From: Bacillus sp. Cs-700
Lineage (GTDB): Bacteria; Bacillota; Bacilli; Bacillales; Guptibacillaceae
Assembly: GCF_011082085.1 (NCBI RefSeq)
Contig: NZ_CP041063.1
Location: forward strand, 3,644,001 to 3,708,000
Length of the DNA stretch: 64,000 bases
Direction: 5' to 3'
The notes under the pieces were generated by a model. It was not told where the DNA came from. It saw only the letters and a program-made list of their open reading frames with translations, and did no database searches. Positions 1 through 64,000 of the stretch are shown in pieces. Position 1 is the first letter of the stretch. Each line of letters opens with the position of its first letter. The translations under genes were made by a program, and so were the position numbers.

Positions 1-241
1 AGGCAGGCGTAAGGCGGGTCTCGCTGTAATTCTCGTAAATCAATTCTCCGGAGTTTGCCGATCGGACGCTTATACCGGCAATGGCGCCATCAAGGCTTTC
101 ATCTGAGAGGATCTCATTAAGTTCTGTGGAAAGATTACTATTCGTTTTGTCCGCACTGACATCCTGGTTCGATGATAAAGGAGGAAGGATTAGAAGGACT
201 AGCAGCAGGAAAACCAGACTGGTTTTTAAGATTTGTTTCAA
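1..241 (-). CDS. dacC: D-alanyl-D-alanine carboxypeptidase (PBP4/DacC type), N-terminal part
   Basis: Partial gene; only the first 80 codons are in the window. Product begins with a signal peptide (basic MKQILK then a Leu/Val-rich stretch) and continues into the start of a peptidase S13 domain (residues ~44-80: short stretches ILSDESLDGAIAG, GISVRSANSG and ETRLTPA). The last leads into the conserved PAS before the SxxK nucleophile, which lies outside the window. S13 enzymes act outside the membrane and trim or cleave peptidoglycan peptides. Start is TTG at 241, because a GAGGAG ribosome site lies just upstream and the neighbouring ATG is closed at once by TGA. Family assignment rests on about 40 residues. 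Confidence 0.72.
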   Translation of the reverse strand, partial: MKQILKTSLVFLLLVLLILPPLSSNQDVSADKTNSNLSTELNEILSDESLDGAIAGISVRSANSGELIYENYSETRLTPA

Positions 242-466
242 TTCATCAGCTCCTCGTTGTTTAGTATGATCAAATAGCCTTTTACGTAAAAGTTCAGAAG
301 AAGTTTAAATTATTCACTCACCTCCCCATATATTTACCGAATATTCGATCTCAATAAAACTTTCGTGTATCGCAGTCAAATCCCCTTTGATTTCAATGTA
401 AGTTGAATCTTTTTACACATAGGAAAAGAAGAGAAGTAGTTCATTAAGCCTATGCGAACAGAACAT

Positions 467-494
467 AAAAAAGCAGCTGCATGTTTGCAGCTGC
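467..494 (-). terminator. Rho-independent terminator of guaC
   Basis: Perfect 8-bp stem GCAGCTGC with a 6-nt loop, followed on the minus strand by six T. It starts 5 bases after the guaC stop codon. Confidence 0.85.
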
Positions 495-499
495 GCTTC

Positions 500-1483
500 T
501 TAATACACTTTATCTCCATTAAAAATCGAGTTCTTGACGACAACGTAATCGACTGTACGAATGGATTCAAGCTTGTCTCCACCAGAATAAGAGATAGCTG
601 ACTGAAGATCCTGTTCCATTTCTGTAAGGGTGTCTTGAAGGTTTCCTTTATGTTCCACAAACATTTTCTTACCTTCTACATTTTTCTTCTCGCCTTTTTG
701 GAATTCAGAAGCTGATCCAAAGTATTCTTTGAATCGCTTACCCTCGCGTTCGACGGTTTCTCCAGGAGATTCTTCATGGCCAGCAAAAAGGGAGCCAATC
801 ATGACCATCGAAGCTCCAAAGCGTACGGATTTTGCGATATCGCCATGCGTACGAATACCGCCGTCAGCAATAATCGGCTTCGTTGCAGCTTTTGCACACC
901 AGCGAAGTGCCGCTAGCTGCCAGCCACCAGTTCCAAAACCGGTTTTAATTTTTGTAATACACACTTTTCCGGGACCAATTCCAACCTTTGTTGCGTCCGC
1001 TCCAGCATGCTCGAGCTCACGGACAGCTTCCGGTGTTCCAACATTTCCGGCAATGACAAAGCTATCAGGCAAGTGGTTTTTAATGTGCCCAATCATTTCG
1101 ATAACCGCATTCGAATGACCGTGCGCAATATCAATCGTAATATAGTCCGGTGTAAGTCCTTGTTCTTTAAGCTGTTCGATAAACGCGTATTCCTCGTCTT
1201 TTACACCAACGCTAATCGATGTGATCAGCTCACGTGCGTTCATATCTTGAATAAAAGCAATCCGCTTTTCTGGTTCAAAACGATGCATCACGTAGAAATA
1301 TCCTTTTTCAGCCAACGTAACCGCAATCGTTTCATCAATAATTGTCTGCATGTTTGCAGGTACAACTGGTAGTTTAAATGTATGCTTGCCAAGTGTAACA
1401 GAAGTATCACACTCTGATCGACTGTTTACGACACATTTAGCGGGAATTAGTTGGATATCTTCATAATCAAATACGTTTTCCAT
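500..1483 (-). CDS. guaC: GMP reductase (type 2, GuaC)
   Basis: 327 residues. Reduces GMP to IMP with NADPH and release of ammonia, returning guanine nucleotides to the adenine branch; cytosolic. The IMPDH/GMPR TIM-barrel is complete: the active-site loop GPGKVCITK carries the catalytic Cys175, followed by the GFGTGGWQ segment, and the phosphate site [14 protein letters not shown]. Start ATG 1483 is chosen over an in-frame ATG 57 bases upstream because AGGAG sits 8 bases before it and the protein then begins at the family's usual [12 protein letters not shown]. Transcribed alone, with its own terminator. Weak PurR-box-like sequences lie just upstream (separate entry). Confidence 0.95.
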
Positions 1484-1496
1484 GAGATTCACTCCT

Positions 1497-1540
1497 AAAA
1501 ACGAATAATACGTTTTAATTTTATTTAAACGTTCGTCCAT
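1497..1540. promoter_or_regulatory. possible PurR-box pair upstream of guaC
   Basis: Two oppositely oriented sequences resembling PurBoxes: AAAAACGAATAAT (1497-1509, 11 of 13 positions of AWWWCCGAACWWT) and AACGTTCGTCCAT (1528-1540, 9 of 13), 18 bases apart where Bacillus sites usually have 16-17. guaC is a PurR target in B. subtilis. The second box is poor and the pair lies very near the ribosome site, so this is tentative. Confidence 0.3.
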
Positions 1541-1680
1541 TTGATAATTTACAGCAATTTCTTATTGTTGTCAAAGACTTTTTTTATATCTATTTCTTAA
1601 CTAGTATTAAAGATGGAAGGGATTTCATACGTGTTTATGGAACAGTACATTTAAGAAAATGTAATAAAGGAGATGGTGTG

Positions 1681-2124
1681 ATGAAGCAGTCCTTGCTTCG
1701 CATCGGTTCTACTTATCTACCTGTTATGGATGTTAAACGAGCGACAGAGTGGTATGTAGCGAATTTAAATGCTGAGCTTAGCTATCTAGATCAGGATAAA
1801 GCGATTTTGAATATGGCGCATCAAAGTATTTTTCTAGTCAAAGCCCAAGAGAAAGAATGTGCTAATTTCTATGATCGTGAAGGAAAAGAGCACTTTTCTT
1901 TAACGTTTGAAGTGGATGGTCTTCGGGAGCTTGAAATGCTTCGAGAGGAATTTTTGTCAAAAAACATGAAGGTCGGTGAACTGGAAAACAGGGGACATGC
2001 GGGTAGAAACTTTGTCTTCTATGATCTAGATGGAAATATGTTTGATGTATGGAGTGAAATCAGTTCAGAATTCAAAGAACGTTACCTCGTTCCAGATCCG
2101 ATTAGTGAGGAGCCGGCAAATTGA
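1681..2124 (+). CDS. VOC (glyoxalase/bleomycin-resistance) family protein
   Basis: 147 residues with the two-module VOC fold: an N-terminal strand RIGSTYLPVMDVKRATEWY and a C-terminal FVFYDLDGNMFDVWSE, the usual metal or substrate face of this superfamily. Members include glyoxalases, dioxygenases and antibiotic-binding proteins, and sequence alone does not give the substrate. ATG 1681 is preferred (AAAGGAG, 8-base spacing) although GTG 1678 is also in frame. First gene of a tight operon with a GyrI-like protein, a second VOC protein and a decayed third one, all with overlaps or gaps of a few bases. Confidence 0.85.
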   Translation: MKQSLLRIGSTYLPVMDVKRATEWYVANLNAELSYLDQDKAILNMAHQSIFLVKAQEKECANFYDREGKEHFSLTFEVDGLRELEMLREEFLSKNMKVGELENRGHAGRNFVFYDLDGNMFDVWSEISSEFKERYLVPDPISEEPAN

Positions 2125-2606
2125 TAGGAAAACGTAACATTCACCTTGAAACGCTGGATAAGCTTTATCTTGTCGGCATAAGAGTTCGCTGCCCTGCAGA
2201 AGAGTATGGATGGCAAATTCCGTTGGCGGCAAAACAATTAGATGCCCGTAAAAAAGAGATTGCTAATGTGTCAAACCTTCATCAACAATTCGGTGCCTTT
2301 GTAGTAGATGCCTCTTCTGAAGAGGAAGATGGGTATTGGGTATGCCACCAAGTAAAGAAGGTAGAGGGTGTGCCGGAGGGAATGGTGTCGTTAAGAATTC
2401 CTTCTCAAACCTATGCGGTTTTAAAGCATAGGGGATCGAACATGGGGATTTTAAATACATATGAGGAACTGCATACGTGGATCGCAAAAAGCGATTTGAA
2501 GAGAAGATTAGGTGCCTGGCACCTTGAACGTTTTTATCATTTTAAGGATACAGAACAGATTGAGGTTGATCTGATGGACACCATTCATGATGAAAAAAGG
2601 AGATGA
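2121..2606 (+). CDS. GyrI-like / effector-binding domain protein
   Basis: 161 residues, no helix-turn-helix and no membrane segment: a free-standing GyrI-like (AraC effector-binding, SHS2-type) domain. Recognisable parts are the first strand LDKLYLVGIRVRC, a central GMVSLRIPSQTYAVLKHRG and the terminal E-I-E-V-D-L strand. Such stand-alone domains bind hydrophobic or cationic small molecules; the ligand here is unknown. Starts with TTG inside the stop of the preceding VOC gene (overlap of four bases) behind a GAGGAG site, so the two are translationally coupled. The coding sequence contains GGTGCCTGGCACC at 2511-2523, a motif that recurs in a terminator at 55.8 kb. Confidence 0.75.
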   Translation: MIGKRNIHLETLDKLYLVGIRVRCPAEEYGWQIPLAAKQLDARKKEIANVSNLHQQFGAFVVDASSEEEDGYWVCHQVKKVEGVPEGMVSLRIPSQTYAVLKHRGSNMGILNTYEELHTWIAKSDLKRRLGAWHLERFYHFKDTEQIEVDLMDTIHDEKRR

Positions 2607-2610
2607 TGTA

Positions 2611-3042
2611 ATGATTCGAATTGGTAGTGTATTTATTCCAGTAACAAATCTTGAAAAGGCAACAGCATGGTATGAAGAAAATCTTAGCGTAAAGAAGATT
2701 GAGGAGTGGGGAGAAGGCGTTGGGAAGGGAGCGGGCTTTTACTTTCCGGAAGGTTCTACTCAGCTTGGTCTTGTTCAGGTTGAAACGAGCCAACCGACGG
2801 AGTTTCGTGTTCAGAATGAACAGAAGAATAGTTACTTTAATTTTCTTGTAGATGATATTTATGCCTTTTATCATGAGCTAAAAGATGAGGGGGTTAAAAC
2901 TTCTGAGATTGAAAAGTTTGGAGGCATGACCTGCTTCGATTTTTATGATCCTGATGGAAATCCATTCAGTGTCGTCAATGAGGTGAAGGATTCCCCATTT
3001 CATTCAGATGAAATTAAGAAACTTCAGAAGGAGGCACGTTAA
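2611..3042 (+). CDS. VOC (glyoxalase) family protein, second copy
   Basis: 143 residues of VOC fold beginning MIRIGSVFIPVTNLEKATAWY, clearly paralogous to the protein encoded at 1681-2124 (shared RIGS-PV-ATxWYxxNL start and FDFYDPDGNPF end). Start ATG 2611 follows AAAGGAG at about 8 bases; an earlier in-frame ATG has no ribosome site. Substrate unknown. Lies 4 bases after the GyrI-like gene and overlaps the following broken gene by one base (TAATG). Confidence 0.85.
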   Translation: MIRIGSVFIPVTNLEKATAWYEENLSVKKIEEWGEGVGKGAGFYFPEGSTQLGLVQVETSQPTEFRVQNEQKNSYFNFLVDDIYAFYHELKDEGVKTSEIEKFGGMTCFDFYDPDGNPFSVVNEVKDSPFHSDEIKKLQKEAR

Positions 3043-3428
3043 TGGCAACGGAGTTATGGAAGAACTTGCCTGTAAAGGATCTGGATAAGTCGAAAGCTTT
3101 TTTTCACGGCATTGGCTTTTCGGTACAGTCCATTGGAGATGGTGTGTAAGTTGTTATCCAGGGATCAAACGTGATGCTGTTTCCAGAGGCAAGATTTGAA
3201 ACGTTCGCGCAAAGTGGCTGATGCTAGGAAGGCGACCGAAGTTCTTTTTCGATAAGGACTGATACCCGTGAAGAAGTGTATGAGTTGGTTAAAAAAGTTG
3301 AGAAAGCTGGAGGAGTTATTTTCGCAAAGCCAGGGTTAACGGACGGTTGGCTCTATGGGATGGGGTTTATTGATTTAGATGGTCATCGTTGGAACGCTCT
3401 TCATATGGATATGGAAAAAATGCCATAA
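3042..3428 (+). pseudogene. decayed VOC/glyoxalase-family gene
   Basis: Reading from ATG 3042 gives a normal family start (ATELWKNLPVKDLDKSKAFF) and, after defects, a normal family end (GMGFIDLDGHRWNALHMDM, stop 3426-3428). Between them is an in-frame TAA after ...SIGDGV, then TGA and TAG around 3220. The segment ADARKATEVLF, expected in this family, appears only in another frame, so there are probably two compensating frameshifts near 3217 and 3255 plus one nonsense change. Total length (129 codons) still equals that of an intact homologue, which suggests recent decay. Sequencing error cannot explain all defects easily but should be excluded. Confidence 0.8.
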
Positions 3429-3435
3429 GCAGTTA

Positions 3436-3466
3436 GGGTAACTCATAAGGAGTTACCTTTTTGTTG
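3436..3466 (+). terminator. terminator of the VOC operon
   Basis: Stem GGTAACTC / GAGTTACC with a 5-base loop, followed by TTTTTGTTGTTT. Confidence 0.8.
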
Positions 3467-3534
3467 TTTGAAACTTTCTAGCATTGTTTATCGTACTTAT
3501 CAGTAGAGATAAAAACCAAGAAATGAGGGATAGG

Positions 3535-4101
3535 ATGAGAAATATACGGCTAACGTTAGCGTTTGTTCTTCTTCTAGCGGCAGGCTGTTCGAGTGGCGTC
3601 GCGAGCGAGCAAACGACCATTAAAACGATGGAGGACGTTCAGTATGAATCGATACTTCCATATAGCGGCACGTACGTGGGCAATAATTCTGACGTACTCA
3701 CTCTACTCAGTCACTTGCCAGGCGGAGAAACAGTTGGGCAATTAGATTTAACGAATGAAAAGATAAACGTTACATACGAAGTGAAAGGTGATCGTTCAGA
3801 AGAAATGTTTCATGATTACTGGTTCTCTGACAACAAGAATGGCCTAAAAACAATGCATTACAACGCGATTTATTTAAGCCTTCTCGTTCCAAATGCAGAA
3901 GGATATGAGTTTCATGTTCAAGAAAAGAATAGGAGCTTTACGAGAGATGAAATCACCACGATTCTTGGAGATGAATTTCCTGATCTTCCGAATGAAGATG
4001 AACTTATGGACGATGAGACTGTTGAGGCATTTGTGACAAAACATAAGGAAGAGTTAGAAATGATCGCAAACAACTTTGAGGACTATTTTAATGAAAAATA
4101 A
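3535..4101 (+). CDS. lipoprotein with DUF4825-like domain
   Basis: 188 residues. Lipoprotein signal peptide: basic MRNIR, hydrophobic LTLAFVLLLAAG, then lipobox LAAGC, so the mature protein should be anchored to the outer face of the membrane by its N-terminal Cys. The region after it (YSGTYVGNNSDVLTLLSHLP) resembles DUF4825, a domain also found attached to Bacillus membrane sensors; function unknown. The C-terminal 50 residues are very acidic. ATG 3535 is chosen because GAGGGATAGG lies just before it; in-frame ATGs further up have no ribosome site. The stop overlaps the next small gene. Confidence 0.7.
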   Translation: MRNIRLTLAFVLLLAAGCSSGVASEQTTIKTMEDVQYESILPYSGTYVGNNSDVLTLLSHLPGGETVGQLDLTNEKINVTYEVKGDRSEEMFHDYWFSDNKNGLKTMHYNAIYLSLLVPNAEGYEFHVQEKNRSFTRDEITTILGDEFPDLPNEDELMDDETVEAFVTKHKEELEMIANNFEDYFNEK

Positions 4102-4300
4102 AAAGGAGCCTAGGCGTATAAAAAAAATTACTTTATTATGGCTTCTCCCCCTCGGCTTCTTTTTTATCATTGGGGTGGGATCGTATTTTAATCATCAAGT
4201 TATAGACTCAGCCGTTGAAGGATGTGAAAAAATAGGAGGAGAAGTCAATTTGGAAAAAGATATCTTTGCGATAAACTGGAGCTTTTCTTGTGAAAGATAA
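4091..4300 (+). CDS. small single-pass membrane protein, unknown function
   Basis: 69 residues: basic N-terminus (KNKKEPRRIKK), one hydrophobic helix (residues ~13-33, ITLLWLLPLGFFFIIGVGSY) and a ~35-residue outer tail with two cysteines (AVEGCEK and SFSCER) that could pair. Starts inside the end of the upstream lipoprotein gene, with GAGG 9 bases before ATG 4091, so translation is probably coupled. No family recognised. Confidence 0.55.
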   Translation: MKNKKEPRRIKKITLLWLLPLGFFFIIGVGSYFNHQVIDSAVEGCEKIGGEVNLEKDIFAINWSFSCER

Positions 4301-4320
4301 GAGATTAAGGAGGTTTGGTT

Positions 4321-4614
4321 ATGCCAATTTGCCAGAACTGTGGATACATCTGGCGGTGGAAGGAAGCGATGAGACTAATCTATCGTTCAAAAGTCACCTG
4401 TCCAAACTGTAACATAAAGCAATTTCTTTCTGCGAAGTCGAGAAAGCGATCAAGTTATACATCGATGCTCGTCGTAATTCCACTTGGCATCACTACGATA
4501 TACAATCTATCGTTATGGGTGTATTTAGGTTTTTCATTTGCCATTCTCGTCCTGGTCCTTCTTCTATCTCCGTTTTACTATACGTTAAGTAATGAAGAAG
4601 AACCGCTTTGGTGA
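4321..4614 (+). CDS. CXXC-20-CXXC zinc-ribbon membrane protein
   Basis: 97 residues. N-terminal zinc ribbon: CQNCG, then about 20 residues including WRW-K, then CPNC, the spacing that defines the cxxc_20_cxxc family (TIGR04104). Two hydrophobic helices follow (residues ~46-62 and ~66-86). Function unknown. ATG 4321 follows AAGGAGG at 8 bases. Forms a probable three-gene unit with the lipoprotein and the 69-residue protein upstream; a terminator follows at 4650. Confidence 0.7.
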   Translation: MPICQNCGYIWRWKEAMRLIYRSKVTCPNCNIKQFLSAKSRKRSSYTSMLVVIPLGITTIYNLSLWVYLGFSFAILVLVLLLSPFYYTLSNEEEPLW

Positions 4615-4649
4615 ATGGGCTACAAAAATCACGCACATACATAAAAAGA

Positions 4650-4683
4650 GGTCGCCTATCAAAGATGATGGCGACCTTTTTGT
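4650..4683 (+). terminator. Rho-independent terminator
   Basis: Stem GGTCGCC / GGCGACC with a 13-base loop, followed by TTTTTGTGG. Ends the lipoprotein/zinc-ribbon cluster. Confidence 0.8.
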
Positions 4684-4814
4684 GGATACATTTTAAATCC
4701 GATGGTGAAAGACGATCCTTATAATCATCGTTCTTGTCATACACACTATTAGATTGATGGAAATAGGGTAGTTTAAAAACAACAGAATCGAATATGCGGA
4801 GGGGAGGGGCCAAA

Positions 4815-5627
4815 TTGAAGAAGAGAGTGTATCGAGGCGTGATTTGCTTGCTCAATTCTAGGAGGTTAGGCTATTTTATTAATAAAATGAGCCGCACTCG
4901 ATTCAGCAAGTGGCTGATTCCTATATACGTGAAGTTGTTTAACATCCAAACGAACGAGCTGGATTTAAAACTGAAGGAGTTTACATCATTAGAAGCGTTT
5001 TTTGTAAGAAAACTTAAATCTGGTTCACGTTCTGTTAAAGGAAGTGGTAGCGATATTGTCAGTCCTGTTGATGCGAAGTTGGAGCAGTTTGGTGAGATCG
5101 ATGACACGTTAATTAAAGTGAAAGGAATTAGGTATTCCATTGAGGACTTATTGCAGGATAAGGAAATGATTGCTCGATATCGACATGGTGTATTCCTAGT
5201 GTTATATCTTAGTCCCAGAGATTATCATCGGATTCATGCTCCTGCTGATGCTGTTATAGGAAAACAGTATGAACTTGGTGGAAAGTCTACTCCGGTCAAT
5301 AAGTTAGGTATGACTTTAGGAAAGTCGCCACTCTCGACAAACTACAGAATTGTGTCTGAATTAAGACAAGATGATGGGATGTTTATGGCTCTCGTAAAAG
5401 TGGGAGCGATGTGGGTAAATACGATTGAATTAACACACCCAACCTTAAACCTAGAAAAAGGAGAGGAAGTCGGCTTTTTTAGTTTTGGTTCCACCGTTGT
5501 GCTTCTGTTTGAAAAGGATAAGGTCTCTCTTTCTCCAAGATTAGAGCGGCAAGCGTCGATCAAAACAGGGGAGCCATTGGCAAGAAAAAGGAATTCAGAA
5601 GATATGGATTCTTCATTTAAGGAGTAG
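4815..5627 (+). CDS. psd: phosphatidylserine decarboxylase proenzyme
   Basis: 270 residues. Converts phosphatidylserine to phosphatidylethanolamine at the inner membrane face; a pyruvoyl enzyme that cleaves itself. Cleavage would fall between Gly225 and Ser226 in FSFGSTVV, Ser226 becoming the pyruvoyl group of the short alpha chain. The self-cleavage triad is visible: Asp86 (SPVDAK), His141 (YHRIHAP) and Ser226. Start is TTG 4815 behind a purine-rich GGAGGGGAGGGG site; no ATG fits. No pssA is adjacent, unlike B. subtilis where pssA-ybfM-psd form an operon. Confidence 0.93.
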   Translation: MKKRVYRGVICLLNSRRLGYFINKMSRTRFSKWLIPIYVKLFNIQTNELDLKLKEFTSLEAFFVRKLKSGSRSVKGSGSDIVSPVDAKLEQFGEIDDTLIKVKGIRYSIEDLLQDKEMIARYRHGVFLVLYLSPRDYHRIHAPADAVIGKQYELGGKSTPVNKLGMTLGKSPLSTNYRIVSELRQDDGMFMALVKVGAMWVNTIELTHPTLNLEKGEEVGFFSFGSTVVLLFEKDKVSLSPRLERQASIKTGEPLARKRNSEDMDSSFKE

Positions 5628-5862
5628 TCGTAAGAAAAAAATGAAAATATTTTCACTACCCTTTTTTTACAAAATATAGTAAACTATAACATGGACTGTT
5701 TTAAATGAACGACTTTGATAGCGTTGGATACCTAAATGAATCGTGAATGTGTAGGATGAAGATCTTTCCGTTCACCTGCTCCTTAATATTCCAAATATCC
5801 ACTTATAGAACGCTGTTTAAATCTACTTCTGTTTCTACTACAATCATTAAGGAAGGGAAGCG

Positions 5863-6063
5863 TTGAAATTGCCTATACAATGTTACACGAGATCAAATCT
5901 TCTAGCTCTCATTGATCAGAAAAAAGTAGTTTTAACATCAAAAGTGCTAGCGCATGGATTTACACATAAACAAACTGTCATGGCCAGTCAAGAGCTTGAT
6001 AAGCTCCTTAATCGCTATCAATTTGGACAATATGAAGGAAGTCAATCGAGGTATTTAGCTTAA
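5863..6063 (+). CDS. Spo0E-family aspartyl-phosphate phosphatase
   Basis: 66 residues. The Spo0E fold is a helical hairpin; the diagnostic second helix is present as MASQELDKLLNRYQ (SQELD motif) and the first as LLALIDQKKVVLTSKVLAHG. Family members dephosphorylate Spo0A~P and so hold back sporulation. Start TTG 5863 is placed behind AAGGAAGGG; no ATG is available. Stands alone, with ~230 bases upstream containing no other gene. It has a second relative in this window at 52903-53073. Confidence 0.75.
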   Translation: MKLPIQCYTRSNLLALIDQKKVVLTSKVLAHGFTHKQTVMASQELDKLLNRYQFGQYEGSQSRYLA

Positions 6064-6093
6064 TTGCCATTATTTCATTTTATTTACAAAAAG

Positions 6094-6130
6094 AAAGAGC
6101 CAGGAAGCAGATGATGCCTCCTGGCTCTTT
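6094..6130. terminator. bidirectional terminator (spo0E-like / ald)
   Basis: Stem AAAGAGCCAGGA / TCCTGGCTCTTT with A-tract on one side and T-tract on the other, between convergent genes. Confidence 0.85.
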
Positions 6131-6149
6131 GTGGTACATACGTCTATTT

Positions 6150-7274
6150 TTAAGCGTGAGCTCCAAGCAATGCATCGTTTGCTGAAACGTAGTCATAGCC
6201 AAGGTCTCTTGCTACAGCTTCGTACGTGATTGCGCCGTTTGCTACGTTCAATCCTTTTTCGAGTGCTGGGTTGGTTTGGATCGCAGTCGTTACACCTTTA
6301 TTGGCAATTTGAAGCGCATAAGGAATCGTAACGTTTGTTAGAGCGATTGTTGATGTTCTCGGAACAGCCCCTGGCATGTTCGCAACTGCGTAATGAACAA
6401 CTCCATGCTTTTCGTACGTTGGGTTATCGTGTGTCGTGATGTGATCAACTGTTTCGATGATACCACCCTGGTCAATGGCAACATCAACAAGAACAGATCC
6501 TGGTGTCATGCTCTTCACCATTTCTTCTGTCACAAGCTTCGGTGCTTTTGCTCCTGGAATTAACACCGCACCAACAACAAGGTCCGCTTCTTTAACAGCT
6601 TGAGCGATATTAAGTGGGTTAGACATTAGCGTGTTAATCGCATTTCCGAAAATGTCATCAAGCTGACGTAGGCGCTCAGCGCTTAAGTCGAGAATTGTTA
6701 CGTCTGCTCCAAGGCCCATTGCGATCTTCGCTGCGTTTGTTCCAACAACGCCACCGCCGATAATCGTTACTTTGCCGCGTTTCACTCCAGGAACGCCGCC
6801 AAGAAGAATGCCTTTTCCACCTTTAGGTTTTTCAAGGATTTGTGCGCCGATTTGTGAAGCCATACGTCCAGCTACTTCACTCATTGGTGTAAGAAGTGGA
6901 AGTGTTCCACGATCCACTACTGTTTCATAAGCGATTGCCGTTACGCCGCTATCTTTAAGCGCTTTTGTTAATTCAGGCTCTGCTGCTAAGTGAAGGTAAG
7001 TGAAAAGAATGAGTCCATCACGGAAATAAGCATATTCAGATGAAAGTGGTTCTTTTACTTTCATTACCATCTCTTGATTCCAAACAGATGCAACATCTGT
7101 TGCAATCGTTGCGCCTGCTTCACGATAGTCAATATCTTCGAAACCGCTTCCAATTCCTGCTTCAGTCTCAACTGTTACGTGATGTCCAGCCTTTGTTAGT
7201 GCGATAACGCCTGCTGGTGTAATCGCTACGCGATTTTCATTATTTTTAATTTCCTTTGGAATTCCAATATACAT
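6150..7274 (-). CDS. ald: alanine dehydrogenase
   Basis: 374 residues, the normal length. Oxidises L-alanine to pyruvate and ammonia with NAD+, used for growth on alanine and in sporulation. N-terminal [17 protein letters not shown]; catalytic Lys74 (MKVKEP) and His95 (FTYLHL); Rossmann motif [11 protein letters not shown] followed by the acidic residue in TILD that selects NAD. ATG 7274 follows AAGGGG. Downstream of and on the same strand as adeR, its activator, but separated from it by a strong hairpin, so it likely has its own promoter in 7275-7367. Confidence 0.96.
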
Positions 7275-7367
7275 GATTTCATCCCCTTAGACAGTATTAA
7301 ATGATCAAGTACCTCCGATTATAGACGTCCTTTTTTCGTTTCACATTGTGTAAATAAGAGAAAAGGT

Positions 7368-7403
7368 CATAGGGTGTTTGTGTAATTACACAAACACCCT
7401 ATG
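7368..7403 (-). terminator. 18+18-bp perfect hairpin between adeR and ald
   Basis: Perfect inverted repeat with arms CATAGGGTGTTTGTGTAA / TTACACAAACACCCTATG and no spacer, overlapping the adeR stop codon. On the minus strand it is followed by CCTTTTCTCTTATTT, an imperfect U-tract. Most likely the adeR terminator; a protein-binding role is also possible. Confidence 0.65.
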
Positions 7404-8631
7404 ATTTCATTTGTTCAATTTTTAAATCTAGGAAAAGCGTAACTTTTTGATTGGCATTTTTTAAGTCAAGGTTCGCCACATCAGCGATGCGTTTGAGGCG
7501 ATAGTTCAACGTATTGGTATGCACGTGAAGAACGTGAGCGGCTGCTTTCACGTTGCTATCCTGCTGTAAATAACTATCGAGCGTTTCCAGTAGCTGCGTA
7601 TGATGAATGGCATCATACTGCTTTAATTTCTCGATATAGGGATTTTGATAATGCTGACGCTCTTGATAGAGGAGGTCAATAAATTGATAAATCCCAAGGT
7701 CCTGATAGCTATAGATCCCCGTAACTTCTCCTTTAAATCGTTCTTTAATTGACAGCACATGAAGCGCTTCGCGGTAGCTGTCTTTTATCGAAAGTGGGGT
7801 TTGATAGAGGGCGCCTGCCCCGCCTTTTAACGTATCAACACCAAGGCGATTACTAATTTTCTCAACAAAAACTTGTACAAAACTCGTGAGCTGTTCAAAT
7901 GTGTTGAATTGGTCTTGAGGACGAACGAGTAAAATGAGCTGGTTTTGGTCCAACGTACTGTAGATCAATTCGATTTGGTGTGAAGCCTGAATGTAATAGT
8001 TCATATGACGTTCAAGCGACTGCTGTATTTCTTCACTAAATTCAAAGATGACGATCGCCATCTCGCCCTTTACGTTTAGCTGATACATGGAAGCTTGCTG
8101 TAGGATGTGCTCTTCTTTTGTATAATGACCCGTTAATAACTTCCAGAAAAACTCACGGTGCCCTTCTTCTGAATGACGTTTCTTAATGTCCAATTTCAGA
8201 ATTTGGTTTTTAACTACTTTCGCGGCTTTTTTTAGAAGCGCAAGCTCCTCTTGAGTCACTTCCCAATTTAATTGAGCCCAAATAAAGCCAAGCAGCTCTT
8301 CATTTTTTCGAACTGAAATCGCGACTCTTTGGCCAAGTCCTACCTCTGGAATGGCAGGGATGATAACCGGGTCATCACTTTCAAAGAGCTGTGGAATGAT
8401 GCCTTTTTTCCAGAGGCTTTTGATCACCTCTTCTGGTACTTTTCGTTTCATAATGGTGGCAATGCGCGCTGGGTCCACATTTTCATCATGCGAACTATAA
8501 GCGAGAATGCGATGATCTGAATCTTCTATGGTAACCGGGCAACCGAGGTTCTCTCGGATACAGTCAGCTAAATCTTCTAATGTACGGAATGGTCCCTGAA
8601 AAGGGTTATGACTTTCTTGATCGGTATGCAT
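7399..8631 (-). CDS. adeR: PucR-family transcriptional activator of ald
   Basis: 410 residues. N-terminal sensor part (residues ~15-140, GAF/PucR-like, GCPVTIEDSDHRILAYS), a middle segment, and a C-terminal PucR-type helix-turn-helix (NVKAAAHVLHVHTNTLNYRL, residues ~363-382) followed by IADVANLDL. This architecture and its position directly upstream of ald match B. subtilis AdeR, which activates ald in response to alanine. ATG 8631 is the first in-frame ATG before the conserved N-terminus. Divergent from the PEP synthase gene. Confidence 0.85.
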   Translation of the reverse strand: MHTDQESHNPFQGPFRTLEDLADCIRENLGCPVTIEDSDHRILAYSSHDENVDPARIATIMKRKVPEEVIKSLWKKGIIPQLFESDDPVIIPAIPEVGLGQRVAISVRKNEELLGFIWAQLNWEVTQEELALLKKAAKVVKNQILKLDIKKRHSEEGHREFFWKLLTGHYTKEEHILQQASMYQLNVKGEMAIVIFEFSEEIQQSLERHMNYYIQASHQIELIYSTLDQNQLILLVRPQDQFNTFEQLTSFVQVFVEKISNRLGVDTLKGGAGALYQTPLSIKDSYREALHVLSIKERFKGEVTGIYSYQDLGIYQFIDLLYQERQHYQNPYIEKLKQYDAIHHTQLLETLDSYLQQDSNVKAAAHVLHVHTNTLNYRLKRIADVANLDLKNANQKVTLFLDLKIEQMKS

Positions 8632-8845
8632 TTACTACCACTCCTTTCTTAAGCTCAATACTCGTACTTTGGTGTCTAATTAAAAGTATACAAGAAAATC
8701 ACCCCTTTTGTGGGATTTCACAAAGAGAAGTTAAGAAATTGTTAGGATTCACAATTGAAAGAAGGTATGGAACTTAACAAGAAATGGAAAAAGCGACAGA
8801 CGCAAGAACAAATGAGACATAATTAAACTATTTGAAATAAATAGT

Positions 8846-8874
8846 ATGACATAATTAAATTAATGTGTTATTCT
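8846..8874 (+). promoter_or_regulatory. sigma-A-type promoter of ppsA
   Basis: ATGACA (8846-8851), 17 bases, TATTCT (8869-8874). The 12-base word GACATAATTAAA occurs at 8816-8827 and again over the -35 at 8848-8859, 32 bases apart (about three helical turns). Confidence 0.5.
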
Positions 8875-8907
8875 AATAATCGAATCTAGTAGGGAGGCGT
8901 TGGATTA

Positions 8908-11271
8908 ATGGTGGAGCAAAGTGCGATTCGATGGTTTCATGAAATAAGAAAAGAGGATATTGCTCTTGTTGGTGGTAAGGGAGCAAATCTTGGAGAGCTT
9001 ACGCAGAGCGGTGTACACGTACCGCCTGGTTTTTGTGTAACAGCTGAAGCGTACGCAACGTTTATCTCGGAACGGGAACTTGATCAGTCGATTACACAAA
9101 AAATGAAAACGCTTGATTATGAGAATAACGATCAGCTCAATGAAGTGAGTGCTGAAATTAGAGAATGGATTATGCAGACGGATATGCTTGAATCGATTGA
9201 AGTAGAAATTCGTAATGCTTATGCAGCGTTTAGTCAGGACCTTAACGTAGCGGATCCGTTCGTAGCTGTTCGAAGCTCAGCAACGGCTGAAGATCTTCCG
9301 GAAGCCTCATTTGCAGGACAGCAAGATACATATCTTGAGATTTCTGGAATTACAGAGCTTCTTTATCACATCAAGAAGTGCTGGGCATCCTTATGGACAG
9401 CACGAGCCATTTACTATCGCGAAAAACAACAGTTCAACCATTTTGATGTCTCCCTTTGTGCGGTTGTTCAATTGATGGTGAATAGTGAAAAATCAGGTGT
9501 GATTTTTACAGCGAATCCGATTACAGGTGAGCGAGAGCAGATGATGATTAACGCGAGCTGGGGGCTTGGGGAAGCGGTTGTTTCTGGGATGGTTTCACCA
9601 GATGAGTATATCGTTGATAAGAGAACGTTTAAATTAATCGAAAAGCACGTAGCCGAAAAGAAAGTGCTTGTCGTAAAGAAAGCCAACGCAATCGGAACGG
9701 ATACGGTTGCGGTGAAAGAATATTTAAGTGAAGACCACGTGAACCAGCAGTGCTTAACGCAAGCTGAAATCGCTCACCTTTCACGTGACGCAGTTCGAAT
9801 TGAAGAACTTTATCAAACACCTCAGGATATTGAGTGGGGCCTTGATTGCCAAACAAATGAACTTTACATTCTGCAAGCTCGTCCAATAACAACACTAAAA
9901 GAGGAGGAAACAAAAGTGGTTGAAAAGGTAGAAACGCCAAAGAAGATGCTTGTTCGAGGATTAGCTGCCTCTCCCGGGTCTGCTAGCGGAAAAGTACGCA
10001 AGATCAAAGATATTAGTGAAGTTTCTCTTGTAGAAGAAGGCGACATTCTAGTGACCATCATGACCAATCCTGATATGATTCCTGCCATGAAAAAAGCAGC
10101 GGCACTTATTACCGATGAAGGCGGGCGCACGTGCCATGCGGCCATTGTTTCACGTGAATTCGGTATCCCATGTATTGTTGGATCTTCGATTGCGACAGAT
10201 GTGTTAATGGATGGAATGGAAGTAACGGTTGATGCGACTCGTGGAGTTGTGTATGAAGGTATTCTAGAAGATGCTGAACCAGTGAAAAAGAAAGAAGCGG
10301 CCACAGAAGTGACGAACTCCACTGAAGGATTCAACGAAGCACTTCTTCATCAGCTTGCACCGATTACAGGAACAAAAGTTTATATGAATCTTGGAGAGCC
10401 AGATCTGATCAACAAATACAAACACTTGCCATTTGACGGCATTGGCTTAATGCGAACGGAATTTATCTTTTCAAATATCGGTATTCACCCGATGCATTTG
10501 CTAAAAACCGGACAGGAAGAAATGTTCATTGAAAAAATGTCCGAAGGAATCACGAAGGTGGCGCAGGATATTTATCCAAAGCCAATGGTTGTTCGTTTGA
10601 GTGATTTCCGCTCAAATGAGTTTCGTGGCCTTATTGGTGGAGATGAAGTAGAGCCAGTTGAAGCGAATCCGATGATCGGCTGGCGCGGCGTCTCACGCTA
10701 TATTTCTCCTCAGTACGAAGAAGGATTCCGTTTGGAATGTCGAGCGATTAAAAAAGTTCGTGATGAGTACGGCTTGATTAACGTTTGGACAATGCTTCCA
10801 TTCGTTCGGACAACGTGGGAAGTGGAGAAAGTGAAGAAGATTATGGCAGAAGAAGGCTTGATTCAAAATCAAGAATTCAAGATCTGGATTATGGCGGAAG
10901 TGCCATCTGTGATTTTTGAAGCGGAGGAGTTCGCGCAGCTTGTGGATGGCTTCAGCATCGGAAGCAATGATTTAACACAGCTTATTTTAGGATCTGACCG
11001 TGACTCTGGTATTCTAAACAGCATGGGCTATTTTGATGAACGCAACCCTTCTGTAAAACGAGCGATTAAGCAGCTGATTCATGGGGCGCATAAGTATGGT
11101 AAAACCGTCTCGATTTGTGGCCAGGGACCGTCGACTTACCCTGAATTTACAGAGTTCCTCATTAAAGAAGGAATCGATAGCGTGAGCATCAATCCGGACA
11201 CGGTGGCAGCAACTAGAAGATCGGTTGCGTCTGTCGAGCAGCGGATGATTTTAAATGAAATCAGAGGATAG
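8908..11271 (+). CDS. ppsA: phosphoenolpyruvate synthase
   Basis: 787 residues, close to E. coli PpsA (792). Makes PEP from pyruvate with ATP (AMP and phosphate released), a gluconeogenic step. Three domains: N-terminal ATP-binding PPDK_N (residues ~15-330, with VRSSATAEDLPEASFAGQ), the swivelling phosphohistidine domain with GGRTCHAAIVSREFGIP (catalytic His410), and the C-terminal PEP/pyruvate barrel ending in SICGQGPS (Cys737, the proton donor). ATG 8908 follows AGGGAGG. Pairs logically with adeR-ald and malate uptake nearby: all feed or use pyruvate/C4 acids. Confidence 0.93.
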   Translation: MVEQSAIRWFHEIRKEDIALVGGKGANLGELTQSGVHVPPGFCVTAEAYATFISERELDQSITQKMKTLDYENNDQLNEVSAEIREWIMQTDMLESIEVEIRNAYAAFSQDLNVADPFVAVRSSATAEDLPEASFAGQQDTYLEISGITELLYHIKKCWASLWTARAIYYREKQQFNHFDVSLCAVVQLMVNSEKSGVIFTANPITGEREQMMINASWGLGEAVVSGMVSPDEYIVDKRTFKLIEKHVAEKKVLVVKKANAIGTDTVAVKEYLSEDHVNQQCLTQAEIAHLSRDAVRIEELYQTPQDIEWGLDCQTNELYILQARPITTLKEEETKVVEKVETPKKMLVRGLAASPGSASGKVRKIKDISEVSLVEEGDILVTIMTNPDMIPAMKKAAALITDEGGRTCHAAIVSREFGIPCIVGSSIATDVLMDGMEVTVDATRGVVYEGILEDAEPVKKKEAATEVTNSTEGFNEALLHQLAPITGTKVYMNLGEPDLINKYKHLPFDGIGLMRTEFIFSNIGIHPMHLLKTGQEEMFIEKMSEGITKVAQDIYPKPMVVRLSDFRSNEFRGLIGGDEVEPVEANPMIGWRGVSRYISPQYEEGFRLECRAIKKVRDEYGLINVWTMLPFVRTTWEVEKVKKIMAEEGLIQNQEFKIWIMAEVPSVIFEAEEFAQLVDGFSIGSNDLTQLILGSDRDSGILNSMGYFDERNPSVKRAIKQLIHGAHKYGKTVSICGQGPSTYPEFTEFLIKEGIDSVSINPDTVAATRRSVASVEQRMILNEIRG

Positions 11272-11274
11272 GCA

Positions 11275-11303
11275 TTTACACCGGGGAATCGGACTGGTAT
11301 TAT
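11275..11303 (+). promoter_or_regulatory. sigma-A promoter of the T-box leader
   Basis: TTTACA (11275-11280), exactly 17 bases, TATTAT (11298-11303); both hexamers 5 of 6. Begins 4 bases after the ppsA stop. Expected transcription start near 11310. Confidence 0.7.
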
Positions 11304-11309
11304 ATAACA

Positions 11310-11593
11310 AAATCAAATGCAATGATGAGAAGAGTAGATGATGGGATCTTACACAGAGAGCTCCGGTAGCTGAAAAGGAGAGAAGATCACATGGTTGAAC
11401 CAAACCTCTGAGCTGTACATCGGAACCGAACGTGGGGATGGTGTAACGGGAGTTCCCGTTAACGAGCTAAGGTATAAGCAGCTTCTGCCGTACCTGATAA
11501 GAGTCATGTGGCGACACATGACTGAACCGGGGTGGCACCGCGATAAGCAATCTCGCCCCCGGGACAATACGTCCTGGGGGTGAGATTTTTTTA
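11310..11593 (+). ncRNA. T-box riboswitch leader (specifier most likely CAA, Gln)
   Basis: A complete T-box leader. The T-box itself is GGGGTGGCACCGCG (11529-11542). Stem I shows AGTA (11333-11336, 5' side of the specifier loop), the AGAGAGC / GGTAGCTG distal elements, and GAAC-CAA-A (11397-11404) on the 3' side. Helix GATGATGGGATCTT / AAGATCACATGGTT above the loop has equal arms, so the codon aligned with GGC of the glyQS T-box is CAA at 11401-11403. The bulge is UGGC, expecting a tRNA with discriminator G, which allows Gln, Asn or Trp but not Thr or Pro. Stem III is GTCATGT/ACATGAC. A terminator follows. T-box leaders read uncharged tRNA and open the gene downstream, here an MFS transporter. 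Confidence 0.92.
11549..11592 (+). terminator. T-box leader terminator
   Basis: GC-rich stem, ATCTCGCCCCCGGGAC pairing with GTCCTGGGGGTGAGAT around a 5-base loop, followed by seven T. Its 5' arm lies just after the T-box sequence, which would pair in the alternative antiterminator. Confidence 0.9.
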
Positions 11594-11631
11594 TTGGTTC
11601 AAAAACTTATCGCGAACGGAGCTGACTTGTC

Positions 11632-12861
11632 ATGAAACGTCTTAGTGCTATTCGAAAGAACGACCTGCTGTTGCTTACATCAATGGGGATTACAAATATC
11701 GGAGGATGGGTTTATCATATTGCCCTTAATCTCATCCTATTGGATCAAACGGGTTCAGCTCTCGCTGTGACGGGACTGTATTTACTCAAGCCGTTCGCCA
11801 CTCTGTTCACAAATCCCTGGGCAGGCAGCTTGATTGATCGCGTGAACAAACGAAGGCTAATGATTTTGGTGAATATCGCTCAGGCTTTGGTGATGTTTCT
11901 TCTCCCCCTGCTATCTAGTCTATGGATGATTTATGCGCTTGTTTTTCTGATTAACATGGGTAGCTCGATTTTTCATCCAACATCAATGACATACATGACG
12001 AAGCTTGTTCCTAAAGAAAGGCGCATTCGTTTCAATTCCCTTCGTAGCCTGGTCGATTCAGGTGCATTTGTAATCGGTCCAGCGATTGCTGGTGTGTTAT
12101 TTATCATCGGAACGCCAACCAATGCCATTTACCTTAATGCTGGAGCATTAATTCTTGCTGGACTGCTGTTTTTATTTCTACCTGATGTAGAAACAGGAAA
12201 ACTCATGAATCGATCAAGTACAATTACATTTCAAATGATGAAGGAAGATTGGCGCGTTGTATACACGTTTAGCCAAAGCGCCATTTTTGTTATTCTCATT
12301 TACTTTCTAGTGAGTGCAGTTGGCATCATGAGCTGGGGAGTAGATTCACTTGAAGCAAGCTTCGCAACAGATGTCCTTCATCTGACAAACACCGAATATG
12401 GATTTCTCGTAAGTATTGCTGGAATCGGAGTTCTTCTAGGAGCCATTCTAAATACCGTTATTGCAGAAAAAGGAGAGCCGCTTTCGTTAATAGGAGGGGG
12501 AGCGATCGTGCTTTCCATTGGTTATCTGGTATTTGCTTTATCGTCATCATTTCAGTTAGCCGCGATCGGCTGCTTTGTTCTTTCCTTTTCTCTTTCATTC
12601 ATGAATACAGGTTTCTACACTTTTTATCAAAACAATATTCCCGTTGACGTTATGGGGAGGATTGGCAGTTTGTTCGAATGGATTGAGGCGATTTTTGTTA
12701 TTGCTGTGATGGTCGGCTGCGGAATAGCGGCAGAACTCATATCCATACGGTTTAGTGTGATTGTAGGCTCAAGTATGATGCTAAGCTTTGCTTTTCTTCT
12801 TCTAGGAGTTGTTATGGTCAAACGAACGAGTATGAGATCCAAAGCAGAACTGGCTAAATAG
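11632..12861 (+). CDS. MFS transporter (MFS_3 / enterobactin-exporter-like), T-box controlled
   Basis: 409 residues with about 12 hydrophobic helices. The MFS signature between helices 2 and 3 is GSLIDRVNKRRLMI. Overall pattern (short loops, GWVYHIALNLILLDQTGS start) is that of the MFS_3 group that includes exporters of siderophores, drugs and metabolites. The direction and substrate cannot be read from sequence, but the T-box leader implies a role tied to one amino acid, probably glutamine (or asparagine/tryptophan): uptake of the amino acid or a peptide, or export of a compound made when it is short. ATG 11632 has GGAG 10 bases upstream. Confidence 0.8.
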   Translation: MKRLSAIRKNDLLLLTSMGITNIGGWVYHIALNLILLDQTGSALAVTGLYLLKPFATLFTNPWAGSLIDRVNKRRLMILVNIAQALVMFLLPLLSSLWMIYALVFLINMGSSIFHPTSMTYMTKLVPKERRIRFNSLRSLVDSGAFVIGPAIAGVLFIIGTPTNAIYLNAGALILAGLLFLFLPDVETGKLMNRSSTITFQMMKEDWRVVYTFSQSAIFVILIYFLVSAVGIMSWGVDSLEASFATDVLHLTNTEYGFLVSIAGIGVLLGAILNTVIAEKGEPLSLIGGGAIVLSIGYLVFALSSSFQLAAIGCFVLSFSLSFMNTGFYTFYQNNIPVDVMGRIGSLFEWIEAIFVIAVMVGCGIAAELISIRFSVIVGSSMMLSFAFLLLGVVMVKRTSMRSKAELAK

Positions 12862-12922
12862 TAGCCATCACCCGAATGTTTTTAGTCAAAACCCCAATAA
12901 TAAAACGATGAAAGGTACAAAT

Positions 12923-12951
12923 GTCAAGGCAGAACCCCTGTCTTGACTTTA
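12923..12951 (+). terminator. terminator after the MFS gene
   Basis: Fully paired 10-bp stem GTCAAGGCAG / CTGTCTTGAC (one G-U) with a 5-base loop and a short T-tract (TTTAGT). Confidence 0.6.
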
Positions 12952-13058
12952 GTGTGAATAGTGATTCTATTCTAACTGGGAAAGTTCATGGAATATCCAA
13001 AACTGTTGTTAAGTTGGCATTGAATTCACCTTAAGCGTTTTTCATAATGGAATTATGT

Positions 13059-13093
13059 TGTGAAAGAATGTGGTGATGAGTGAATCTTTCACA
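13059..13093 (+). repeat. inverted repeat upstream of copC-copD
   Basis: Arms TGTGAAAGA (13059-13067) and TCTTTCACA (13085-13093), 17 bases apart, 64 bases before the copC start. Could be an operator or an mRNA hairpin; not recognised as a CsoR or CueR site. Confidence 0.45.
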
Positions 13094-13157
13094 CATTTTA
13101 TCATGTGTTGTATATCCGCTATATTCTGCAACTAAAAAAAACGATGGAGGATCGATA

Positions 13158-13724
13158 ATGAAAAAAATACTTGTTTTAACGATTGCAAGTCTACTCATGT
13201 TTGGGAATTTAACATACGCCCACACTGGAATAGAAAGTTCTAACCCAGAGGATGGAAGTACGATCACAGAGGAGTTAACCACAGTAACGCTCACTTTCGA
13301 AACAGAAATAGAGGAAACAAGCTCATTTGAATTACAAAATGCAAGTGGTGAAACGGTAGCTGTTGATAACATCACTGTTGAAAACAATACGATGACTGGG
13401 ACGTTTGATGAGCCAATTGCAAACGGAGATTATGAAGTGCCGTGGAAAATTATTGGAATTGATGGTCATCCGATCGAAGGAACGTTTTCTTTTTCAGTAG
13501 ACGCACCTGAATCAGAAATTGCGGAAGAAGAAGAAGAGTCAACTTCTGAAGAAGCAACAAACGGTTCAGCAGAAGATACAGATGAACAAGTGGATAAAGA
13601 AGAAGAGACGAAGACAGATACGGCTGAAGAAGAAAGTTCTAACGGTACAGTAATTGGCATCGTTATTGCTGTCCTCGTTATCGTACTCCTTGGAAGTGTT
13701 TTGTTGATGAGGAGGAAAAAATAA
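13158..13724 (+). CDS. CopC-domain protein, membrane anchored
   Basis: 188 residues. Signal peptide (MKKILVLTIASLLMFGNLTYA) predicted to be cut before His22, giving a mature N-terminal His as in CopC copper-binding proteins, where it takes part in a histidine-brace Cu(II) site. CopC domain residues ~22-120, with the second likely ligand in GIDGHPIEGTFSF. Then a ~45-residue acidic Glu/Thr/Ser linker and a C-terminal helix ending RRKK, so the domain is tethered to the outer membrane face. GGAGG precedes ATG 13158. Forms a pair with the CopD-type gene 3 bases downstream. Confidence 0.85.
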   Translation: MKKILVLTIASLLMFGNLTYAHTGIESSNPEDGSTITEELTTVTLTFETEIEETSSFELQNASGETVAVDNITVENNTMTGTFDEPIANGDYEVPWKIIGIDGHPIEGTFSFSVDAPESEIAEEEEESTSEEATNGSAEDTDEQVDKEEETKTDTAEEESSNGTVIGIVIAVLVIVLLGSVLLMRRKK

Positions 13725-13727
13725 TCC

Positions 13728-14831
13728 ATGTTGATTCTAACAGTAATCAGTGAAGCGCTGCTTTATATTAGCTTTGCGCTACTGATTGCGGATTATCTTT
13801 TCTCATTTATTTCACATGATAAAAAGCCGTTTATTCATATTCCTAAAAAAATCCGTCTTTTGGCTGCAGGAGGAATTGCGCTTTTTTCCTTCATGCCGAT
13901 TTTGGATTTACTTCTTTATTTATATGAGGACTATGGAATTAGACAAGCACTGTCGTCGGTATTAGTTACATTTAAAGTTGGTCAGGCTTGGAGTTTTACC
14001 GTTCTTCTGTCCATTATTTTAACCCTTTATATTCTTTTTGTTGATGATGGACAGGAGAAGAGGTACCCATTCATCGGTGTGGCTCTTCTTCTGTTTCTCA
14101 TTTTGGGCCTGGGGTGGGCGAGCCATTCAAGCTCTCTTCATCCAGTTAAAGGTTTCATTGTTCACACGATACACTTTACGGCTGTTGTTACGTGGGTAGG
14201 AGTACTTTTTGTCGTAAGTTGGTTTTCAAAAAACGCGGCAAACTGGACGCATTTTCTGAAGTGGTTTCATCCTACCGCTATGATCTGTTTCACAGTAGTA
14301 GGAATCACAGGGCTATTGTTAATGCAGTTTGTTATTCCATTACAAGATTATCCTGATACATGGATGGTTTCTTACGGACAAAGCTTATTAATTAAACACT
14401 TGCTCATTGTCCCACTACTTGGATATGCCTTCCTGAATGGCGTGATCATGAAAAGAAAGCTTAAAGAGAGAAATGCATTTGATCCTAGACCGTGGACAAA
14501 AGTAGAATCCGTAATGGTGTTACTGATTTTTGCCGCTACGGGTGCGATGAGTCACTCTTCCCCTCCAAACAATTTGGCTTCTCTCATTAGTCTTGAAGGC
14601 GTATCTCCGCTATTTACGCTATTCACAAACGGCTTAGTTCAACCTGGTGCCTCTATTGGATTAGTCTTTAACGTGAATGGGCTTTTGCTTGGCGCTTTAG
14701 CAGTCGTGTTTATGGTGGTGATGATTGCTGGATTTATGAAAAAAATGGCACCACTTTTTTCGTTTCTAATGAGCGTCTTGTTTATCATATCAGGCTATTT
14801 AGCGTTGCTACAAAGCGTACAATTTATATAA
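13728..14831 (+). CDS. CopD-family membrane protein
   Basis: 367 residues, nine or so hydrophobic helices. Conserved CopD features: H-S-S-S-L-H-P and VHTIHFTAVVTWVGVLFVVSW in the middle, KHLLIVPLLGYAFLNG, and GAMSHSSPP near residue 280. CopC and CopD together move copper across the membrane in other bacteria; in B. subtilis the two are fused as YcnJ, a copper importer. Here they are separate genes. ATG 13728 lies 4 bases after the copC stop, with GGAGG inside the end of copC. Terminator at 14837. Confidence 0.85.
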   Translation: MLILTVISEALLYISFALLIADYLFSFISHDKKPFIHIPKKIRLLAAGGIALFSFMPILDLLLYLYEDYGIRQALSSVLVTFKVGQAWSFTVLLSIILTLYILFVDDGQEKRYPFIGVALLLFLILGLGWASHSSSLHPVKGFIVHTIHFTAVVTWVGVLFVVSWFSKNAANWTHFLKWFHPTAMICFTVVGITGLLLMQFVIPLQDYPDTWMVSYGQSLLIKHLLIVPLLGYAFLNGVIMKRKLKERNAFDPRPWTKVESVMVLLIFAATGAMSHSSPPNNLASLISLEGVSPLFTLFTNGLVQPGASIGLVFNVNGLLLGALAVVFMVVMIAGFMKKMAPLFSFLMSVLFIISGYLALLQSVQFI

Positions 14832-14836
14832 TTAGG

Positions 14837-14870
14837 AAACCCCCGAGATCTGTGCTCTCGGGGGTTTTGT
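14837..14870 (+). terminator. terminator of copC-copD
   Basis: Stem AAACCCCCGAGA / TCTCGGGGGTTT with a 7-base loop, then TTTGTTTTC. Confidence 0.9.
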
Positions 14871-14973
14871 TTTCAATCTATCTTTTCAATATAATTGCTC
14901 TATTGTCTTAGACTTACTTCTTTAACTAAAAGCAGGACAGGTTGAAAGTTCAACGCGCTATAAGAAAGACAAA

Positions 14974-15486
14974 CTAAATTTTAAATTGCTTATTGTCGAG
15001 TAGAAGTACTTTTTCAGTCATTTGGTGGGCTTGTTTTTTTGTATGCTCAACGAGATCATAAATGAGTGGACTGCACTTCTTAGCCCCTTTGATAAGAAGC
15101 GGTACGCCGAGAGCATCGATGCCAAGACCTCGAGAAAGGCCTCCTCCTATTGACATAACGAACGGTACCGTTGGTGATGTGTTTGAAAGTATAATCTGGT
15201 CGTCTACTTGAAAATGCTCAAAAAGCATCAGCGTCATATCGTATAGGGCGGGCACAATTAGTTTCGACGATTTTTTTCCGATTGTGTAGACTTTATGACC
15301 ATCTGAATCACGTCCGTGGAAAAGGAGACGGCCCGCGTCCTTTTTCGTTAATTTGTTAAAAAAAGGCACGGCAAGGACCTCTTCACTCGTTAATGGAAGA
15401 GAAGAGGGCTTCAATAGGTGTAAATGAAAAGCGGCTGCAATGGAGGTGGTATGTGTGCCACCGTAGTCATGGTAAATGTAAATCAT
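14974..15486 (-). CDS. DUF3189 family protein
   Basis: 170 residues, soluble. The N-terminus MIYIYHDYGGTHTTSIAAAF has the look of DUF3189, a family of unknown function seen in Bacillus and Clostridia; the HDYGGTHTT segment resembles a nucleotide-binding loop but is not a standard P-loop. A second glycine-rich stretch MSIGGGLSRGLG lies near residue 125. ATG 15486 follows AGGGATG; an upstream in-frame ATG has no ribosome site. Confidence 0.75.
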   Translation of the reverse strand: MIYIYHDYGGTHTTSIAAAFHLHLLKPSSLPLTSEEVLAVPFFNKLTKKDAGRLLFHGRDSDGHKVYTIGKKSSKLIVPALYDMTLMLFEHFQVDDQIILSNTSPTVPFVMSIGGGLSRGLGIDALGVPLLIKGAKKCSPLIYDLVEHTKKQAHQMTEKVLLLDNKQFKI

Positions 15487-15579
15487 ATGCTCATCCCTGT
15501 AATTGAATTTACAAACTAGTATTGCCTGATTAGTGGAAAACAATCCTGTGAAAAAGAATAGGATGATAATTAGCTTTTC

Positions 15580-16503
15580 TTAGACGGCCCCAACTAGCCA
15601 TAATACTAGAGGGACGGTAATAATACTTGCCACTGTTGTTAAGAGTGTACTATAAGAAACAAGTTGTGGTTCTGTATTAAACTCAAGGGAATACATCGTG
15701 GTGTTAGCAGCGGTTGGCATGGATGCAAGTACAACTAAAATACTGCTAAGCAAAGGATTTAAGCCAAGTACCATAGTGAGAAGAAGTGCGAGTACAGGAG
15801 AAACAATCATTCTAATGGAAAAAACCGTAGATAAATCACTCCATTTGACACTTCCACTCGTTAGTGAAGCGAGCTGCATCCCGAGGACAATCATAATCGT
15901 TGGAATCGTAGCATCTGCCACTAGGTTGACTGCTTGCATGACGAACTCTGGAACTTTAAAGTCAGATATTTGAACAATGATGCCGAGAAGAACAGCATGA
16001 TTAATTGGCATCCGAGAGATTTTTATTAGAGAATCTTTCAGGCTATGTGTTGCTGTGCTACTCCCTTTCGATGCATAATAAAGTCCGACTGTATTCATGA
16101 GGAATGACTGGATGACCATCATAATAATCGCATAGTGAACGCCTTCTTCCCCGTATGCAAATAGAATGATTGGCACACCATAGTTGCCGCTATTCATAAA
16201 TACGGAAGAAAGGATCATAGCAGCGGATTTAGAACGTTTCAACGCTTTAATTCTCGAGATAATCGTTACGATAATAATTAGAATGATCATTAAGAGAAAG
16301 CAGAATATAAGGATATAAGCATAATCCATCGTGATGTCGTTTGTATAAAAGGTTTGAAAAGCGAGAAACGGATACATCAAATACAGCGCAGAAGTCGAAA
16401 TGGATTTACGATCAAATCCAATTTTCTTCTGGCCAATATAGCCAATCGCAAAGATAATAAAAGCTGGTAAAACAATTAGAATAACATCGATGACCTTCAC
16501 CAC
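15580..16503 (-). CDS. AEC-family permease (auxin efflux carrier type)
   Basis: 307 residues, about ten helices in two inverted halves, with NSGNYGVPI, the hallmark of the first half, near residue 107. AEC proteins move small organic anions such as malate, often outward. It sits downstream of the malate symporter gene on the same strand, which fits a dicarboxylate substrate, but a hairpin lies between. Start is uncertain: GTG 16503 and GTG 16500 are adjacent and neither has a good ribosome site. Confidence 0.8.
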   Translation of the reverse strand: MVKVIDVILIVLPAFIIFAIGYIGQKKIGFDRKSISTSALYLMYPFLAFQTFYTNDITMDYAYILIFCFLLMIILIIIVTIISRIKALKRSKSAAMILSSVFMNSGNYGVPIILFAYGEEGVHYAIIMMVIQSFLMNTVGLYYASKGSSTATHSLKDSLIKISRMPINHAVLLGIIVQISDFKVPEFVMQAVNLVADATIPTIMIVLGMQLASLTSGSVKWSDLSTVFSIRMIVSPVLALLLTMVLGLNPLLSSILVVLASMPTAANTTMYSLEFNTEPQLVSYSTLLTTVASIITVPLVLWLVGAV

Positions 16504-16538
16504 ATTTGCTATTTAGTTTATCGATAAATGAACGACGT

Positions 16539-16575
16539 GAACTCCCACGATCTTAGCGGATAGTGGGAGTTCTTT
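16539..16575. terminator. hairpin between maeN and the AEC gene
   Basis: Arms GAACTCCCAC / GTGGGAGTTC with a 14-base loop. The T-rich tail (TTCTTTAC) is on the plus side; on the minus strand there is no U-tract, so termination of maeN may be partial. Confidence 0.5.
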
Positions 16576-16589
16576 ACAGTATACCTTGG

Positions 16590-17918
16590 TCAAGCGAGAA
16601 AGGGTATGACTAAACCTGCTAACAAGAGAATTAATGCTCCGCCGAGCCGGGATGATATTTGAGCAAATGGCATGAGTTCCATTCTTCTTGAAGCGGATAG
16701 AACGGCTACATCACCAGTTCCGCCCATATTCGCCATACATAACCCAGCTGTTATAGCAGCCTCAATCGGATAAAACCCAACCAACTTACCAATTAAGCCG
16801 GAACCGATAATGGCACCCAAAACGACACCGAATACGGTTAAAATATATTGTAGCGTAAGGGCTTCAAGTACCGTGTTTAAATCAGTATAAGCAATCCCTA
16901 TGCCAAACAGTAGCGCAAGTGTCCAATTACTTGCGACGAATTTGTACCACTGACTTGCTCCATCAATGACGTTCTTAGGAATAATGTCTGCTATTTTTGC
17001 AATAGCAACGACAATAATCATTAGTGCATAAGGGTGTAGAGGAATGAAGTCTCCAAGTAATCCACCAATCGCAAAGAAGGTAATGGCGGCTAGTAATCCA
17101 ATTCCCATCTTTTGAATATCATAAGTTTGTTTCTCCTCTTTGTATTGAAACCCTTTTATTAATTGCCCGTTACCTGTGAGGGAAGGAAATTTGTTACCAA
17201 GCAGATTAAGCATGCTAGCGAGTACAATGGCAAATACGTTACCAAGGGCAAGTGCAGGGACGAGCATGGAAATATAATATGCCGGATCATTACCCATTAA
17301 CTCGGAATAAACCTGACTCATCGGAACAGCACCAGCACCCATACCACCACCCATAATTGGCATTGTGATAACGAGGATCGCGTCTCTTAAAGAAAAGCCT
17401 ACAAGAGAACCTAATAAACCAGCGACAACAATTGCACCGACAACGGCCCCCATAATAGGTAAGAAGTAGCGCAGACCAACTTTTACGAGGATTTTCTTGT
17501 TCATTCCAAGGATACTTCCCGTAATGAGTGCAGCAATATAGAAGTTCAAGAATGCCCCATCTTTCATGAATGTTGTCATTGTCGCGATCGAAGATTCAGG
17601 TAACCAACCTTCATAAACAAGGAATGCTGCACCAAAGATGGCGATAATGGCGCCACCCCCAAGGTATGTTTTGACGATTGGCGTATGATCACCAATCCAA
17701 CCTAGTAATTCTCCAAGTATAATCATAATAAGTAAACTACCAATCATACCGCCTGGGAGATTTCCAGTATAGAGACTAGTAAGTGTAATGGCCGCAAATA
17801 TCACAAACCATAGCACTGGGAGACCAAAAATTTTAATGGATTTCTTTTCTTGACTTATATTTTCGGACGAGGGGTCAGGTTGATTCTCATAATTTAACTC
17901 TTTAGCAGCTTGCGCCAA
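16590..17918 (-). CDS. maeN: sodium/malate symporter, 2-hydroxycarboxylate transporter family
   Basis: 442 residues, near B. subtilis MaeN (448). 2HCT fold with eleven or so helices; the two re-entrant loop motifs are visible as MGGGMGAGAVPMSQ (first) and CMANMGGTGDVAVLSAS (second). Imports malate with sodium. Assigned to malate because the malK-malR pair lies directly upstream, the same order as in B. subtilis. Start TTG 17918 is preferred: AAAGGAG is 8 bases before it, whereas GTG 17927 overlaps the ribosome site. A cre-like site lies 43-58 bases upstream. Confidence 0.88.
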   Translation of the reverse strand: MAQAAKELNYENQPDPSSENISQEKKSIKIFGLPVLWFVIFAAITLTSLYTGNLPGGMIGSLLIMIILGELLGWIGDHTPIVKTYLGGGAIIAIFGAAFLVYEGWLPESSIATMTTFMKDGAFLNFYIAALITGSILGMNKKILVKVGLRYFLPIMGAVVGAIVVAGLLGSLVGFSLRDAILVITMPIMGGGMGAGAVPMSQVYSELMGNDPAYYISMLVPALALGNVFAIVLASMLNLLGNKFPSLTGNGQLIKGFQYKEEKQTYDIQKMGIGLLAAITFFAIGGLLGDFIPLHPYALMIIVVAIAKIADIIPKNVIDGASQWYKFVASNWTLALLFGIGIAYTDLNTVLEALTLQYILTVFGVVLGAIIGSGLIGKLVGFYPIEAAITAGLCMANMGGTGDVAVLSASRRMELMPFAQISSRLGGALILLLAGLVIPFLA

Positions 17919-17960
17919 TTTGTTCACTCCTTTTTTTATACGCTAGTAATAAACAGATAA

Positions 17961-17976
17961 AGGTAAACGCTTTCAT
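17961..17976 (-). promoter_or_regulatory. cre-like (CcpA) site upstream of maeN
   Basis: Minus strand ATGAAAGCGTTTACCT matches 13 of 14 positions of TGWAANCGNTNWCA. Placed between the malR terminator and the maeN start, suited to carbon catabolite control. Confidence 0.55.
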
Positions 17977-18046
17977 AAGTTGGTTTTATCATAAAATAAT
18001 TAACAGAAAATTCACATGTTATGTAACTATTGATAGTAATGTAATT

Positions 18047-18072
18047 AAAAAAAGCAACCAGTAAGGTTGCTT
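18047..18072 (-). terminator. terminator of malK-malR
   Basis: GCAACC / GGTTGC stem with a 5-base loop, followed on the minus strand by seven T. Means maeN is transcribed separately from malKR. Confidence 0.85.
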
Positions 18073-18073
18073 G

Positions 18074-18799
18074 TTAAAGGTAATGGCGAATGGTAGATTG
18101 TTTCTCAGGATTAATCGCATATTGGTAAATAGGTCGGCCTACCCCATAAGTTAACGTTTCTTCCAAATAGCCAATACTACTTAGAAACTTTAAATATTTT
18201 CTTACAGATACTCTTGAGATGTTCGAAGTTGTTGCAATATCATCTGTAGAAAACTGAGGAACTTTAAGTGATAGAATGGTCGTGTTGATCGTTTCAAGTG
18301 TGTTTTTTGTTAAACCTTTAGGTAAATGACGATTATCTGAAGGTTCATGAACTTCTTCGGAAACTGGAAGTGTGGCCCGGAGCATATGATCGAGTTCTTT
18401 TTGATTCATCTGCTCTTTATCGGTAAGCTTGTAGTAATTCCGTTTATAGTTCAGAAGTGCTTCTTGAAACCGATCGAATTCAAAAGGCTTAATGAGATAA
18501 TCAATGGCACCAAGCCTTAATGCTTGCTGAATTTGATTAATTTCGGAAGAGGCTGTTATTAAAATAACATCTACATCCCGATTTTGTTCTCGTACTAACT
18601 TCAGAAATTCGATACCGTTAACTCCTGGCATATAGACATCTAGAAGAACGAGGTCAATTTTTGTGGAAGCTAATGTCGATAACGCTTCGTTAGCTGTTTT
18701 TGAAAGGTGGCTTGGCGTAAAACCATCGAGTTGCTCAACGTATCGCTTGTTCAATTGTGCAACCATTGGATCGTCTTCTACTATCATCACTTGAATCAT
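18074..18799 (-). CDS. malR: malate response regulator MalR (DcuR/CitT type)
   Basis: 241 residues. Receiver domain residues 1-120 with acidic pocket Glu8-Asp9-Asp10, phospho-acceptor Asp54 (LVLLDVYMPG) and Lys in YLIKPFEFDRF; C-terminal winged helix of the CitT/DcuR class (TDDIATTSNISRVSVRKYL, residues ~188-206). Phosphorylated by the partner kinase, it activates maeN in B. subtilis. ATG 18799 overlaps the kinase stop by one base, so the two are coupled. Confidence 0.9.
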   Translation of the reverse strand: MIQVMIVEDDPMVAQLNKRYVEQLDGFTPSHLSKTANEALSTLASTKIDLVLLDVYMPGVNGIEFLKLVREQNRDVDVILITASSEINQIQQALRLGAIDYLIKPFEFDRFQEALLNYKRNYYKLTDKEQMNQKELDHMLRATLPVSEEVHEPSDNRHLPKGLTKNTLETINTTILSLKVPQFSTDDIATTSNISRVSVRKYLKFLSSIGYLEETLTYGVGRPIYQYAINPEKQSTIRHYL

Positions 18800-20406
18800 T
18801 ATAAATCCTCTCCCTGGTCAAAAGGAACAATGATCGTAAATGTCGTTCCTTCACCTAAAACCGAATCTACGTCGATTGAACCTTCTAGTTTATCAATACT
18901 TTGCCTAGTAAGGAATAGTCCAAAGCCCCTGTGTTTGCCGTCTTTCGAAGTATGTCCTTGCAGAAAGATGTCCTCTAATTTGTCTTCAGGAATCCCTTCT
19001 CCAGTATCTGCGATCGTCATGCTTAATAAGTTATCAATATAAGAGAATGTCATGCGGATTTCTTGTTTTTCACTTGTAGAAACACTATCGATCGCATTAT
19101 CGATGATGTTACCCAGAATGGTAATCAGTTCATGAGTCATTTCAGGACGGTCAGCCTGAGGAATTTCTGTTTCAAAGTCTATTGTCATGGAAACATGTGA
19201 TTCTCGTGCATAGCTCATTTTCCCTATAATAAAACCTGCGAATATGGGGTCCTTAATATACTTTGTCACACTACCAATTTCATCTGCTTGATGATTAACT
19301 AGCTTGCTAATAAAATAAGTAACCTCTTCATAATCTTCCATTTTAATTAAACCGAGGAGAACTTGTAATTGATTCCTAAATTCATGAGATTGCGCTCGTA
19401 ATGTATCAGCGTACATCTGTACACCCGTAAGTTGCTCAGCCAATTGATTGACTTCGGTTTTATCTCTAAAAGTGGCGATGGCCCCCACAACATGACCATT
19501 CACAATTAGGGGGACACGATTGGTGATAATCGAGACACCATTAATCAACTGCTCTTGATCTAGTTCTGCTTCTCGTGACATAAGAATATCTTCGAGTCTT
19601 GTTCCTGGCAGGAAATCGCTAATTTTCATCCCTAGAGGATCAGATTTCTTCAAACTAGCCTGTTTAAAAATGCGTCGTGCTGACTTATTCACGAGAAGAA
19701 TCGTCCCGGTTCGATCAATGGCGATAATTCCTTCATGTACAGAATGTAACATGGTATTTCGTTCTTCGTGTATACGAGCAATCGCGTATGGTTCTAACCC
19801 GAAAAGGCTGTTTTTTATATATCGTGCTAATAAAAATGCTCCAATAATGCCTATAAGTACTCCAACAGTTGAACCGATAAGAATTTTCCTGTGGCTCTGT
19901 TGGATGGATGCCGTTACAGCTTCTAAAGAAATCCCCACCGCCACAGCACCGATCTGGTTCTGATTATTGTCGTAAATCGGTGTGAACGCCCGTAATGATT
20001 TACCTAGTGTACCAGTTGATCTAGATATGTATTCTTCTCCGTTAAGCGCCCTTTGTTCATCGCCACCTACAAAATGTTTCCCTATTTTTTGTACATCAGG
20101 ATGTGATTTACGTATCCCTTCCATATCCATCACAACTACAAATAGGACATCAGAAGCCTGTTGAATGTTTGTCGCGTATTCCTGAATGCTTATCTCTTCA
20201 TCAGGTATATCTGTTAATCCGTCTTTCACAATTTTTGATTCCGCAATCGTTCTGGAAACGGTAATTGCTTTATCCTCTAATTGATTTTCAATCGTTTCAC
20301 TAGTCGTATTTGTAACTAATAGATCCGTTATCAAGAGCGACATGATGACAACCGTACAAACGAAGATAATGATAATGGTGCTTAATTTAAAACGGTACTT
20401 TTGCAA
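18799..20406 (-). CDS. malK: malate sensor histidine kinase MalK (DcuS/CitA type)
   Basis: 535 residues. TM1 (residues ~8-30), extracytoplasmic PDC/PAS ligand domain (~35-170, with MEGIRKSHPD and a GxAVGIS end), TM2 (~173-195), cytosolic PAS (~215-320), dimerisation helix with phospho-acceptor His341 in QSHEFRNQLQ, then an HATPase domain (NIIDNAIDS, DTGEGIPED, HRGFGLFL). This is the CitA/DcuS architecture that senses C4-dicarboxylates. Start TTG 20406 is preferred over GTG 20415, which overlaps the AGAGGTG ribosome site. Confidence 0.9.
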   Translation of the reverse strand: MQKYRFKLSTIIIIFVCTVVIMSLLITDLLVTNTTSETIENQLEDKAITVSRTIAESKIVKDGLTDIPDEEISIQEYATNIQQASDVLFVVVMDMEGIRKSHPDVQKIGKHFVGGDEQRALNGEEYISRSTGTLGKSLRAFTPIYDNNQNQIGAVAVGISLEAVTASIQQSHRKILIGSTVGVLIGIIGAFLLARYIKNSLFGLEPYAIARIHEERNTMLHSVHEGIIAIDRTGTILLVNKSARRIFKQASLKKSDPLGMKISDFLPGTRLEDILMSREAELDQEQLINGVSIITNRVPLIVNGHVVGAIATFRDKTEVNQLAEQLTGVQMYADTLRAQSHEFRNQLQVLLGLIKMEDYEEVTYFISKLVNHQADEIGSVTKYIKDPIFAGFIIGKMSYARESHVSMTIDFETEIPQADRPEMTHELITILGNIIDNAIDSVSTSEKQEIRMTFSYIDNLLSMTIADTGEGIPEDKLEDIFLQGHTSKDGKHRGFGLFLTRQSIDKLEGSIDVDSVLGEGTTFTIIVPFDQGEDL

Positions 20407-20505
20407 TATTTTCACCTCTGCAGAAAAAAGAAAAAATTCTTATCTCTAGTGTAATCGTTTCTAGTGAGGATGAACATATGTCATGATCTCTTTAGAAACA
20501 GAAAT

Positions 20506-20533
20506 AACCGCTCAGAATTATGTCTGAGCGGTT
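20506..20533. terminator. terminator of the DHA2-type MFS gene
   Basis: Stem AACCGCTCAGA / TCTGAGCGGTT with a 6-base loop; short U-tract (TTATTTC) on the minus side. Confidence 0.7.
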
Positions 20534-20558
20534 TCGTCGGTGACTAATCGTTAATCTT

Positions 20559-22016
20559 CTACGTATTCACAGGTTTCGGAAGGTCTTGATTATCTTTTAG
20601 AGGAACCTTATTTGTTTCCTCTGTTTTCTCAAAAGGATTGTTTTTCTTAATGAAAAATGAAAGCACAAGGGCAACAATTGTCAGCACAAGTATCACAAGA
20701 AACGCAATGTTCACGCCATAAATATCTGGTCGTGAGATAGAGGGCTGCTGCTGAGCTGTTTGAGCTGTAGTCGTCATAACTGTCACAAGGATCGCCGTGC
20801 CGACTGATGCAGCGATCTGTCGCATCGTATTGTTCATGGCTGCTCCGTGCGGAATAAGGTGCTTCGGCATTTGATTCAAACCAGCCGTTGTGACCGGCAT
20901 CATCACCATCGATAAACCAAACATACGAATCGCATACATAACCGTTAAGAACGTAATGGTTGTCGATGTGTCTAGAAATGAGAACCCAAGCGTTGCGCCG
21001 GTTACAATTGTTAAGCCAACAATGGCAAGAAGACGCGCACCGATTCGATCAAATATTCGTCCTGTAATTGGAGACATAAAAGCTGTAATGACGGCTCCTG
21101 GAAGTAGAACAAGCCCAGACTCAAATGCGGTGAAGTCTCTCATATTTTGCATATAAAGTGGGATCAGCGTTTCGGACCCAATTAATCCAAGAAACATCAT
21201 CATACCTATAATAGTAGTAATCGTAAAAGTCTTATCTTTAAATACTCGAAACTCAAGCATCGGTTTTGATAGGCGGAGCTGTCTTAAAATGAAAATCGTT
21301 AGCGTGACGATACCAACGATCAGAACAACGATGGTTCTCATGCTGCTCCAACCAATGTTTCCTGCACTTGTGAACGCATAAAGCAATCCGCCGAATCCAA
21401 TTGATGAAAGAATTATTGAGATTGGATCGACTTTTGGAAACGTGAGCTCTGTGACATTCTTCATAACGAAATGGGCAACTGCAATAATCATAATAGCGAG
21501 TGGTAGCATCGCCCAGAATAGGAGACGCCACGAATAGCTTGCTGTAATCCAACCTGATAAGGCCGGACCAATAGCGGGTGCAAAGGAAATGACAAGTCCA
21601 ATATAGCCCATGGCAGCACCGCGTTTATTCACCGGGAAAATCATGAGAAACACGGTTTGCATAAGTGGAAGCATCACGCCAGCCCCGGCGGATTGAATGA
21701 CACGGCCAATTAACAATACGCCAAAGTTCGGGGCAAAACCGCCAACAACTGTTCCTACGGCAAAAATACTCATCGCGGAAATAAATAGTTGTCGCGTTGT
21801 AAATCGTTCAAGAAGAAAAGCACTGATTGGGATCATAATTCCGTTTACAAGCATAAAGACAGTTGTCAGCCATTGTGCTGTGTTCGCTGTAATGTTCATT
21901 TCCTCCATGATCGGCGGAATCGCCGTAATCATAAGGGTCTGGTTTAAAATTGTAATAAAGGCTCCAGCTAGTAGAAGGGCTGAAATTAACACTTTATTAT
22001 AAGGTTTGGTGGTCAC
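20559..22016 (-). CDS. MFS multidrug efflux protein, DHA2 (EmrB/QacA) family
   Basis: 485 residues with about 14 hydrophobic helices. DHA2 signatures: LNQTLMITAIPPIMEEM in helix 1, GRVIQSAGAGVMLPLMQTV in helix 4, and SFAPAIGPALSGWI in helix 5 (antiporter motif C, GPALSG). Proton-driven export of lipophilic drugs or similar compounds; closest in kind to B. subtilis LmrB/MdtP-type pumps. GTG 22016 follows GGAGG at 7 bases. No adjacent MarR/TetR regulator, which is often paired with such pumps. Confidence 0.88.
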   Translation of the reverse strand: MTTKPYNKVLISALLLAGAFITILNQTLMITAIPPIMEEMNITANTAQWLTTVFMLVNGIMIPISAFLLERFTTRQLFISAMSIFAVGTVVGGFAPNFGVLLIGRVIQSAGAGVMLPLMQTVFLMIFPVNKRGAAMGYIGLVISFAPAIGPALSGWITASYSWRLLFWAMLPLAIMIIAVAHFVMKNVTELTFPKVDPISIILSSIGFGGLLYAFTSAGNIGWSSMRTIVVLIVGIVTLTIFILRQLRLSKPMLEFRVFKDKTFTITTIIGMMMFLGLIGSETLIPLYMQNMRDFTAFESGLVLLPGAVITAFMSPITGRIFDRIGARLLAIVGLTIVTGATLGFSFLDTSTTITFLTVMYAIRMFGLSMVMMPVTTAGLNQMPKHLIPHGAAMNNTMRQIAASVGTAILVTVMTTTAQTAQQQPSISRPDIYGVNIAFLVILVLTIVALVLSFFIKKNNPFEKTEETNKVPLKDNQDLPKPVNT

Positions 22017-22212
22017 GATAGGACCTCCTCTCGTAATCTCTTATTATTTTCATTATTAGTAGTTGAGTAGTTTTCTCTCAATCAATTATCAAATTATACG
22101 CTCTTCATCGTCTCGTTACAAACGTCTTGATTGTAAATTTTCATTAAGGTGGAGGGGAGTTAATTCCATATAATGGTATAATTATGAAGGGTGATTCTCG
22201 TTAGCCAATATA

Positions 22213-22226
22213 TCTCCCGCGGGAGA
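22213..22226. repeat. perfect 14-bp palindrome
   Basis: TCTCCCGCGGGAGA, uninterrupted twofold symmetry, 29 bases before the methyltransferase start. Could be an operator; no known binding protein recognised. Confidence 0.4.
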
Positions 22227-22254
22227 GCTCACAATGAGGAGAAAGGTGGAAACG

Positions 22255-22983
22255 ATGGAGAAAGTGATACGAAGTGAAGAGGATTTGTTGCAACTACTAG
22301 ATCAGTTGCTTGAAGAAGAGAAGCCGATCAACTGGAATGCGTTTTATTCTGATCGTAAGCGGAAGGTACCTTTTTTCGTCCATCTACCAGATGAAAATAT
22401 AGTTAGGTATTTTCGAAGCGAGTCGTTCCAACCTGGAAAAGTACTTGAACTGGGCTGTGGGCATGGACGAAATGCGATTTATCTTGCCGAAAAAGGGTGC
22501 AAAGTCGATGCAGTGGATGCATCCAAAGAAGCACTCAATTGGGCGAGGGAGGAAGCGGCTAAAAGGGAAGTACACGTTAAGTTCATTGAAGAAAATCTAT
22601 TTGAACTTTCGCTCACTCCCCATACATACGATTTTGTTTATGACTCGGGTTGCTTCCATCACATCGCGCCACATCGGCGGATGAGCTATATTGGGCTTGT
22701 GAAGCAAGCGTTAAAACCAGGAGGGGAATTTGCGTTAGCTTGTTTTATTGAGAATGGCGAACTTGGAGGTTCTACCCTTTCAGATCTAGAAGTATATCAA
22801 AAGCGGAGTCTTCAGGGAGGTCTCGGATTTACAGATGAGAAGCTGCGTGCCATTTTTCAACAGGATTTCGAGCCAGTTGAAGTGACCGAAATGAAAAAAA
22901 TGGGTTCTGAAAGCGGCACATTTGGCGTAAGTGGTCTCTTGACCGCACGATTTAGACTCCGGAGTAGGTGTAAGGAGAGGTGA
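22255..22983 (+). CDS. class I SAM-dependent methyltransferase
   Basis: 242 residues. Methyltransferase fold: motif I VLELGCGHGRNAIYLAEKG (residues ~63-81), acidic loop VDAVDAS, motif with FVYDSGCFHHIAPHRR, and ALKPGGEFALACF. Same group as tellurite/TehB-like and thiopurine-type methyltransferases (FYSDRKRKVPFFVHLPDEN start). Substrate unknown. ATG 22255 is chosen because AGGTGG lies 6 bases before it; ATG 22234 lacks a good ribosome site. Followed by grpB, overlapping or nearly touching. Confidence 0.82.
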   Translation: MEKVIRSEEDLLQLLDQLLEEEKPINWNAFYSDRKRKVPFFVHLPDENIVRYFRSESFQPGKVLELGCGHGRNAIYLAEKGCKVDAVDASKEALNWAREEAAKREVHVKFIEENLFELSLTPHTYDFVYDSGCFHHIAPHRRMSYIGLVKQALKPGGEFALACFIENGELGGSTLSDLEVYQKRSLQGGLGFTDEKLRAIFQQDFEPVEVTEMKKMGSESGTFGVSGLLTARFRLRSRCKER

Positions 22984-22988
22984 AAAAA

Positions 22989-23513
22989 GTGAGAAAAGTC
23001 GAAGTACAGGAATTTAAAGAGATCTGGCGTGAACTTTTTTTGCTAGAAGCGCGGAAGATTGAGCAAGTTTTTGGCGATAATATGATCGAAATTCATCATA
23101 TTGGTAGCACGGCGGTTGAAGGTTTAAAAGCGAAGCCAGTGATTGATCTATTGCCTGTCGTGAATGATCTGACGTTAGTAGATCACTACAATGAACAAAT
23201 GGAAAGCCTTGGTTATGAAGCTATGGGGGAAAATGGGCTACCCGGACGCCGTTTTTTTCGAAAAGGTGGCGATCAGCGTTCGCACCATGTTCATCTTTAT
23301 GAAAAAGGACACCCGGATATTGATCGGCACTTAGCATTTCGTGACTATTTAAGTGAACATGAGGAAGACCGCTTGCGCTATGGTGAGAAGAAAGCCGATT
23401 TAGCGGAGCGGTATCCATATGAGATGGAAGCTTACATTGAAGGAAAGAATCCACTAGTCGAGGAGATCGAAGCTAAAGCACTGGATTGGTATAAAAGTAG
23501 AGGGTACGTATAA
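22989..23513 (+). CDS. GrpB-family (UPF0157) nucleotidyltransferase-like protein
   Basis: 174 residues. Diagnostic stretches: IHHIGSTAVEGLKAKPVIDLL (residues ~36-56; GST...D of the polymerase-beta-like fold), GRRFFRKGG, HHVHLYEKG and FRDYLSEHEEDRLRYGEKK. Biochemical role unsettled; members include CoaE-fused domains. Start GTG 22989 is preferred (GAGGTG 6 bases upstream) although GTG 22980 overlaps the previous stop. Shares a bidirectional terminator with the lipase gene. Confidence 0.85.
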   Translation: MRKVEVQEFKEIWRELFLLEARKIEQVFGDNMIEIHHIGSTAVEGLKAKPVIDLLPVVNDLTLVDHYNEQMESLGYEAMGENGLPGRRFFRKGGDQRSHHVHLYEKGHPDIDRHLAFRDYLSEHEEDRLRYGEKKADLAERYPYEMEAYIEGKNPLVEEIEAKALDWYKSRGYV

Positions 23514-23546
23514 AAGAACGCCGGATTGTTCCGGCGTTCTTTCTTT
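23513..23546. terminator. bidirectional terminator
   Basis: AAAGAACGCCGGA / TCCGGCGTTCTTT, 4-base loop, between convergent genes. Confidence 0.9.
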
Positions 23547-23548
23547 AG

Positions 23549-25066
23549 TTAAGGCTGATAAACTTTTCCAGTGGCATCCATATAAACCGTATGAAGAATC
23601 GTTCGCTCAAACGATGCCCCTTTCGTCGTTTTACCATTTACATCAAGCATAATGTGGTAAACGCCTTCTCCCGCGTGTTTCATTGGAAAGGATTTTAGTG
23701 AGTTAAATTCTTCTTGTGAGACTTTCTTTTGCTTCGTTTTACCGTTTTGACTATATTGGATTACGATCGATCCTTCGATGGATTTCTGATCAATTTTTCC
23801 TTGATCGACCTTAAGTTGCACTTCTTTAGCATTGCTCATCTCCAGCTGAAGCTCTTCATTCAGCTCACTTTCATAAGCAATCTGCATGAGATAACTTTCT
23901 TTCTTAGGCTGTTTCACCTTTAGTTTCCATGTACCTGCAGCCGGGGTGTTCACTTTCATTTGGTGATGAAACGCTCCTTCAAACATGCCGTTATCTTTGG
24001 AAGTGTTTGTTGCCGTATATGTTTTTTGATCAGGTCCTTGAAGGGTAATCACAGAATCTTTGTTTTGGCTCATCCAGTCGATTGCGATGCTTTTTGTGTT
24101 TGGTTCGATTTGTATCTTTTCCACTTTTGTCCCGTTAAATTCGCCACCTCTAATGAGAACGCTGGCTTCTTCTGGTTGGGCAGTTGCAGTTTCTTGTAAT
24201 GAATTGAGCGGTGCAAAAGCAGGGACTGACTGGGTTAAATAGGGTTCGAATATGTTAAACGTAGCGCTTCCTGTTCGAATGGAAAAGTGATCCCAATTGC
24301 CAACGCGAATCTCATTTCCGTAGGGAAGTCTAGAGCTAGTTACGGTTACAGCCCCGTCGTTTGGACCATACGGCCTCAAATACAACCCGCCCCAGTAAAG
24401 CGTGCCGCCAAAGCTCCCCCAGCTCGTACCACCAAATGTATAATACGGCGTGGCGGAAATAGTCGGTTTCGAATCGGTTACGGAGCGGAAGTAGCTCATG
24501 TAGCCAGTCTGAAGGGAATAGGTCGCGTCATTTCGATTCCCAATAATGGCAGCTAGCCACCCAGCCCAGCTACTATGGGCAAGATCGGCAAGTTGAGATC
24601 CTTTATGTGGTGTGGAAAGGGTAATCACTTTATCAACATACTGCTGGGCATTTGCGTGAATGATAGCAGCTTGGGCATCTACTCCACCTTTACTGTGCGT
24701 GACAAGAATGACTTTCTTTCCAAAATAAGCGTTCATTTCTTTCAATTTGCTAGCAAGCAGCTGTCCGTTATCCCACATGTTTTTTGTCGGATATAAATCA
24801 ATGTAAGCCGTTTGATAGTTCTTGCTGTATGTAAGTTCGTCCATGTCGTTTTGATCAATCCATGTGTTTGAAGAGCTGTTTAGTCCATGTACAAAGACAA
24901 GTGGAAGGGAGCCAGGCTTGACGGTCGTGGGTTCATCTCCAATGTACCATTCGCCAGGAGTGCCGGTTGCATCACCTTTTCCGATAATACCGGCTTGTGC
25001 GTCTTGGGCCAAAGGGGGAGCGAGCAAGAAGATCATCACCAATAGCGACACCAACCATTTCTTCAT
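23549..25066 (-). CDS. secreted alpha/beta-hydrolase (lipase/esterase)
   Basis: 505 residues. Signal peptide MKKWLVSLLVMIFLLAPPL...AQA, cleavage near residue 25. Hydrolase core residues ~52-280: oxyanion loop PLVFVHGLNSSS, nucleophile Ser125 in VTHSKGGVD, acid in PNDGAVTV and His in NWDHFSI. The C-terminal half (~300-505) is beta-rich and probably a cell-surface or substrate-binding part. Acts on esters or lipids outside the cell. Residue composition is rich in Lys/Asn/Thr as is usual for exported proteins. ATG 25066 follows AGGAGGG. Confidence 0.85.
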   Translation of the reverse strand: MKKWLVSLLVMIFLLAPPLAQDAQAGIIGKGDATGTPGEWYIGDEPTTVKPGSLPLVFVHGLNSSSNTWIDQNDMDELTYSKNYQTAYIDLYPTKNMWDNGQLLASKLKEMNAYFGKKVILVTHSKGGVDAQAAIIHANAQQYVDKVITLSTPHKGSQLADLAHSSWAGWLAAIIGNRNDATYSLQTGYMSYFRSVTDSKPTISATPYYTFGGTSWGSFGGTLYWGGLYLRPYGPNDGAVTVTSSRLPYGNEIRVGNWDHFSIRTGSATFNIFEPYLTQSVPAFAPLNSLQETATAQPEEASVLIRGGEFNGTKVEKIQIEPNTKSIAIDWMSQNKDSVITLQGPDQKTYTATNTSKDNGMFEGAFHHQMKVNTPAAGTWKLKVKQPKKESYLMQIAYESELNEELQLEMSNAKEVQLKVDQGKIDQKSIEGSIVIQYSQNGKTKQKKVSQEEFNSLKSFPMKHAGEGVYHIMLDVNGKTTKGASFERTILHTVYMDATGKVYQP

Positions 25067-25270
25067 AAAACCCTCCTATTTAAAATGAGTCTTATACCTT
25101 CTCAACTATAAGAATATTCTGTCTATTAATCAAGGAACCATTTCACTAACTTTCTTAGTTGGAGAATAGGTCTATCGAACGGTAACCGCCGTTCATTCGA
25201 CGCGTTTCTCTGAAGTTCTTAATCGTGCTTCTTCTCTCTCAAAAAAGCTGTGTCAAAGGTACTATTAGTC

Positions 25271-25309
25271 ACAAAAAAAAACGATCCAGACCTTACCATG
25301 TCTGAACCG
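25271..25309 (-). terminator. terminator of the LtaS-like gene
   Basis: Minus strand CGGTTCAGAC / GTCTGGATCG (10 pairs, two G-U) followed by nine T. Confidence 0.85.
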
Positions 25310-25316
25310 CAGTTTT

Positions 25317-27128
25317 TTACTCGTTTATTTTTTCAAGACCATTCTTTTCAATAATCGCATCAGAAAGGCGAAGTTGCTCTGCTACCTTCTCAATTTGATC
25401 TTCACATTTATTAAACGCTACTTTCTTTTCACTAGAAACGTTATAGCACGTGCCGTTTCCAGCTTCTTCTGTTAAATCAGCTTCGTAATAATAATTGTTA
25501 TAGCGGAAAGAACCATCTCGAAATGCAGTTAAATTGGATTCGTTATCGAGAAGAGAGCTTCCCATCATATATGGCATATCCATATTTAATATATCTAGAA
25601 TCGTTGGAGCGATGTCGATTTGCCCACCGTTTTCTTTTACAACCTGCCCACTACTGTCATTCGGTTGCTTTATAAAAAGTGGTACCTGACGATCAAGTTC
25701 AAACGCATCTACAGTACTTTCAACATTCGCTTCTTTTCTCATTTCACTGCCTTCGTTCGTTAGCCCGCTATCATGGTCACCGTAGAAAATAATAAGGGAG
25801 TCTTCCCATAGTCCTTTTTGCTTTAACTCGTCAATCATTAACCCAACGGCCTGATCGACATAATAGACCGTTTGATAATATCGTTTTAACATGGGATCCT
25901 CATATCCTGATAAATCAAGTTCTCTCTCATCTTTAGGTATCTCGTACGGCGTATGGCTCGTTAAAGCCACCATGAAAGAAAAGTAAGGTTCTTTTAACGT
26001 TTCCATATGTTCAATTGATGTCGTGAGAAAGTTTTTATCGTTCAAAGCCATGCCAATTTTTTTCTTGTTCGGATAGTCTTTGTTGCTAAAGAAGTGATTG
26101 AATCCAATGTTCTCATACACTTTATCACGGTTCCAAAAGCCTTTGTCATACGCATGCATGGCCGCTGTGTCGTAGCCATTTTCTTTTAGCAACTGCGGTA
26201 ATGACCCGAATTCATTTTCTGGAAAACGTGTATAAACGGAGCCGGATTTCAATGGATAGAGCGACGTATTTGTTATAAATTCAGCATCAGATGTTCTTCC
26301 TTCATGCGTTTGATGATAGAACGAAGAGAAGTATAGCGTTTCTTCTTTTAACTGATTTAAATTGGGAGTAAGCTCTTTGCCATTGATTTTCTGTCCAATG
26401 AGGGACCCTTGGAACGATTCCAATTGAATCAGAAGGATATTTGGTTTCTTAGAAGAACCTTCTGTGTTTTCTGAAGCATTTTTCTCGAGCATTTTTTGCT
26501 GTGTCGCGGTTAAGTCGGAATCAGACTCAATGGCTCTGAGCACACCTCGCCAAAGGTCAACGCCGTGATAGCCCCAGAAGCCAAGCTGATAATAGTCGCG
26601 CATATCTGAAACGGATTGGTTTAGCCATTGTTCTTCCTTAACAGCACTATAGGTTAAAGGTGTTGCAAACAGAACGATCCCGATAAGGAATGTTACGCCT
26701 GCCGTTATTTTCCGTTTCTTCTTTGCTACTTCATACGTCTTCTTTCTCGTGAAAAAGAGGATCAAAAGAAAAATCAACACATCAGCGAAAAGGAAAAAGT
26801 CTTGAAAACGGATGAGCGCCATAAATCCGCCGCCCACATCGCTCATCTGAAGCATCTGAGAAAGAAGAGAAACTGAGAGCATATCTTCAAAGTAACGGTA
26901 GTACCAGAGATCGGATATTAAAAGAAGACTATGTAAAAACAAAAGCGTGAGCCATATCCAGCGACGTTTTTTCCATTGAATGAGAAGTGTCCAGCTTGAT
27001 AAAAGTAGCATGCCGGCAAGGTTCATAAGGAGAAACTGCAATGGAAAAGCCGTATTGGTATAGAAGCTAAATAGCACAAATTTTAGAATGGCTAAAAGTA
27101 AATAGATAGCATAACCGAAAAATATCAT
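25317..27128 (-). CDS. LTA synthase-family membrane sulfatase-fold enzyme
   Basis: 603 residues. Five N-terminal helices (residues ~1-160) then a long extracellular sulfatase-fold domain (~228-560). Active-site Thr279 in EGRTSDAEF matches the catalytic threonine of LtaS; metal ligands in LIQLESFQG and FYGDHDSGL are present. Such enzymes polymerise glycerol-phosphate from phosphatidylglycerol onto lipoteichoic acid; paralogues (YfnI, YqgS, YvgJ) differ in role, and this one is not clearly the main LtaS (shorter, C-terminal Cys pair). ATG 27128 has AGGAGG upstream. Confidence 0.85.
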   Translation of the reverse strand: MIFFGYAIYLLLAILKFVLFSFYTNTAFPLQFLLMNLAGMLLLSSWTLLIQWKKRRWIWLTLLFLHSLLLISDLWYYRYFEDMLSVSLLSQMLQMSDVGGGFMALIRFQDFFLFADVLIFLLILFFTRKKTYEVAKKKRKITAGVTFLIGIVLFATPLTYSAVKEEQWLNQSVSDMRDYYQLGFWGYHGVDLWRGVLRAIESDSDLTATQQKMLEKNASENTEGSSKKPNILLIQLESFQGSLIGQKINGKELTPNLNQLKEETLYFSSFYHQTHEGRTSDAEFITNTSLYPLKSGSVYTRFPENEFGSLPQLLKENGYDTAAMHAYDKGFWNRDKVYENIGFNHFFSNKDYPNKKKIGMALNDKNFLTTSIEHMETLKEPYFSFMVALTSHTPYEIPKDERELDLSGYEDPMLKRYYQTVYYVDQAVGLMIDELKQKGLWEDSLIIFYGDHDSGLTNEGSEMRKEANVESTVDAFELDRQVPLFIKQPNDSSGQVVKENGGQIDIAPTILDILNMDMPYMMGSSLLDNESNLTAFRDGSFRYNNYYYEADLTEEAGNGTCYNVSSEKKVAFNKCEDQIEKVAEQLRLSDAIIEKNGLEKINE

Positions 27129-27298
27129 GGGATCCTCCTAACGTCTGTCATCATTGTCGACTATTCTTTACCCTTAAATGCACAGGAAGGAACGCTGGAA
27201 TGTGTTAAATGTGTATTTATTCCAACAAGTGTAAAGTGCCTACGTTTTTTTGAAAATCCTTCATTATAATAGAAAGTAATAAGACGGGAGGGGATTAC

Positions 27299-28390
27299 AT
27301 GACACTTTCTTTACCGTTACAGGATATCGCGTGGAAACGGATCGTATTCTTGCTGCTTATTATTATTGTGCCGAATTATCTTGTGATGCAAACGCAAATG
27401 GTTGGCCCTATTGATGATCGAGTGGGTATTGCAACGGCTCTTGACCTTGTTATCGTTTTACCATTGTTACTCTATTTCTTTGGGTTTCGAAAAAGAGTTT
27501 CATGGGTTCTATTATGTGGTTTTATCCTCTGTGGCGTATTGCTTGCCAATTGGATGATCCCTTCTCATGCGAATGCTCACCTCACGTATTTTAATGCCGT
27601 GGTCGTTGTTCTTGAAGTAGGTGTCATCGCTTTTGAGCTTGTTCTTTTTATCGCCATTATTAAAAGGATCCCCTTATTAATTAAAAACTATCAAATGGAG
27701 AAGACGATTCATCATCATTTTCTTCTAAGTTTTTCACGAGCGATCCAACAAACGTTTACCTTTCCAAACAAACGACTAAATAAATTCGGATTTCTATTAC
27801 GATTCGTAGCGACGGATCTTGCCGCTATTTACTATTGTTTATTTAGCTGGAGAAAGAAAAGGCAAACAAACGTTGAACATGGAAATTCATTTACGTTCCA
27901 TAAAGATGGAGGTTACCTTGGCGTATTTTATATGCTAGTTCATGCCATGGTCATTGAAATCATTGCCGTTCATATGATGGTTGCACAGTACAGTCATGTA
28001 GCGGCCTGGATCGTGACAATTTTTGATCTTTATGCGCTTCTATTTATCATCTCAGATTACCAGGCGATTCGATTATCTCCTGTTATCCTTAGTGAAAAAG
28101 GCATTCATTTTCAAAAGGGCATTCGGCAATATGGATTTATCGAGTGGAATTCTGTAAAAGCAATATCAGAAAATAAGAAATCTCCTGAAGAAGCGAAGCA
28201 GGATCGAGCAAGTGTAGAGCTTGCGCTTCATGGACTTGAACGAGAACCGCTTCCGTTCTTAATTGAGTTGAATCGACCGATGGAAATTAACCAGGTATTT
28301 GGTTTTAAGAAAAGCGTTGAGAGATTGTATATAAAGGTGGATGAGCCTTATGCGTTTCGGGATAAGGTTCATCACTATCTAGGATCGTGA
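27299..28390 (+). CDS. multi-pass membrane protein with C-terminal PH-like soluble part, unknown function
   Basis: 363 residues: four helices in residues ~13-125, a cytosolic loop (FSRAIQQTFTFPNKR), two further helices (~205-250), and a soluble C-terminal ~100 residues (VILSEKGIHFQKGIRQYGFIEWNSVKAI) that looks like the short beta-strand repeat of bacterial PH domains. Similar proteins are widespread in Bacillus without an assigned role. ATG 27299 follows GGGAGGGG at 5-6 bases. Divergent from the LtaS-like gene. Confidence 0.6.
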   Translation: MTLSLPLQDIAWKRIVFLLLIIIVPNYLVMQTQMVGPIDDRVGIATALDLVIVLPLLLYFFGFRKRVSWVLLCGFILCGVLLANWMIPSHANAHLTYFNAVVVVLEVGVIAFELVLFIAIIKRIPLLIKNYQMEKTIHHHFLLSFSRAIQQTFTFPNKRLNKFGFLLRFVATDLAAIYYCLFSWRKKRQTNVEHGNSFTFHKDGGYLGVFYMLVHAMVIEIIAVHMMVAQYSHVAAWIVTIFDLYALLFIISDYQAIRLSPVILSEKGIHFQKGIRQYGFIEWNSVKAISENKKSPEEAKQDRASVELALHGLEREPLPFLIELNRPMEINQVFGFKKSVERLYIKVDEPYAFRDKVHHYLGS

Positions 28391-28468
28391 ATTAAGAGAG
28401 TTAAATAAATTTGCATTGTTTACAGTAAGTAACATACTGGGAATACCCTCCAAAAAGGAGTGGTATCG

Positions 28469-28915
28469 ATGGCTTTTAATTATGACCTCGATTTTGACAA
28501 CATTAACTTTCGAGAACAGCCTGAGAAATACCGAGTTGGTCGCGGGGAGCAGGGTGTTCTCATGGTAGAACCATATAAAAGTGAAATCCTTCCACACTGG
28601 CGTTTTAAAACACCTGATATCGCAAAGGAATCGTCAGAGAAAATTTATCGAATGTTTCGCGAGTACCAGGAAAATGATGATTTCGTAGGGATGGACATGG
28701 CTCGTAAATTTATTCAGATGGGTTATACAAGAGCTCGTCGCTATGCGAATTATAAAGGTGGTAAGAAATACGATAGCGACGGTGATGTGAATGAGCGGGA
28801 TATTGATGAAGAAAAAGCCGAGTCAGCGAGGATTTTTGAAGAGAAGTGGAAGATCGTCCGTACGGATGAAGCTTATTTAAAGAAGAAGAAGGAGCATCAA
28901 AAGAAGTATGGATGA
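28469..28915 (+). CDS. DUF4385 family protein
   Basis: 148 residues, soluble and charged. Strongly conserved core: FNYDLDFDNINFREQPEKY start, GRGEQGVLMVEPYKSEILPH, MDMARKFIQMGYTRARRYAN. Family is common in Bacillus and some other bacteria; function unknown. ATG 28469 has AAGGAG 9 bases upstream. Confidence 0.85.
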   Translation: MAFNYDLDFDNINFREQPEKYRVGRGEQGVLMVEPYKSEILPHWRFKTPDIAKESSEKIYRMFREYQENDDFVGMDMARKFIQMGYTRARRYANYKGGKKYDSDGDVNERDIDEEKAESARIFEEKWKIVRTDEAYLKKKKEHQKKYG

Positions 28916-28919
28916 TTGC

Positions 28920-28988
28920 CGCGTTTATAACGGTTTCGCGGAATTAATGGGAAAAGCGCGGAATTAATTTGATTTTCGCGGAATTCTC
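28920..28988. repeat. 20-bp-period short tandem repeat (CGCGGAATTAAT)
   Basis: CGCGGAATTAAT at 28937 and 28957 and CGCGGAATTCTC at 28977, exactly 20 bases apart, with a weaker CGCG unit at 28920. Lies directly after the DUF4385 stop, before a terminator. Too short for CRISPR. Confidence 0.6.
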
Positions 28989-29012
28989 GACGAATAGGAA
29001 GTTCTTTTAATT

Positions 29013-29041
29013 AACTCAGCTCATGGCGGCTGAGTTTTTAC
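29013..29041 (+). terminator. terminator after the DUF4385 gene
   Basis: ACTCAGC / GCTGAGT stem, 8-base loop, then TTTTTAC. Confidence 0.75.
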
Positions 29042-29199
29042 TATGTTTAAGCCACTATTTAAAAGATTTTCATTCTTATATTGTCTCAATAGGTAAAATA
29101 AGGTATTGTATATGGAAATATCTGAAAAGTGAGGGTTCCATCTATTAAAATGAATCGCCTACATTATATGGTGCGTACATAGAATAGGAGAGACAGAAA

Positions 29200-30453
29200 A
29201 TGAGATTCAGAGACTTTCACAAGAACATTAAAATACGTCTAATTGAAAACTTTATAAGTCGTTTTATTGGAAGTATGATTTTTCCGTTTATGTCAATTTA
29301 CTTAGCGGTTCACTTTGGAGCAAAGGTCGCAGGGCTTCTTTTGTTAGTGAATGTATTTATCGGGATCGGCATTAATTTTCTTGGCGGTTATTTCGCAGAT
29401 CAATTTGGTCGAAAGAAAGTGATGCTATTTGCAGAAACACTTCGTTTCTTCGCCTTTTTAACGATGATGATCTGCAATTCACCGTGGTTTGAATCAGCAG
29501 CCATCACATTTGCGATGATGACTGTGAATAGCATTTGTTGGGGACTCGCAGGTCCAGCCAACCAGGCGATGCTGATTGATGTGAGCACGCCACCACAGAG
29601 GAAGCTGATGTATTCCATTTCGTATTGGGCAAATAACCTTTCGATTGCCGTAGGGGGAATACTTGGCGCATTCCTATTTAAAGATTACTTATTTGAACTT
29701 TTCCTTTCTCTTAGTCTTGCGGCGGCAGTCACAGCATTCTTAGTTGCCTTCTTCATTGATGAAAGTCATAAACCAATTGTGGAAGAGCTGAAACCCGCTC
29801 AACACGTGATGCAATTATTATTTACTTATAAACGAGTGTTTCAGGATCGGTTATTTGTGCTCTTTACGATCGCAGGCGTTCTTATTCTTTCCATGGAATT
29901 TCAGCTAACAAACTACATAGGTATTCGCCTTAGTGAGGAAATGCCAACACAGCAATTTCTACTGTGGGAGTTCGATGGCGTTCAAACGATGGGGTTCTTA
30001 AGAAGTGAGAATACGATAATGGTTGTTATTCTGATGTTGTTTGTTACTAGAATTCCGCATTCACTAAAAGATAAATCGGTCCTCGTTTGGAGCTGTTTCT
30101 TCTTTACAATCGGATACGGTGTTCTGGCGTATTCCAATAGCTTAACGCTACTTTTTCTAATGATGGCGGTACTAACAATTGGAGAAGTTTTCCGCGTCCC
30201 TGTTGAACAATCGTATATGGCAGCCATTCCACCGGATGATGCAAGGAGTTCCTACATGGCGTTTGGAGGATTAAAGTTTAACCTGTCGATGCTCGTTGCA
30301 TCCGTAACGGTTTCGCTTGGTGCAGTCTTTTCTTCGATGCTGATGGCGATCGTGATTACGAGCATTGGTTTAATTGGTACGCTCATCTTTTTCATGATTT
30401 CTCCTGAATTAGATGCAAGAAAGGAACAGGCGGAATTAAGACAAGCAGGTTAA
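29200..30453 (+). CDS. MFS transporter (drug-efflux type)
   Basis: 417 residues, about 12 helices. MFS signature GGYFADQFGRKKVM between helices 2 and 3 (residues ~65-78) and SMIFPFMSIYLAVHFGA in helix 1. Same group as Bacillus MdtH/YttB-like pumps of uncertain substrate. ATG 29200 follows AGGAGAG at 8 bases. Monocistronic. Confidence 0.82.
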   Translation: MRFRDFHKNIKIRLIENFISRFIGSMIFPFMSIYLAVHFGAKVAGLLLLVNVFIGIGINFLGGYFADQFGRKKVMLFAETLRFFAFLTMMICNSPWFESAAITFAMMTVNSICWGLAGPANQAMLIDVSTPPQRKLMYSISYWANNLSIAVGGILGAFLFKDYLFELFLSLSLAAAVTAFLVAFFIDESHKPIVEELKPAQHVMQLLFTYKRVFQDRLFVLFTIAGVLILSMEFQLTNYIGIRLSEEMPTQQFLLWEFDGVQTMGFLRSENTIMVVILMLFVTRIPHSLKDKSVLVWSCFFFTIGYGVLAYSNSLTLLFLMMAVLTIGEVFRVPVEQSYMAAIPPDDARSSYMAFGGLKFNLSMLVASVTVSLGAVFSSMLMAIVITSIGLIGTLIFFMISPELDARKEQAELRQAG

Positions 30454-30555
30454 AGAATGAAGGAAATAACTTTGAATGTCGCTTATTAACAGACGGAGCA
30501 GTTAAAGCAAGCAGTATCTGTTGCATTCAAAAAGGATTAGTACTAAAATTTAAGT

Positions 30556-30873
30556 ATGAAAATACCATACCAACCACCAATTGAAAGTATAACGTATACA
30601 AAAGTTCTTCAAGCTTTGAGTGAACCAAATAGGGTTAAAATTATTCGCTGTTTAAGTGAAAGTGGTGAGAATAATTGTACAGCTTATACAATTAAACTTA
30701 TGCTTCCAAAATCCACCGTCTCTCATCATATTAAAGTATTAAGAGAGGCTGGATTAATTCAAGCGAGAATCCAAGGGAAAGAGCATTTTTACTCTTTACG
30801 TAAAAGTGAGATCGATGATAAATTCCCTGGTTTATTAGATTCTGTAACCCAAGTACTTGAAGAGGATATTTAG
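30556..30873 (+). CDS. ArsR-family transcriptional regulator
   Basis: 105 residues. ArsR winged helix: VLQALSEPNRVKIIRCL (residues ~14-30), recognition helix LPKSTVSHHIKVLREAGLI (~50-68), wing EHFYSLRKSEI. It lacks the CxC metal site of ArsR/CadC, so it probably senses a redox or organic signal. No good ribosome site before ATG 30556, which is unusual here. Immediately upstream of a quinone reductase gene whose promoter carries a strong inverted repeat, its likely target. Confidence 0.85.
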   Translation: MKIPYQPPIESITYTKVLQALSEPNRVKIIRCLSESGENNCTAYTIKLMLPKSTVSHHIKVLREAGLIQARIQGKEHFYSLRKSEIDDKFPGLLDSVTQVLEEDI

Positions 30874-30906
30874 AGAGAGCCATTAAATGGCTCTCTCTTT
30901 TTTTGA
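30874..30906 (+). terminator. terminator of the ArsR-type gene
   Basis: AGAGAGCCAT / ATGGCTCTCT with a 3-base loop and eight T. Confidence 0.9.
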
Positions 30907-30915
30907 TCCAAATGA

Positions 30916-30944
30916 TTGCTTTTTATAAAACGAGTTGGTACTAT
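30916..30944 (+). promoter_or_regulatory. promoter of the quinone reductase gene
   Basis: TTGCTT (30916-30921), 17 bases, TACTAT (30939-30944). Confidence 0.6.
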
Positions 30945-30986
30945 AGAAAATAGTTCGATGGTTTTCGAACTATAAAACTATTTTCT
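30945..30986. promoter_or_regulatory. nested inverted-repeat operator
   Basis: Inner arms ATAGTTCGA / TCGAACTAT (30950-30958 and 30965-30973) and outer arms AGAAAATAG / CTATTTTCT (30945-30953 and 30978-30986). It starts directly after the -10 box, an arrangement suited to repression. Likely bound by the ArsR-type protein encoded just upstream. Confidence 0.65.
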
Positions 30987-30998
30987 GGAGGCAATAGA

Positions 30999-31550
30999 AT
31001 GAATAACATTCTCGTAATAAATGCACATGAATACTATCCTTTTGCAAAAGGACAGTTAAATCAAACACTATTCGATGAGATCGTGACGAAATTATCTAGT
31101 AAATATGAAGTGAAGACAACCGTTATCCAAGATGGTTATGACGTTAAAACCGAGCAAGAAAAATTTAAGTGGGCAGATGTTGTCGTATTTCAAACACCAA
31201 TTTATTGGTTTAGCGTTCCTGGAGCTACAAAAAAATATATGGATGAAGTATATGAGCATGGAGTATTCTTTGGTGGACCTGGAGAATACGGTGATGGTGG
31301 ATTAATGACTGGAACAAAATACATGTTCTCAACAACTTGGAACGCTCCTGAAGATACCTATAGTAATCCAGACAAGTTCTTTAAAGGAAAAGACTTAGAG
31401 GAAGCAATCGATCATCTACACAATACACAGAAATTTGTGGGGATGGAACCATTGAAAAGTTTCGGAGCGCATGATGTGATTAAAAATCCAAATGTTGATA
31501 AATATCTAGATGATCTTCATAAGCACTTAAAGGAAGTTTTTGGAGTTTAA
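30999..31550 (+). CDS. NAD(P)H:quinone oxidoreductase (MdaB-like, flavodoxin fold)
   Basis: 183 residues. Flavodoxin-like fold: MNNILVINAHEYYPFAKGQLN start, FQTPIYWFSVPGATKKYMDE (FMN/FAD phosphate and ring contacts, residues ~63-82), GGLMTGTKYMFSTTWNAP. Typical of MdaB/YwrO-type enzymes that reduce quinones or electrophiles by two electrons. ATG 30999 follows CTGGAGG. Its promoter carries an operator and the neighbouring ArsR-family gene is its probable repressor, which suggests induction by quinones or reactive electrophiles. Confidence 0.85.
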   Translation: MNNILVINAHEYYPFAKGQLNQTLFDEIVTKLSSKYEVKTTVIQDGYDVKTEQEKFKWADVVVFQTPIYWFSVPGATKKYMDEVYEHGVFFGGPGEYGDGGLMTGTKYMFSTTWNAPEDTYSNPDKFFKGKDLEEAIDHLHNTQKFVGMEPLKSFGAHDVIKNPNVDKYLDDLHKHLKEVFGV

Positions 31551-31576
31551 TAAATGATAAATGTTATCTTAATGAA

Positions 31577-31607
31577 AGGGGCTGTCTTATGACAGTCTCT
31601 TTTTTTA
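31577..31607 (+). terminator. terminator of the quinone reductase gene
   Basis: AGGGGCTGTC / GACAGTCTCT (two G-U) with a 4-base loop, then seven T. Confidence 0.85.
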
Positions 31608-31679
31608 GCTGATTGAAAAAAACACTGACATTCATTTCCTGGAAAATTTATAATAGAAGTATTCGAACCAAAGGAGATG

Positions 31680-32372
31680 ATGAAGCTGACAAAAAGACCT
31701 GAAGTCGTGATCAACGTATTTGCTTCAATGGATGGAAGAATGACGACAGCGCCAGGGCATAACGTCATGGAATGGACTTCACAGGGTGTGGATGGCAATG
31801 CGAATGATGAGGCTCATAAACTTTATGATGAATTAAATTGTGATGCGCTTGTATCCGGAAGTGAAAGTTTAATTGTCTGGAGTTCAGATTGGGTAGAGCT
31901 TGAGAAACCCATTACGACGCCACAGAAATCGAAAGCATATATTGTTTTTGATGGAAGAGGGCGAATGGATTGGGCTCAAACAGAGGGACTAATCGTTGTC
32001 ACAAGAGAGAATGTGAGTCAGGACTATATTAAGCAACTAGACACGAAGGGCATTACATACATTAAAGCAGGTGATGGAGAAAAAATCGATATTGAACTTG
32101 CTCTTGAACAACTTTATAAACTAGGGTTTAGGCGCCTCGGCATCAGCGGAGGCGGAACGATCAATGGGGCGTTCTTAAGAGCGGGTGTTGTGGATGAAAT
32201 TAGCGTTGTGCTTGCACCGTTAGCGATTGGAGGTCGAACGACACCAACGATTTTTGACGGTGAGGATTTGGAGTCCATTCAACAAGCTGTTCCACTTCAA
32301 CTGGTGGAGGCAAAGCCCATCGGTGATGCTGTTTGGCTTTATTATCGTGTGAAAAAGCAGGTCATGATCTAA
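31680..32372 (+). CDS. RibD C-terminal (DHFR-fold) reductase
   Basis: 230 residues. DHFR-like RibD_C domain: PEVVINVFASMDGRMTT start, YDELNCDALVSGSES, and LGISGGGTINGAFLRAGVVDEI with the glycine loop for NADPH. Related to the pyrimidine-deaminase/reductase partner of riboflavin synthesis, but as a stand-alone protein away from rib genes its substrate is unknown. Start ATG 31680 is used, though AAAGGAG is only 3 bases away; CTG 31686 is better spaced and could be the true start. Confidence 0.8.
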   Translation: MKLTKRPEVVINVFASMDGRMTTAPGHNVMEWTSQGVDGNANDEAHKLYDELNCDALVSGSESLIVWSSDWVELEKPITTPQKSKAYIVFDGRGRMDWAQTEGLIVVTRENVSQDYIKQLDTKGITYIKAGDGEKIDIELALEQLYKLGFRRLGISGGGTINGAFLRAGVVDEISVVLAPLAIGGRTTPTIFDGEDLESIQQAVPLQLVEAKPIGDAVWLYYRVKKQVMI

Positions 32373-32388
32373 TAACGTATTAATTCAA

Positions 32389-32418
32389 GTCCTCGAAGTA
32401 AATTTGAGGATTTTTTTA
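32389..32418 (+). terminator. terminator of the RibD_C gene
   Basis: TCCTCGAA / TTTGAGGA stem (one G-U), 5-base loop, seven T. Confidence 0.8.
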
Positions 32419-32504
32419 TTCAGACCTTTAGAGAAAAATTAAATAGTGGTAACATATGTAAAAGATTCAAATGAAAAAATGTTAAGTTAGAAAGGAGGTT
32501 ACCG

Positions 32505-33086
32505 ATGCTTTCTAACTATGCTGATTTACGTATGAAAGAAGAGTCACTATTTAAAAGTCAAAGCAGAGAATACAGCCTTTATGCGGGTGAGTGTTTCATT
32601 GGTAGAATTGAAGAAATGAAGACTTCGATAGAGTTGAAGAATCAACTATTGAAATGGATCAATCTGCATGCGGTGGCGAGTAAGGATTTTTACGTGAGTG
32701 ATGTTAACGGAAAAGTGGTTGCTCAACTTAAAAAAGCCAGAGGTTTCAATAAGGACGTAGAAGTATGTGAAGCTGATGGTAGATTACTGGTGGTTCTAAA
32801 GCAAAAGTTAGGAATGAAAAACCAAACTATTTCGGTTCAATTACATGGGGGGAAGTCTTACATAAAAGCGGTTGGAGAAAATGATTCTTTCCACTTAATA
32901 GATGAAGAAACAAAGGAAATCTTGGCATCTATTCACAAAAAATCGGCTCCATCACCAACATTTAAGGAAAGTATGTTTTCTGGTGGGTATTATCATCTTC
33001 ACCACACAAAACCACCCAATTCATTAGAGCAAACCATCCTTATCGGAATAGCTGTCGTTGTAAGTGATCAATTACATCATGCTTAA
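32505..33086 (+). CDS. tubby/LURP-one-like beta-barrel protein, tentative
   Basis: 193 residues. Alternating short strands with repeated Ser/Val/Lys turns (DFYVSDVNGKVVAQLKKARG, EVCEADGRLLVVLKQKLG) resemble the tubby-like scramblase/LURP-one barrel common in Bacillus (YxjI type); the last ~25 residues (SLEQTILIGIAVVVSDQ) form a hydrophobic helix, as in that family. Function unknown. ATG 32505 follows AAAGGAGGT. Family call is by pattern only. Confidence 0.5.
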   Translation: MLSNYADLRMKEESLFKSQSREYSLYAGECFIGRIEEMKTSIELKNQLLKWINLHAVASKDFYVSDVNGKVVAQLKKARGFNKDVEVCEADGRLLVVLKQKLGMKNQTISVQLHGGKSYIKAVGENDSFHLIDEETKEILASIHKKSAPSPTFKESMFSGGYYHLHHTKPPNSLEQTILIGIAVVVSDQLHHA

Positions 33087-33125
33087 ATACTAAGATAACT
33101 TTAGGATGAAAATGGAGATTTCCTC

Positions 33126-33962
33126 ATGACAAAAACAAAATTGTCATTGGTCCTTCTCGTAGTGATGGACGTGGTGCTGATTACAATGACTCTTATAAAC
33201 TACGTCTTTTTATTCTTGAAACCAACGGGTATGTTGATCCCTCTCATCGTTCATATTGTCGTATTCACAATGATTGGCTTTCGTTCGCCTCGAATTCCAA
33301 GGTGGATTGCGATTCTTGTGATCGCAATCGGAGTGTTCTTCCTACTTATATTTAGTGTCATGGTCTGGTTAAAGGACTACAGCTATACCACCATTAAGTC
33401 ACAAAATCACCAGGCGCTTACCATTGAATATCGAGATTTCACACTCGGGGAAACGACGTATCTTTACCACTTTTACAAAACAAATTTTGGCATCATCGGC
33501 AAGCGCCTAGATGACGAATCCATTCGCATGGTTGTTCAAAGTGTCAATAATCCTGGATACGATGCGGAAGCTGCGCTCGGTTTCGACAATGCCATATGGT
33601 TAAGCGATCATACCGTTCGTTTTCCAACAGTGGAAGGAACAAAGGAAGTTCATCTCAAAGCTTCTTCCTCGTCTAACTCGCTAGAAACGACTGATACTGA
33701 TATTGAAGCATTCATTCAAAAGGTGGAAAACAAAGAGGATGGCGAAACGATAACCGTAAATGGGTATCAATTGGTTGTTCGCTATGATGAGCCGTCAGGT
33801 CAAAGCTGGATTGACGTATCAAGTGATGATAGCGAGGGCGTAATACCAAATCAGCAATGCACTCGCATTGTGCCAAGTGAAGAACGAAGATATTTTATGC
33901 TAGAAGAGTGTACACATCGATGGGAATATGAATTATATCCTTTAGAAACAAAGAACGAGTGA
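33126..33962 (+). CDS. membrane protein with extracellular domain, unknown function
   Basis: 278 residues: three N-terminal helices (residues ~7-32, 37-50, 58-80), then a ~190-residue mainly beta extracytoplasmic domain with many Asp/Thr, two cysteines (QQCTRIV and EECTHRW) that may form a disulfide. No family recognised. ATG 33126 follows GGAG at 8 bases. Confidence 0.55.
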   Translation: MTKTKLSLVLLVVMDVVLITMTLINYVFLFLKPTGMLIPLIVHIVVFTMIGFRSPRIPRWIAILVIAIGVFFLLIFSVMVWLKDYSYTTIKSQNHQALTIEYRDFTLGETTYLYHFYKTNFGIIGKRLDDESIRMVVQSVNNPGYDAEAALGFDNAIWLSDHTVRFPTVEGTKEVHLKASSSSNSLETTDTDIEAFIQKVENKEDGETITVNGYQLVVRYDEPSGQSWIDVSSDDSEGVIPNQQCTRIVPSEERRYFMLEECTHRWEYELYPLETKNE

Positions 33963-34033
33963 AGAACGAGTTGGTGTTAAACAAGATTTCCAAGTGTGAG
34001 GCAGGATAAAGATAAAATGTTAGGAATGATAAG

Positions 34034-34234
34034 ATGCTTCAATTATTAGAACGTATACATGACGCTTCGATCTTACTTTTACTTATTTGTGCCTTTTTTT
34101 ACTACCGACATTTAAAAAAAGCAAAGCGGCAGAGGAAGCTATCTACGCTTGAAAATTCCATGCTTTTCATCTCACCGTTTGCTTATCTTCTATGGGCAGG
34201 TAGTTATTTGCTAATGATTCTTGATAAAGCTTAA
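34034..34234 (+). CDS. small two-helix membrane protein, unknown function
   Basis: 66 residues: helix 1 (residues ~10-25), a basic loop (RHLKKAKRQRK), helix 2 (~43-62). Begins at ATG 34034 with AGGA upstream. Convergent with the Bax1-I-type gene. Confidence 0.5.
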   Translation: MLQLLERIHDASILLLLICAFFYYRHLKKAKRQRKLSTLENSMLFISPFAYLLWAGSYLLMILDKA

Positions 34235-34240
34235 AGGCAC

Positions 34241-34270
34241 AAAAAGGCCACGTCCTCGGGACGTGGCTTT
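34241..34270. terminator. bidirectional terminator
   Basis: GCCACGTCC / GGACGTGGC with a 3-base loop, A-run before and T-run after. Confidence 0.85.
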
Positions 34271-34276
34271 CGTTTG

Positions 34277-35005
34277 TTATCGTCTTAACTTTTGAAGCAA
34301 ATGAAGAATTTCGATATACAACCATACGAGCGTCACAATAAGTCCGAACGCACCGTACCATTCGAGGTGCTTTGGAGCGCCGCGGTTTGCGCCGTTTTCG
34401 ATAAAGTCGAAATCAAGCACGAGGTTGAGCGCTGCGATCGCGACAATGAATAAGCTAATGCCGATTCCAACAAGTCCGTTTGAGTGCAAGTAAGGAACGT
34501 TGGCATTTAAGAAAAGGTTGAGGCCAAGATCAATGATGTATACGACAAAAATCGCAAGCGTAGCGGAGACGATCATTAATCGGAAGTTCTTTGTTACCTT
34601 AATAATTCGAGCAGCATATAAGAAGAGCAGCACTCCCATCACAGAAAAGGTAAGAGCGGCGGCCTGAATCACGATACCAGGATAGCGTGATTCTAAAATA
34701 GCTGATATCCCACCAATTGCAAAGCCTTCAAGCGTTGCATAGATCGGGCCAGTAATTGGGGCAGCTCGATGAAAGAAGGTGGTGATGAGGGCGAAAATCA
34801 ATCCGCCGATTGCGCCAATAACCATCATCGTGTACACATCTTCTCCTTGTGCATACCGATACCATGTATAAATCGATGATCCAAGCAAGAAAAGAAAGAG
34901 GAAGAATGTTTTCGCAACAGTTCCTCCGATCGTCATTGCTTCTCCTTGATCACGCGTTCTGTTAAATGTGTTGTTCTTTAAAACGGGATTTCCGCTTCGC
35001 ATCAT
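34277..35005 (-). CDS. Bax inhibitor-1/YccA-like membrane protein
   Basis: 242 residues, seven helices after a ~28-residue polar N-terminus (MRSGNPVLKNNTFNR, typical of this subfamily, PF12811). Conserved PITGPIYATLEGFAIGGIS in the middle and DFDFIENGANRGAPKHLEWYGAFG near the end with Asp residues that in BI-1 proteins form the pH-sensing calcium-leak latch. Role in bacteria uncertain. Start ATG 35005 (a second ATG follows at once). Confidence 0.85.
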   Translation of the reverse strand: MMRSGNPVLKNNTFNRTRDQGEAMTIGGTVAKTFFLFLFLLGSSIYTWYRYAQGEDVYTMMVIGAIGGLIFALITTFFHRAAPITGPIYATLEGFAIGGISAILESRYPGIVIQAAALTFSVMGVLLFLYAARIIKVTKNFRLMIVSATLAIFVVYIIDLGLNLFLNANVPYLHSNGLVGIGISLFIVAIAALNLVLDFDFIENGANRGAPKHLEWYGAFGLIVTLVWLYIEILHLLQKLRR

Positions 35006-35077
35006 ATAAACTTCATCCTTTTTTAAGTAATAGGTCTATCTTAATAAGTATGTTCCCCTTTTTGATTCTAACCTAAC

Positions 35078-35533
35078 TTACGATGAAGCGTTTTGAAAAG
35101 TTTCAGGTAGTTTTTTCCTCATCAGAACATGGGGGATGCCGTCCTCCATGAAAACGTCTGAACGAGTTTCGTAGCCAAGCTTATGATAAAAACCTTCTGC
35201 TTGAACTTGACCATGCAGTTTCACGTTCGTTATACCTTTCTTGATTGCTAGCTCTTCAAGTTTATGTACGATTAAATTGCCGATTCCGAGTTTACGATGT
35301 GAAGCTCGAATACAAATGCGTTCAAATTTCCCTTCGCCCTCTACAATCCGCCATCTAGCTGTACCAACGGCTTTTTCTTGATCTAAAACGAGAATATGTT
35401 CGGCTGTATCGAGCGTATCAAATTCATCGTATTCTTCATCCTCTGGTGTTCCTTGTTCATCGATAAAAACGTCTTTTCGAATACGAAAAGCTTCCTCTAA
35501 AGCTTCTTCTGTTTCAATTCTGACTGCGATCAT
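35078..35533 (-). CDS. GNAT acetyltransferase, YjcF-like
   Basis: 151 residues. GNAT fold: AFRIRKDVFIDEQGTPEDEEYD (YjcF/ElaA-like start), acetyl-CoA loop CIRASHRKLGIGNLIVHKLE (residues ~85-104, R-x-x-G-I-G), and LHGQVQAEGFYHKLGYE. Substrate unknown. ATG 35533 follows AAGGAGG at 10 bases; an in-frame ATG further upstream has no ribosome site. Confidence 0.85.
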   Translation of the reverse strand: MIAVRIETEEALEEAFRIRKDVFIDEQGTPEDEEYDEFDTLDTAEHILVLDQEKAVGTARWRIVEGEGKFERICIRASHRKLGIGNLIVHKLEELAIKKGITNVKLHGQVQAEGFYHKLGYETRSDVFMEDGIPHVLMRKKLPETFQNASS

Positions 35534-35715
35534 GATTCTTGTGCCTCCTTGATGGATCAGTTCTATAGATTGAGTATAATCATTCATGACGCTTTCTGTA
35601 AATGTAAGAGAATTTGAAAGAACAAATCATTGGTAGAGAGGCTTGATATAAAAAAAATCCAATGTGTATATTTATAGCTAGATTCGTGCATTCCTTATAT
35701 AAGGAGTGAGCGAAA

Positions 35716-36165
35716 ATGGTTTTTAACTTTATTGCGGCGTTTCTAATTCCGTGGATTGCTGGTATTTATCTCGTAAAAAAGGATGTTAGGCTTTTTCTTT
35801 TAATTGCCCCTTTTGCCGCGTTTGTGGCGGTTATTTTTGATGTGCTCGGTTTTCACTTTGGCTTTTGGCGAATAGATCCCGAATTTGATACCGAGCCGAT
35901 CGCAGCAATGCCAATGTATTTTGGCATATATCCGATTTTAGCAGGGTATTTGTTCCTAACCGTCCAACGTCTGCGCTTTCATCCATTGGTCGTTATCCTT
36001 TTCTTTTCATTGATTACAACCGTCATTGAAGGTACTGGTGTTTGGATTGATCTTGTACACTACGCCAACGGTTGGACCATTTACTGGACCTTTGTTTCCT
36101 ACTTAGTTGCATATGTGGTGTGTTATGGTTACTATCTATTATTAAAAAAATATGTCCCTCTATAG
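35716..36165 (+). CDS. CBO0543-type membrane protein
   Basis: 149 residues, five helices. Conserved FDVLGFHFGFWRIDPE and GTGVWIDLVHYANGWTIYWTF. Family of unknown function seen in spore formers. ATG 35716 has AAGGAGTG upstream. Convergent with the P450 gene across a bidirectional terminator. Confidence 0.6.
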   Translation: MVFNFIAAFLIPWIAGIYLVKKDVRLFLLIAPFAAFVAVIFDVLGFHFGFWRIDPEFDTEPIAAMPMYFGIYPILAGYLFLTVQRLRFHPLVVILFFSLITTVIEGTGVWIDLVHYANGWTIYWTFVSYLVAYVVCYGYYLLLKKYVPL

Positions 36166-36212
36166 AAAAAAAGCAAAGCCCTTCTTCATTTATTGGAAGG
36201 GCTTTGCTTCTT
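36166..36212. terminator. bidirectional terminator
   Basis: 14-bp stem AAGCAAAGCCCTTC / GAAGGGCTTTGCTT with an 11-base loop. Confidence 0.9.
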
Positions 36213-36223
36213 GGTAAAATGAA

Positions 36224-37411
36224 TTAAAGCTTTACTTTAAGTTCCTGTAGTCCACGTAGTAAAAACATATTGCGCCATTTCGGATCTTCAGCCAGATGAA
36301 TGGAAGGAAAGGCTTGAAGTAACTTTTGATAAGCAATTTTCCCTTCTAATCTAGCAAGAGGAGCGCCCAGACAGAAGTGAATGCCATATCCAAACGCAAT
36401 GTGTGGATTTGGTTTGCGGGTAATATCGAACTGGTTAGGATTTTCAAATTTTTTCTCATCGCGGTTGGCAGATGAGATTGACGCAAGAACCATATCACCT
36501 TTTTTAAGCTGAACCCCTTTAAATTCAAAATCCTCTTCCGCCCAGCGAGCGGTTGAGAAATCAACCGGACTATAATAGCGAAGGGCCTCTTCAATTGTTC
36601 CCTCTATTAAAGAAAAATCGTTTTGCAGTAGCTCTAGCTGATCGGGATGTTCGAAGAGGGCAAGCATGCCATTTCCAATTAAGTTCACTGTCGTTTCATG
36701 ACCGGCAATAATCAATAGAAAGACCATTGAATAAAGCTCGTCTGAACTTAATTTCTCCCCATCTTCTTCGTGTTTAATGAGATTGGAAATTAAATCATCT
36801 TGTGGGTCAGCTTTTCTTTTTTCAAAAAGAGTGGTGAGGTATTCGGTAAACTCACGAACATCGTTCATAAATTCACCTTCCATGTTATCGGAAGCAGAAA
36901 CGATGGAGTTTGACCACTTTCTAAATTTATCTCTGTCTTCCGTTGGAACGCCAAGCAATTCAGAGATAACAATAATAGGTAATGGAAACGCAAAATCGTC
37001 GATTAAATCAGCGCTGTTTTTTTGTTTCATCTCCTCAATTAATTGATCAGCAATCGCTTCAATCCGAGGAGCGAGTTCCTTGATTGCTTTTGGGTTAAAA
37101 CCAGGTTGTACCAGTTTGCGTAAACGCGTATGGTCGGGAGGATCGACATCGAGCATCATATGATGAAAAATCTTCGTTTCAAGTGGCTCTTCTTCGCTAC
37201 GAGCACTCTTTGAAAAAAGTTTTGATTGATCTTTAATAAAGGAAGGACGTTTTAGTAATGCAAGGACATCGTCATAAGTCGTAACGAGCCAGGTGTTGTT
37301 TCCATTTGAGCTTCCAATGGAAGTAATAGGCTCTTCTTTACGCAAATTTTCATAGAATTCATATGCGCCTTCTTTAAAGTTTGATTGGTAAACAGTTTCA
37401 ACAGATTGCAT
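36224..37411 (-). CDS. cytochrome P450 (CYP107-like)
   Basis: 395 residues, soluble class I bacterial P450. I-helix oxygen-binding AGHETT, ExxR in IEEALRYY, and the haem loop FGYGIHFCLGAPLARLE with Cys347 as ligand. Resembles CYP107 members such as B. subtilis YjiB, which hydroxylate fatty acids or steroids. ATG 37411 follows AAAGGAGG. Good sigma-A promoter (TTGAGA-17-TATACT) followed immediately by a TetR-type palindrome, so expression is probably induced by a ligand. No ferredoxin or reductase next to it. Confidence 0.93.
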   Translation of the reverse strand: MQSVETVYQSNFKEGAYEFYENLRKEEPITSIGSSNGNNTWLVTTYDDVLALLKRPSFIKDQSKLFSKSARSEEEPLETKIFHHMMLDVDPPDHTRLRKLVQPGFNPKAIKELAPRIEAIADQLIEEMKQKNSADLIDDFAFPLPIIVISELLGVPTEDRDKFRKWSNSIVSASDNMEGEFMNDVREFTEYLTTLFEKRKADPQDDLISNLIKHEEDGEKLSSDELYSMVFLLIIAGHETTVNLIGNGMLALFEHPDQLELLQNDFSLIEGTIEEALRYYSPVDFSTARWAEEDFEFKGVQLKKGDMVLASISSANRDEKKFENPNQFDITRKPNPHIAFGYGIHFCLGAPLARLEGKIAYQKLLQAFPSIHLAEDPKWRNMFLLRGLQELKVKL

Positions 37412-37449
37412 GCGATGTTCCTCCTTTAATAGTCATAACCAAATGTAAC

Positions 37450-37463
37450 TGACTGGTCAGTCA
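37450..37463. promoter_or_regulatory. TetR-type operator of the P450 gene
   Basis: TGACTG-GT-CAGTCA, perfect 6-base arms with a 2-base centre, lying just downstream of the -10 box. No TetR gene adjoins. Confidence 0.6.
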
Positions 37464-37471
37464 ACACACTT

Positions 37472-37500
37472 AGTATAGAGGAAAAGGAAATGTTTCTCAA
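37472..37500 (-). promoter_or_regulatory. promoter of the P450 gene
   Basis: Minus strand TTGAGA (37500-37495), 17 bases, TATACT (37477-37472). Confidence 0.7.
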
Positions 37501-37665
37501 CAAACAGTATGAATTGTCACACTTTTTTTGGATTTCATAGTGATGTCGTTTTCATTATGACAAAACGGAAACAAGTTATCGGTGCGTGTTGTTGAGGAGA
37601 GCGTTCAGTCTTACACTAATGATAGATAATGTGAAATATTGAACATGCGAATGGAGATGAAGGAG

Positions 37666-38502
37666 ATGGAAAAAGAAACAATCGAGAAGATTTGTACGAG
37701 TGCCGTTTTGAAGCGAGATTTGTTTAAGGCGAGTATGCCTCATTACTTGCTTCGCGCGATGTTAGCGGGAGCTTATATAGGGTTTGCCTTAGTGTTAAGC
37801 TTTACGGTTGGCCAGTTTTTCTATGAAGTTCATTCACCAGCTACCTATGTCATGACGGCGCTGTTTTTTGGGATCGCTTTTATCCTTATTGTGTATGGGG
37901 GAGGGGAACTGTTTACATCGAATACAATGTATTTAACCATTAGCACTCTAAAAAAAGTAACGTCCTGGAAAGATACGTTTATCATTTGGATGACGTGCTA
38001 TGGTGGGAATATCCTTGGTATTCTCCTATTTACGCTATTGCTTTACTTTAGCGGTGTTTTTCAAACCATTGGAGCGGATCATTTACTAGTAACGGTTGCC
38101 GAAAAGAAAGTGACCCTCCCAACTACTTACTTGTTTTTTAGAGCTATTTTTGCCAATTGGCTCGTGTGCTTAGCGGTATGGTTACCGCTACGTGTGAAGG
38201 GCGATACAGCCAAGATCATTATTATGATGCTTCTTGTTTTCACTTTTTTTACATCTGGGTACGAACACAGCATAGCAAATCTCGCTGTTTTTCTTATTTC
38301 ATATACTTCTCCCCATTCTGAACTGATCAACGTAGCCGGATTTATGCATAATCTTATTCCTGTTACCCTTGGTAATATTGTAGGAGGAGGATTCTTTGTA
38401 GGTGTACTGTTTTTCTTCTTGAACGAACCTATAAAAAGGAAGGAAATCCAGTCAAATCCAGTTTTAATCGCTTCCACAAAAGTTTTTAATAATAAATTGT
38501 AA
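37666..38502 (+). CDS. formate/nitrite transporter (FNT) family protein
   Basis: 278 residues, six helices. FNT channel features: YGGGELFTSNTMYL (first half) and FANWLVCLAVWLPL (second half; the NWxxC/L-type motif), plus HNLIPVTLGNIVGGGFFVG at the end. Closest in type to Bacillus YwcJ; transports formate, nitrite or hydrosulfide, which cannot be told apart here. Several in-frame ATGs exist; 37666 is chosen from TGGAG 9 bases upstream. Confidence 0.85.
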   Translation: MEKETIEKICTSAVLKRDLFKASMPHYLLRAMLAGAYIGFALVLSFTVGQFFYEVHSPATYVMTALFFGIAFILIVYGGGELFTSNTMYLTISTLKKVTSWKDTFIIWMTCYGGNILGILLFTLLLYFSGVFQTIGADHLLVTVAEKKVTLPTTYLFFRAIFANWLVCLAVWLPLRVKGDTAKIIIMMLLVFTFFTSGYEHSIANLAVFLISYTSPHSELINVAGFMHNLIPVTLGNIVGGGFFVGVLFFFLNEPIKRKEIQSNPVLIASTKVFNNKL

Positions 38503-38610
38503 AAATTCAGTTTTTATTGTTGGAACGTGACGATAAGAGTGGTAGGTTTAAATATAAGGGAGAGATGCTCCTCTCTTCTCTCATCCAGGAGAGGAAGTGG
38601 CCGACGCTCG

Positions 38611-38811
38611 ATGAGTCAACAGCTATTAAGCAAATACACAAAAGTTTTGTATCAAGCAATGGTAGCGATTCAATTCATTAAGCAGCATCAGGAAAAGGCA
38701 TGTGACATACGACAAATCTCCATTCTAACAGGCTTTTCTGAAGAAGCCATATTGGAGGCGATGGAATTTGGGGAATATGAACAGCATAATCGGCACGGAA
38801 AAGCTCTTTAA
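38611..38811 (+). CDS. small protein resembling sigma-B region 3
   Basis: 66 residues, helical. The stretch DIRQISILTGFSEEAILEAMEFGEY matches the pattern of region 3 of SigB/SigF-type sigma factors (Q-I-A-x-x-L-x-V-S-E-E-x-V-L-E-A-M-E), but there are no regions 2 or 4. Could be an independent small regulator or a remnant. ATG 38611 has only a distant AGGAGAGGAAG before it; an in-frame ATG at 38527 would add 28 Arg/Ser-rich residues. Confidence 0.5.
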   Translation: MSQQLLSKYTKVLYQAMVAIQFIKQHQEKACDIRQISILTGFSEEAILEAMEFGEYEQHNRHGKAL

Positions 38812-38895
38812 CAAACGATCAGGATGAGGAAGAGAGTGAGCGTCCTCCTAATGGAAGGAATGTTTTCTGTCGAAGCGTATATGCTAATGGAAGGG

Positions 38896-38933
38896 GGAGT
38901 TACTATCAGAAATTGATTGTAACTCTTTTTTTG
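38896..38933 (+). terminator. terminator after the sigma-region-3-like gene
   Basis: GAGTTAC / GTAACTC with a long AT-rich loop, then seven T. Confidence 0.7.
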
Positions 38934-38956
38934 ATGCGGAAGAGGTGAAAGAATAA

Positions 38957-39463
38957 TTGACAGCTCACTTTTCGACAGAACGACTCGTTTTACGAAAAAT
39001 GATACCGGAAGACGTAGATTCCCTTTTTGACATTTTCTCAGATATAGAAGTGATGAAGTACTACCCGTCCTGTAAGAATCGACATGATACTGTGAAGTGG
39101 ATCGAGTGGACATTACATCACTACAAAGTCTATGGTTTTGGAATGTGGATCGTTGAAGACAAAGAAAGTGGTCACTTACTAGGACAGTGTGGCCTTGTTC
39201 TACAAAAATTAGTTCATGGTGTTGAAGTCGAGCTTGGTTACCTTTTTGCCAAACAACACTGGGGAAAAGGGTATGCAACGGAAGCAGCTTTCGCGTGTAA
39301 GAAATATGCCTTCAATGAGTTAGGGCTTTCCAAGCTTATTTCATTAATTGATCCACAAAATAACGCTTCGCTAAAAGTAGCGAAGCGAATCGGCATGACA
39401 TATGAATGTACGGTTACAAAATGGAATAAGCAGCTTCATCTCTATTGCTGTAACTCCTTGTAG
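38957..39463 (+). CDS. GNAT acetyltransferase (RimJ/RimL type)
   Basis: 168 residues. FSTERLVLRKMIPEDVDSLF start typical of RimL-like enzymes; acetyl-CoA site LGYLFAKQHWGKGYATEA (residues ~95-112, Q-x-x-G-K-G-Y); DPQNNASLKVAKRIGM near the end. Likely N-acetylates a protein N-terminus or small amine. TTG 38957 is used (GAGGTG upstream); no ATG fits. Ends 8 bases before the convergent gdh stop, with no clear terminator between. Confidence 0.82.
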   Translation: MTAHFSTERLVLRKMIPEDVDSLFDIFSDIEVMKYYPSCKNRHDTVKWIEWTLHHYKVYGFGMWIVEDKESGHLLGQCGLVLQKLVHGVEVELGYLFAKQHWGKGYATEAAFACKKYAFNELGLSKLISLIDPQNNASLKVAKRIGMTYECTVTKWNKQLHLYCCNSL

Positions 39464-39470
39464 GTGACAT

Positions 39471-41134
<1,664 letters not shown>

Positions 41135-41341
41135 ATAACCACCTGCTTATCTAGAAAAGGATGGGATAGCATTCTTAACGTCTCACTCTTTCCACATTTT
41201 TATCCGTTCTTTATAGGAGTGATCAACACATCATGAAATGTCAATAAAATACATGTAGGAAATAAAGAGGACTTCAGGCATAAAAAAAAGAATTTTTACT
41301 ATGACTAACTTACTAATTTCAAAAGTGTGGTGATGCTTTCA

Positions 41342-42589
41342 ATGCTACTTACAGCCAAAAATTTACTTTTAAATCTCTTGCTTGTTTTCGCTCCGCTAAG
41401 TATTATTCAAATTCTATACTTATTGAAGCACACAAACTTTTTGAAGAAATCGTCCGGTTGGCTACTTACATTATTTCCTGGCGTAGCGATTATATTGTGT
41501 ATGGTTTATCCCGTTGTTGTTGATGATAATTTTATCTTGGATTTTAGAAGAATTCCTTTTATTCTCGGTGCATTATACGGAGGGAAGTGGGTTGCGTTTT
41601 CGTATCTCTTTATCACACTGGCCTATCGATTTACGTTAGGAGGTACTGGGTTTTATTCGACCTTGCTCTCTTTTACGCTTCTTACAATTGTGGCTTCCAT
41701 CGTTTCCTCGAAATTTCTTAAATACAGTTTGAAGAAAAAACTTCTCGTTGCAGCAAGTATCGATTTGATGGTAGGTGTATCTTCTACAATCATTTCCTTA
41801 ACATACTTTGAAACGCAAATTTACACGTCATCTTGGATTCTTTTTAATCTAACTAGTCTTTTGGGAGTCCTACTAGCCACGCTTGTCTATGAAGTTTTTC
41901 TAAATCAGTTTAAATTATTGCAGTCGGTGATGGAAGGTCAGAAGTTAGAAGTCGTCAGTCATCTAGCTGCTAGTATTTCTCACGAAGTCCGAAATCCATT
42001 AACTGTTAGTCGAGGATTTCTTCAGTTAATTGAAAGTGACCTTAAAAGCAAACAAACGAAAGATTATATGGAACTTGCAATAAATGAACTCGATCGAGCG
42101 ACTGAAATCATTAATGATTATTTAACCTTCGCAAAACCATTTCCTGAAAATGTAGAGGAAATAGATGTCGCAAGCGAGATCGCCTATAGTGTAAGTGTTA
42201 TTACTCCTCTCGCTACGTTAAAAGATGTGACCATAAACACGAAAATCGATCTTCCACCTACCATCATTCAATCAGAGAAGCGCAAATTCCAGCAGTGTTT
42301 GATGAACATTTTTAAAAATGCGATTGAAGCTATGCCTGATGGTGGCACACTTACCGTTATGACTGCAATTGAAAATCAAAAACTAAAAATAAGTATAGCG
42401 GACACTGGAATTGGTATGACGGAAGAGCAATTAAGCCGGATGGGACAACCTTTTTTTACAACGAAAGAAAAGGGGACAGGACTTGGAATGATGGTTTCTC
42501 ACAGCATTGTCCAAGCGATGAAGGGGGAAATTATTTATGTTAGTACACAAGGTGAGGGAACGACTGTACATCTTGTGTTTGAAATCTAA
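41342..42589 (+). CDS. sensor histidine kinase, KinB-like (5TM-LYT receptor)
   Basis: 415 residues. About six helices (residues ~5-190) forming a 5TM-LYT sensor (FILDFRRIPFILGALYGGKW), then a HisKA domain with phospho-acceptor His in SISHEVRNPLTVSRGF, and HATPase (NIFKNAIEAM, ADTGIGM, GTGLGM). No partner response regulator is adjacent. This is the layout of sporulation kinase KinB, which feeds phosphate to Spo0F; the orphan state supports that reading. ATG 41342 chosen from GGTGATG upstream. Confidence 0.8.
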   Translation: MLLTAKNLLLNLLLVFAPLSIIQILYLLKHTNFLKKSSGWLLTLFPGVAIILCMVYPVVVDDNFILDFRRIPFILGALYGGKWVAFSYLFITLAYRFTLGGTGFYSTLLSFTLLTIVASIVSSKFLKYSLKKKLLVAASIDLMVGVSSTIISLTYFETQIYTSSWILFNLTSLLGVLLATLVYEVFLNQFKLLQSVMEGQKLEVVSHLAASISHEVRNPLTVSRGFLQLIESDLKSKQTKDYMELAINELDRATEIINDYLTFAKPFPENVEEIDVASEIAYSVSVITPLATLKDVTINTKIDLPPTIIQSEKRKFQQCLMNIFKNAIEAMPDGGTLTVMTAIENQKLKISIADTGIGMTEEQLSRMGQPFFTTKEKGTGLGMMVSHSIVQAMKGEIIYVSTQGEGTTVHLVFEI

Positions 42590-42662
42590 AAAATAAGGGG
42601 AAATTGAAACTTTCTTGTAAGTGATTCGTAAACAATAGAAGAAACGAATGGAGGCTACGATC

Positions 42663-42866
42663 ATGAAAAAGTTTTATAAATCGACAACGAATAAGAAGTT
42701 ATCAGGTGTTATCGGAGGAGCAAGCGAAATCTTTAACATTGATGCAAGCATGCTAAGAATTGCTTATTTTGCTTTATCTCTCTTTACTTCAGGACTCTTT
42801 GTGCTTATCTATATTGCGGCAGCGATTATTTTGCCAACAGATAAGGAAGTACAAAATAATCAGTAA
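42663..42866 (+). CDS. PspC-domain membrane protein
   Basis: 67 residues: KKFYKSTTNKKLSGVIGGASE start, then a hydrophobic PspC helix pair (IDASMLRIAYFALSLFTSG...IYIAAAIILPT). PspC proteins belong to the phage-shock/envelope-stress response (in Firmicutes often near LiaF-like genes). GGAGG precedes ATG 42663. Pairs with a 67-residue membrane protein 20 bases downstream. Confidence 0.85.
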   Translation: MKKFYKSTTNKKLSGVIGGASEIFNIDASMLRIAYFALSLFTSGLFVLIYIAAAIILPTDKEVQNNQ

Positions 42867-42886
42867 AAGCGCGTACGGAGGGTAAC

Positions 42887-43090
42887 GTGAAAAAGACTGG
42901 ATTTTACAATGTCGTTGCTATGATTAGCTCTTTTTTTCTATTTTGTACAGGACTAATCTCTTTATTTGGGTGGCTGGTGTTATTCTCTACACCAATTTCT
43001 GCAATCTTTGCAGTCACCGGTTTTTTCGGTGTTCTGACTAATAGCTGGCAGTTGAAGAAGTATATACAGAGTAGGTCGTATTACTCGTAA
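42887..43090 (+). CDS. small membrane protein next to PspC, unknown function
   Basis: 67 residues with two helices (~8-30 and ~33-52) and a basic tail (KKYIQSRSYYS). GTG 42887 follows GGAGGG. Likely co-transcribed with the PspC gene; a terminator follows. Confidence 0.6.
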   Translation: MKKTGFYNVVAMISSFFLFCTGLISLFGWLVLFSTPISAIFAVTGFFGVLTNSWQLKKYIQSRSYYS

Positions 43091-43119
43091 TACACCTCAT
43101 TTCTTATTGGCAGGATGAA

Positions 43120-43158
43120 AGAAGAGCGATGTACTTCGATGCATCGCTCTTTTGTTTT
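43120..43158 (+). terminator. terminator of the PspC operon
   Basis: AAGAGCGATG / CATCGCTCTT, 10-base loop, then TTGTTTTG. Confidence 0.85.
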
Positions 43159-43217
43159 GAACTAATGATACAATTAAAAAATCAGTAATCTTAAATTTGC
43201 GAAAGGAAGGATGTCTC

Positions 43218-43577
43218 ATGACCAAACATAAAATCTATACAATGAGTGTCGCAAGTGTCTATCCACATTATGTTAAAAAGGCTGAAAAAAAAGGACGTAC
43301 GAAAACAGAAGTCAATGAAATTTTCTGTTGGTTAACAGGGTATAGCCAGAAAGAGCTAGAAACTCAGCTGGAAAACAAGACAGATTTTGAGACTTTCTTT
43401 GCGGAAGCTCCTCAACTCAATCCTTCACGGACCTTGATCAAGGGTGTGGTCTGTGGTGTACGAGTGGAAGACATTGAAGAACCAACTATGCAGGAAATTC
43501 GCTATTTGGATAAGCTGATTGATGAGTTAGCAAAGGGAAAAGCGATGGAGAAGATTTTGCGGAAAGATCAAATATGA
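43218..43577 (+). CDS. DUF2200 family protein
   Basis: 119 residues, soluble. Diagnostic: [25 protein letters not shown] start, [34 protein letters not shown] and a C-terminal [15 protein letters not shown]. Widespread family without a known role. ATG 43218 follows AAGGAAGGATG. Confidence 0.85.
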
Positions 43578-43580
43578 CCG

Positions 43581-43639
43581 AGACAAAAAGAAAAGAAGCG
43601 CGATTCTCCATTGAATCTTCGCTCCTTTTCTTTTTTGTC
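43581..43639. terminator. long imperfect bidirectional terminator
   Basis: AAAAAGAAAAG...AGCGCGATTC pairs with GAATCTTCGCTCCTTTTC...TTTTT around a 6-base loop; about 20 pairs with a few mismatches. Confidence 0.7.
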
Positions 43640-43668
43640 TCTAACAAAGCATTCGAATGTTACACTAA

Positions 43669-43947
43669 CTAGGACTCACTTTTACTACGGGCTTTTCCCA
43701 TAATAAAGCTCACGATTAACACTAAAATAATTGCTCCTATGATAGCTGGGATAATGTTGAATCCACCAATATCTGGTCCCCAGCTACCAAGGATAAGCGT
43801 ACCTAGCCACGCACCAACAAATCCAGCAATGATATTTCCTATAATTCCACCTGGAACATCTCGACCTGTAATTGCACCAGCAAGCCAACCAATAATACCG
43901 CCAATGATTAAACTCCAAATAAACCCTATTGGAAACACCTCCTTCAT
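43669..43947 (-). CDS. GlsB/YeaQ/YmgE-type stress membrane protein
   Basis: 92 residues, three glycine-rich helices (GFIWSLIIGGIIGWLAGAITG start, GGIIGNIIAGFVGAWLG). Transglycosylase-associated family; linked with general stress in Firmicutes. ATG 43947 has AGAAGGA 8 bases upstream, and is used here. But a stronger AAGGAGG lies inside this reading frame, 8 bases before an ATA (43929) at the point where homologues have their Met; see findings. Confidence 0.85.
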   Translation of the reverse strand: MKEVFPIGFIWSLIIGGIIGWLAGAITGRDVPGGIIGNIIAGFVGAWLGTLILGSWGPDIGGFNIIPAIIGAIILVLIVSFIMGKARSKSES

Positions 43948-44113
43948 ATAAAATCCTTCTGTATTGTTTTATCCTAAAAATGTCATTCTATCCTTAATCA
44001 TAAATTGTGCATTGAAAATCATCTCTTTTTTTTTCTTCAATAAGTCGATTGCAGAATATTGCTCCTATCCTAATCATGGTGTCTCGGTAATGCCACAATT
44101 GAATAGGAGAACT

Positions 44114-44152
44114 AAAAAACCGTATCTCATTCCCAGAGGGATAAAGACACGG
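44114..44152 (-). terminator. terminator of the RsbR-like gene
   Basis: Minus strand CCGTGTCT...AGATACGG stem (8 pairs, one G-U) with a further inner stem, followed by six T. Confidence 0.75.
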
Positions 44153-44177
44153 CTTTTCATATACAATCACATTAGGA

Positions 44178-45023
44178 TTAATCTCTTGTTAACGTTGCTT
44201 CTGATGAAATGGCCTGAGCAAGGTTAGATGTAATGCGTATTTCACCAAAATCAATTCCAAGCTGAACGGCCGTTTGCGCTATTTCAGGGCGAATACCGGA
44301 TAAGGTTGCCGTTACTCCAATTAATTTGAGTCCTGTGATTAACTGGAAGATTTGCTGCGCGACTCTTGTGTCAACAAGATAGACTCCCGACAAATCAATG
44401 AAAAGGTGGTCAACTCGTTTCGTTGTACAGCCTTCTAGCGTATTTTCAAAAATAGCTGTTGCTCGATCCGAATCAATGTCACCAACAAGTGGAAGAAGCG
44501 CCTTTCCATCTGGAAGATCGATTAGCGGGGAGCTAAGTTCATTAATGGTTTGCTGCTGTTCCTCAATGCGAGCATTTAAATGCTTAGATTTTTCCTCTAC
44601 GACACGCGTCATCACAACATCAACTGCTTCAATGATGGCGTATTTCCAAATATCAAGACTTTTTTGTGATACGAGGTCATCCGTTGTTTTGGAATACTCT
44701 TCGATAAAATCCATGTATTGTGCACGTACGCGCTGGAATTCTTTCATAATAAGGTGAGTAGGCGTATTTAAGTGTTCAGGATCGCGTCCAATTTCCTCGA
44801 CCCAATCATCAAACTCATCAAAAAAGGCACTTTTCTCCATTATGAATATTTTGCATAAGTGCTGATGAAACTCGAAATTTTGTGATTTTAATTCACGAAT
44901 AACTTCAGGATCAGTTGAGGCATAGACACCCGTTCCACTCTTGTCTAATGACGCATACCAATCTTCAGTTAGCTGTTCTGCTTTTGTTAATAAAAATTGA
45001 TGAAGTTCTTTGTTACGTTGCAT
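44178..45023 (-). CDS. RsbR-family stressosome protein (STAS)
   Basis: 281 residues. N-terminal globin-like sensor half (residues ~1-150, helical) and C-terminal STAS domain (~165-275) with IDLSGVYLVDTRVAQQIFQ; Thr219 corresponds to a site phosphorylated by RsbT in RsbR. RsbR paralogues build the stressosome that controls sigma-B. No rsbS/rsbT adjacent, as for the scattered rsbR paralogues of B. subtilis. A candidate extended -10 (TGTTATAAT) lies 157 bases upstream. Confidence 0.88.
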   Translation of the reverse strand: MQRNKELHQFLLTKAEQLTEDWYASLDKSGTGVYASTDPEVIRELKSQNFEFHQHLCKIFIMEKSAFFDEFDDWVEEIGRDPEHLNTPTHLIMKEFQRVRAQYMDFIEEYSKTTDDLVSQKSLDIWKYAIIEAVDVVMTRVVEEKSKHLNARIEEQQQTINELSSPLIDLPDGKALLPLVGDIDSDRATAIFENTLEGCTTKRVDHLFIDLSGVYLVDTRVAQQIFQLITGLKLIGVTATLSGIRPEIAQTAVQLGIDFGEIRITSNLAQAISSEATLTRD

Positions 45024-45368
45024 GCAAATATGCTCCTCTCGACACCTAAATTCGTTCTTATTTTAATAGTGTGTATCATTTCATCCACTCATATATGCGT
45101 CCATGATGGTGGCATCTTTTAGGTGGGAACAGTATAACAGCGACAGGATAGTCGATACCTTTACATATGTTATAAAACCATTATAACAAGCTTTTACAAA
45201 ATCCACGAACTTAATTACGTTTTTGAAAATAACAATTGTGTAACAGGACGAAAGTTGAGAAGTAAAAAGGGGAGAAGATCGATTTTTTTAAATGAAGGAA
45301 GAATGACACCACTGGAAATTTAAAGGAGAAACCTTCATCTATTTACTTAGGATCTTTCAATGATTCGT
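45024..45368. other. gene-free stretch, 345 bases
   Basis: AT-rich intergenic region between the RsbR-like and sigma-stub genes, both on the minus strand. Holds the extended -10 TGTTATAAT of the RsbR-like gene (minus strand, -10 hexamer at 45185-45180). No open frame with a ribosome site and no RNA structure recognised. Confidence 0.5.
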
Positions 45369-45635
45369 TTAGGAAACGCTAGTAATAGGTGATTTTATTA
45401 ATTTAAGGCAGAGCTTCGTTATGGCAATAGAAAGGTGTTTTTCTTTGCTAAGGATATTCGGAGAAGACCAGATCATGCGGAAAAGGTGGGTAATGATTTT
45501 CTCATGATCGTTAGGATCTGTGCCGGAATTTGTGAGTACGTGTGAAAGGTGAAGAATATAGGTATCATACAATTCATTCAATGAGTTATGATCTTTCTCG
45601 ACTAGTCGTTGAATGATCTGCTTTTGATTTTGCAT
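45369..45635 (-). CDS. small protein resembling ECF sigma factor region 2
   Basis: 88 residues, helical, soluble. LVEKDHNSLNELYDTYILHLSHVL and the spaced HLFRMIWSSP and ITKLCLKLIKS follow the pattern of sigma region 2 of ECF factors (xLYDxY ... xVFxxxWxxP ... ), but region 4 is absent and the stop is clean. Possibly an independent regulator or a truncated sigma factor. ATG 45635 follows AAGGAG. Family call is by pattern. Confidence 0.5.
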   Translation of the reverse strand: MQNQKQIIQRLVEKDHNSLNELYDTYILHLSHVLTNSGTDPNDHEKIITHLFRMIWSSPNILSKEKHLSIAITKLCLKLIKSPITSVS

Positions 45636-45857
45636 GTCGTTTCTCCTTATTTTGTAAGTGGTATTTTTTTCAATACCCCACATTAATTATTTCAAACTAA
45701 TAATTCTTGAATTAAAGGTATTACTAGTTGCAAAAAAATACAAAAATAACTATCGAGGATATGTACCATTGACATAATCAACCGAATTTTCTTGCTTTTT
45801 CGAGAGTCGTATTGATATAGTTAAATTGGAGATGAGTGGAAAGGGGACTGTGAACAT

Positions 45858-46050
45858 GTGTGGACAAATCCTGTAAACGTTGAACAATTGATTAGCCTAT
45901 TTCAAACGATGGGATAGGTCTCTCAATGTTACGAAGACAGGAGGTTCACCACGTTCATGATTGATTAAACGAACTTGGCAGCTACCTGAAGAAGGTTTTG
46001 TCATTTTTTATGATCATCTCCTTTCACGCGTGTGCGGGTGTTCCTTCATA
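45858..46050 (+). pseudogene. possible remnant of a GNAT acetyltransferase gene
   Basis: From GTG 45858 (AAAGGGGA upstream) the frame reads WTNPVNVEQLISLFQTMG then TAG where acetyltransferases of this type have Trp; a shifted frame continues with RSLNVTKTGG and a later segment PEEGFVIFYD resembles the next strand. No intact frame remains. Weak; could be chance. The rest of the 430-base stretch 45636-46065 shows no other gene. Confidence 0.25.
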
Positions 46051-46065
46051 AGGGAGGAAGAAAAC

Positions 46066-46842
46066 ATGAATCAAGAGAGACGAATTGCGATTGTCACTGG
46101 TGCAAGCCGTCCAAACGGGATAGGGGCTGCGCTTTGTCGTGAACTAGCTCGTGAAGGCTACAATCTATTTTTTACACATTTTTCACCATATGATTATAAA
46201 ACGGGGTACAACGATGCAGAAGCGAACTGGTCTAAGGTATTTGAGAGCGAATTAAGGGACCATGGTGTGAGTGTGGAATCGATGGAACTGGATTTAAGCA
46301 AAGGCGATGCCCCTGCTCAACTTTTGGAACGCGTGTTAAAAATGCGAGGACAGCTTTCTATTTTAGTGAACAATGCCACCTATTGTGTAGAAATGAGTCA
46401 TGAAGAATTAACCTCAGGCGTTTTGGATGAGCATTATGCGGTAAATGTGAGAGGGACGTGTATGCTGTCGGTTGCATTTGCAAAACAATTAAAAAAAGAG
46501 AATCTCGGCGGACGGATTATCAATTTTGTTTCAGGTCAAGACAAGAGTCCTCAACCTGGGAATCTTCCCTATATTACGACCAAAGGGGCGATCTCTGCTT
46601 TTACGACTTCGTTTGCAACCGAGGTCGCTTCCCATCATATTACGGTCAATGCGATTGACCCCGGTCCAACGAATTCGGGGGCAATGGATCGAGCGACGCA
46701 GGACTTTTTAAAACCTAAATTCCCGACCGGAAGAATTGGAATGCCAGAAGATGCAGCACGATTAGTGAGTTTCCTAGCGAGTGATTCAGCGAGCTGGATA
46801 ACGGGGCAGATCATTCATTCAGACGGTGGTTTTCGAGATTAA
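46066..46842 (+). CDS. SDR family oxidoreductase
   Basis: 258 residues. SDR motifs: TGASRPNGIGAALC (cofactor loop with a two-residue insertion), LVNNAT (NNAG variant), NFVSGQ with Ser, YITTKGA (Tyr-x-x-x-Lys), and a C-terminal SDGGFRD. Similar in type to 3-oxoacyl-ACP reductase-like enzymes of Bacillus that act on unknown carbonyls. ATG 46066 follows GGGAGG. Confidence 0.85.
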   Translation: MNQERRIAIVTGASRPNGIGAALCRELAREGYNLFFTHFSPYDYKTGYNDAEANWSKVFESELRDHGVSVESMELDLSKGDAPAQLLERVLKMRGQLSILVNNATYCVEMSHEELTSGVLDEHYAVNVRGTCMLSVAFAKQLKKENLGGRIINFVSGQDKSPQPGNLPYITTKGAISAFTTSFATEVASHHITVNAIDPGPTNSGAMDRATQDFLKPKFPTGRIGMPEDAARLVSFLASDSASWITGQIIHSDGGFRD

Positions 46843-46854
46843 GAGAAGAACTGA

Positions 46855-46894
46855 AAAAAGCGTGCTGACATCGTGTCAGCACGCTTTCCTTTTT
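46855..46894. terminator. bidirectional terminator
   Basis: AAAGCGTGCTGACA / TGTCAGCACGCTTT, 3-base loop; overlaps the end of the antiporter gene. Confidence 0.9.
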
Positions 46895-47852
46895 AGAATA
46901 AAACATATGAAACAACGACATAGAGTAGAGCCATGACGAGCGATGGAGCGGCATAGCGCCATGAACTACGCACAGTTGATGGGCGAAGGAGCAAGTACAT
47001 AATCACGATCGTCATCAACAGTCCGAGACATGCGATAAAGATATGGGACATATCAACCGCAGCAAGGATAGGGCCATCTCGGTAAAGCAAATCCGTGAGG
47101 GCGAGAAGTTGGATGTTGAATAAGTTACTACCAAGGATCGAACCAATTGCCATATTATAGTTTGCTAGTTTAAAAGCTGCGAGCACTGTTACGAGCTCTG
47201 GTAAAGATGTTGAGGCAGCGATGAGAAAACTACCTACAAAGCTTGCATTCATTCCCGTTGCTTCAGCTAAGCGATCTCCAGCAATGGAAAGAATACTACC
47301 GGATACGAAAACAATTAACGCGGCAACAATGAAACCAATGACAGCCGTGCGCAGCGAGATATCTTTCGTAGGAATGTCTTCTTGTTCACCGTCATCACCT
47401 GAGATATACTTCATCGATAAAACATATAGGAAAACAATGACAATCATCTCAATCCCAATTCCAAAGATGGAAATGGAGCCTGGTATTAGTAACGAGACAA
47501 TTAAAATGACGAGAAAAAGGAGACCGACGAGAGCGGATGGCACGTTCGCCTTCGTGTTTACCTTCTGAAATAATCTCCGTCTTCTGTAAATCAAGTCAAC
47601 AACCGCTAGAATTAACAGGTTAAAGACGTTACTTCCAAGCATATTTCCAACCGCGATATCGGGGTTATCAATGTAAACGGCTGTTAGACTTGTTGTTAAT
47701 TCAGGTAAAGACGTTGCTCCTGCAATAAGGAATGTCCCGACGACAGCCCCACTTAAAGATGACTTCTTACTAATCACATCACCGAACTGATTCAGGTAAA
47801 TAGCCGCACCGACAACTACGGCTGCTGCAAGAAGGAAGATCAAAATAATCAT
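46893..47852 (-). CDS. cation antiporter of the Ca2+/cation (CaCA) family, Mn-riboswitch controlled
   Basis: 319 residues, ten helices in two inverted repeats. The paired alpha-repeats are clear: GTFLIAGATSLPELTTSL (residues ~40-57) and GSFLIAASTSLPELVTVL (~200-217), each followed by GxxLGSNxFN. Such carriers exchange Ca2+ or Mn2+ for Na+ or H+. A yybP-ykoY (Mn2+) riboswitch upstream implies that manganese export is its real job. ATG 47852 follows GGAGAGGAG; the earlier in-frame ATG lies inside the riboswitch terminator and is rejected. Confidence 0.88.
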   Translation of the reverse strand: MIILIFLLAAAVVVGAAIYLNQFGDVISKKSSLSGAVVGTFLIAGATSLPELTTSLTAVYIDNPDIAVGNMLGSNVFNLLILAVVDLIYRRRRLFQKVNTKANVPSALVGLLFLVILIVSLLIPGSISIFGIGIEMIVIVFLYVLSMKYISGDDGEQEDIPTKDISLRTAVIGFIVAALIVFVSGSILSIAGDRLAEATGMNASFVGSFLIAASTSLPELVTVLAAFKLANYNMAIGSILGSNLFNIQLLALTDLLYRDGPILAAVDMSHIFIACLGLLMTIVIMYLLLRPSTVRSSWRYAAPSLVMALLYVVVSYVLF

Positions 47853-47879
47853 GTGTAACTCCTCTCCGCCAGCGCATAC

Positions 47880-47912
47880 AAAAAACCCTGGCACAACAAA
47901 ATTGTACCAAGG
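47880..47912 (-). terminator. regulated terminator of the yybP-ykoY leader
   Basis: Minus strand CCTTGGTACAA / TTGTGCCAGGG, 5-base loop, then six T. Its 5' arm shares ACCTTGG with the 3' end of the aptamer, so ligand binding should prevent it: an ON switch. Confidence 0.85.
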
Positions 47913-48003
47913 TCTTGCGTACTAAAATCTTAGCCCGATGAACCAGGTATAAAATACCGTATTGATGACTCATCAGCCGTTACCGGTCGCTACTCCCCTT
48001 GTT
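47905..48003 (-). ncRNA. yybP-ykoY (manganese) riboswitch
   Basis: Minus-strand aptamer with the two hallmark ends: AAGGGGAGTAGCG (48001-47989) at the 5' side and GCAAGACCTTG (47918-47908) at the 3' side, with CATCAATACGG and CGGTAACGG elements between. This class binds Mn2+ and activates genes for manganese export. Followed directly by the terminator and the CaCA-type antiporter. Confidence 0.88.
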
Positions 48004-48143
48004 AAATTAACTATAGCTCGGTTTAGTTTTAAAGTCAATTAAAAGGGCATGGGTAAATGATTGTTTCATAGGAGCAGTTTTTTCCACAAAAGAAGTGAAC
48101 ACGATCCCAAAAACTTTTGAAACAGGTTTGTTAAATTCGTTAA

Positions 48144-49718
48144 TTAATAAGGATCAGAAGGATGACTTCTTTCCTCTGCATTCTGAACAGCTTCATCCAT
48201 CTTTTCTTCGGTAGAAGTGCGGAGTGCTTTCAATCCTTCTGTGACACGCATTCCATAATCCTTATCGCATTCCGTTAACATCGAAATCATTCGTTCCTGG
48301 ATTTCCTCGCGGCAGTCTCCGAGCGCAATGACGAGATTTGAGATCAAATCATCTCGTTCCCAATCTTTCATTCTTCGATACGTTTCACCCGCCTGACCAA
48401 AGTTGTTTTCTCTAGAAATCTTGTTCCGTTGCAGCTTTCCTTCGACGTATGGTTCATATTCTTTTCCAGGATTAACCGCTTCTTTTAGTCCACCAATCAA
48501 GGAAGGCTCATAATTCACGTGGGGATTTTGGTGCTCAGCGTAATCTTGCCTGAAATCCATTTGGCCTGCACTTTCATTGGTAGCAACGTGCTTTGCAGGC
48601 TTATTAATCGGTAACTGCAAATAGTTTGAGCCGACGCGATACCTCTGTGTATCTGAATATGAATACGTTCGACCTTGAAGAAGCTTATCATCAGAGAAAT
48701 CAAGCCCATCCACCAGAACGCCCGTACCAAACGCCGCCTGTTCCACTTCAGCGAAATAGTTTTCTGGGTTTTTGTTTAAAACCATTTTACCGACCTTGTG
48801 CCACGGCACATCTTCTTTGTACCAGAGTTTTGTAGGGTCCAGTGGGTCAAAGTCTAATTCAGGATGTTCCCCATCTTCCATTATCTGAACGTAAAGCTCC
48901 CATTCAGGATAATCTCCATTTTCAATCGCTTCGTACAGATCCTGTGTGGCATGGTTAAAGTTCGTGGATTGTATTTGATCCGCTTTTTCTTGAGTAAGGT
49001 TACGAATTCCTTGTACAGGCTCCCAGTGATACTTCACTAGGACAGCTTTTCCTTCTTTGTTCACCCATTTGTAGGCATGCACACCAGATCCTTGCATATG
49101 TCGGAAGTTTGCTGGAATACCCCAAGGTGAGAAAAGAAACGTGACCATCTGCATCGATTCAGGCGTTTGACAAAGGAAATCAAACATCCGCTCCATATCT
49201 TGCCTGTTTGTTACAGGATCTGGTTTAAAGGAGTGCACCATATCTGGAAACTTAAGTGGATCGCGGATAAAGAAGATTTTTAAGTTATTCCCTACTAAAT
49301 CCCAGTTTCCATCTTCTGTATAAAATTTTACCGCAAATCCTCTTGGATCACGCAGCGTTTCAGGAGAGTGAGTCCCGTGAACGACGGTAGAGAAGCGGAC
49401 GAATACAGGCGTTTGTTTGCCAACTTCAGTGAATACTTTCGCTCGAGTATAGTTTGAAATCGGTTCATCACCTACTTTTCCGTAAGATTCAAAATAACCG
49501 TGTGCACCTGCACCCCGTGCGTGCACAACTCGTTCAGGCGTACGTTCACGATCAAAATGACTAATTTTTTCAAGGAAATCATAGTTTTCAAGCGTTGTCG
49601 GTCCGCGATTTCCAACCGTTCGAACATTTTGATTATCTGTAACAGGGTGGCCTTGACGGTTGGTCAGTGTTTCATCCGCTTCGTGTTTTTCATTTTGTTG
49701 GTTTGGCTCTTTGTTCAT
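48144..49718 (-). CDS. catalase (monofunctional haem, small-subunit clade)
   Basis: 524 residues. Haem catalase domain (~25-410): [16 protein letters not shown] with distal His, [40 protein letters not shown] (shown in parts), and the proximal Tyr in [10 protein letters not shown]. The C-terminal catalase-related helical domain (~430-510) is present. Decomposes hydrogen peroxide in the cytosol (or in spores for KatX-type). Longer at the C-terminus than vegetative KatA. ATG 49718 follows GAAGGAGG. A sigma-B-like promoter lies 33 bases upstream. Confidence 0.93.
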
Positions 49719-49750
49719 AGCAAATCCTCCTTCTCTATATCGTTCAAATT

Positions 49751-49775
49751 ATTCCCAAAGAAATCGTCCTTATAC
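49751..49775 (-). promoter_or_regulatory. sigma-B-like promoter of the catalase gene
   Basis: Minus strand GTATAA (49775-49770), 13 bases, GGGAAT (49756-49751); consensus GTTTAA-N12-15-GGGWAT. No PerR box recognised here. Confidence 0.5.
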
Positions 49776-49883
49776 TGTTTATATAGTTAAATTTTGGTTA
49801 TGAGTTTGCGCGGAAATGAAACCCTAGCGTCTGTTTACTCGTAAAGAAAGAAAGCGATTTACTATGAAAGGAGAAAAAATGAA

Positions 49884-50153
49884 ATGCTTGAGATCATCTT
49901 AACGATTGTGTTTGCGATCGTTTTTATAATAGGGATTTATGTTCAGGTGACAAGAAGAAAACGAGCGGGCTTAACGGGAGTGAAATCAGCCATTTCCCCT
50001 ATTTGCTTTATGATGAGTGCGGCTCTTAATCCATTGGGGTATTGGTTTGGATTCCTAGGATTAATTAGTTTGTTAGGTTCAATGCTATTTCTATTTCTAG
50101 GCGCTTATTATTTGAAAGAGATGCAAGTGGAAGAAGTATTAAAAAAAGGGTGA
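49884..50153 (+). CDS. small membrane protein, unknown function (1 of 3)
   Basis: 89 residues: helix 1 (~3-22), basic loop TRRKRAG, helices 2-3 (~32-75), short acidic tail. ATG 49884 lies behind AAAGGAG. First of three consecutive tiny membrane-protein genes with gaps of 4 bases or overlaps, hence co-translated. Confidence 0.6.
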   Translation: MLEIILTIVFAIVFIIGIYVQVTRRKRAGLTGVKSAISPICFMMSAALNPLGYWFGFLGLISLLGSMLFLFLGAYYLKEMQVEEVLKKG

Positions 50154-50157
50154 TGAA

Positions 50158-50349
50158 ATGAAATTGAAATCTTTATTGGTGATCCTGTTGTTCATATGTC
50201 TTACGACGATGAGCACGGCCGCTATTTATTTTATTAATAATAAAACGCCAGGTATCAATATTCCGGTCATTGTCTCCATGGTAGTTGGAGGCATGTTCGT
50301 GATCCTAGCAATGGTGAGAAGAAAACATAAGGAAGAAGGAAGAGGATGA
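50158..50349 (+). CDS. small membrane protein, unknown function (2 of 3)
   Basis: 63 residues: a signal-anchor-like first helix (~4-24), a short loop NNKTPGIN, a second helix (~33-52), and a basic tail RRKHKEEGRG. AGGGTGATG precedes ATG 50158. Its TGA overlaps the next ATG by four bases. Confidence 0.55.
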   Translation: MKLKSLLVILLFICLTTMSTAAIYFINNKTPGINIPVIVSMVVGGMFVILAMVRRKHKEEGRG

Positions 50350-50591
50350 AGTACATAAGAGTCATGATCTTTCTGATAGCTATTATGGCTGCAAGCAGCA
50401 TCGTTTGGCTTGGGTTTACAGGCGGCCATGAAGCTTTGTTCCGACTGTGTATCAGTGTTGCCGTCTTCGCCTCGCTTTGCTTAGTTTATATTGAAGAGAA
50501 AAAGAAGAAGCAGAAGAAGATAACGCTAATTTTTATAGGGCTTAGTCTTATTTCAATTAGTGCCGGGATCGTGCAATTAATGAGCGGGTAG
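50346..50591 (+). CDS. small membrane protein, unknown function (3 of 3)
   Basis: 81 residues, helices at ~5-25, ~30-48 and ~58-78, with a very basic loop EEKKKKQKK. ATG 50346 is within the preceding stop (ATGA), a translational-coupling arrangement. No homologue recognised for the trio. Confidence 0.55.
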   Translation: MKYIRVMIFLIAIMAASSIVWLGFTGGHEALFRLCISVAVFASLCLVYIEEKKKKQKKITLIFIGLSLISISAGIVQLMSG

Positions 50592-50634
50592 CACGAAGAA
50601 TAACTCAAAATAGCATACCAATAATTCACAACAT

Positions 50635-50673
50635 ACAAAAAGGACGATACCAAATTGGTTTCGTCCTTTTTTC
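50635..50673. terminator. bidirectional terminator
   Basis: AAAAGGACGA / TCGTCCTTTT with an inner ACC/GGT pair; between convergent genes. Confidence 0.85.
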
Positions 50674-50676
50674 ACG

Positions 50677-51105
50677 TTACCGTGCGTTTTGAAACTGTTG
50701 ATCGATCTCTCGTAATTGATCATAAGATTCTTTTAAATCGTCAGGAATCAACTTACGCCCTTGTTCCCAGGCGTTTTCTTCAATTTCTGCGAGAAGTTCC
50801 TGCTGAACTTCTTCATCTTCATACATTAAGATGCGAAGGTCGTGCCGGTGTTTCTTAAAATCTAAATAGTACCCAATTTCGTGATACAGAAGGATCAAAG
50901 CGATGTTTTCTTCGGTTTCTTTTAGCTTAAAGTTCACTTTTGCTTGATAGCCGTTCATTTGTAAGTAATTAAACTTGATCGTATTGGTCGATACGTTATA
51001 GCTCATCGGAGCGGCTAGCTCGTTGTTAAACTCATAGTTAATCGATAGCTGATGCTCTTCTAGCGTGTCTTTAATGATTTTTTCGACGTCCCATATATAT
51101 AACAT
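50677..51105 (-). CDS. IrrE/ImmA-like protein with degenerate metal motif
   Basis: 142 residues, soluble, acidic. The centre IALILLYHEIGYYLDFKKHRHD and the later EIEENAWEQGRKL have the spacing of an ImmA/IrrE metallopeptidase, but the second His of HExxH is Tyr (HEIGY). So it is probably not a standard zinc protease; it may act by binding, or may use another ligand. Start ATG 51105 or GTG 51117; ribosome site weak. Not next to an XRE repressor as ImmA would be. Confidence 0.5.
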   Translation of the reverse strand: MLYIWDVEKIIKDTLEEHQLSINYEFNNELAAPMSYNVSTNTIKFNYLQMNGYQAKVNFKLKETEENIALILLYHEIGYYLDFKKHRHDLRILMYEDEEVQQELLAEIEENAWEQGRKLIPDDLKESYDQLREIDQQFQNAR

Positions 51106-51191
51106 GTTTTTTATCACTACCTTTTTGTGAAGCTTTTGCTAATGCTCTATTTTAAACTATCCAACGGTATACTACCACTATTTTTCATAGG

Positions 51192-51231
51192 TAAAACAAA
51201 GGAAGGGACATTTCGGCCGAAATGTCCCTTC
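51192..51231 (-). terminator. terminator of the purine permease gene
   Basis: Near-perfect palindrome GAAGGGACATTTCGGCC then its complement; minus-strand tail CCTTTGTTTT. Confidence 0.75.
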
Positions 51232-51238
51232 AAAAACC

Positions 51239-52531
51239 TTAAAGAAAGATGAAATAAAGAATAAATAAGCCACCGAGCGTATACATAATCGGGTGAACTT
51301 GCTTCCATTCTTTTTTCGCGATCATCGCAAAAGGATAAAGAATAAAGCCAAGTGCAATTCCTGTTGCAACGCTAAACGTAAGAGGCATCATAATGATTGT
51401 CACAAATGCGGGGATAACCACTTCTAATCGGCTCCAATCAATCTGCTTTACCTCAGTTGCCATAAGGGCCCCGACGATGATGAGGGCTGGAGCGGTCACT
51501 TCAGGTGTGATGACGCCAAGAATAGGCGAGAAGAACAGCGCAATGAAGAAGCAGGCTGAAATAACGACAGATGTAAACCCAGTTCGGCCACCAACGGCAA
51601 CCCCGGCAGAAGACTCTACGAAAGAGGCAGTTGTTGATGTACCAAATATCGCTCCGACAACTCCTGATGTTGAGTCCGCAAGTAGGGCGCGTCCTGCATT
51701 TGGAATTTGATTGTCTTTCATAAGACCAGCTTGACTGGCAACGGCGATAAGAGCGCCTGCTGTGTCGAAGAAAGCAACGAATAAGAACGTGAAAATAACA
51801 GCTAGTATTTCAGGTGTGAAAATATCTCCTAAATGCTGAAAAACAACGCCAAACGTTGGCTCAAGGCTCGGTACCTGTCCAACCACTGAAGTAGGAACTT
51901 GCACAAGACCGATGATCATCCCAATGATCGTTGTAATTACAATTCCATAAAAGATTCCACCTCGAATACCGCGAATCAGCATCATCAGCGTAATAATAAA
52001 TCCGAAAGCAGCTAACGCTGTTGTTGGTGTTGTCAGCTGTCCGATTGAAATAAACGTTTCTTCGCTCCCAACAACAATCCCTGCATTTTTAAGACCAACA
52101 AAAGCAATAAAGAAGCCGATTCCAGCTGCAATGGCGTGCTTGAGGTCTTTTGGAATCACGTTAATAATTTTCTCGCGGATTTTCAGTAAGCTAAGAATCA
52201 TAAAGATAATACCAGCAATAAACACGCCTGTTAGAGCAATTTCCCAATCAATTCCCATTCCAATAACAACGGAGAAGGTGAAGAAAGAGTTAAGTCCCAT
52301 ACTTGGTGCGATACCAACAGGGAAGTTAGCAAGAATGCCAATAAGCAATGAGCCAACGATCGCGGACAAAGCGGTGGCAGTAAAGAGCGCTCCTTTATCA
52401 ATGCCGGCTTCACTTAAGATAATCGGATTCACAACTAATATATAAGCCATTGATAAAAAGGTTGTTATCCCGGCTAACGTTTCTTTTCGATAATTTGTTT
52501 CCCGTTCTGTGAACTGGAAAAAGTTTTTCAT
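51239..52531 (-). CDS. NCS2 purine permease (PbuG/PbuO type)
   Basis: 430 residues, 14 helices of the NCS2/AzgA subfamily. Motifs: FLSMAYILVVNP (residues ~23-34), MGLNSFFTFSVV, FFDTAGALIAVASQAGL and GTSTTASFVESSAGVAVGGRTG (the substrate-binding Glu/Ser region). Transports hypoxanthine/guanine (adenine for some) with protons. ATG 52531 follows CAGGAGG; upstream ATGs lie inside the riboswitch terminator. Controlled by a purine riboswitch, consistent with guanine or hypoxanthine uptake. Confidence 0.92.
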   Translation of the reverse strand: MKNFFQFTERETNYRKETLAGITTFLSMAYILVVNPIILSEAGIDKGALFTATALSAIVGSLLIGILANFPVGIAPSMGLNSFFTFSVVIGMGIDWEIALTGVFIAGIIFMILSLLKIREKIINVIPKDLKHAIAAGIGFFIAFVGLKNAGIVVGSEETFISIGQLTTPTTALAAFGFIITLMMLIRGIRGGIFYGIVITTIIGMIIGLVQVPTSVVGQVPSLEPTFGVVFQHLGDIFTPEILAVIFTFLFVAFFDTAGALIAVASQAGLMKDNQIPNAGRALLADSTSGVVGAIFGTSTTASFVESSAGVAVGGRTGFTSVVISACFFIALFFSPILGVITPEVTAPALIIVGALMATEVKQIDWSRLEVVIPAFVTIIMMPLTFSVATGIALGFILYPFAMIAKKEWKQVHPIMYTLGGLFILYFIFL

Positions 52532-52553
52532 GGTAGACCCTCCTGATTCAAAT

Positions 52554-52579
52554 AAAAAAACTCTGGCCAGAAACCAGAG
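52554..52579 (-). terminator. riboswitch terminator before the purine permease
   Basis: Minus strand CTCTGG / CCAGAG with a 7-base loop, then seven T. Confidence 0.85.
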
Positions 52580-52614
52580 CATCATCACAAGGAAATATGA
52601 AAAACTTCATAATT

Positions 52615-52682
52615 CCTTGTAGACAAGCCATTCTCGGTAGCTGGTAGAAACGTTCAGGCCCTATTCCTGAACTTATACAAGG
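52615..52682 (-). ncRNA. purine riboswitch (guanine/hypoxanthine class)
   Basis: Minus strand. P1 CCTTGTA / TACAAGG; P2 GTTCAGG / CCTGAAC with loop AATAGGG; core GTTTCTACC; P3 AGCT / GGCT with loop ACCGAGAAT. The base that pairs with the ligand (position 74 of the xpt aptamer) reads C in GTCTAC, so guanine or hypoxanthine rather than adenine. A second hairpin ACAAGGAATTATGAA / TTCATATTTCCTTGT would compete with P1. Confidence 0.92.
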
Positions 52683-52902
52683 TTTAGTCATATGATAAAT
52701 TTATAACGAGAATCATAACAATGAAGAAAAGACGGGTCAATCGTTTTCGTTAATGTTTCAGTATTCATTGTTTTCTAATTTGCATTACAAATATAAAAAT
52801 AAATAGGGAAATGTTAAAAATTATGTAATTTGTAAGAATACAAAACATTGAAGCCTATTATATGGTAATGTAAATATAAGACAAATATAGAGGGAGAGCG
52901 CT

Positions 52903-53073
52903 ATGTTGCTGCAGAATCTAGAAAACGAAATTCAGACGTTGCGAATGGTGCTTTATGATCTAGGACAAGAAGTAGATGATTACTCAAGCGGGAAAATTCT
53001 TCTTTTGAGTAAACGATTAGACGAGAAAATTATTCAGTATCAGAAGCTGAAAAAATACAAGTGCCATCATTAA
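52903..53073 (+). CDS. Spo0E-family aspartyl-phosphate phosphatase (56 residues)
   Basis: 56 residues, helical hairpin. NEIQTLRMVLYDLGQEVDDYS (first helix and turn) and LLLSKRLDEKIIQYQKL (second helix; SKRLD in place of the usual SQELD) fit Spo0E-like regulators such as B. subtilis YnzD/YisI. Spo0E proteins dephosphorylate Spo0A~P; whether the Q-to-K, E-to-R variant keeps activity is unknown. ATG 52903 follows GGGAG. Terminator shared with glnA. Confidence 0.7.
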   Translation: MLLQNLENEIQTLRMVLYDLGQEVDDYSSGKILLLSKRLDEKIIQYQKLKKYKCHH

Positions 53074-53091
53074 TAAACTTTCCAGAAAACA

Positions 53092-53132
53092 GGAAAAGGA
53101 GCACCCTCTACTATGAGGATGCTCCTTTTTGT
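53092..53132. terminator. bidirectional terminator (spo0E-like / glnA)
   Basis: AAAAGGAGCA / TGCTCCTTTT with an inner CCTC/GAGG stem. Confidence 0.9.
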
Positions 53133-53138
53133 ATTGTT

Positions 53139-54461
53139 CTATTTATTCATGTAGCGATCAACTTCCCATTGGCTTACCATAAGGGAATATTCAATCCACT
53201 CTTTTTCTTTTTCTTCGATATACACTTTAGAAGTATGGTCACCTAGAGCTTCCATAACTACTTTATCTTCACGAAGTGACTTGATCGCTTCCTTCAAGTT
53301 TGTTGGAAGTGTTGGCACATCATCCGTGTCTACTTCATAAAGGTTACGTGTTTCTGGCGCACCAGCATCAAGATCGTGACGAATACCTTCAAGACCTGCA
53401 TGGATAACCGCAGCAAGTGTTAGGTAAGGGTTAGCTGTTGGATCCGGGTTACGAATCTCAAAGCGAGTACCCATTCCACGCGTTGTTGGAACGCGAATCA
53501 TACAGCTTCGGTTAGAGTGAGACCATGCCACACTGACAGGTGCTTCATAACCAGGGACAAGACGCTTATAAGAGTTTACGTTCGGGTTCGTAATGGCTGC
53601 TAGGCCATTTGCATGTGAAAGGATACCAGCCATAAACTGTTTCATTGTTTTGGAAATGCCTTCTGGATCGTTTTCATCGTAAAACGCGCTCTCGCCATCA
53701 GTGAATAGCGAAAGGTGACAGTGCATACCAGAACCATTTTCACCAGCGATCGGCTTCGGCATGAACGTCGCATGGTAGTCATGGCTTGTCGCAACGTCTT
53801 TTACAACGTTTTTAAACGTTTGGATGTTGTCAGCCGCTTTAATGACGCTATCGAAACGGAAGTTGATTTCATGCTGTCCTTGAGCTACTTCGTGGTGAGA
53901 AGCTTCCATTTCAAAACCGAATTTCTTAAGCGTACGAACGATATCACGACGTACTTGATCACCTTTATCTTTAGGTGAAGCATCGAAGTAACCTGCACGG
54001 TCATTCATCTTGCGAATTGGATAGCCGTCTTTATCTAGTTTGAAAAGGAAGAATTCTGGTTCTGGTCCAACGTTAACCGTATAGCCCATATCTTCTGCTT
54101 CTTTCATCGCTCTCTTCAAAATGTAACGAGGATCCCCTTCGAATGGTTCACCGTCGGGTGTATGAATGTCGCAAATAAAGCGAGCGATACAATCCTGATC
54201 AACAGCGTCCGGTAGGACTTTGAATGTTTCAAGGTCAGGGAAGAGGTACATATCACTTTCCTGGATATCAGAAAAACCAGCAATGGAAGAGCTGTCAAAC
54301 ATTGCTTCGTTGTTCATCACACTTTCCAATTCTTCTATAGGAAGTTCAACGTTCTTTGTTTCACCAAGCATGTCCGTAAATTCAAGACGAATAAATTCGA
54401 CTTTCTTTTCTTTTGCTTCCTTCATGATGTCCTGTTGAATACTATTCTTTGTTAATGTCAT
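53139..54461 (-). CDS. glnA: glutamine synthetase, type I
   Basis: 440 residues. Makes glutamine from glutamate, ammonia and ATP. GS-beta grasp (residues ~18-105) and catalytic domain: VGPEPEFFLF, the MHCHLSLF loop, NPNVNSYKRLVPGYEAPVSVAW, RVPTTRG, and EIRNPDPTANPYL. Compared with B. subtilis GlnA, the position of Arg62 is Asp65 (IAGFSDIQESD) and FDGSSIEG is FDSSSIAG. ATG 54461 lies behind GAGGT. No glnR is attached; the usual glnR-glnA operon is broken. A GlnR/TnrA box lies 75 bases upstream. Confidence 0.93.
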   Translation of the reverse strand: MTLTKNSIQQDIMKEAKEKKVEFIRLEFTDMLGETKNVELPIEELESVMNNEAMFDSSSIAGFSDIQESDMYLFPDLETFKVLPDAVDQDCIARFICDIHTPDGEPFEGDPRYILKRAMKEAEDMGYTVNVGPEPEFFLFKLDKDGYPIRKMNDRAGYFDASPKDKGDQVRRDIVRTLKKFGFEMEASHHEVAQGQHEINFRFDSVIKAADNIQTFKNVVKDVATSHDYHATFMPKPIAGENGSGMHCHLSLFTDGESAFYDENDPEGISKTMKQFMAGILSHANGLAAITNPNVNSYKRLVPGYEAPVSVAWSHSNRSCMIRVPTTRGMGTRFEIRNPDPTANPYLTLAAVIHAGLEGIRHDLDAGAPETRNLYEVDTDDVPTLPTNLKEAIKSLREDKVVMEALGDHTSKVYIEEKEKEWIEYSLMVSQWEVDRYMNK

Positions 54462-54535
54462 GGATTAAATAACCTCACCTTTAATTTTTTTGTTAGTGTT
54501 CATTCTAATGATATTTACAGATAATTGTGTTTTTA

Positions 54536-54552
54536 TGTAAGGATTCCTAACA
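54536..54552. promoter_or_regulatory. GlnR/TnrA box upstream of glnA
   Basis: TGTAAGGATTCCTAACA matches TGTNAN7TNACA exactly. Read on the minus strand (TGTTAGGAATCCTTACA) it nearly equals the B. subtilis glnRA operator, whose -35 it overlaps. Confidence 0.85.
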
Positions 54553-54655
54553 TAAAAGTTCAACACAAAATGATGAGTTGAATATGTGTGTATTAATAAC
54601 CCTAGTGGGAGTGGAGTAAACCACTTTTTCATATGAAACTTTTTCTAAAAATTTT

Positions 54656-54669
54656 TGAAAACGCTAACA
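54656..54669 (+). promoter_or_regulatory. perfect cre (CcpA) consensus
   Basis: TGAAAACGCTAACA matches TGWAANCGNTNWCA at 14 of 14 positions. It is also the left arm of an inverted repeat (AAAACGCTA / TAGCGTTTT, 54658-54690). Lies 49 bases before the -35 of the siderophore operon and 104 bases from the GlnR box. Confidence 0.55.
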
Positions 54670-54717
54670 AAGCTATGGGAATAGCGTTTTAAGCAATTGG
54701 AAATTCATGATATGACA

Positions 54718-54746
54718 TAGACAAGAAGGAAGGAAGGTGCTATCAT
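54718..54746 (+). promoter_or_regulatory. sigma-A promoter of the siderophore operon
   Basis: TAGACA, 17 bases, TATCAT; both 5 of 6. Confidence 0.65.
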
Positions 54747-54752
54747 TCTAAA

Positions 54753-54773
54753 TGATAATGAATCTCAATATCA
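54753..54773 (+). promoter_or_regulatory. Fur box
   Basis: TGATAAT-G-AATCTCA (7-1-7 core, 12 of 14 arm positions), extended by ATATCA. Overlaps the expected transcription start, the position for iron-dependent repression. Confidence 0.75.
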
Positions 54774-54791
54774 CTTAGGGGGTACATACTA

Positions 54792-55754
54792 ATGAAAGTT
54801 ACAAACAAGAGGATTACTCTTATTCTGATGTTAATGCTCGTTCTTATACTAGCTGCTTGCGGTAATGAGAACAAAAAGGGTGAATCGAGTGAAGGTGAAA
54901 ATAGTGAAGAGATGAAAACCTTCTCCTTACCAGATGGACAGGAGTTTGACATACCAAAGAATCCAGAACGAATCGTTGCAACGGATTACGTTGGTTATTT
55001 CCTCGCGCTTGGGATTACGCCGGTAGGAGCTCCAGATCAATTTGTTCTTGATAATCCTTATTTTACGGAAGAGCAAACTGCTGATATTGAAGATATTGGC
55101 ACGCCACCTTCAGTAGAGAAGGTAACATCATTAGATCCTGATTTAATTGTTGTGACGGATCAGGAACAATATGATTTGCTTTCAAAAATTGCACCGACTG
55201 TGCTTATGCCGTTTGGAACGTACGATTCTCTCGATGAAGAAGTAACAGCAATGGGAGAAATTGCAGGTAAAAAACAAGAAGCGAAAGATTGGATCAAGCA
55301 ATTTGATGAAAAAGCAGAAGCTGCACGGGAAGAATTAGACGGTATCATTGGTGAAGATGAGACGGTTGGGATTTACGAAGTTCAAACAAAAGATTTCTAT
55401 GTGTTTGGAGATAACTTTGGACGCGGTGGTCAGGTCATTTATGATGCGCTTGAGTTACAAGCTCCTGAGAAGATTCAAAAGGACGTCATCGAAGGCGACA
55501 ACTGGAAAAAGATCTCGCTTGAAGTATTACCTGAATACGCGGCAGACCACATGTTTTATACCGAGTATGCCGCTGAGGATAATCAAGATGTGCTGAAGGA
55601 AACGAAAGAAAGTGCGCTTTGGCAGAATCTAGATGCTGTGAAGAACGGTCACCTCTATGAAATGAACTTTGAGGACATGTATTATTATGATCCAATCGCA
55701 GTAGAAGGACAGCTCGACTTGATCGTCAACACGTTAAAAGAAAATAATAAGTAA
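54792..55754 (+). CDS. ferric-siderophore ABC transporter, substrate-binding lipoprotein
   Basis: 320 residues. Signal peptide with lipobox LAAC (Cys23), acidic linker, then a type III binding fold: GQEFDIPKNPERIVATDYVG start, LDPDLIVV hinge strand, and an arginine-bearing DNFGRGGQVIYDALEL in the C lobe. Closest to YfiY/YxeB/FhuD-type hydroxamate/citrate-hydroxamate binders; the exact siderophore is not readable. ATG 54792 is preceded by AGGGGGT. First gene of a Fur-type operon. Confidence 0.9.
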   Translation: MKVTNKRITLILMLMLVLILAACGNENKKGESSEGENSEEMKTFSLPDGQEFDIPKNPERIVATDYVGYFLALGITPVGAPDQFVLDNPYFTEEQTADIEDIGTPPSVEKVTSLDPDLIVVTDQEQYDLLSKIAPTVLMPFGTYDSLDEEVTAMGEIAGKKQEAKDWIKQFDEKAEAAREELDGIIGEDETVGIYEVQTKDFYVFGDNFGRGGQVIYDALELQAPEKIQKDVIEGDNWKKISLEVLPEYAADHMFYTEYAAEDNQDVLKETKESALWQNLDAVKNGHLYEMNFEDMYYYDPIAVEGQLDLIVNTLKENNK

Positions 55755-55756
55755 AT

Positions 55757-55792
55757 AAGAAATCCTGGTGCCTGGCACCGGGACTTCTTTTC
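55757..55792 (+). terminator. intra-operon attenuating hairpin
   Basis: AAGAAATCCTGGTGCC / GGCACCGGGACTTCTT with few mismatches and TTTTC tail; contains GGTGCCTGGCACC. Expected to give more binding protein than permease. Confidence 0.65.
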
Positions 55793-55817
55793 AATACATA
55801 AAGCAAGGAGTCATCAC

Positions 55818-56870
55818 ATGTCTAAGAAAGTTGAACCGATGGCAAATACAATAGAAAATCAGCTCGCCATTCAATCGCGACCCGTCACTGCGATGCTCAT
55901 TCTTGTTGCAGGAAGTGCGGCTCTCATTCTGAGTCTAGGACTATCCATCGCACTTGGAGCGGCGGATATTAAATTGATGACAGTCTGGCAAGCGATTTTT
56001 CAATTTGATGCCACCTCAACAGAACATTCGATCATTCGTGAGTTTCGAATGCCTCGATCTGTTGCCGACATCTTAATTGGCGCAAGTTTCGCAGTAGCTG
56101 GAGCAATCATGCAGGGAGTGACTCGAAATCCTCTTGTAGACTCGGGATTACTTGGTTTAAATGCAGGGGCAACCTTGATGATTGCGCTTAGTTTTGCCTT
56201 TTTCCCCGGACTTTCCTATACCAACCTGATGTTATTTTCTTTCGTTGGTGCTGGGATTGGGGCTGGACTTGTATTCGGTATCGGTTCTCTCTCTCGAAAT
56301 GGACTATCACCGATTCGTTTAGTCCTAGCAGGGGCTGCGGTTAGTGCACTTTTTACCGCAGTTAGTGAAGGCGTTGCCATCCATTTTCAACTTTCACAAA
56401 ATCTTGCCTTTTGGTTTGCGGGAGGAACAGCTGGTTTGAAATGGCCACAAATTCAAATTTTATTGCCGTGGATCCTGATTGCGCTTATTGTGGCACTGTT
56501 TCTTTCCAAGTCTATTTCGCTACTCAGTCTTGGGGAAGATGTGGCTGTAGGTCTTGGGCAGCGCACAAAATTAATCAAAGCGCTTGCAGCAGTTGTTGTA
56601 CTCGTGCTTGCAGGAGCTGCCGTATCAGCCGTTGGGCCAATTGGGTTTGTAGGTCTTGTGATTCCTCATATCGCGAGATTCCTTGTTGGTGTCGATTACC
56701 GATGGATTGTTCCATGCTCGGCGGTTCTTGGAGGGTTATTTATGATTGTTGCTGACATGGGAGCAAGGCTCATTAACGCGCCGTATGAAACACCGATTGG
56801 AGCTATTTTCGCTCTTGTTGGTGTCCCTTTCTTTCTTTATGTAGCGAGACGTGAAGGGAGGGAGCTGTGA
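55818..56870 (+). CDS. ferric-siderophore ABC permease (FecCD family), first subunit
   Basis: 350 residues, ten helices. FecCD hallmarks: REFRMPRSVADILIGASFAVAG (residues ~75-96), GVTRNPLVDSGLLGLNAGA, and the ATPase-coupling region VGPIGFVGLVIPHIARF. Builds the channel with the next gene product. Stop overlaps the next ATG by one base. Confidence 0.93.
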   Translation: MSKKVEPMANTIENQLAIQSRPVTAMLILVAGSAALILSLGLSIALGAADIKLMTVWQAIFQFDATSTEHSIIREFRMPRSVADILIGASFAVAGAIMQGVTRNPLVDSGLLGLNAGATLMIALSFAFFPGLSYTNLMLFSFVGAGIGAGLVFGIGSLSRNGLSPIRLVLAGAAVSALFTAVSEGVAIHFQLSQNLAFWFAGGTAGLKWPQIQILLPWILIALIVALFLSKSISLLSLGEDVAVGLGQRTKLIKALAAVVVLVLAGAAVSAVGPIGFVGLVIPHIARFLVGVDYRWIVPCSAVLGGLFMIVADMGARLINAPYETPIGAIFALVGVPFFLYVARREGREL

Positions 56871-57904
56871 TGAATGTTGACTCTTTATTTCACGTACAGC
56901 GGAAAAGAAATCGCAGGCGCTATGTGATGATGGGTATGTTCCTATTCCTTATTATTGCGACCTTTTTTATTAGCTTAAATACAGGGTTAACGAAATTAAG
57001 TCCTGGCGAGGTCGTGAAAACGTTGTTTGGCAGTGGCACAGAGAAGCAGTCGTTAATTTTATTTGAATTTCGCTTGCCTCGAATCGTTATTGCCATCCTT
57101 GTTGGCGCCGGGTTAGCGGTATCTGGCTGTATCCTTCAAGGGATTTCACGTAATGCTCTTGCAGATCCGGGCATACTCGGAATCAATAGTGGGGCCGCTT
57201 TAATGGTTGTTCTATTTATCTCCTTTTTCCCGAAAACGACGGATGCCCCTATTCTCCTTATGCCTTTTCTAGCGTTAATAGGCGGGTGTGTCACAGCAAT
57301 CGTCATCTATGCACTTTCGTATAGCAAAAGAGAAGGGTTAATGCCTCAGCGATTGATTTTAAATGGGATTGCGGTCGCCGCCGGGATTAGTGCCCTTATT
57401 ACCATCTTAACGCTTCGCATGGATCCGTTCGACTATCAGTTTATCGCTGTTTGGCTTGCGGGGAAGATCTGGGGGACAACGTGGGTTCATGTGCTCACGT
57501 TACTGCCATGGATTATCGTTTTATTTGCGTTGATTTTTTATAAAGCAAGAACGCTAGACGGATTGAATTTTGGGGAAAAGCTTGCGATCGGGATGGGTGT
57601 GAAGGTAGAAAAAGAGCGTTTCTTACTTCTGGGGGCTTCGGTCGCACTTGCGTCCGCTTGTGTGTCCGTAAGTGGAGGAATTGGTTTCGTTGGTCTTGTT
57701 GGTCCACATCTTGCACGACAGTTAGTCGGAAATGATCACAGATTCCTTTTGCCATTATCAGCTCTCGCAGGTGCCCTTGTGCTTTTAGTAGCGGATACGA
57801 TTGGACGAACGATTCTAGCACCATCTGAAATTCATGCTGGTATTATGGTAGCGATCATCGGAGCACCGTACTTTTTATATTTACTTGCTAGAGCAAAAGC
57901 TTAG
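56870..57904 (+). CDS. ferric-siderophore ABC permease (FecCD family), second subunit
   Basis: 344 residues, ten helices, basic N-terminus (RKRNRRRY). FRLPRIVIAILVGAGLAVSG, GISRNALADPGILGINSGA and GGIGFVGLVGPHLARQL are the matching FecCD motifs. Heterodimer partner of the upstream subunit. ATG 56870 (TGATG overlap) lies 8 bases after GGGAGG. Confidence 0.93.
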   Translation: MNVDSLFHVQRKRNRRRYVMMGMFLFLIIATFFISLNTGLTKLSPGEVVKTLFGSGTEKQSLILFEFRLPRIVIAILVGAGLAVSGCILQGISRNALADPGILGINSGAALMVVLFISFFPKTTDAPILLMPFLALIGGCVTAIVIYALSYSKREGLMPQRLILNGIAVAAGISALITILTLRMDPFDYQFIAVWLAGKIWGTTWVHVLTLLPWIIVLFALIFYKARTLDGLNFGEKLAIGMGVKVEKERFLLLGASVALASACVSVSGGIGFVGLVGPHLARQLVGNDHRFLLPLSALAGALVLLVADTIGRTILAPSEIHAGIMVAIIGAPYFLYLLARAKA

Positions 57905-57916
57905 GAGGCGAATGAT

Positions 57917-58918
57917 GTGAAGAATGAAAGTTATGATGTGACAATCATTGGTGGAGGGCCAATTGGGTTATTTACAGCTTTTTATAGCGGTATGCGTGAG
58001 CTTAAGACAAAAGTCATTGAATACCTTCCGCAAGTTGGTGGGAAAGTAACCTACTTCTATCCAGAGAAAATACTACGAGACATCGGTGCGATTCCTGGCA
58101 TTTCCGGAGCGGATTTGATCAAACAGCTTGAAGAACAGGCGAGCACGTTTGATCCAACAATGGTTTTTGGAGAGCGAGTGGACGGTCTTGAGCGAACAGA
58201 GGACGGAACCTATATTTTAACGAGTCATAATGGGGAAAAGCATTATACTCGGACAGTTATTTTAGCTATTGGCCATGGAACGCTTGGGGTGAAAAAGCTT
58301 CCAGTTGAGGGGGCGGAGCATTTTGAAGGGAAGAACCTCTACTATGCTGTAGATCGTGTCGAAAACTTCCGGGGCAAGCATGTTATGATTTCTGGAGGAG
58401 GCGATTCGGCAATCGATTGGGCGAATCGACTTGAACCGATCGCAGGTAAAGTAACGGTTGTTCATCGCAGAGAGGCTTTTAGTGGTCATGAAAGTAGTAT
58501 CACAGAAATGAATCATTCGGATACGCACGTTAAATGTTCGTGCTACGTTTCTGACGTAATTGGTAAGGAGCGAATTGATCAGGTGGTTCTTACGCATGTC
58601 GACACAGGTGAAAAAGAAGTAGTTGAAATCGATGCACTCCTTGTTAATCATGGATTCAACCTTGACTTAGGTGGTATCCAAAATTGGGGAATGACGATGA
58701 AGGATGGAAAAGTCGTGACCGATGCAAGTATGGAAACGAGTATACCTGGTGTTTTCGCAGTAGGAGATATCGTGACCTATCCACATCGCTTAACGCTCAT
58801 TGCTGGTGGTCTTGCGGAAGGTCCAAAAGCATTGAATAGTGCGAAGGCCTATCTTGACCCTGAGGCAGAAGCTATGGCTATGTATTCGACGCATCATAAA
58901 GATTTTGTTGATGTATAA
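57917..58918 (+). CDS. ferredoxin/flavodoxin-NADP+ reductase-like flavoprotein (YumC/YcgT type) in the siderophore operon
   Basis: 333 residues, thioredoxin-reductase-like two-domain fold without the CxxC disulfide. FAD motif IIGGGPIGLFTAFYSGMR, NADPH motif ISGGGDSAIDW followed by VHRRE, and GVFAVGDIVTYPHRLTLIAGGLAEG near the end. Type 2 FNR proteins pass electrons from NADPH to ferredoxin; inside an iron operon the likely job is reduction of imported ferric siderophore to free Fe2+. GTG 57917 follows AGGAGG. Confidence 0.9.
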   Translation: MKNESYDVTIIGGGPIGLFTAFYSGMRELKTKVIEYLPQVGGKVTYFYPEKILRDIGAIPGISGADLIKQLEEQASTFDPTMVFGERVDGLERTEDGTYILTSHNGEKHYTRTVILAIGHGTLGVKKLPVEGAEHFEGKNLYYAVDRVENFRGKHVMISGGGDSAIDWANRLEPIAGKVTVVHRREAFSGHESSITEMNHSDTHVKCSCYVSDVIGKERIDQVVLTHVDTGEKEVVEIDALLVNHGFNLDLGGIQNWGMTMKDGKVVTDASMETSIPGVFAVGDIVTYPHRLTLIAGGLAEGPKALNSAKAYLDPEAEAMAMYSTHHKDFVDV

Positions 58919-58936
58919 GCGGAAGGAGTGAGCGTG

Positions 58937-59740
58937 GTGATTGAAACAGAAAATCTTAAAATCGGTTATCAAGAAAACATCATTGTGGATCAGTTGAATC
59001 TATCTATACCCGCAGGAGAGATTACGGCTCTTGTTGGGGCGAATGGATCAGGGAAGTCGACCATTCTTAAAACGCTATCTCGATTAATGAAGCCAAAAAG
59101 TGGAGCGGTTTATCTGGATGGACGGGGTATTCATGAGCAAAAAACACGCGACCTTGCGAAAGAATTAGCGATCCTTCCTCAAAACCCCACGGCTCCAGAA
59201 GGGTTAACGGTTTTAGAACTTGTCACATACGGTCGCTTTCCTCATCAAAAAGGCTTGAAAGCTCTCACGATGGAAGACAAAGAGAAGATTGCCTGGGCAA
59301 TCGAAATGACGGGGATTGGGGAATATGCCAACCGTCCGATTGATCAACTGTCAGGTGGACAGCGCCAGCGTGCCTGGATTGCAATGGCTCTTGCTCAGGA
59401 TACGAAAATTCTTTTTCTAGATGAGCCAACAACGTTTCTCGATATGGCGCATCAGCTTGAGGTGCTTGAGCTTTTGCAAAAGTTAAATGTTCAAGAAAAG
59501 CGAACGATCGTCATGGTCGTCCATGATTTAAATCACGCCAGTCGGTACGCAGGTCATATGGTAGCGATTAAAAAAGGAAAAGTGATGAAAACAGGAACAC
59601 CGATTGATGTGATGAAGTCTGATATATTAGAAGAAGTGTTTGGCGTTCGAAGTGATATTATTTATGATCCACGGTCAGGTCAGCCGCTCTGCTTACCGTA
59701 TGGGCTGTGTACAGAAAACGTCTACGAAATGTCGCATTAA
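58937..59740 (+). CDS. ferric-siderophore ABC transporter ATPase (FecE/FhuC type)
   Basis: 267 residues. Walker A GANGSGKST, Q-loop LPQNP, signature LSGGQRQRAW, Walker B ILFLDEPT, D-loop FLDMAHQ and His switch VVHDLNH. Powers the two FecCD permeases. Of the three GTGs at the start, 58937 (8 bases from AAGGAG) is preferred. Terminator overlaps its stop. Confidence 0.93.
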   Translation: MIETENLKIGYQENIIVDQLNLSIPAGEITALVGANGSGKSTILKTLSRLMKPKSGAVYLDGRGIHEQKTRDLAKELAILPQNPTAPEGLTVLELVTYGRFPHQKGLKALTMEDKEKIAWAIEMTGIGEYANRPIDQLSGGQRQRAWIAMALAQDTKILFLDEPTTFLDMAHQLEVLELLQKLNVQEKRTIVMVVHDLNHASRYAGHMVAIKKGKVMKTGTPIDVMKSDILEEVFGVRSDIIYDPRSGQPLCLPYGLCTENVYEMSH

Positions 59741-59771
59741 CCTGCTCCTTATGATGGAGCAGGTTTTTTTG
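59739..59771 (+). terminator. terminator of the siderophore operon
   Basis: CCTGCTCC / GGAGCAGG, 7-base loop, seven T. Confidence 0.9.
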
Positions 59772-59832
59772 TTAAAGGATCATCTTTTTTTCTAGCGAAT
59801 ACATAATTATCGATGATCCATAGGAGGGCATG

Positions 59833-60261
59833 ATGATTAAAGAAATGAGAACAAAAGAGCAGTGGCTTGAAGCATTTCAAGTGATGCAAGAGCTTCGCCA
59901 GCATTTGGATGAGAAAACGTATCTTGATTTAGTAGAAGAAGCCCATCAGAAAGACATGTATCGACTGTATGCACTTTATGATGGAGATGAACTTGTTGCG
60001 GTTACTGGATTTAAGCCAATGATTACGCTTTACTATGGGAGGTTTGTCTGGGTTTGTGATCTCGTCACAAGCGAAGAGCATCGTTCAAAAGGTTATGGAG
60101 AAAAGCTTCTTACGTTTGTTGAAAACTGGGCTCTGGAGAACGGGTATCAAACTGTGGCTCTGTCTTCCGGTGTTCAAAAGAAACAAGCCCACCGTTTCTA
60201 CAAAGAAAAGATGGCTTATGATCAGGTTAGCTTTGTATTCAAAAAGGGATTAACTCCGTAG
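59833..60261 (+). CDS. GNAT acetyltransferase
   Basis: 142 residues. Acetyl-CoA site [16 protein letters not shown] (residues ~77-92) and the C-terminal [18 protein letters not shown]. Substrate unknown. ATG 59833 chosen over 59830 for spacing from AGGAGGG. Could be read through from the siderophore operon only if the terminator leaks. Confidence 0.85.
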
Positions 60262-60293
60262 AAGCATGATCTTAACCTATAACTGCCGCCTGG

Positions 60294-60302
60294 TGCTATA
60301 CT
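60294..60302 (+). promoter_or_regulatory. extended -10 promoter of the aldo/keto reductase gene
   Basis: TGCTATACT (TGn plus TATACT), 34 bases before the start codon; no good -35. Confidence 0.5.
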
Positions 60303-60335
60303 TGGTGCAAGACAAATGAAGGATGTGGCACAAAC

Positions 60336-61301
60336 GTGAGGAAACTAGGTCAAACGAATTATGAAATTTCGCCTATCGGACTTGGAACATGGCAGTTCAG
60401 TCAAGGGAGCGGCTTAATTGGCAGTTACTTTTCAACGATATCTGAAAAAGATATGGACGCGATTGTGAAAATGAGTCTTGATGGTGGGATTAACTGGTTT
60501 GATACAGCAGAAGCTTATGGAAAAGGGAAATCAGAAGAAGCTCTTTCTGGTGCATTGAAAAGACTCGGAGTTGAAGAGAAGGATGCGCTCATTGCCACAA
60601 AGTGGTGGCCGCTTCTTCGAACAGCTGGTTCTATTACAAGCACGATCCAAAAGCGAAAAGATGCTCTAGATGGACGTCGGATTGATCTTTATCAGGTGCA
60701 CCAGCCGTTTTCTTTTTCTTCTCCAGAAAAAGAAATGAAGCAAATGGCATCACTCGTGAGAGAAGGTCATATTGGCGCAGTGTGTGTGAGTAATTTTAAT
60801 CGAGATAAAATGGACCGAGCCATTCAAGAATTGAAACGTCACGGTGTCAATCTTGCATCCAATCAAATGAAATATAGCTTACTCGATCGACGAATTGAAA
60901 CGAACGGTGTGCTGGACCTTGCTAAGCAAAATGGCGTCACGATCATTGCGTATTCTCCGCTTGAGCAGGGGATTTTAACAGGAAAGTTCCATCAAAATCC
61001 TGAACTTGTCGCAAACCTCTCAGGTCCACGTAAACACATGTCTCAATTTAAACCGCAGGGGTTAGCGAAAACACTCCCGTTAATCGACTTATTAAAAGAG
61101 ATTGGTTATTCATACGGCGTCGGAGCCGGTCAAGTTGCGTTAAATTGGCTCGTTCATTTTCACGATCAGACGGTTGTAGCGATTCCTGGCGCCTCGAAGT
61201 TAAAGCATGCGGAAGATAATGTGAAGGTGCTTGGATTTAAACTAACGCAGGATGAAATGAAGCGAATTGATGAGGAATCAAGGAAAGTAGCGAAGATGTG
61301 A
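60336..61301 (+). CDS. aldo/keto reductase
   Basis: 321 residues, TIM-barrel. Catalytic tetrad Asp (FDTAEAYG), Tyr in the same motif, Lys (LIATKWW) and His (YQVHQPF). NADPH-binding end AIPGASKLKHAEDN. General carbonyl reductase. GTG 60336 with AAGGATG upstream is the only reasonable start. Confidence 0.88.
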   Translation: MRKLGQTNYEISPIGLGTWQFSQGSGLIGSYFSTISEKDMDAIVKMSLDGGINWFDTAEAYGKGKSEEALSGALKRLGVEEKDALIATKWWPLLRTAGSITSTIQKRKDALDGRRIDLYQVHQPFSFSSPEKEMKQMASLVREGHIGAVCVSNFNRDKMDRAIQELKRHGVNLASNQMKYSLLDRRIETNGVLDLAKQNGVTIIAYSPLEQGILTGKFHQNPELVANLSGPRKHMSQFKPQGLAKTLPLIDLLKEIGYSYGVGAGQVALNWLVHFHDQTVVAIPGASKLKHAEDNVKVLGFKLTQDEMKRIDEESRKVAKM

Positions 61302-61307
61302 AGTGAC

Positions 61308-61339
61308 AAAAGCCGCAATCCAATCAGGTTGCGGCTTTA
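61308..61339. terminator. bidirectional terminator
   Basis: AAAGCCGCAA / TTGCGGCTTT between convergent genes. Confidence 0.85.
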
Positions 61340-61344
61340 ATCTG

Positions 61345-62202
61345 CTATTCTTTTTCTATTAATTCAAAGCCAATGTAGCTAAGCGCAGCTTCAAGGTTTT
61401 GAACAGTTTTAAAGTGAGGAAGCTGTTCGTTGGCTACTTCCTGTTGGGCGATGGCGGGTGTAACACCTGTAATAATTGTTTCGATTCCCATCAGTTCAAT
61501 GGCCTTGAAGAGATCTCCGAGAATCACTGGAAAATAGCCGTCAACAATTTTTAAGCCCGATAATTCAACAATAAAATGATTGATCTGTTGATTCGCACCA
61601 TATTGGAGAACATGTTGAATGATGTTTTCGGCTCTTCTTTCATCAATCACGCCTTGCAACATTAAGATAGAAATTCCCTTTGTAATCGGAACAATGGGCA
61701 CGCTTAAGAAATCCATATTGTACTTTGTTTGATCAAGGTCTATGATGTAGGAAAGAATTTCAGCCATTGATTTTAAATAAGAAATATCTTCTTCACTGAA
61801 TGACTTCTCTTCCTTATCCATTACACAAAGTGTACCGAAAACCTTTCCATTGGTATCCGTTAGTGTAACGCCAAGAAAGCCTTTTACCATTAGTTGTGAG
61901 GTTACTTCTAGCTGTCTCGTGAATTCATCATGTTCTAAGTTAGGCGTATGCATAACGCTACTCTCATTATTAATAATTAACCGACAATATGTACCACTGT
62001 ACTCCACAGCGTATCCCTCTGGTATAATCTCTTCCTTCTTGTTGAAAGAACTTACAACGGTCATGGCATTTTCTCCACGCTTCGTAACATAAGCTGTATT
62101 CACATTTAAACGATCGCTGATTAACTTAAATAATCGTTTGGAAGCGTTTTTTAGTGAATAAAACTCCGTAGAGTCTAAATTATATTCATTCGTCATAGAC
62201 AA
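61345..62202 (-). CDS. GAF-STAS protein, RsbR-paralogue-like
   Basis: 285 residues. GAF domain (residues ~18-155; GTLCVMDKEEKSFSEEDISYL is the usual end) joined to a STAS domain (~165-280; FIVELSGLKIVDGYFPVIL). The residue matching the RsbT-phosphorylated Ser/Thr of STAS co-antagonists is Gly (VDG), so it may lack that control. Could feed signals (redox, small molecule) into the stressosome. Start TTG 62202 (AAGGAG, 5-base gap) or ATG 62196. Confidence 0.75.
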   Translation of the reverse strand: MSMTNEYNLDSTEFYSLKNASKRLFKLISDRLNVNTAYVTKRGENAMTVVSSFNKKEEIIPEGYAVEYSGTYCRLIINNESSVMHTPNLEHDEFTRQLEVTSQLMVKGFLGVTLTDTNGKVFGTLCVMDKEEKSFSEEDISYLKSMAEILSYIIDLDQTKYNMDFLSVPIVPITKGISILMLQGVIDERRAENIIQHVLQYGANQQINHFIVELSGLKIVDGYFPVILGDLFKAIELMGIETIITGVTPAIAQQEVANEQLPHFKTVQNLEAALSYIGFELIEKE

Positions 62203-62338
62203 TAACTCTCCTTAAAACGATTATGTGTCACTTGATCCTGTCCGTTATATTTTATAGTAAAGAAAGGAATAGAAGCAAATAGTTGGAACTTTCCATTTAG
62301 ATCATACGTAAAACGAGTAGGGAAAGGAGAGATTGCAT

Positions 62339-62836
62339 ATGGAAAATAGACCACGAATTGAGGTTAATAGGACGTTAATTCAGAAATGGTTTGATGTAGC
62401 GACACTTACATTTCTTTTTCTAAGCATCGTCTATCTTTCGTTGGAATGGTCAGGAGTACCTAATCGCGTTCCCATCCATTTTAATGCGGCAGGTGAGGCG
62501 GATAATTGGGGTTCAAAGACGGCGATCATTCTTTTCCCAATGCTTGGTATTTTGATCTGGGGAGTTTTCACTGTTCTTGAACGTTATCCTCATAGGTATA
62601 ATTATGTGGTAAAAATCACAGAGGGCAATGCAGCTCTACAATATCGAAGCGCAGTTATACTGATGCGTTTTTTGAAAAATACGATCGCGCTTTTGTTTGC
62701 TTATTTAACAGTGGAATGTGTGCAGATTGCAAAGGGGATTGAAGAAGGTTTGGACTGGTGGGTGATGCCACTCTTTCTTACGCTGATCTTTAGTGCGATT
62801 ATTCTTTATATTGTGCATTCTATTAGGTGGAGATAG
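62339..62836 (+). CDS. DUF1648-domain membrane protein
   Basis: 165 residues. DUF1648 motif WSGVPNRVPIHFNAAGEADNWGSKTA between helices 1 and 2 (shown in two parts: PNRVPIHFNAAGE, ADNWGSKTA), then two more helices. Family includes the SdpI-type immunity N-terminus, but the SdpI C-terminal domain is missing. Function unknown. ATG 62339 follows AAAGGAG at 8 bases. Confidence 0.75.
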   Translation: MENRPRIEVNRTLIQKWFDVATLTFLFLSIVYLSLEWSGVPNRVPIHFNAAGEADNWGSKTAIILFPMLGILIWGVFTVLERYPHRYNYVVKITEGNAALQYRSAVILMRFLKNTIALLFAYLTVECVQIAKGIEEGLDWWVMPLFLTLIFSAIILYIVHSIRWR

Positions 62837-62958
62837 AAAATAATATGTGAAAACTTCTATTGAAAAAAGTTAAGCGCATACAGGTTAAAATCGTGAACAA
62901 TTCGATGATTTTTCGATGAAAATCCAAAAAAAATCTACAGAAATTGCCCTTCTGTGTA

Positions 62959-62967
62959 TGGTATAGT
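62959..62967 (+). promoter_or_regulatory. extended -10 promoter before the PRPP synthetase gene
   Basis: TGGTATAGT (TGn plus TATAGT), 130 bases before the start codon. The ~120-base leader holds a hairpin GGTTCA / TGAACC (63042-63064) but no recognised riboswitch. Confidence 0.45.
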
Positions 62968-63096
62968 GGAGAAGAAGTTTAAACTAATTACATATGTATG
63001 TCATCCATACAGTTAATCGAGTGAGGTTGCCTTATGTAAGGTTCATTAAGGCTAGCTGAACCAATCGTGATAAACGAAAGATAAAGGAGCTACGAT

Positions 63097-64000
63097 ATGC
63101 TACGCCATGAAGAAGATGTGAAAGTGTTCGCTTTAAACTCAAATCCGGAGTTGGCTCAAGAAATTGTTGAGACGCTTGGAATTCAAGTTGGGAATTGTTC
63201 CGTTAAGCGATTTAGTGACGGTGAAATCCACATGAACGTTGAGGAAAGCATCCGTGGTTGCGATACATACCTTGTCCAATCCATCGCAGGCTCAGGAAAC
63301 GACTATTTGATGGAACTCTTGATCATGATTGATGCATTAAAACGAGCATCTGCTAAAACGATTAATGTTGTTTTGCCTTATTACGGGTATGCGAGACAGG
63401 ATCGTAAAACAGGACCAAGACAGCCAATTACTGCAAAGTTGATTGCGAATATGCTAGAGCGTTCTGGTGCAACTCGCGTGTTAACCATTGATTTGCATGC
63501 CAATCAAATTGAAGGCTTTTTCAATATCCCAGTTGACCAGGTTTCTGGTATTCCAATCCTTGCTGAATACTTTGAGAACAAAAATTTGGAAAATGTTGTT
63601 GTTGTGGCACCTGATAATAGCAGTGCGCTTCGTGCACGTAAATTAGGGTCAATGCTAGATGCACCAATCGCTTTGATTGATCGTCGCTCTTATGACACAG
63701 GAGAACCATCCACTGTGAACGTCATTGGCGATGTGAAAGGGAAAACAGCGATCATCATTGATGATATGATTGATACTGGTCGAAACGTAACGTTCACCTC
63801 TCGCATTCTTGAGGAAAATGGGGTGAAAGATGTGTACGCTACATTTACCCACGCTGTTCTTTCTGGTCATGCAACGGAAGAAATTGCTGAATCGAACATT
63901 AAAGAAGTGGTTGTAACGAATACCATCTCTCTTCCAGATTCAGAAGATCTTGATAAAATTAAAGTTCTATCGATTGCACCGCTTCTTGCTGAAGCGATTC
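63097..64000 (+). CDS. ribose-phosphate diphosphokinase (PRPP synthetase) paralogue, partial
   Basis: 301 codons to the window end; stop lies beyond. PRPP synthetase fold: FSDGEIHMNVEESIRG, LPYYGYARQDRK (ATP site), DLHANQIEGFFNIPVDQ, and the PRPP loop IIIDDMIDTG. But DLHAPQI is DLHANQI, the SPDHGGVTRAR segment is APDNSSALRAR, and the loop is DTGRNVT rather than DTAGTI, so this is a divergent copy, not the standard prs. Makes (or once made) PRPP from ribose 5-phosphate and ATP. ATG 63097 follows AAAGGAG. Confidence 0.85.
   Translation, partial: MLRHEEDVKVFALNSNPELAQEIVETLGIQVGNCSVKRFSDGEIHMNVEESIRGCDTYLVQSIAGSGNDYLMELLIMIDALKRASAKTINVVLPYYGYARQDRKTGPRQPITAKLIANMLERSGATRVLTIDLHANQIEGFFNIPVDQVSGIPILAEYFENKNLENVVVVAPDNSSALRARKLGSMLDAPIALIDRRSYDTGEPSTVNVIGDVKGKTAIIIDDMIDTGRNVTFTSRILEENGVKDVYATFTHAVLSGHATEEIAESNIKEVVVTNTISLPDSEDLDKIKVLSIAPLLAEAI

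Follow-up and report, generated by a model that had tools for sequence, protein, structure and literature searches.

The window, which is the whole 64,000-nucleotide stretch of DNA that was analysed, carries an MFS transporter gene on its forward strand (11632-12861, 409 aa), exporter-like by the MFS_1 and MFS_3 matches of the ORF in the family search, with a T-box leader at 11313-11563 (+) in front of it. The leader was found with cmscan as a full-length match to the T-box family RF00230 (model positions 1-219), and its score of 98.4 bits exceeds the gathering threshold of 93 (E 2e-20). A site on the same strand (11275-11303) that resembles a sigma-70 promoter, TTTACA-17-TATTAT with a TG before the second hexamer, is a consensus match only and starts 4 bases 3' of the stop of the phosphoenolpyruvate synthase gene; one such site was found against 0.7 expected in shuffles, which is weak by itself. 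Judged by the closest named MFS orthologs, which are 92 percent identical and belong to Pseudalkalibacillus spartinae and Bacillus sp. RAR_GA_16 (from the best 80 of 470 matches, a set that may lack the window's own record or very close ones), the source of the window is a Pseudalkalibacillus-like bacterium.

The leader has the parts of the transcriptional class of RF00230, namely stem I, stem II, IIA/B, stem III, antiterminator and terminator. Stem I (11318-11415, +) scored 99.5 bits with R1, a covariance model of stem I only that was built from 20 MFS leaders including that of the window. The stem IIA/B region (11447-11468, +), placed by RF00230 and the leader alignment, is formed by CGGGAGTTCCCG and a downstream GAGCT, the pseudoknot partner being assigned by eye. 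A further conserved hairpin, about 24 nt long and absent from the RF00230 model, lies between IIA/B and stem III (GGTATAAGCAG..CTGCCGTACC, 11471-11494, +), and the outer six pairs of this insert (columns 163-168 with 190-195) are formed in 20 or 21 of 21 aligned leaders. Stem III follows at 11501-11523 (+), placed by RF00230 and with compensatory changes (columns 202-210 with 215-223), and then the T-box sequence GGGGTGGCACCGCG (11529-11542, +), whose bulge UGGC (11533-11536) puts C11536 opposite the discriminator base 73.

The fold of the intrinsic terminator (11549-11587, +), which is followed by a U run, has 17 pairs and is far more stable than its shuffles (-33.3 kcal/mol, z -8.15). The antiterminator stretch by itself reached -13.4 kcal/mol (z -1.35), and 18 of 200 shuffles were as low. 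The two are mutually exclusive, as the 5' arm of the terminator, near 11549-11559 and 5' of the MFS gene, is also used by the antiterminator. The sequence-only reading had described a complete T-box with stem I and terminator, and the full-length family match and the strong terminator fold bear this out. In the 21-leader alignment the mean column identity was 76 percent, and for 29 of the 77 predicted pairs one leader or more showed a change of both partners. In the RNAalifold consensus the U run is paired with the bottom of stem I, a pairing that was taken as an artefact; the structure of model R1 has the lower stem.

Specifier codon and tRNA fit

The specifier was read from the Rfam alignment as the three bases ending one base before the lower stem. 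In the window this gives CAA (Gln) at 11401-11403 (+), and the specifier loop reads GAA(11397-11399)-C-CAA(11401-11403)-A on its 3' side, just as had been claimed from the letters alone. The rule was checked on the 19 other T-boxes of the home genome, whose genes were named by family search, and it gave a fitting codon in 16 of the 17 with a clear amino acid or pathway: tyrS, serS, valS, two trpS, leuS, a second tyrS, argS, proC, pheS, cysE, thrS, ileS, glyS, alaS and ilvB, the T-box of the last, a branched-chain gene, reading Ile. The sole misfit was the hisS T-box, which reads GAC (Asp); in B. subtilis, aspS comes next after hisS. The remaining two T-boxes precede transporters. One, which reads UUC, is before an NSS-type protein that was identified by eye and had no family hit at 1e-60, and the other is before NhaC (UAC). 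The codon was settled by eye in 4 of the 19 (NSS, NhaC, glyS and ilvB), where extra bases are inserted at the loop in the alignment. CAA was read by none of the 19.

ARAGORN was run on 15 stretches and 75 tRNA genes were read, 78 places being listed and a few of them uncovered. Among these 75 genes there are four for tRNA-Gln, all with the anticodon UUG, and other Gln anticodons were absent. G73 is followed by CCA in three of the four, and the fourth has the same G, with CCA not encoded as called. G73 was also found in the Asn, Asp and Trp tRNAs and in two Ser tRNAs; tRNA-Pro has A73 and tRNA-Thr A or T. The UGGC bulge fits the G73 tRNAs and the specifier is CAA, therefore Gln alone is left. 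The earlier expectation that UGGC calls for G73, suits tRNA-Gln and excludes Thr and Pro agrees with these tRNA genes.

Conservation of the leader with the MFS gene

The MFS protein was searched in 199 genomes at E 1e-60, which gave 123 match rows in 106 genomes, and the upstream DNA of all 123 was taken. A leader profile trained on 29 of these loci (CAA leaders) found 65 leaders at the 123 matches, spread over 65 genomes, 34 genera and 23 families. CAA was read in all 65. The base before it was C in 35, G in 14, A in 12, T in 3 and a gap in 1, the base after it G in 47, A in 16 and C in 2, and the bulge was UGGC in 63 and UGGU in 2. In the named loci (the best 80 of 470, overlapping in part with the 199 genomes) the leader was matched in 77 of 80 and had stem I in 74, all reading CAA; three of the exceptions had only the 3' part and three had no leader match. 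When both sets were pooled there were 126 distinct leaders, 123 of them with stem I, and CAA was kept in 123 of 123, so that the comparison of orthologous leaders upholds the Gln codon. For all of the 29 loci L022-L050 but one (L035), that is 28, Rfam itself places a T-box before the MFS gene.

FastTree, applied to the 123 MFS proteins, gave a tree in which the leader is present in 65 of the 69 proteins on one side of a branch and in 0 of the 54 on the other. Its presence needs only 4 changes on the tree, and shuffles need 41 on average (the root is at the midpoint and some branches are long). This distribution shows that the transporter T-box is old and has for the most part been passed down together with its gene, and was not picked up locally in recent times. 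The T-box core motif was absent upstream in all 58 non-matching rows of the 123. The loci read by eye (10 of these 58, all within L021-L128, with the three non-matching and three partial named loci) had decayed leaders or none. The leader has been lost or has decayed in 4 of the 69 clade members and in 6 of the 80 named loci, indicating that the regulation is dispensable in some lineages.

Decayed leaders were seen before the MFS genes of L035 (G193), L186, L188 and L203 (Peribacillus), where traces of the terminator region can still be seen. In Paucisalibacillus globulus (L211) there are tandem Gln T-boxes upstream of the MFS gene, the first of which is followed by an apparently broken MFS copy; the gene and its T-box seem to have been duplicated together.

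The possibility that the leader is the leftover of a lost neighbouring synthetase gene was considered and dropped, as the T-box motif is close to the MFS match, at a distance of at most 283 nt with a median of 105 (64 leaders with the short motif; the smallest values may be chance matches). No constant operon partner was found 3' of the MFS gene by size or strand in the stop-to-stop frames of 30 loci, and an opposing frame is often there. The window has CopC- and CopD-domain genes 3' of the MFS gene on the same strand (13152-14831, +), and many of the 30 loci have an opposing frame.

Leaders of the same lineage before GlnRS and other genes

With R1 the window leader, itself one of the training leaders, scored 99.5 bits, as against at most 49.3 for the other T-boxes of the home genome. 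R1 was then run on 101 genomes, where it gave strong matches outside MFS leaders, and 47 of the matches listed were read. CAA was found in 7 of the 47, all before GlnRS genes. In the other 41 genomes with GlnRS, the search turned up an eighth GlnRS leader (G142) as well as a leader before a DUF5662 gene (G132).

GlnRS was found in 78 of the 199 genomes, with two matches in 8 and one in 70. A CAA leader of the same lineage stands at one GlnRS gene in 8 of the 8 genomes with two matches, and it is always the lower-scoring one; two of these genes are imperfect, that of G022 having an in-frame stop and that of G080 being a partial match. By eye, no R1 match among those listed lies at the single GlnRS gene of the 70 one-GlnRS genomes, and the T-box MFS is absent from all 8 two-GlnRS genomes. 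Identity to the window leader is 72-79 percent for the 8 GlnRS leaders, compared with 39-56 percent for the 19 other home T-boxes. The GlnRS leaders share the lineage, CAA in the same column and the extra hairpin with the MFS leaders, but they drive a synthetase, and in 7 of the 8 the bulge is UGGU, which pairs with G73 (as read in the window's genome) by wobble only. A leader of this lineage before second GlnRS genes gives independent support for Gln specificity.

In the genome G132, which also has a T-box MFS, a Gln-lineage T-box (L366, 1501-1598, CAA and UGGU) precedes a DUF5662 gene at 1830-2336. This gene is, by the leader's homology, a putative third kind of target of the Gln lineage.

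The other R1 matches among the 47 belong to different specificities, and their genes were mostly named by eye. LysRS leaders read AAA (7, and one more before a class I LysRS-like gene), as does an Asd leader, and MetRS leaders read AUG, several with the codon one base off the model column. GNAT acetyltransferases stand behind AAA (Lys) T-boxes at L316, L323, L324, L329 and L340 (L316 by search, the rest by eye). Genes like those of SAM hydroxide adenosyltransferases stand behind AUG (Met) T-boxes at L321, L333, L341, L343, L345 and L346 (L333 by search, the rest by eye), and three of these six AUG codons are off the model column. L307, L330 and L332 are R1 matches before genes that were left unnamed. 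In the leader tree the GlnRS leaders fall among the MFS leaders, with weak forks and long branches, and the LysRS (AAA) leaders are found there too. The outgroup does not form one side of a branch, so that the tree does not show a direction of transfer.

Charging of tRNA-Gln in the home genome and its relatives

No GlnRS was found over the cut-off in the home genome, where the best match to TIGR00440 had 53 bits against 425.8 and is probably the genome's GluRS gene. GatA is present once in the home genome and in 199 of 199 genomes. The earlier assumption that tRNA-Gln is charged through amidation of Glu-tRNA therefore holds for the home genome and not for all of its relatives, 78 of 199 having GlnRS. 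In cells without GlnRS, tRNA-Gln is charged with glutamate and then amidated, as stated in passages of PMC2494555. For the home genome, without GlnRS and with GatA, this means that tRNA-Gln must be loaded with glutamate before it is amidated.

T-boxes sense the free 3' end of the tRNA, and either aminoacyl ester should block the antiterminator. The glutamyl and the glutaminyl ester would therefore both silence the switch, and it would report the action of GluRS. We infer that the input of the switch should be the action of GluRS on tRNA-Gln, that is glutamate supply or GluRS inhibition, and not glutamine. In a cell without GlnRS, a Gln T-box is by itself no pointer to glutamine as a substrate or a signal.

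Of the genomes with a T-box MFS, 57 are without GlnRS and 8 have it, and in the other 134 genomes the numbers are 64 and 70. With relatedness counted, this negative association becomes weaker, with p values of 0.016 by genus, 0.08 by family and 0.06 within families. A rule of mutual exclusion between the T-box MFS and GlnRS was dropped, as 8 genomes have both and the tendency is weaker within families.

Discussion

It is very probable that a Gln T-box controls the MFS gene. The case is built on the leader architecture, the CAA codon, the fit to the cell's own tRNA-Gln, the long conservation with one MFS clade and the homology to the leaders of second GlnRS genes. The leader would act as a transcription-attenuating T-box riboswitch in which the CAA specifier binds tRNA-Gln(UUG) and the UGGC bulge engages it when its 3' end is free. 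The MFS gene would be read through only when uncharged tRNA-Gln accumulates, in vivo switching being inferred from the parts of the leader. Without GlnRS, it would be GluRS that loads glutamate on this tRNA first.

Two explanations would take away the Gln control itself. If the specifier were in another frame it could be AAC (Asn) or CCA (Pro), which both occur in the window sequence, or the upstream UGG (Trp), and tRNA-Asn and tRNA-Trp do carry G73. However, the base 5' of CAA is C, A, G or T across the leaders, which breaks AAC and CCA, tRNA-Pro has A73, and CAA occupies the same column in the GlnRS leaders. The UGG columns (27-29) pair with 83-85 and show compensatory changes in the 21 leaders; the earlier placing of UGG inside a helix thus stands for the family, although the window itself has a G-G mismatch at one of the three pairs. 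All three readings were therefore rejected, Asn having been kept as an alternative in the sequence-only reading, and the chance that one of them is right is minute. CAA as the Gln specifier is supported by its invariance in related MFS leaders and its place before GlnRS genes. A leader acquired with the gene that has lost its switching in this species would be in keeping with the decayed leaders retained by some relatives (L035; L168, L186, L188). However, every leader part is present in the window, and the identity and two-sided pair changes given above argue against a relic, which we consider very improbable.

What the MFS protein carries is a separate matter. It scored over the Pfam gathering thresholds for MFS_1 (PF07690, 116.8 against 33.4) and MFS_3 (PF05977, 48 against 27), and 13 of 13 orthologs in alignment A1 match both models at E 0.001. 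It is not a member of the H+ antiporter family TIGR00900 (136.1 bits against a cut-off of 319.6), and its matches to EntS and Mef are likewise below their cut-offs. NorA structures were the only solved relatives found by sequence, and a PADLOC scan of the protein found 0 families. The matches to MFS_3 and the antiporter family, together with the NorA relatives, suggest export, and the protein is probably an exporter. The pairing of the T-box with an MFS_3-type carrier, from which a functional hint had been drawn, is conserved, and the MFS_3 match is over the gathering score. In the alternative, the protein would take up glutamate, glutamine or small peptides in which these abound, with the T-box boosting uptake when tRNA-Gln is empty. 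Transporters under T-box control are read as amino-acid transporters in passages of PMC2494555, which counts against an exporter role. However, the best family matches are to export families (MFS_3, and below their cut-offs TIGR00900, EntS and Mef), and the solved relatives are those of NorA; an importer is accordingly a doubtful, though serious, candidate.

For an exporter, a cell that is short of charged tRNA-Gln would have little reason to export glutamate or glutamine, which favours the export of a harmful compound. The MFS protein could then expel an inhibitor of tRNA-Gln charging, by the logic of spare synthetase genes that are driven by T-boxes, and we regard export of a compound that hinders this charging as a reasonable possibility that falls somewhat short of an even chance, and favour it over import. 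More tentatively, there may be a small Gln T-box regulon, common to many Bacillales, that protects tRNA-Gln charging, with the exporter mostly in lineages with GluRS and GatCAB, where the switch would sense the failure of GluRS and the exporter would expel a natural inhibitor, and with a spare GlnRS in some of the GlnRS owners; this wider proposal is more likely wrong than right.

T-boxes and the rare Gln class are already known (PMC7778990). In passages of the TBDB paper, CAA accounts for 95 percent of the specifiers of Gln T-boxes, a class that ranks among the least frequent, and no MFS target is named for it (PMC7778990). The sequence-only reading held that a Gln T-box would be unusual here; the T-box-MFS pair is widely conserved. 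In Wels et al. 2008, as far as its consulted parts go, a T-box before one MFS gene of the Bacillus cereus group is assigned to Lys in Table 1, Fig. 6C includes MFS and has in its key a Pro-or-Gln class but no Lys, and the legend of Fig. 3 mentions degenerated boxes in that MFS cluster (PMC2494555). The same parts judge the MFS association very species-specific and transporter T-boxes lineage-limited acquisitions (PMC2494555). That gene is a candidate ortholog; in contrast, the pair described here belongs to one clade, covers 23 families and has CAA in every leader with stem I. No Gln T-box exporter and no T-box before a Bacillales GlnRS was found in a literature search by titles and abstract openings, and an earlier report in print is possible; Gln terms do not occur in the review PMC7583486. 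New as far as these searches reach are the specificity now settled for this clade, the finding that the pair is old and widespread, the lineage shared with second GlnRS genes and the reading of the switch as a GluRS sensor.

If the MFS gene of Wels et al. is an ortholog, a specificity that had been left between Lys, Pro and Gln is now settled. A family of uncharacterised transporters would be tied to tRNA-Gln charging, and in cells free of GlnRS the question is posed of whether a T-box tells glutamyl- from glutaminyl-tRNA-Gln or reports GluRS only. Should the exported compound be an inhibitor, the clade is a pointer to naturally occurring inhibitors of GluRS or GlnRS. If the regulon reading is true, the switch would sense the failure of GluRS via a tRNA that is misacylated as a regular step of its charging.

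Other regulatory elements were seen in the window and its genome. A purine riboswitch aptamer (RF00167, 76.1 bits) lies at 52600-52700 (-) of the window, before a permease-like ORF of 449 aa at 51239-52588 (-) that is probably, by eye, a purine permease. Elsewhere in the same genome, the UUC (Phe) T-box before the NSS-type transporter (L003, 1501-1703, by eye) has a counterpart described for the B. cereus group in passages of PMC2494555. A c-di-GMP-I riboswitch (66.9 bits) is found at L018 (1140-1228), and about 270 nt farther downstream is the Gly T-box that belongs to the gene for glycyl-tRNA synthetase.
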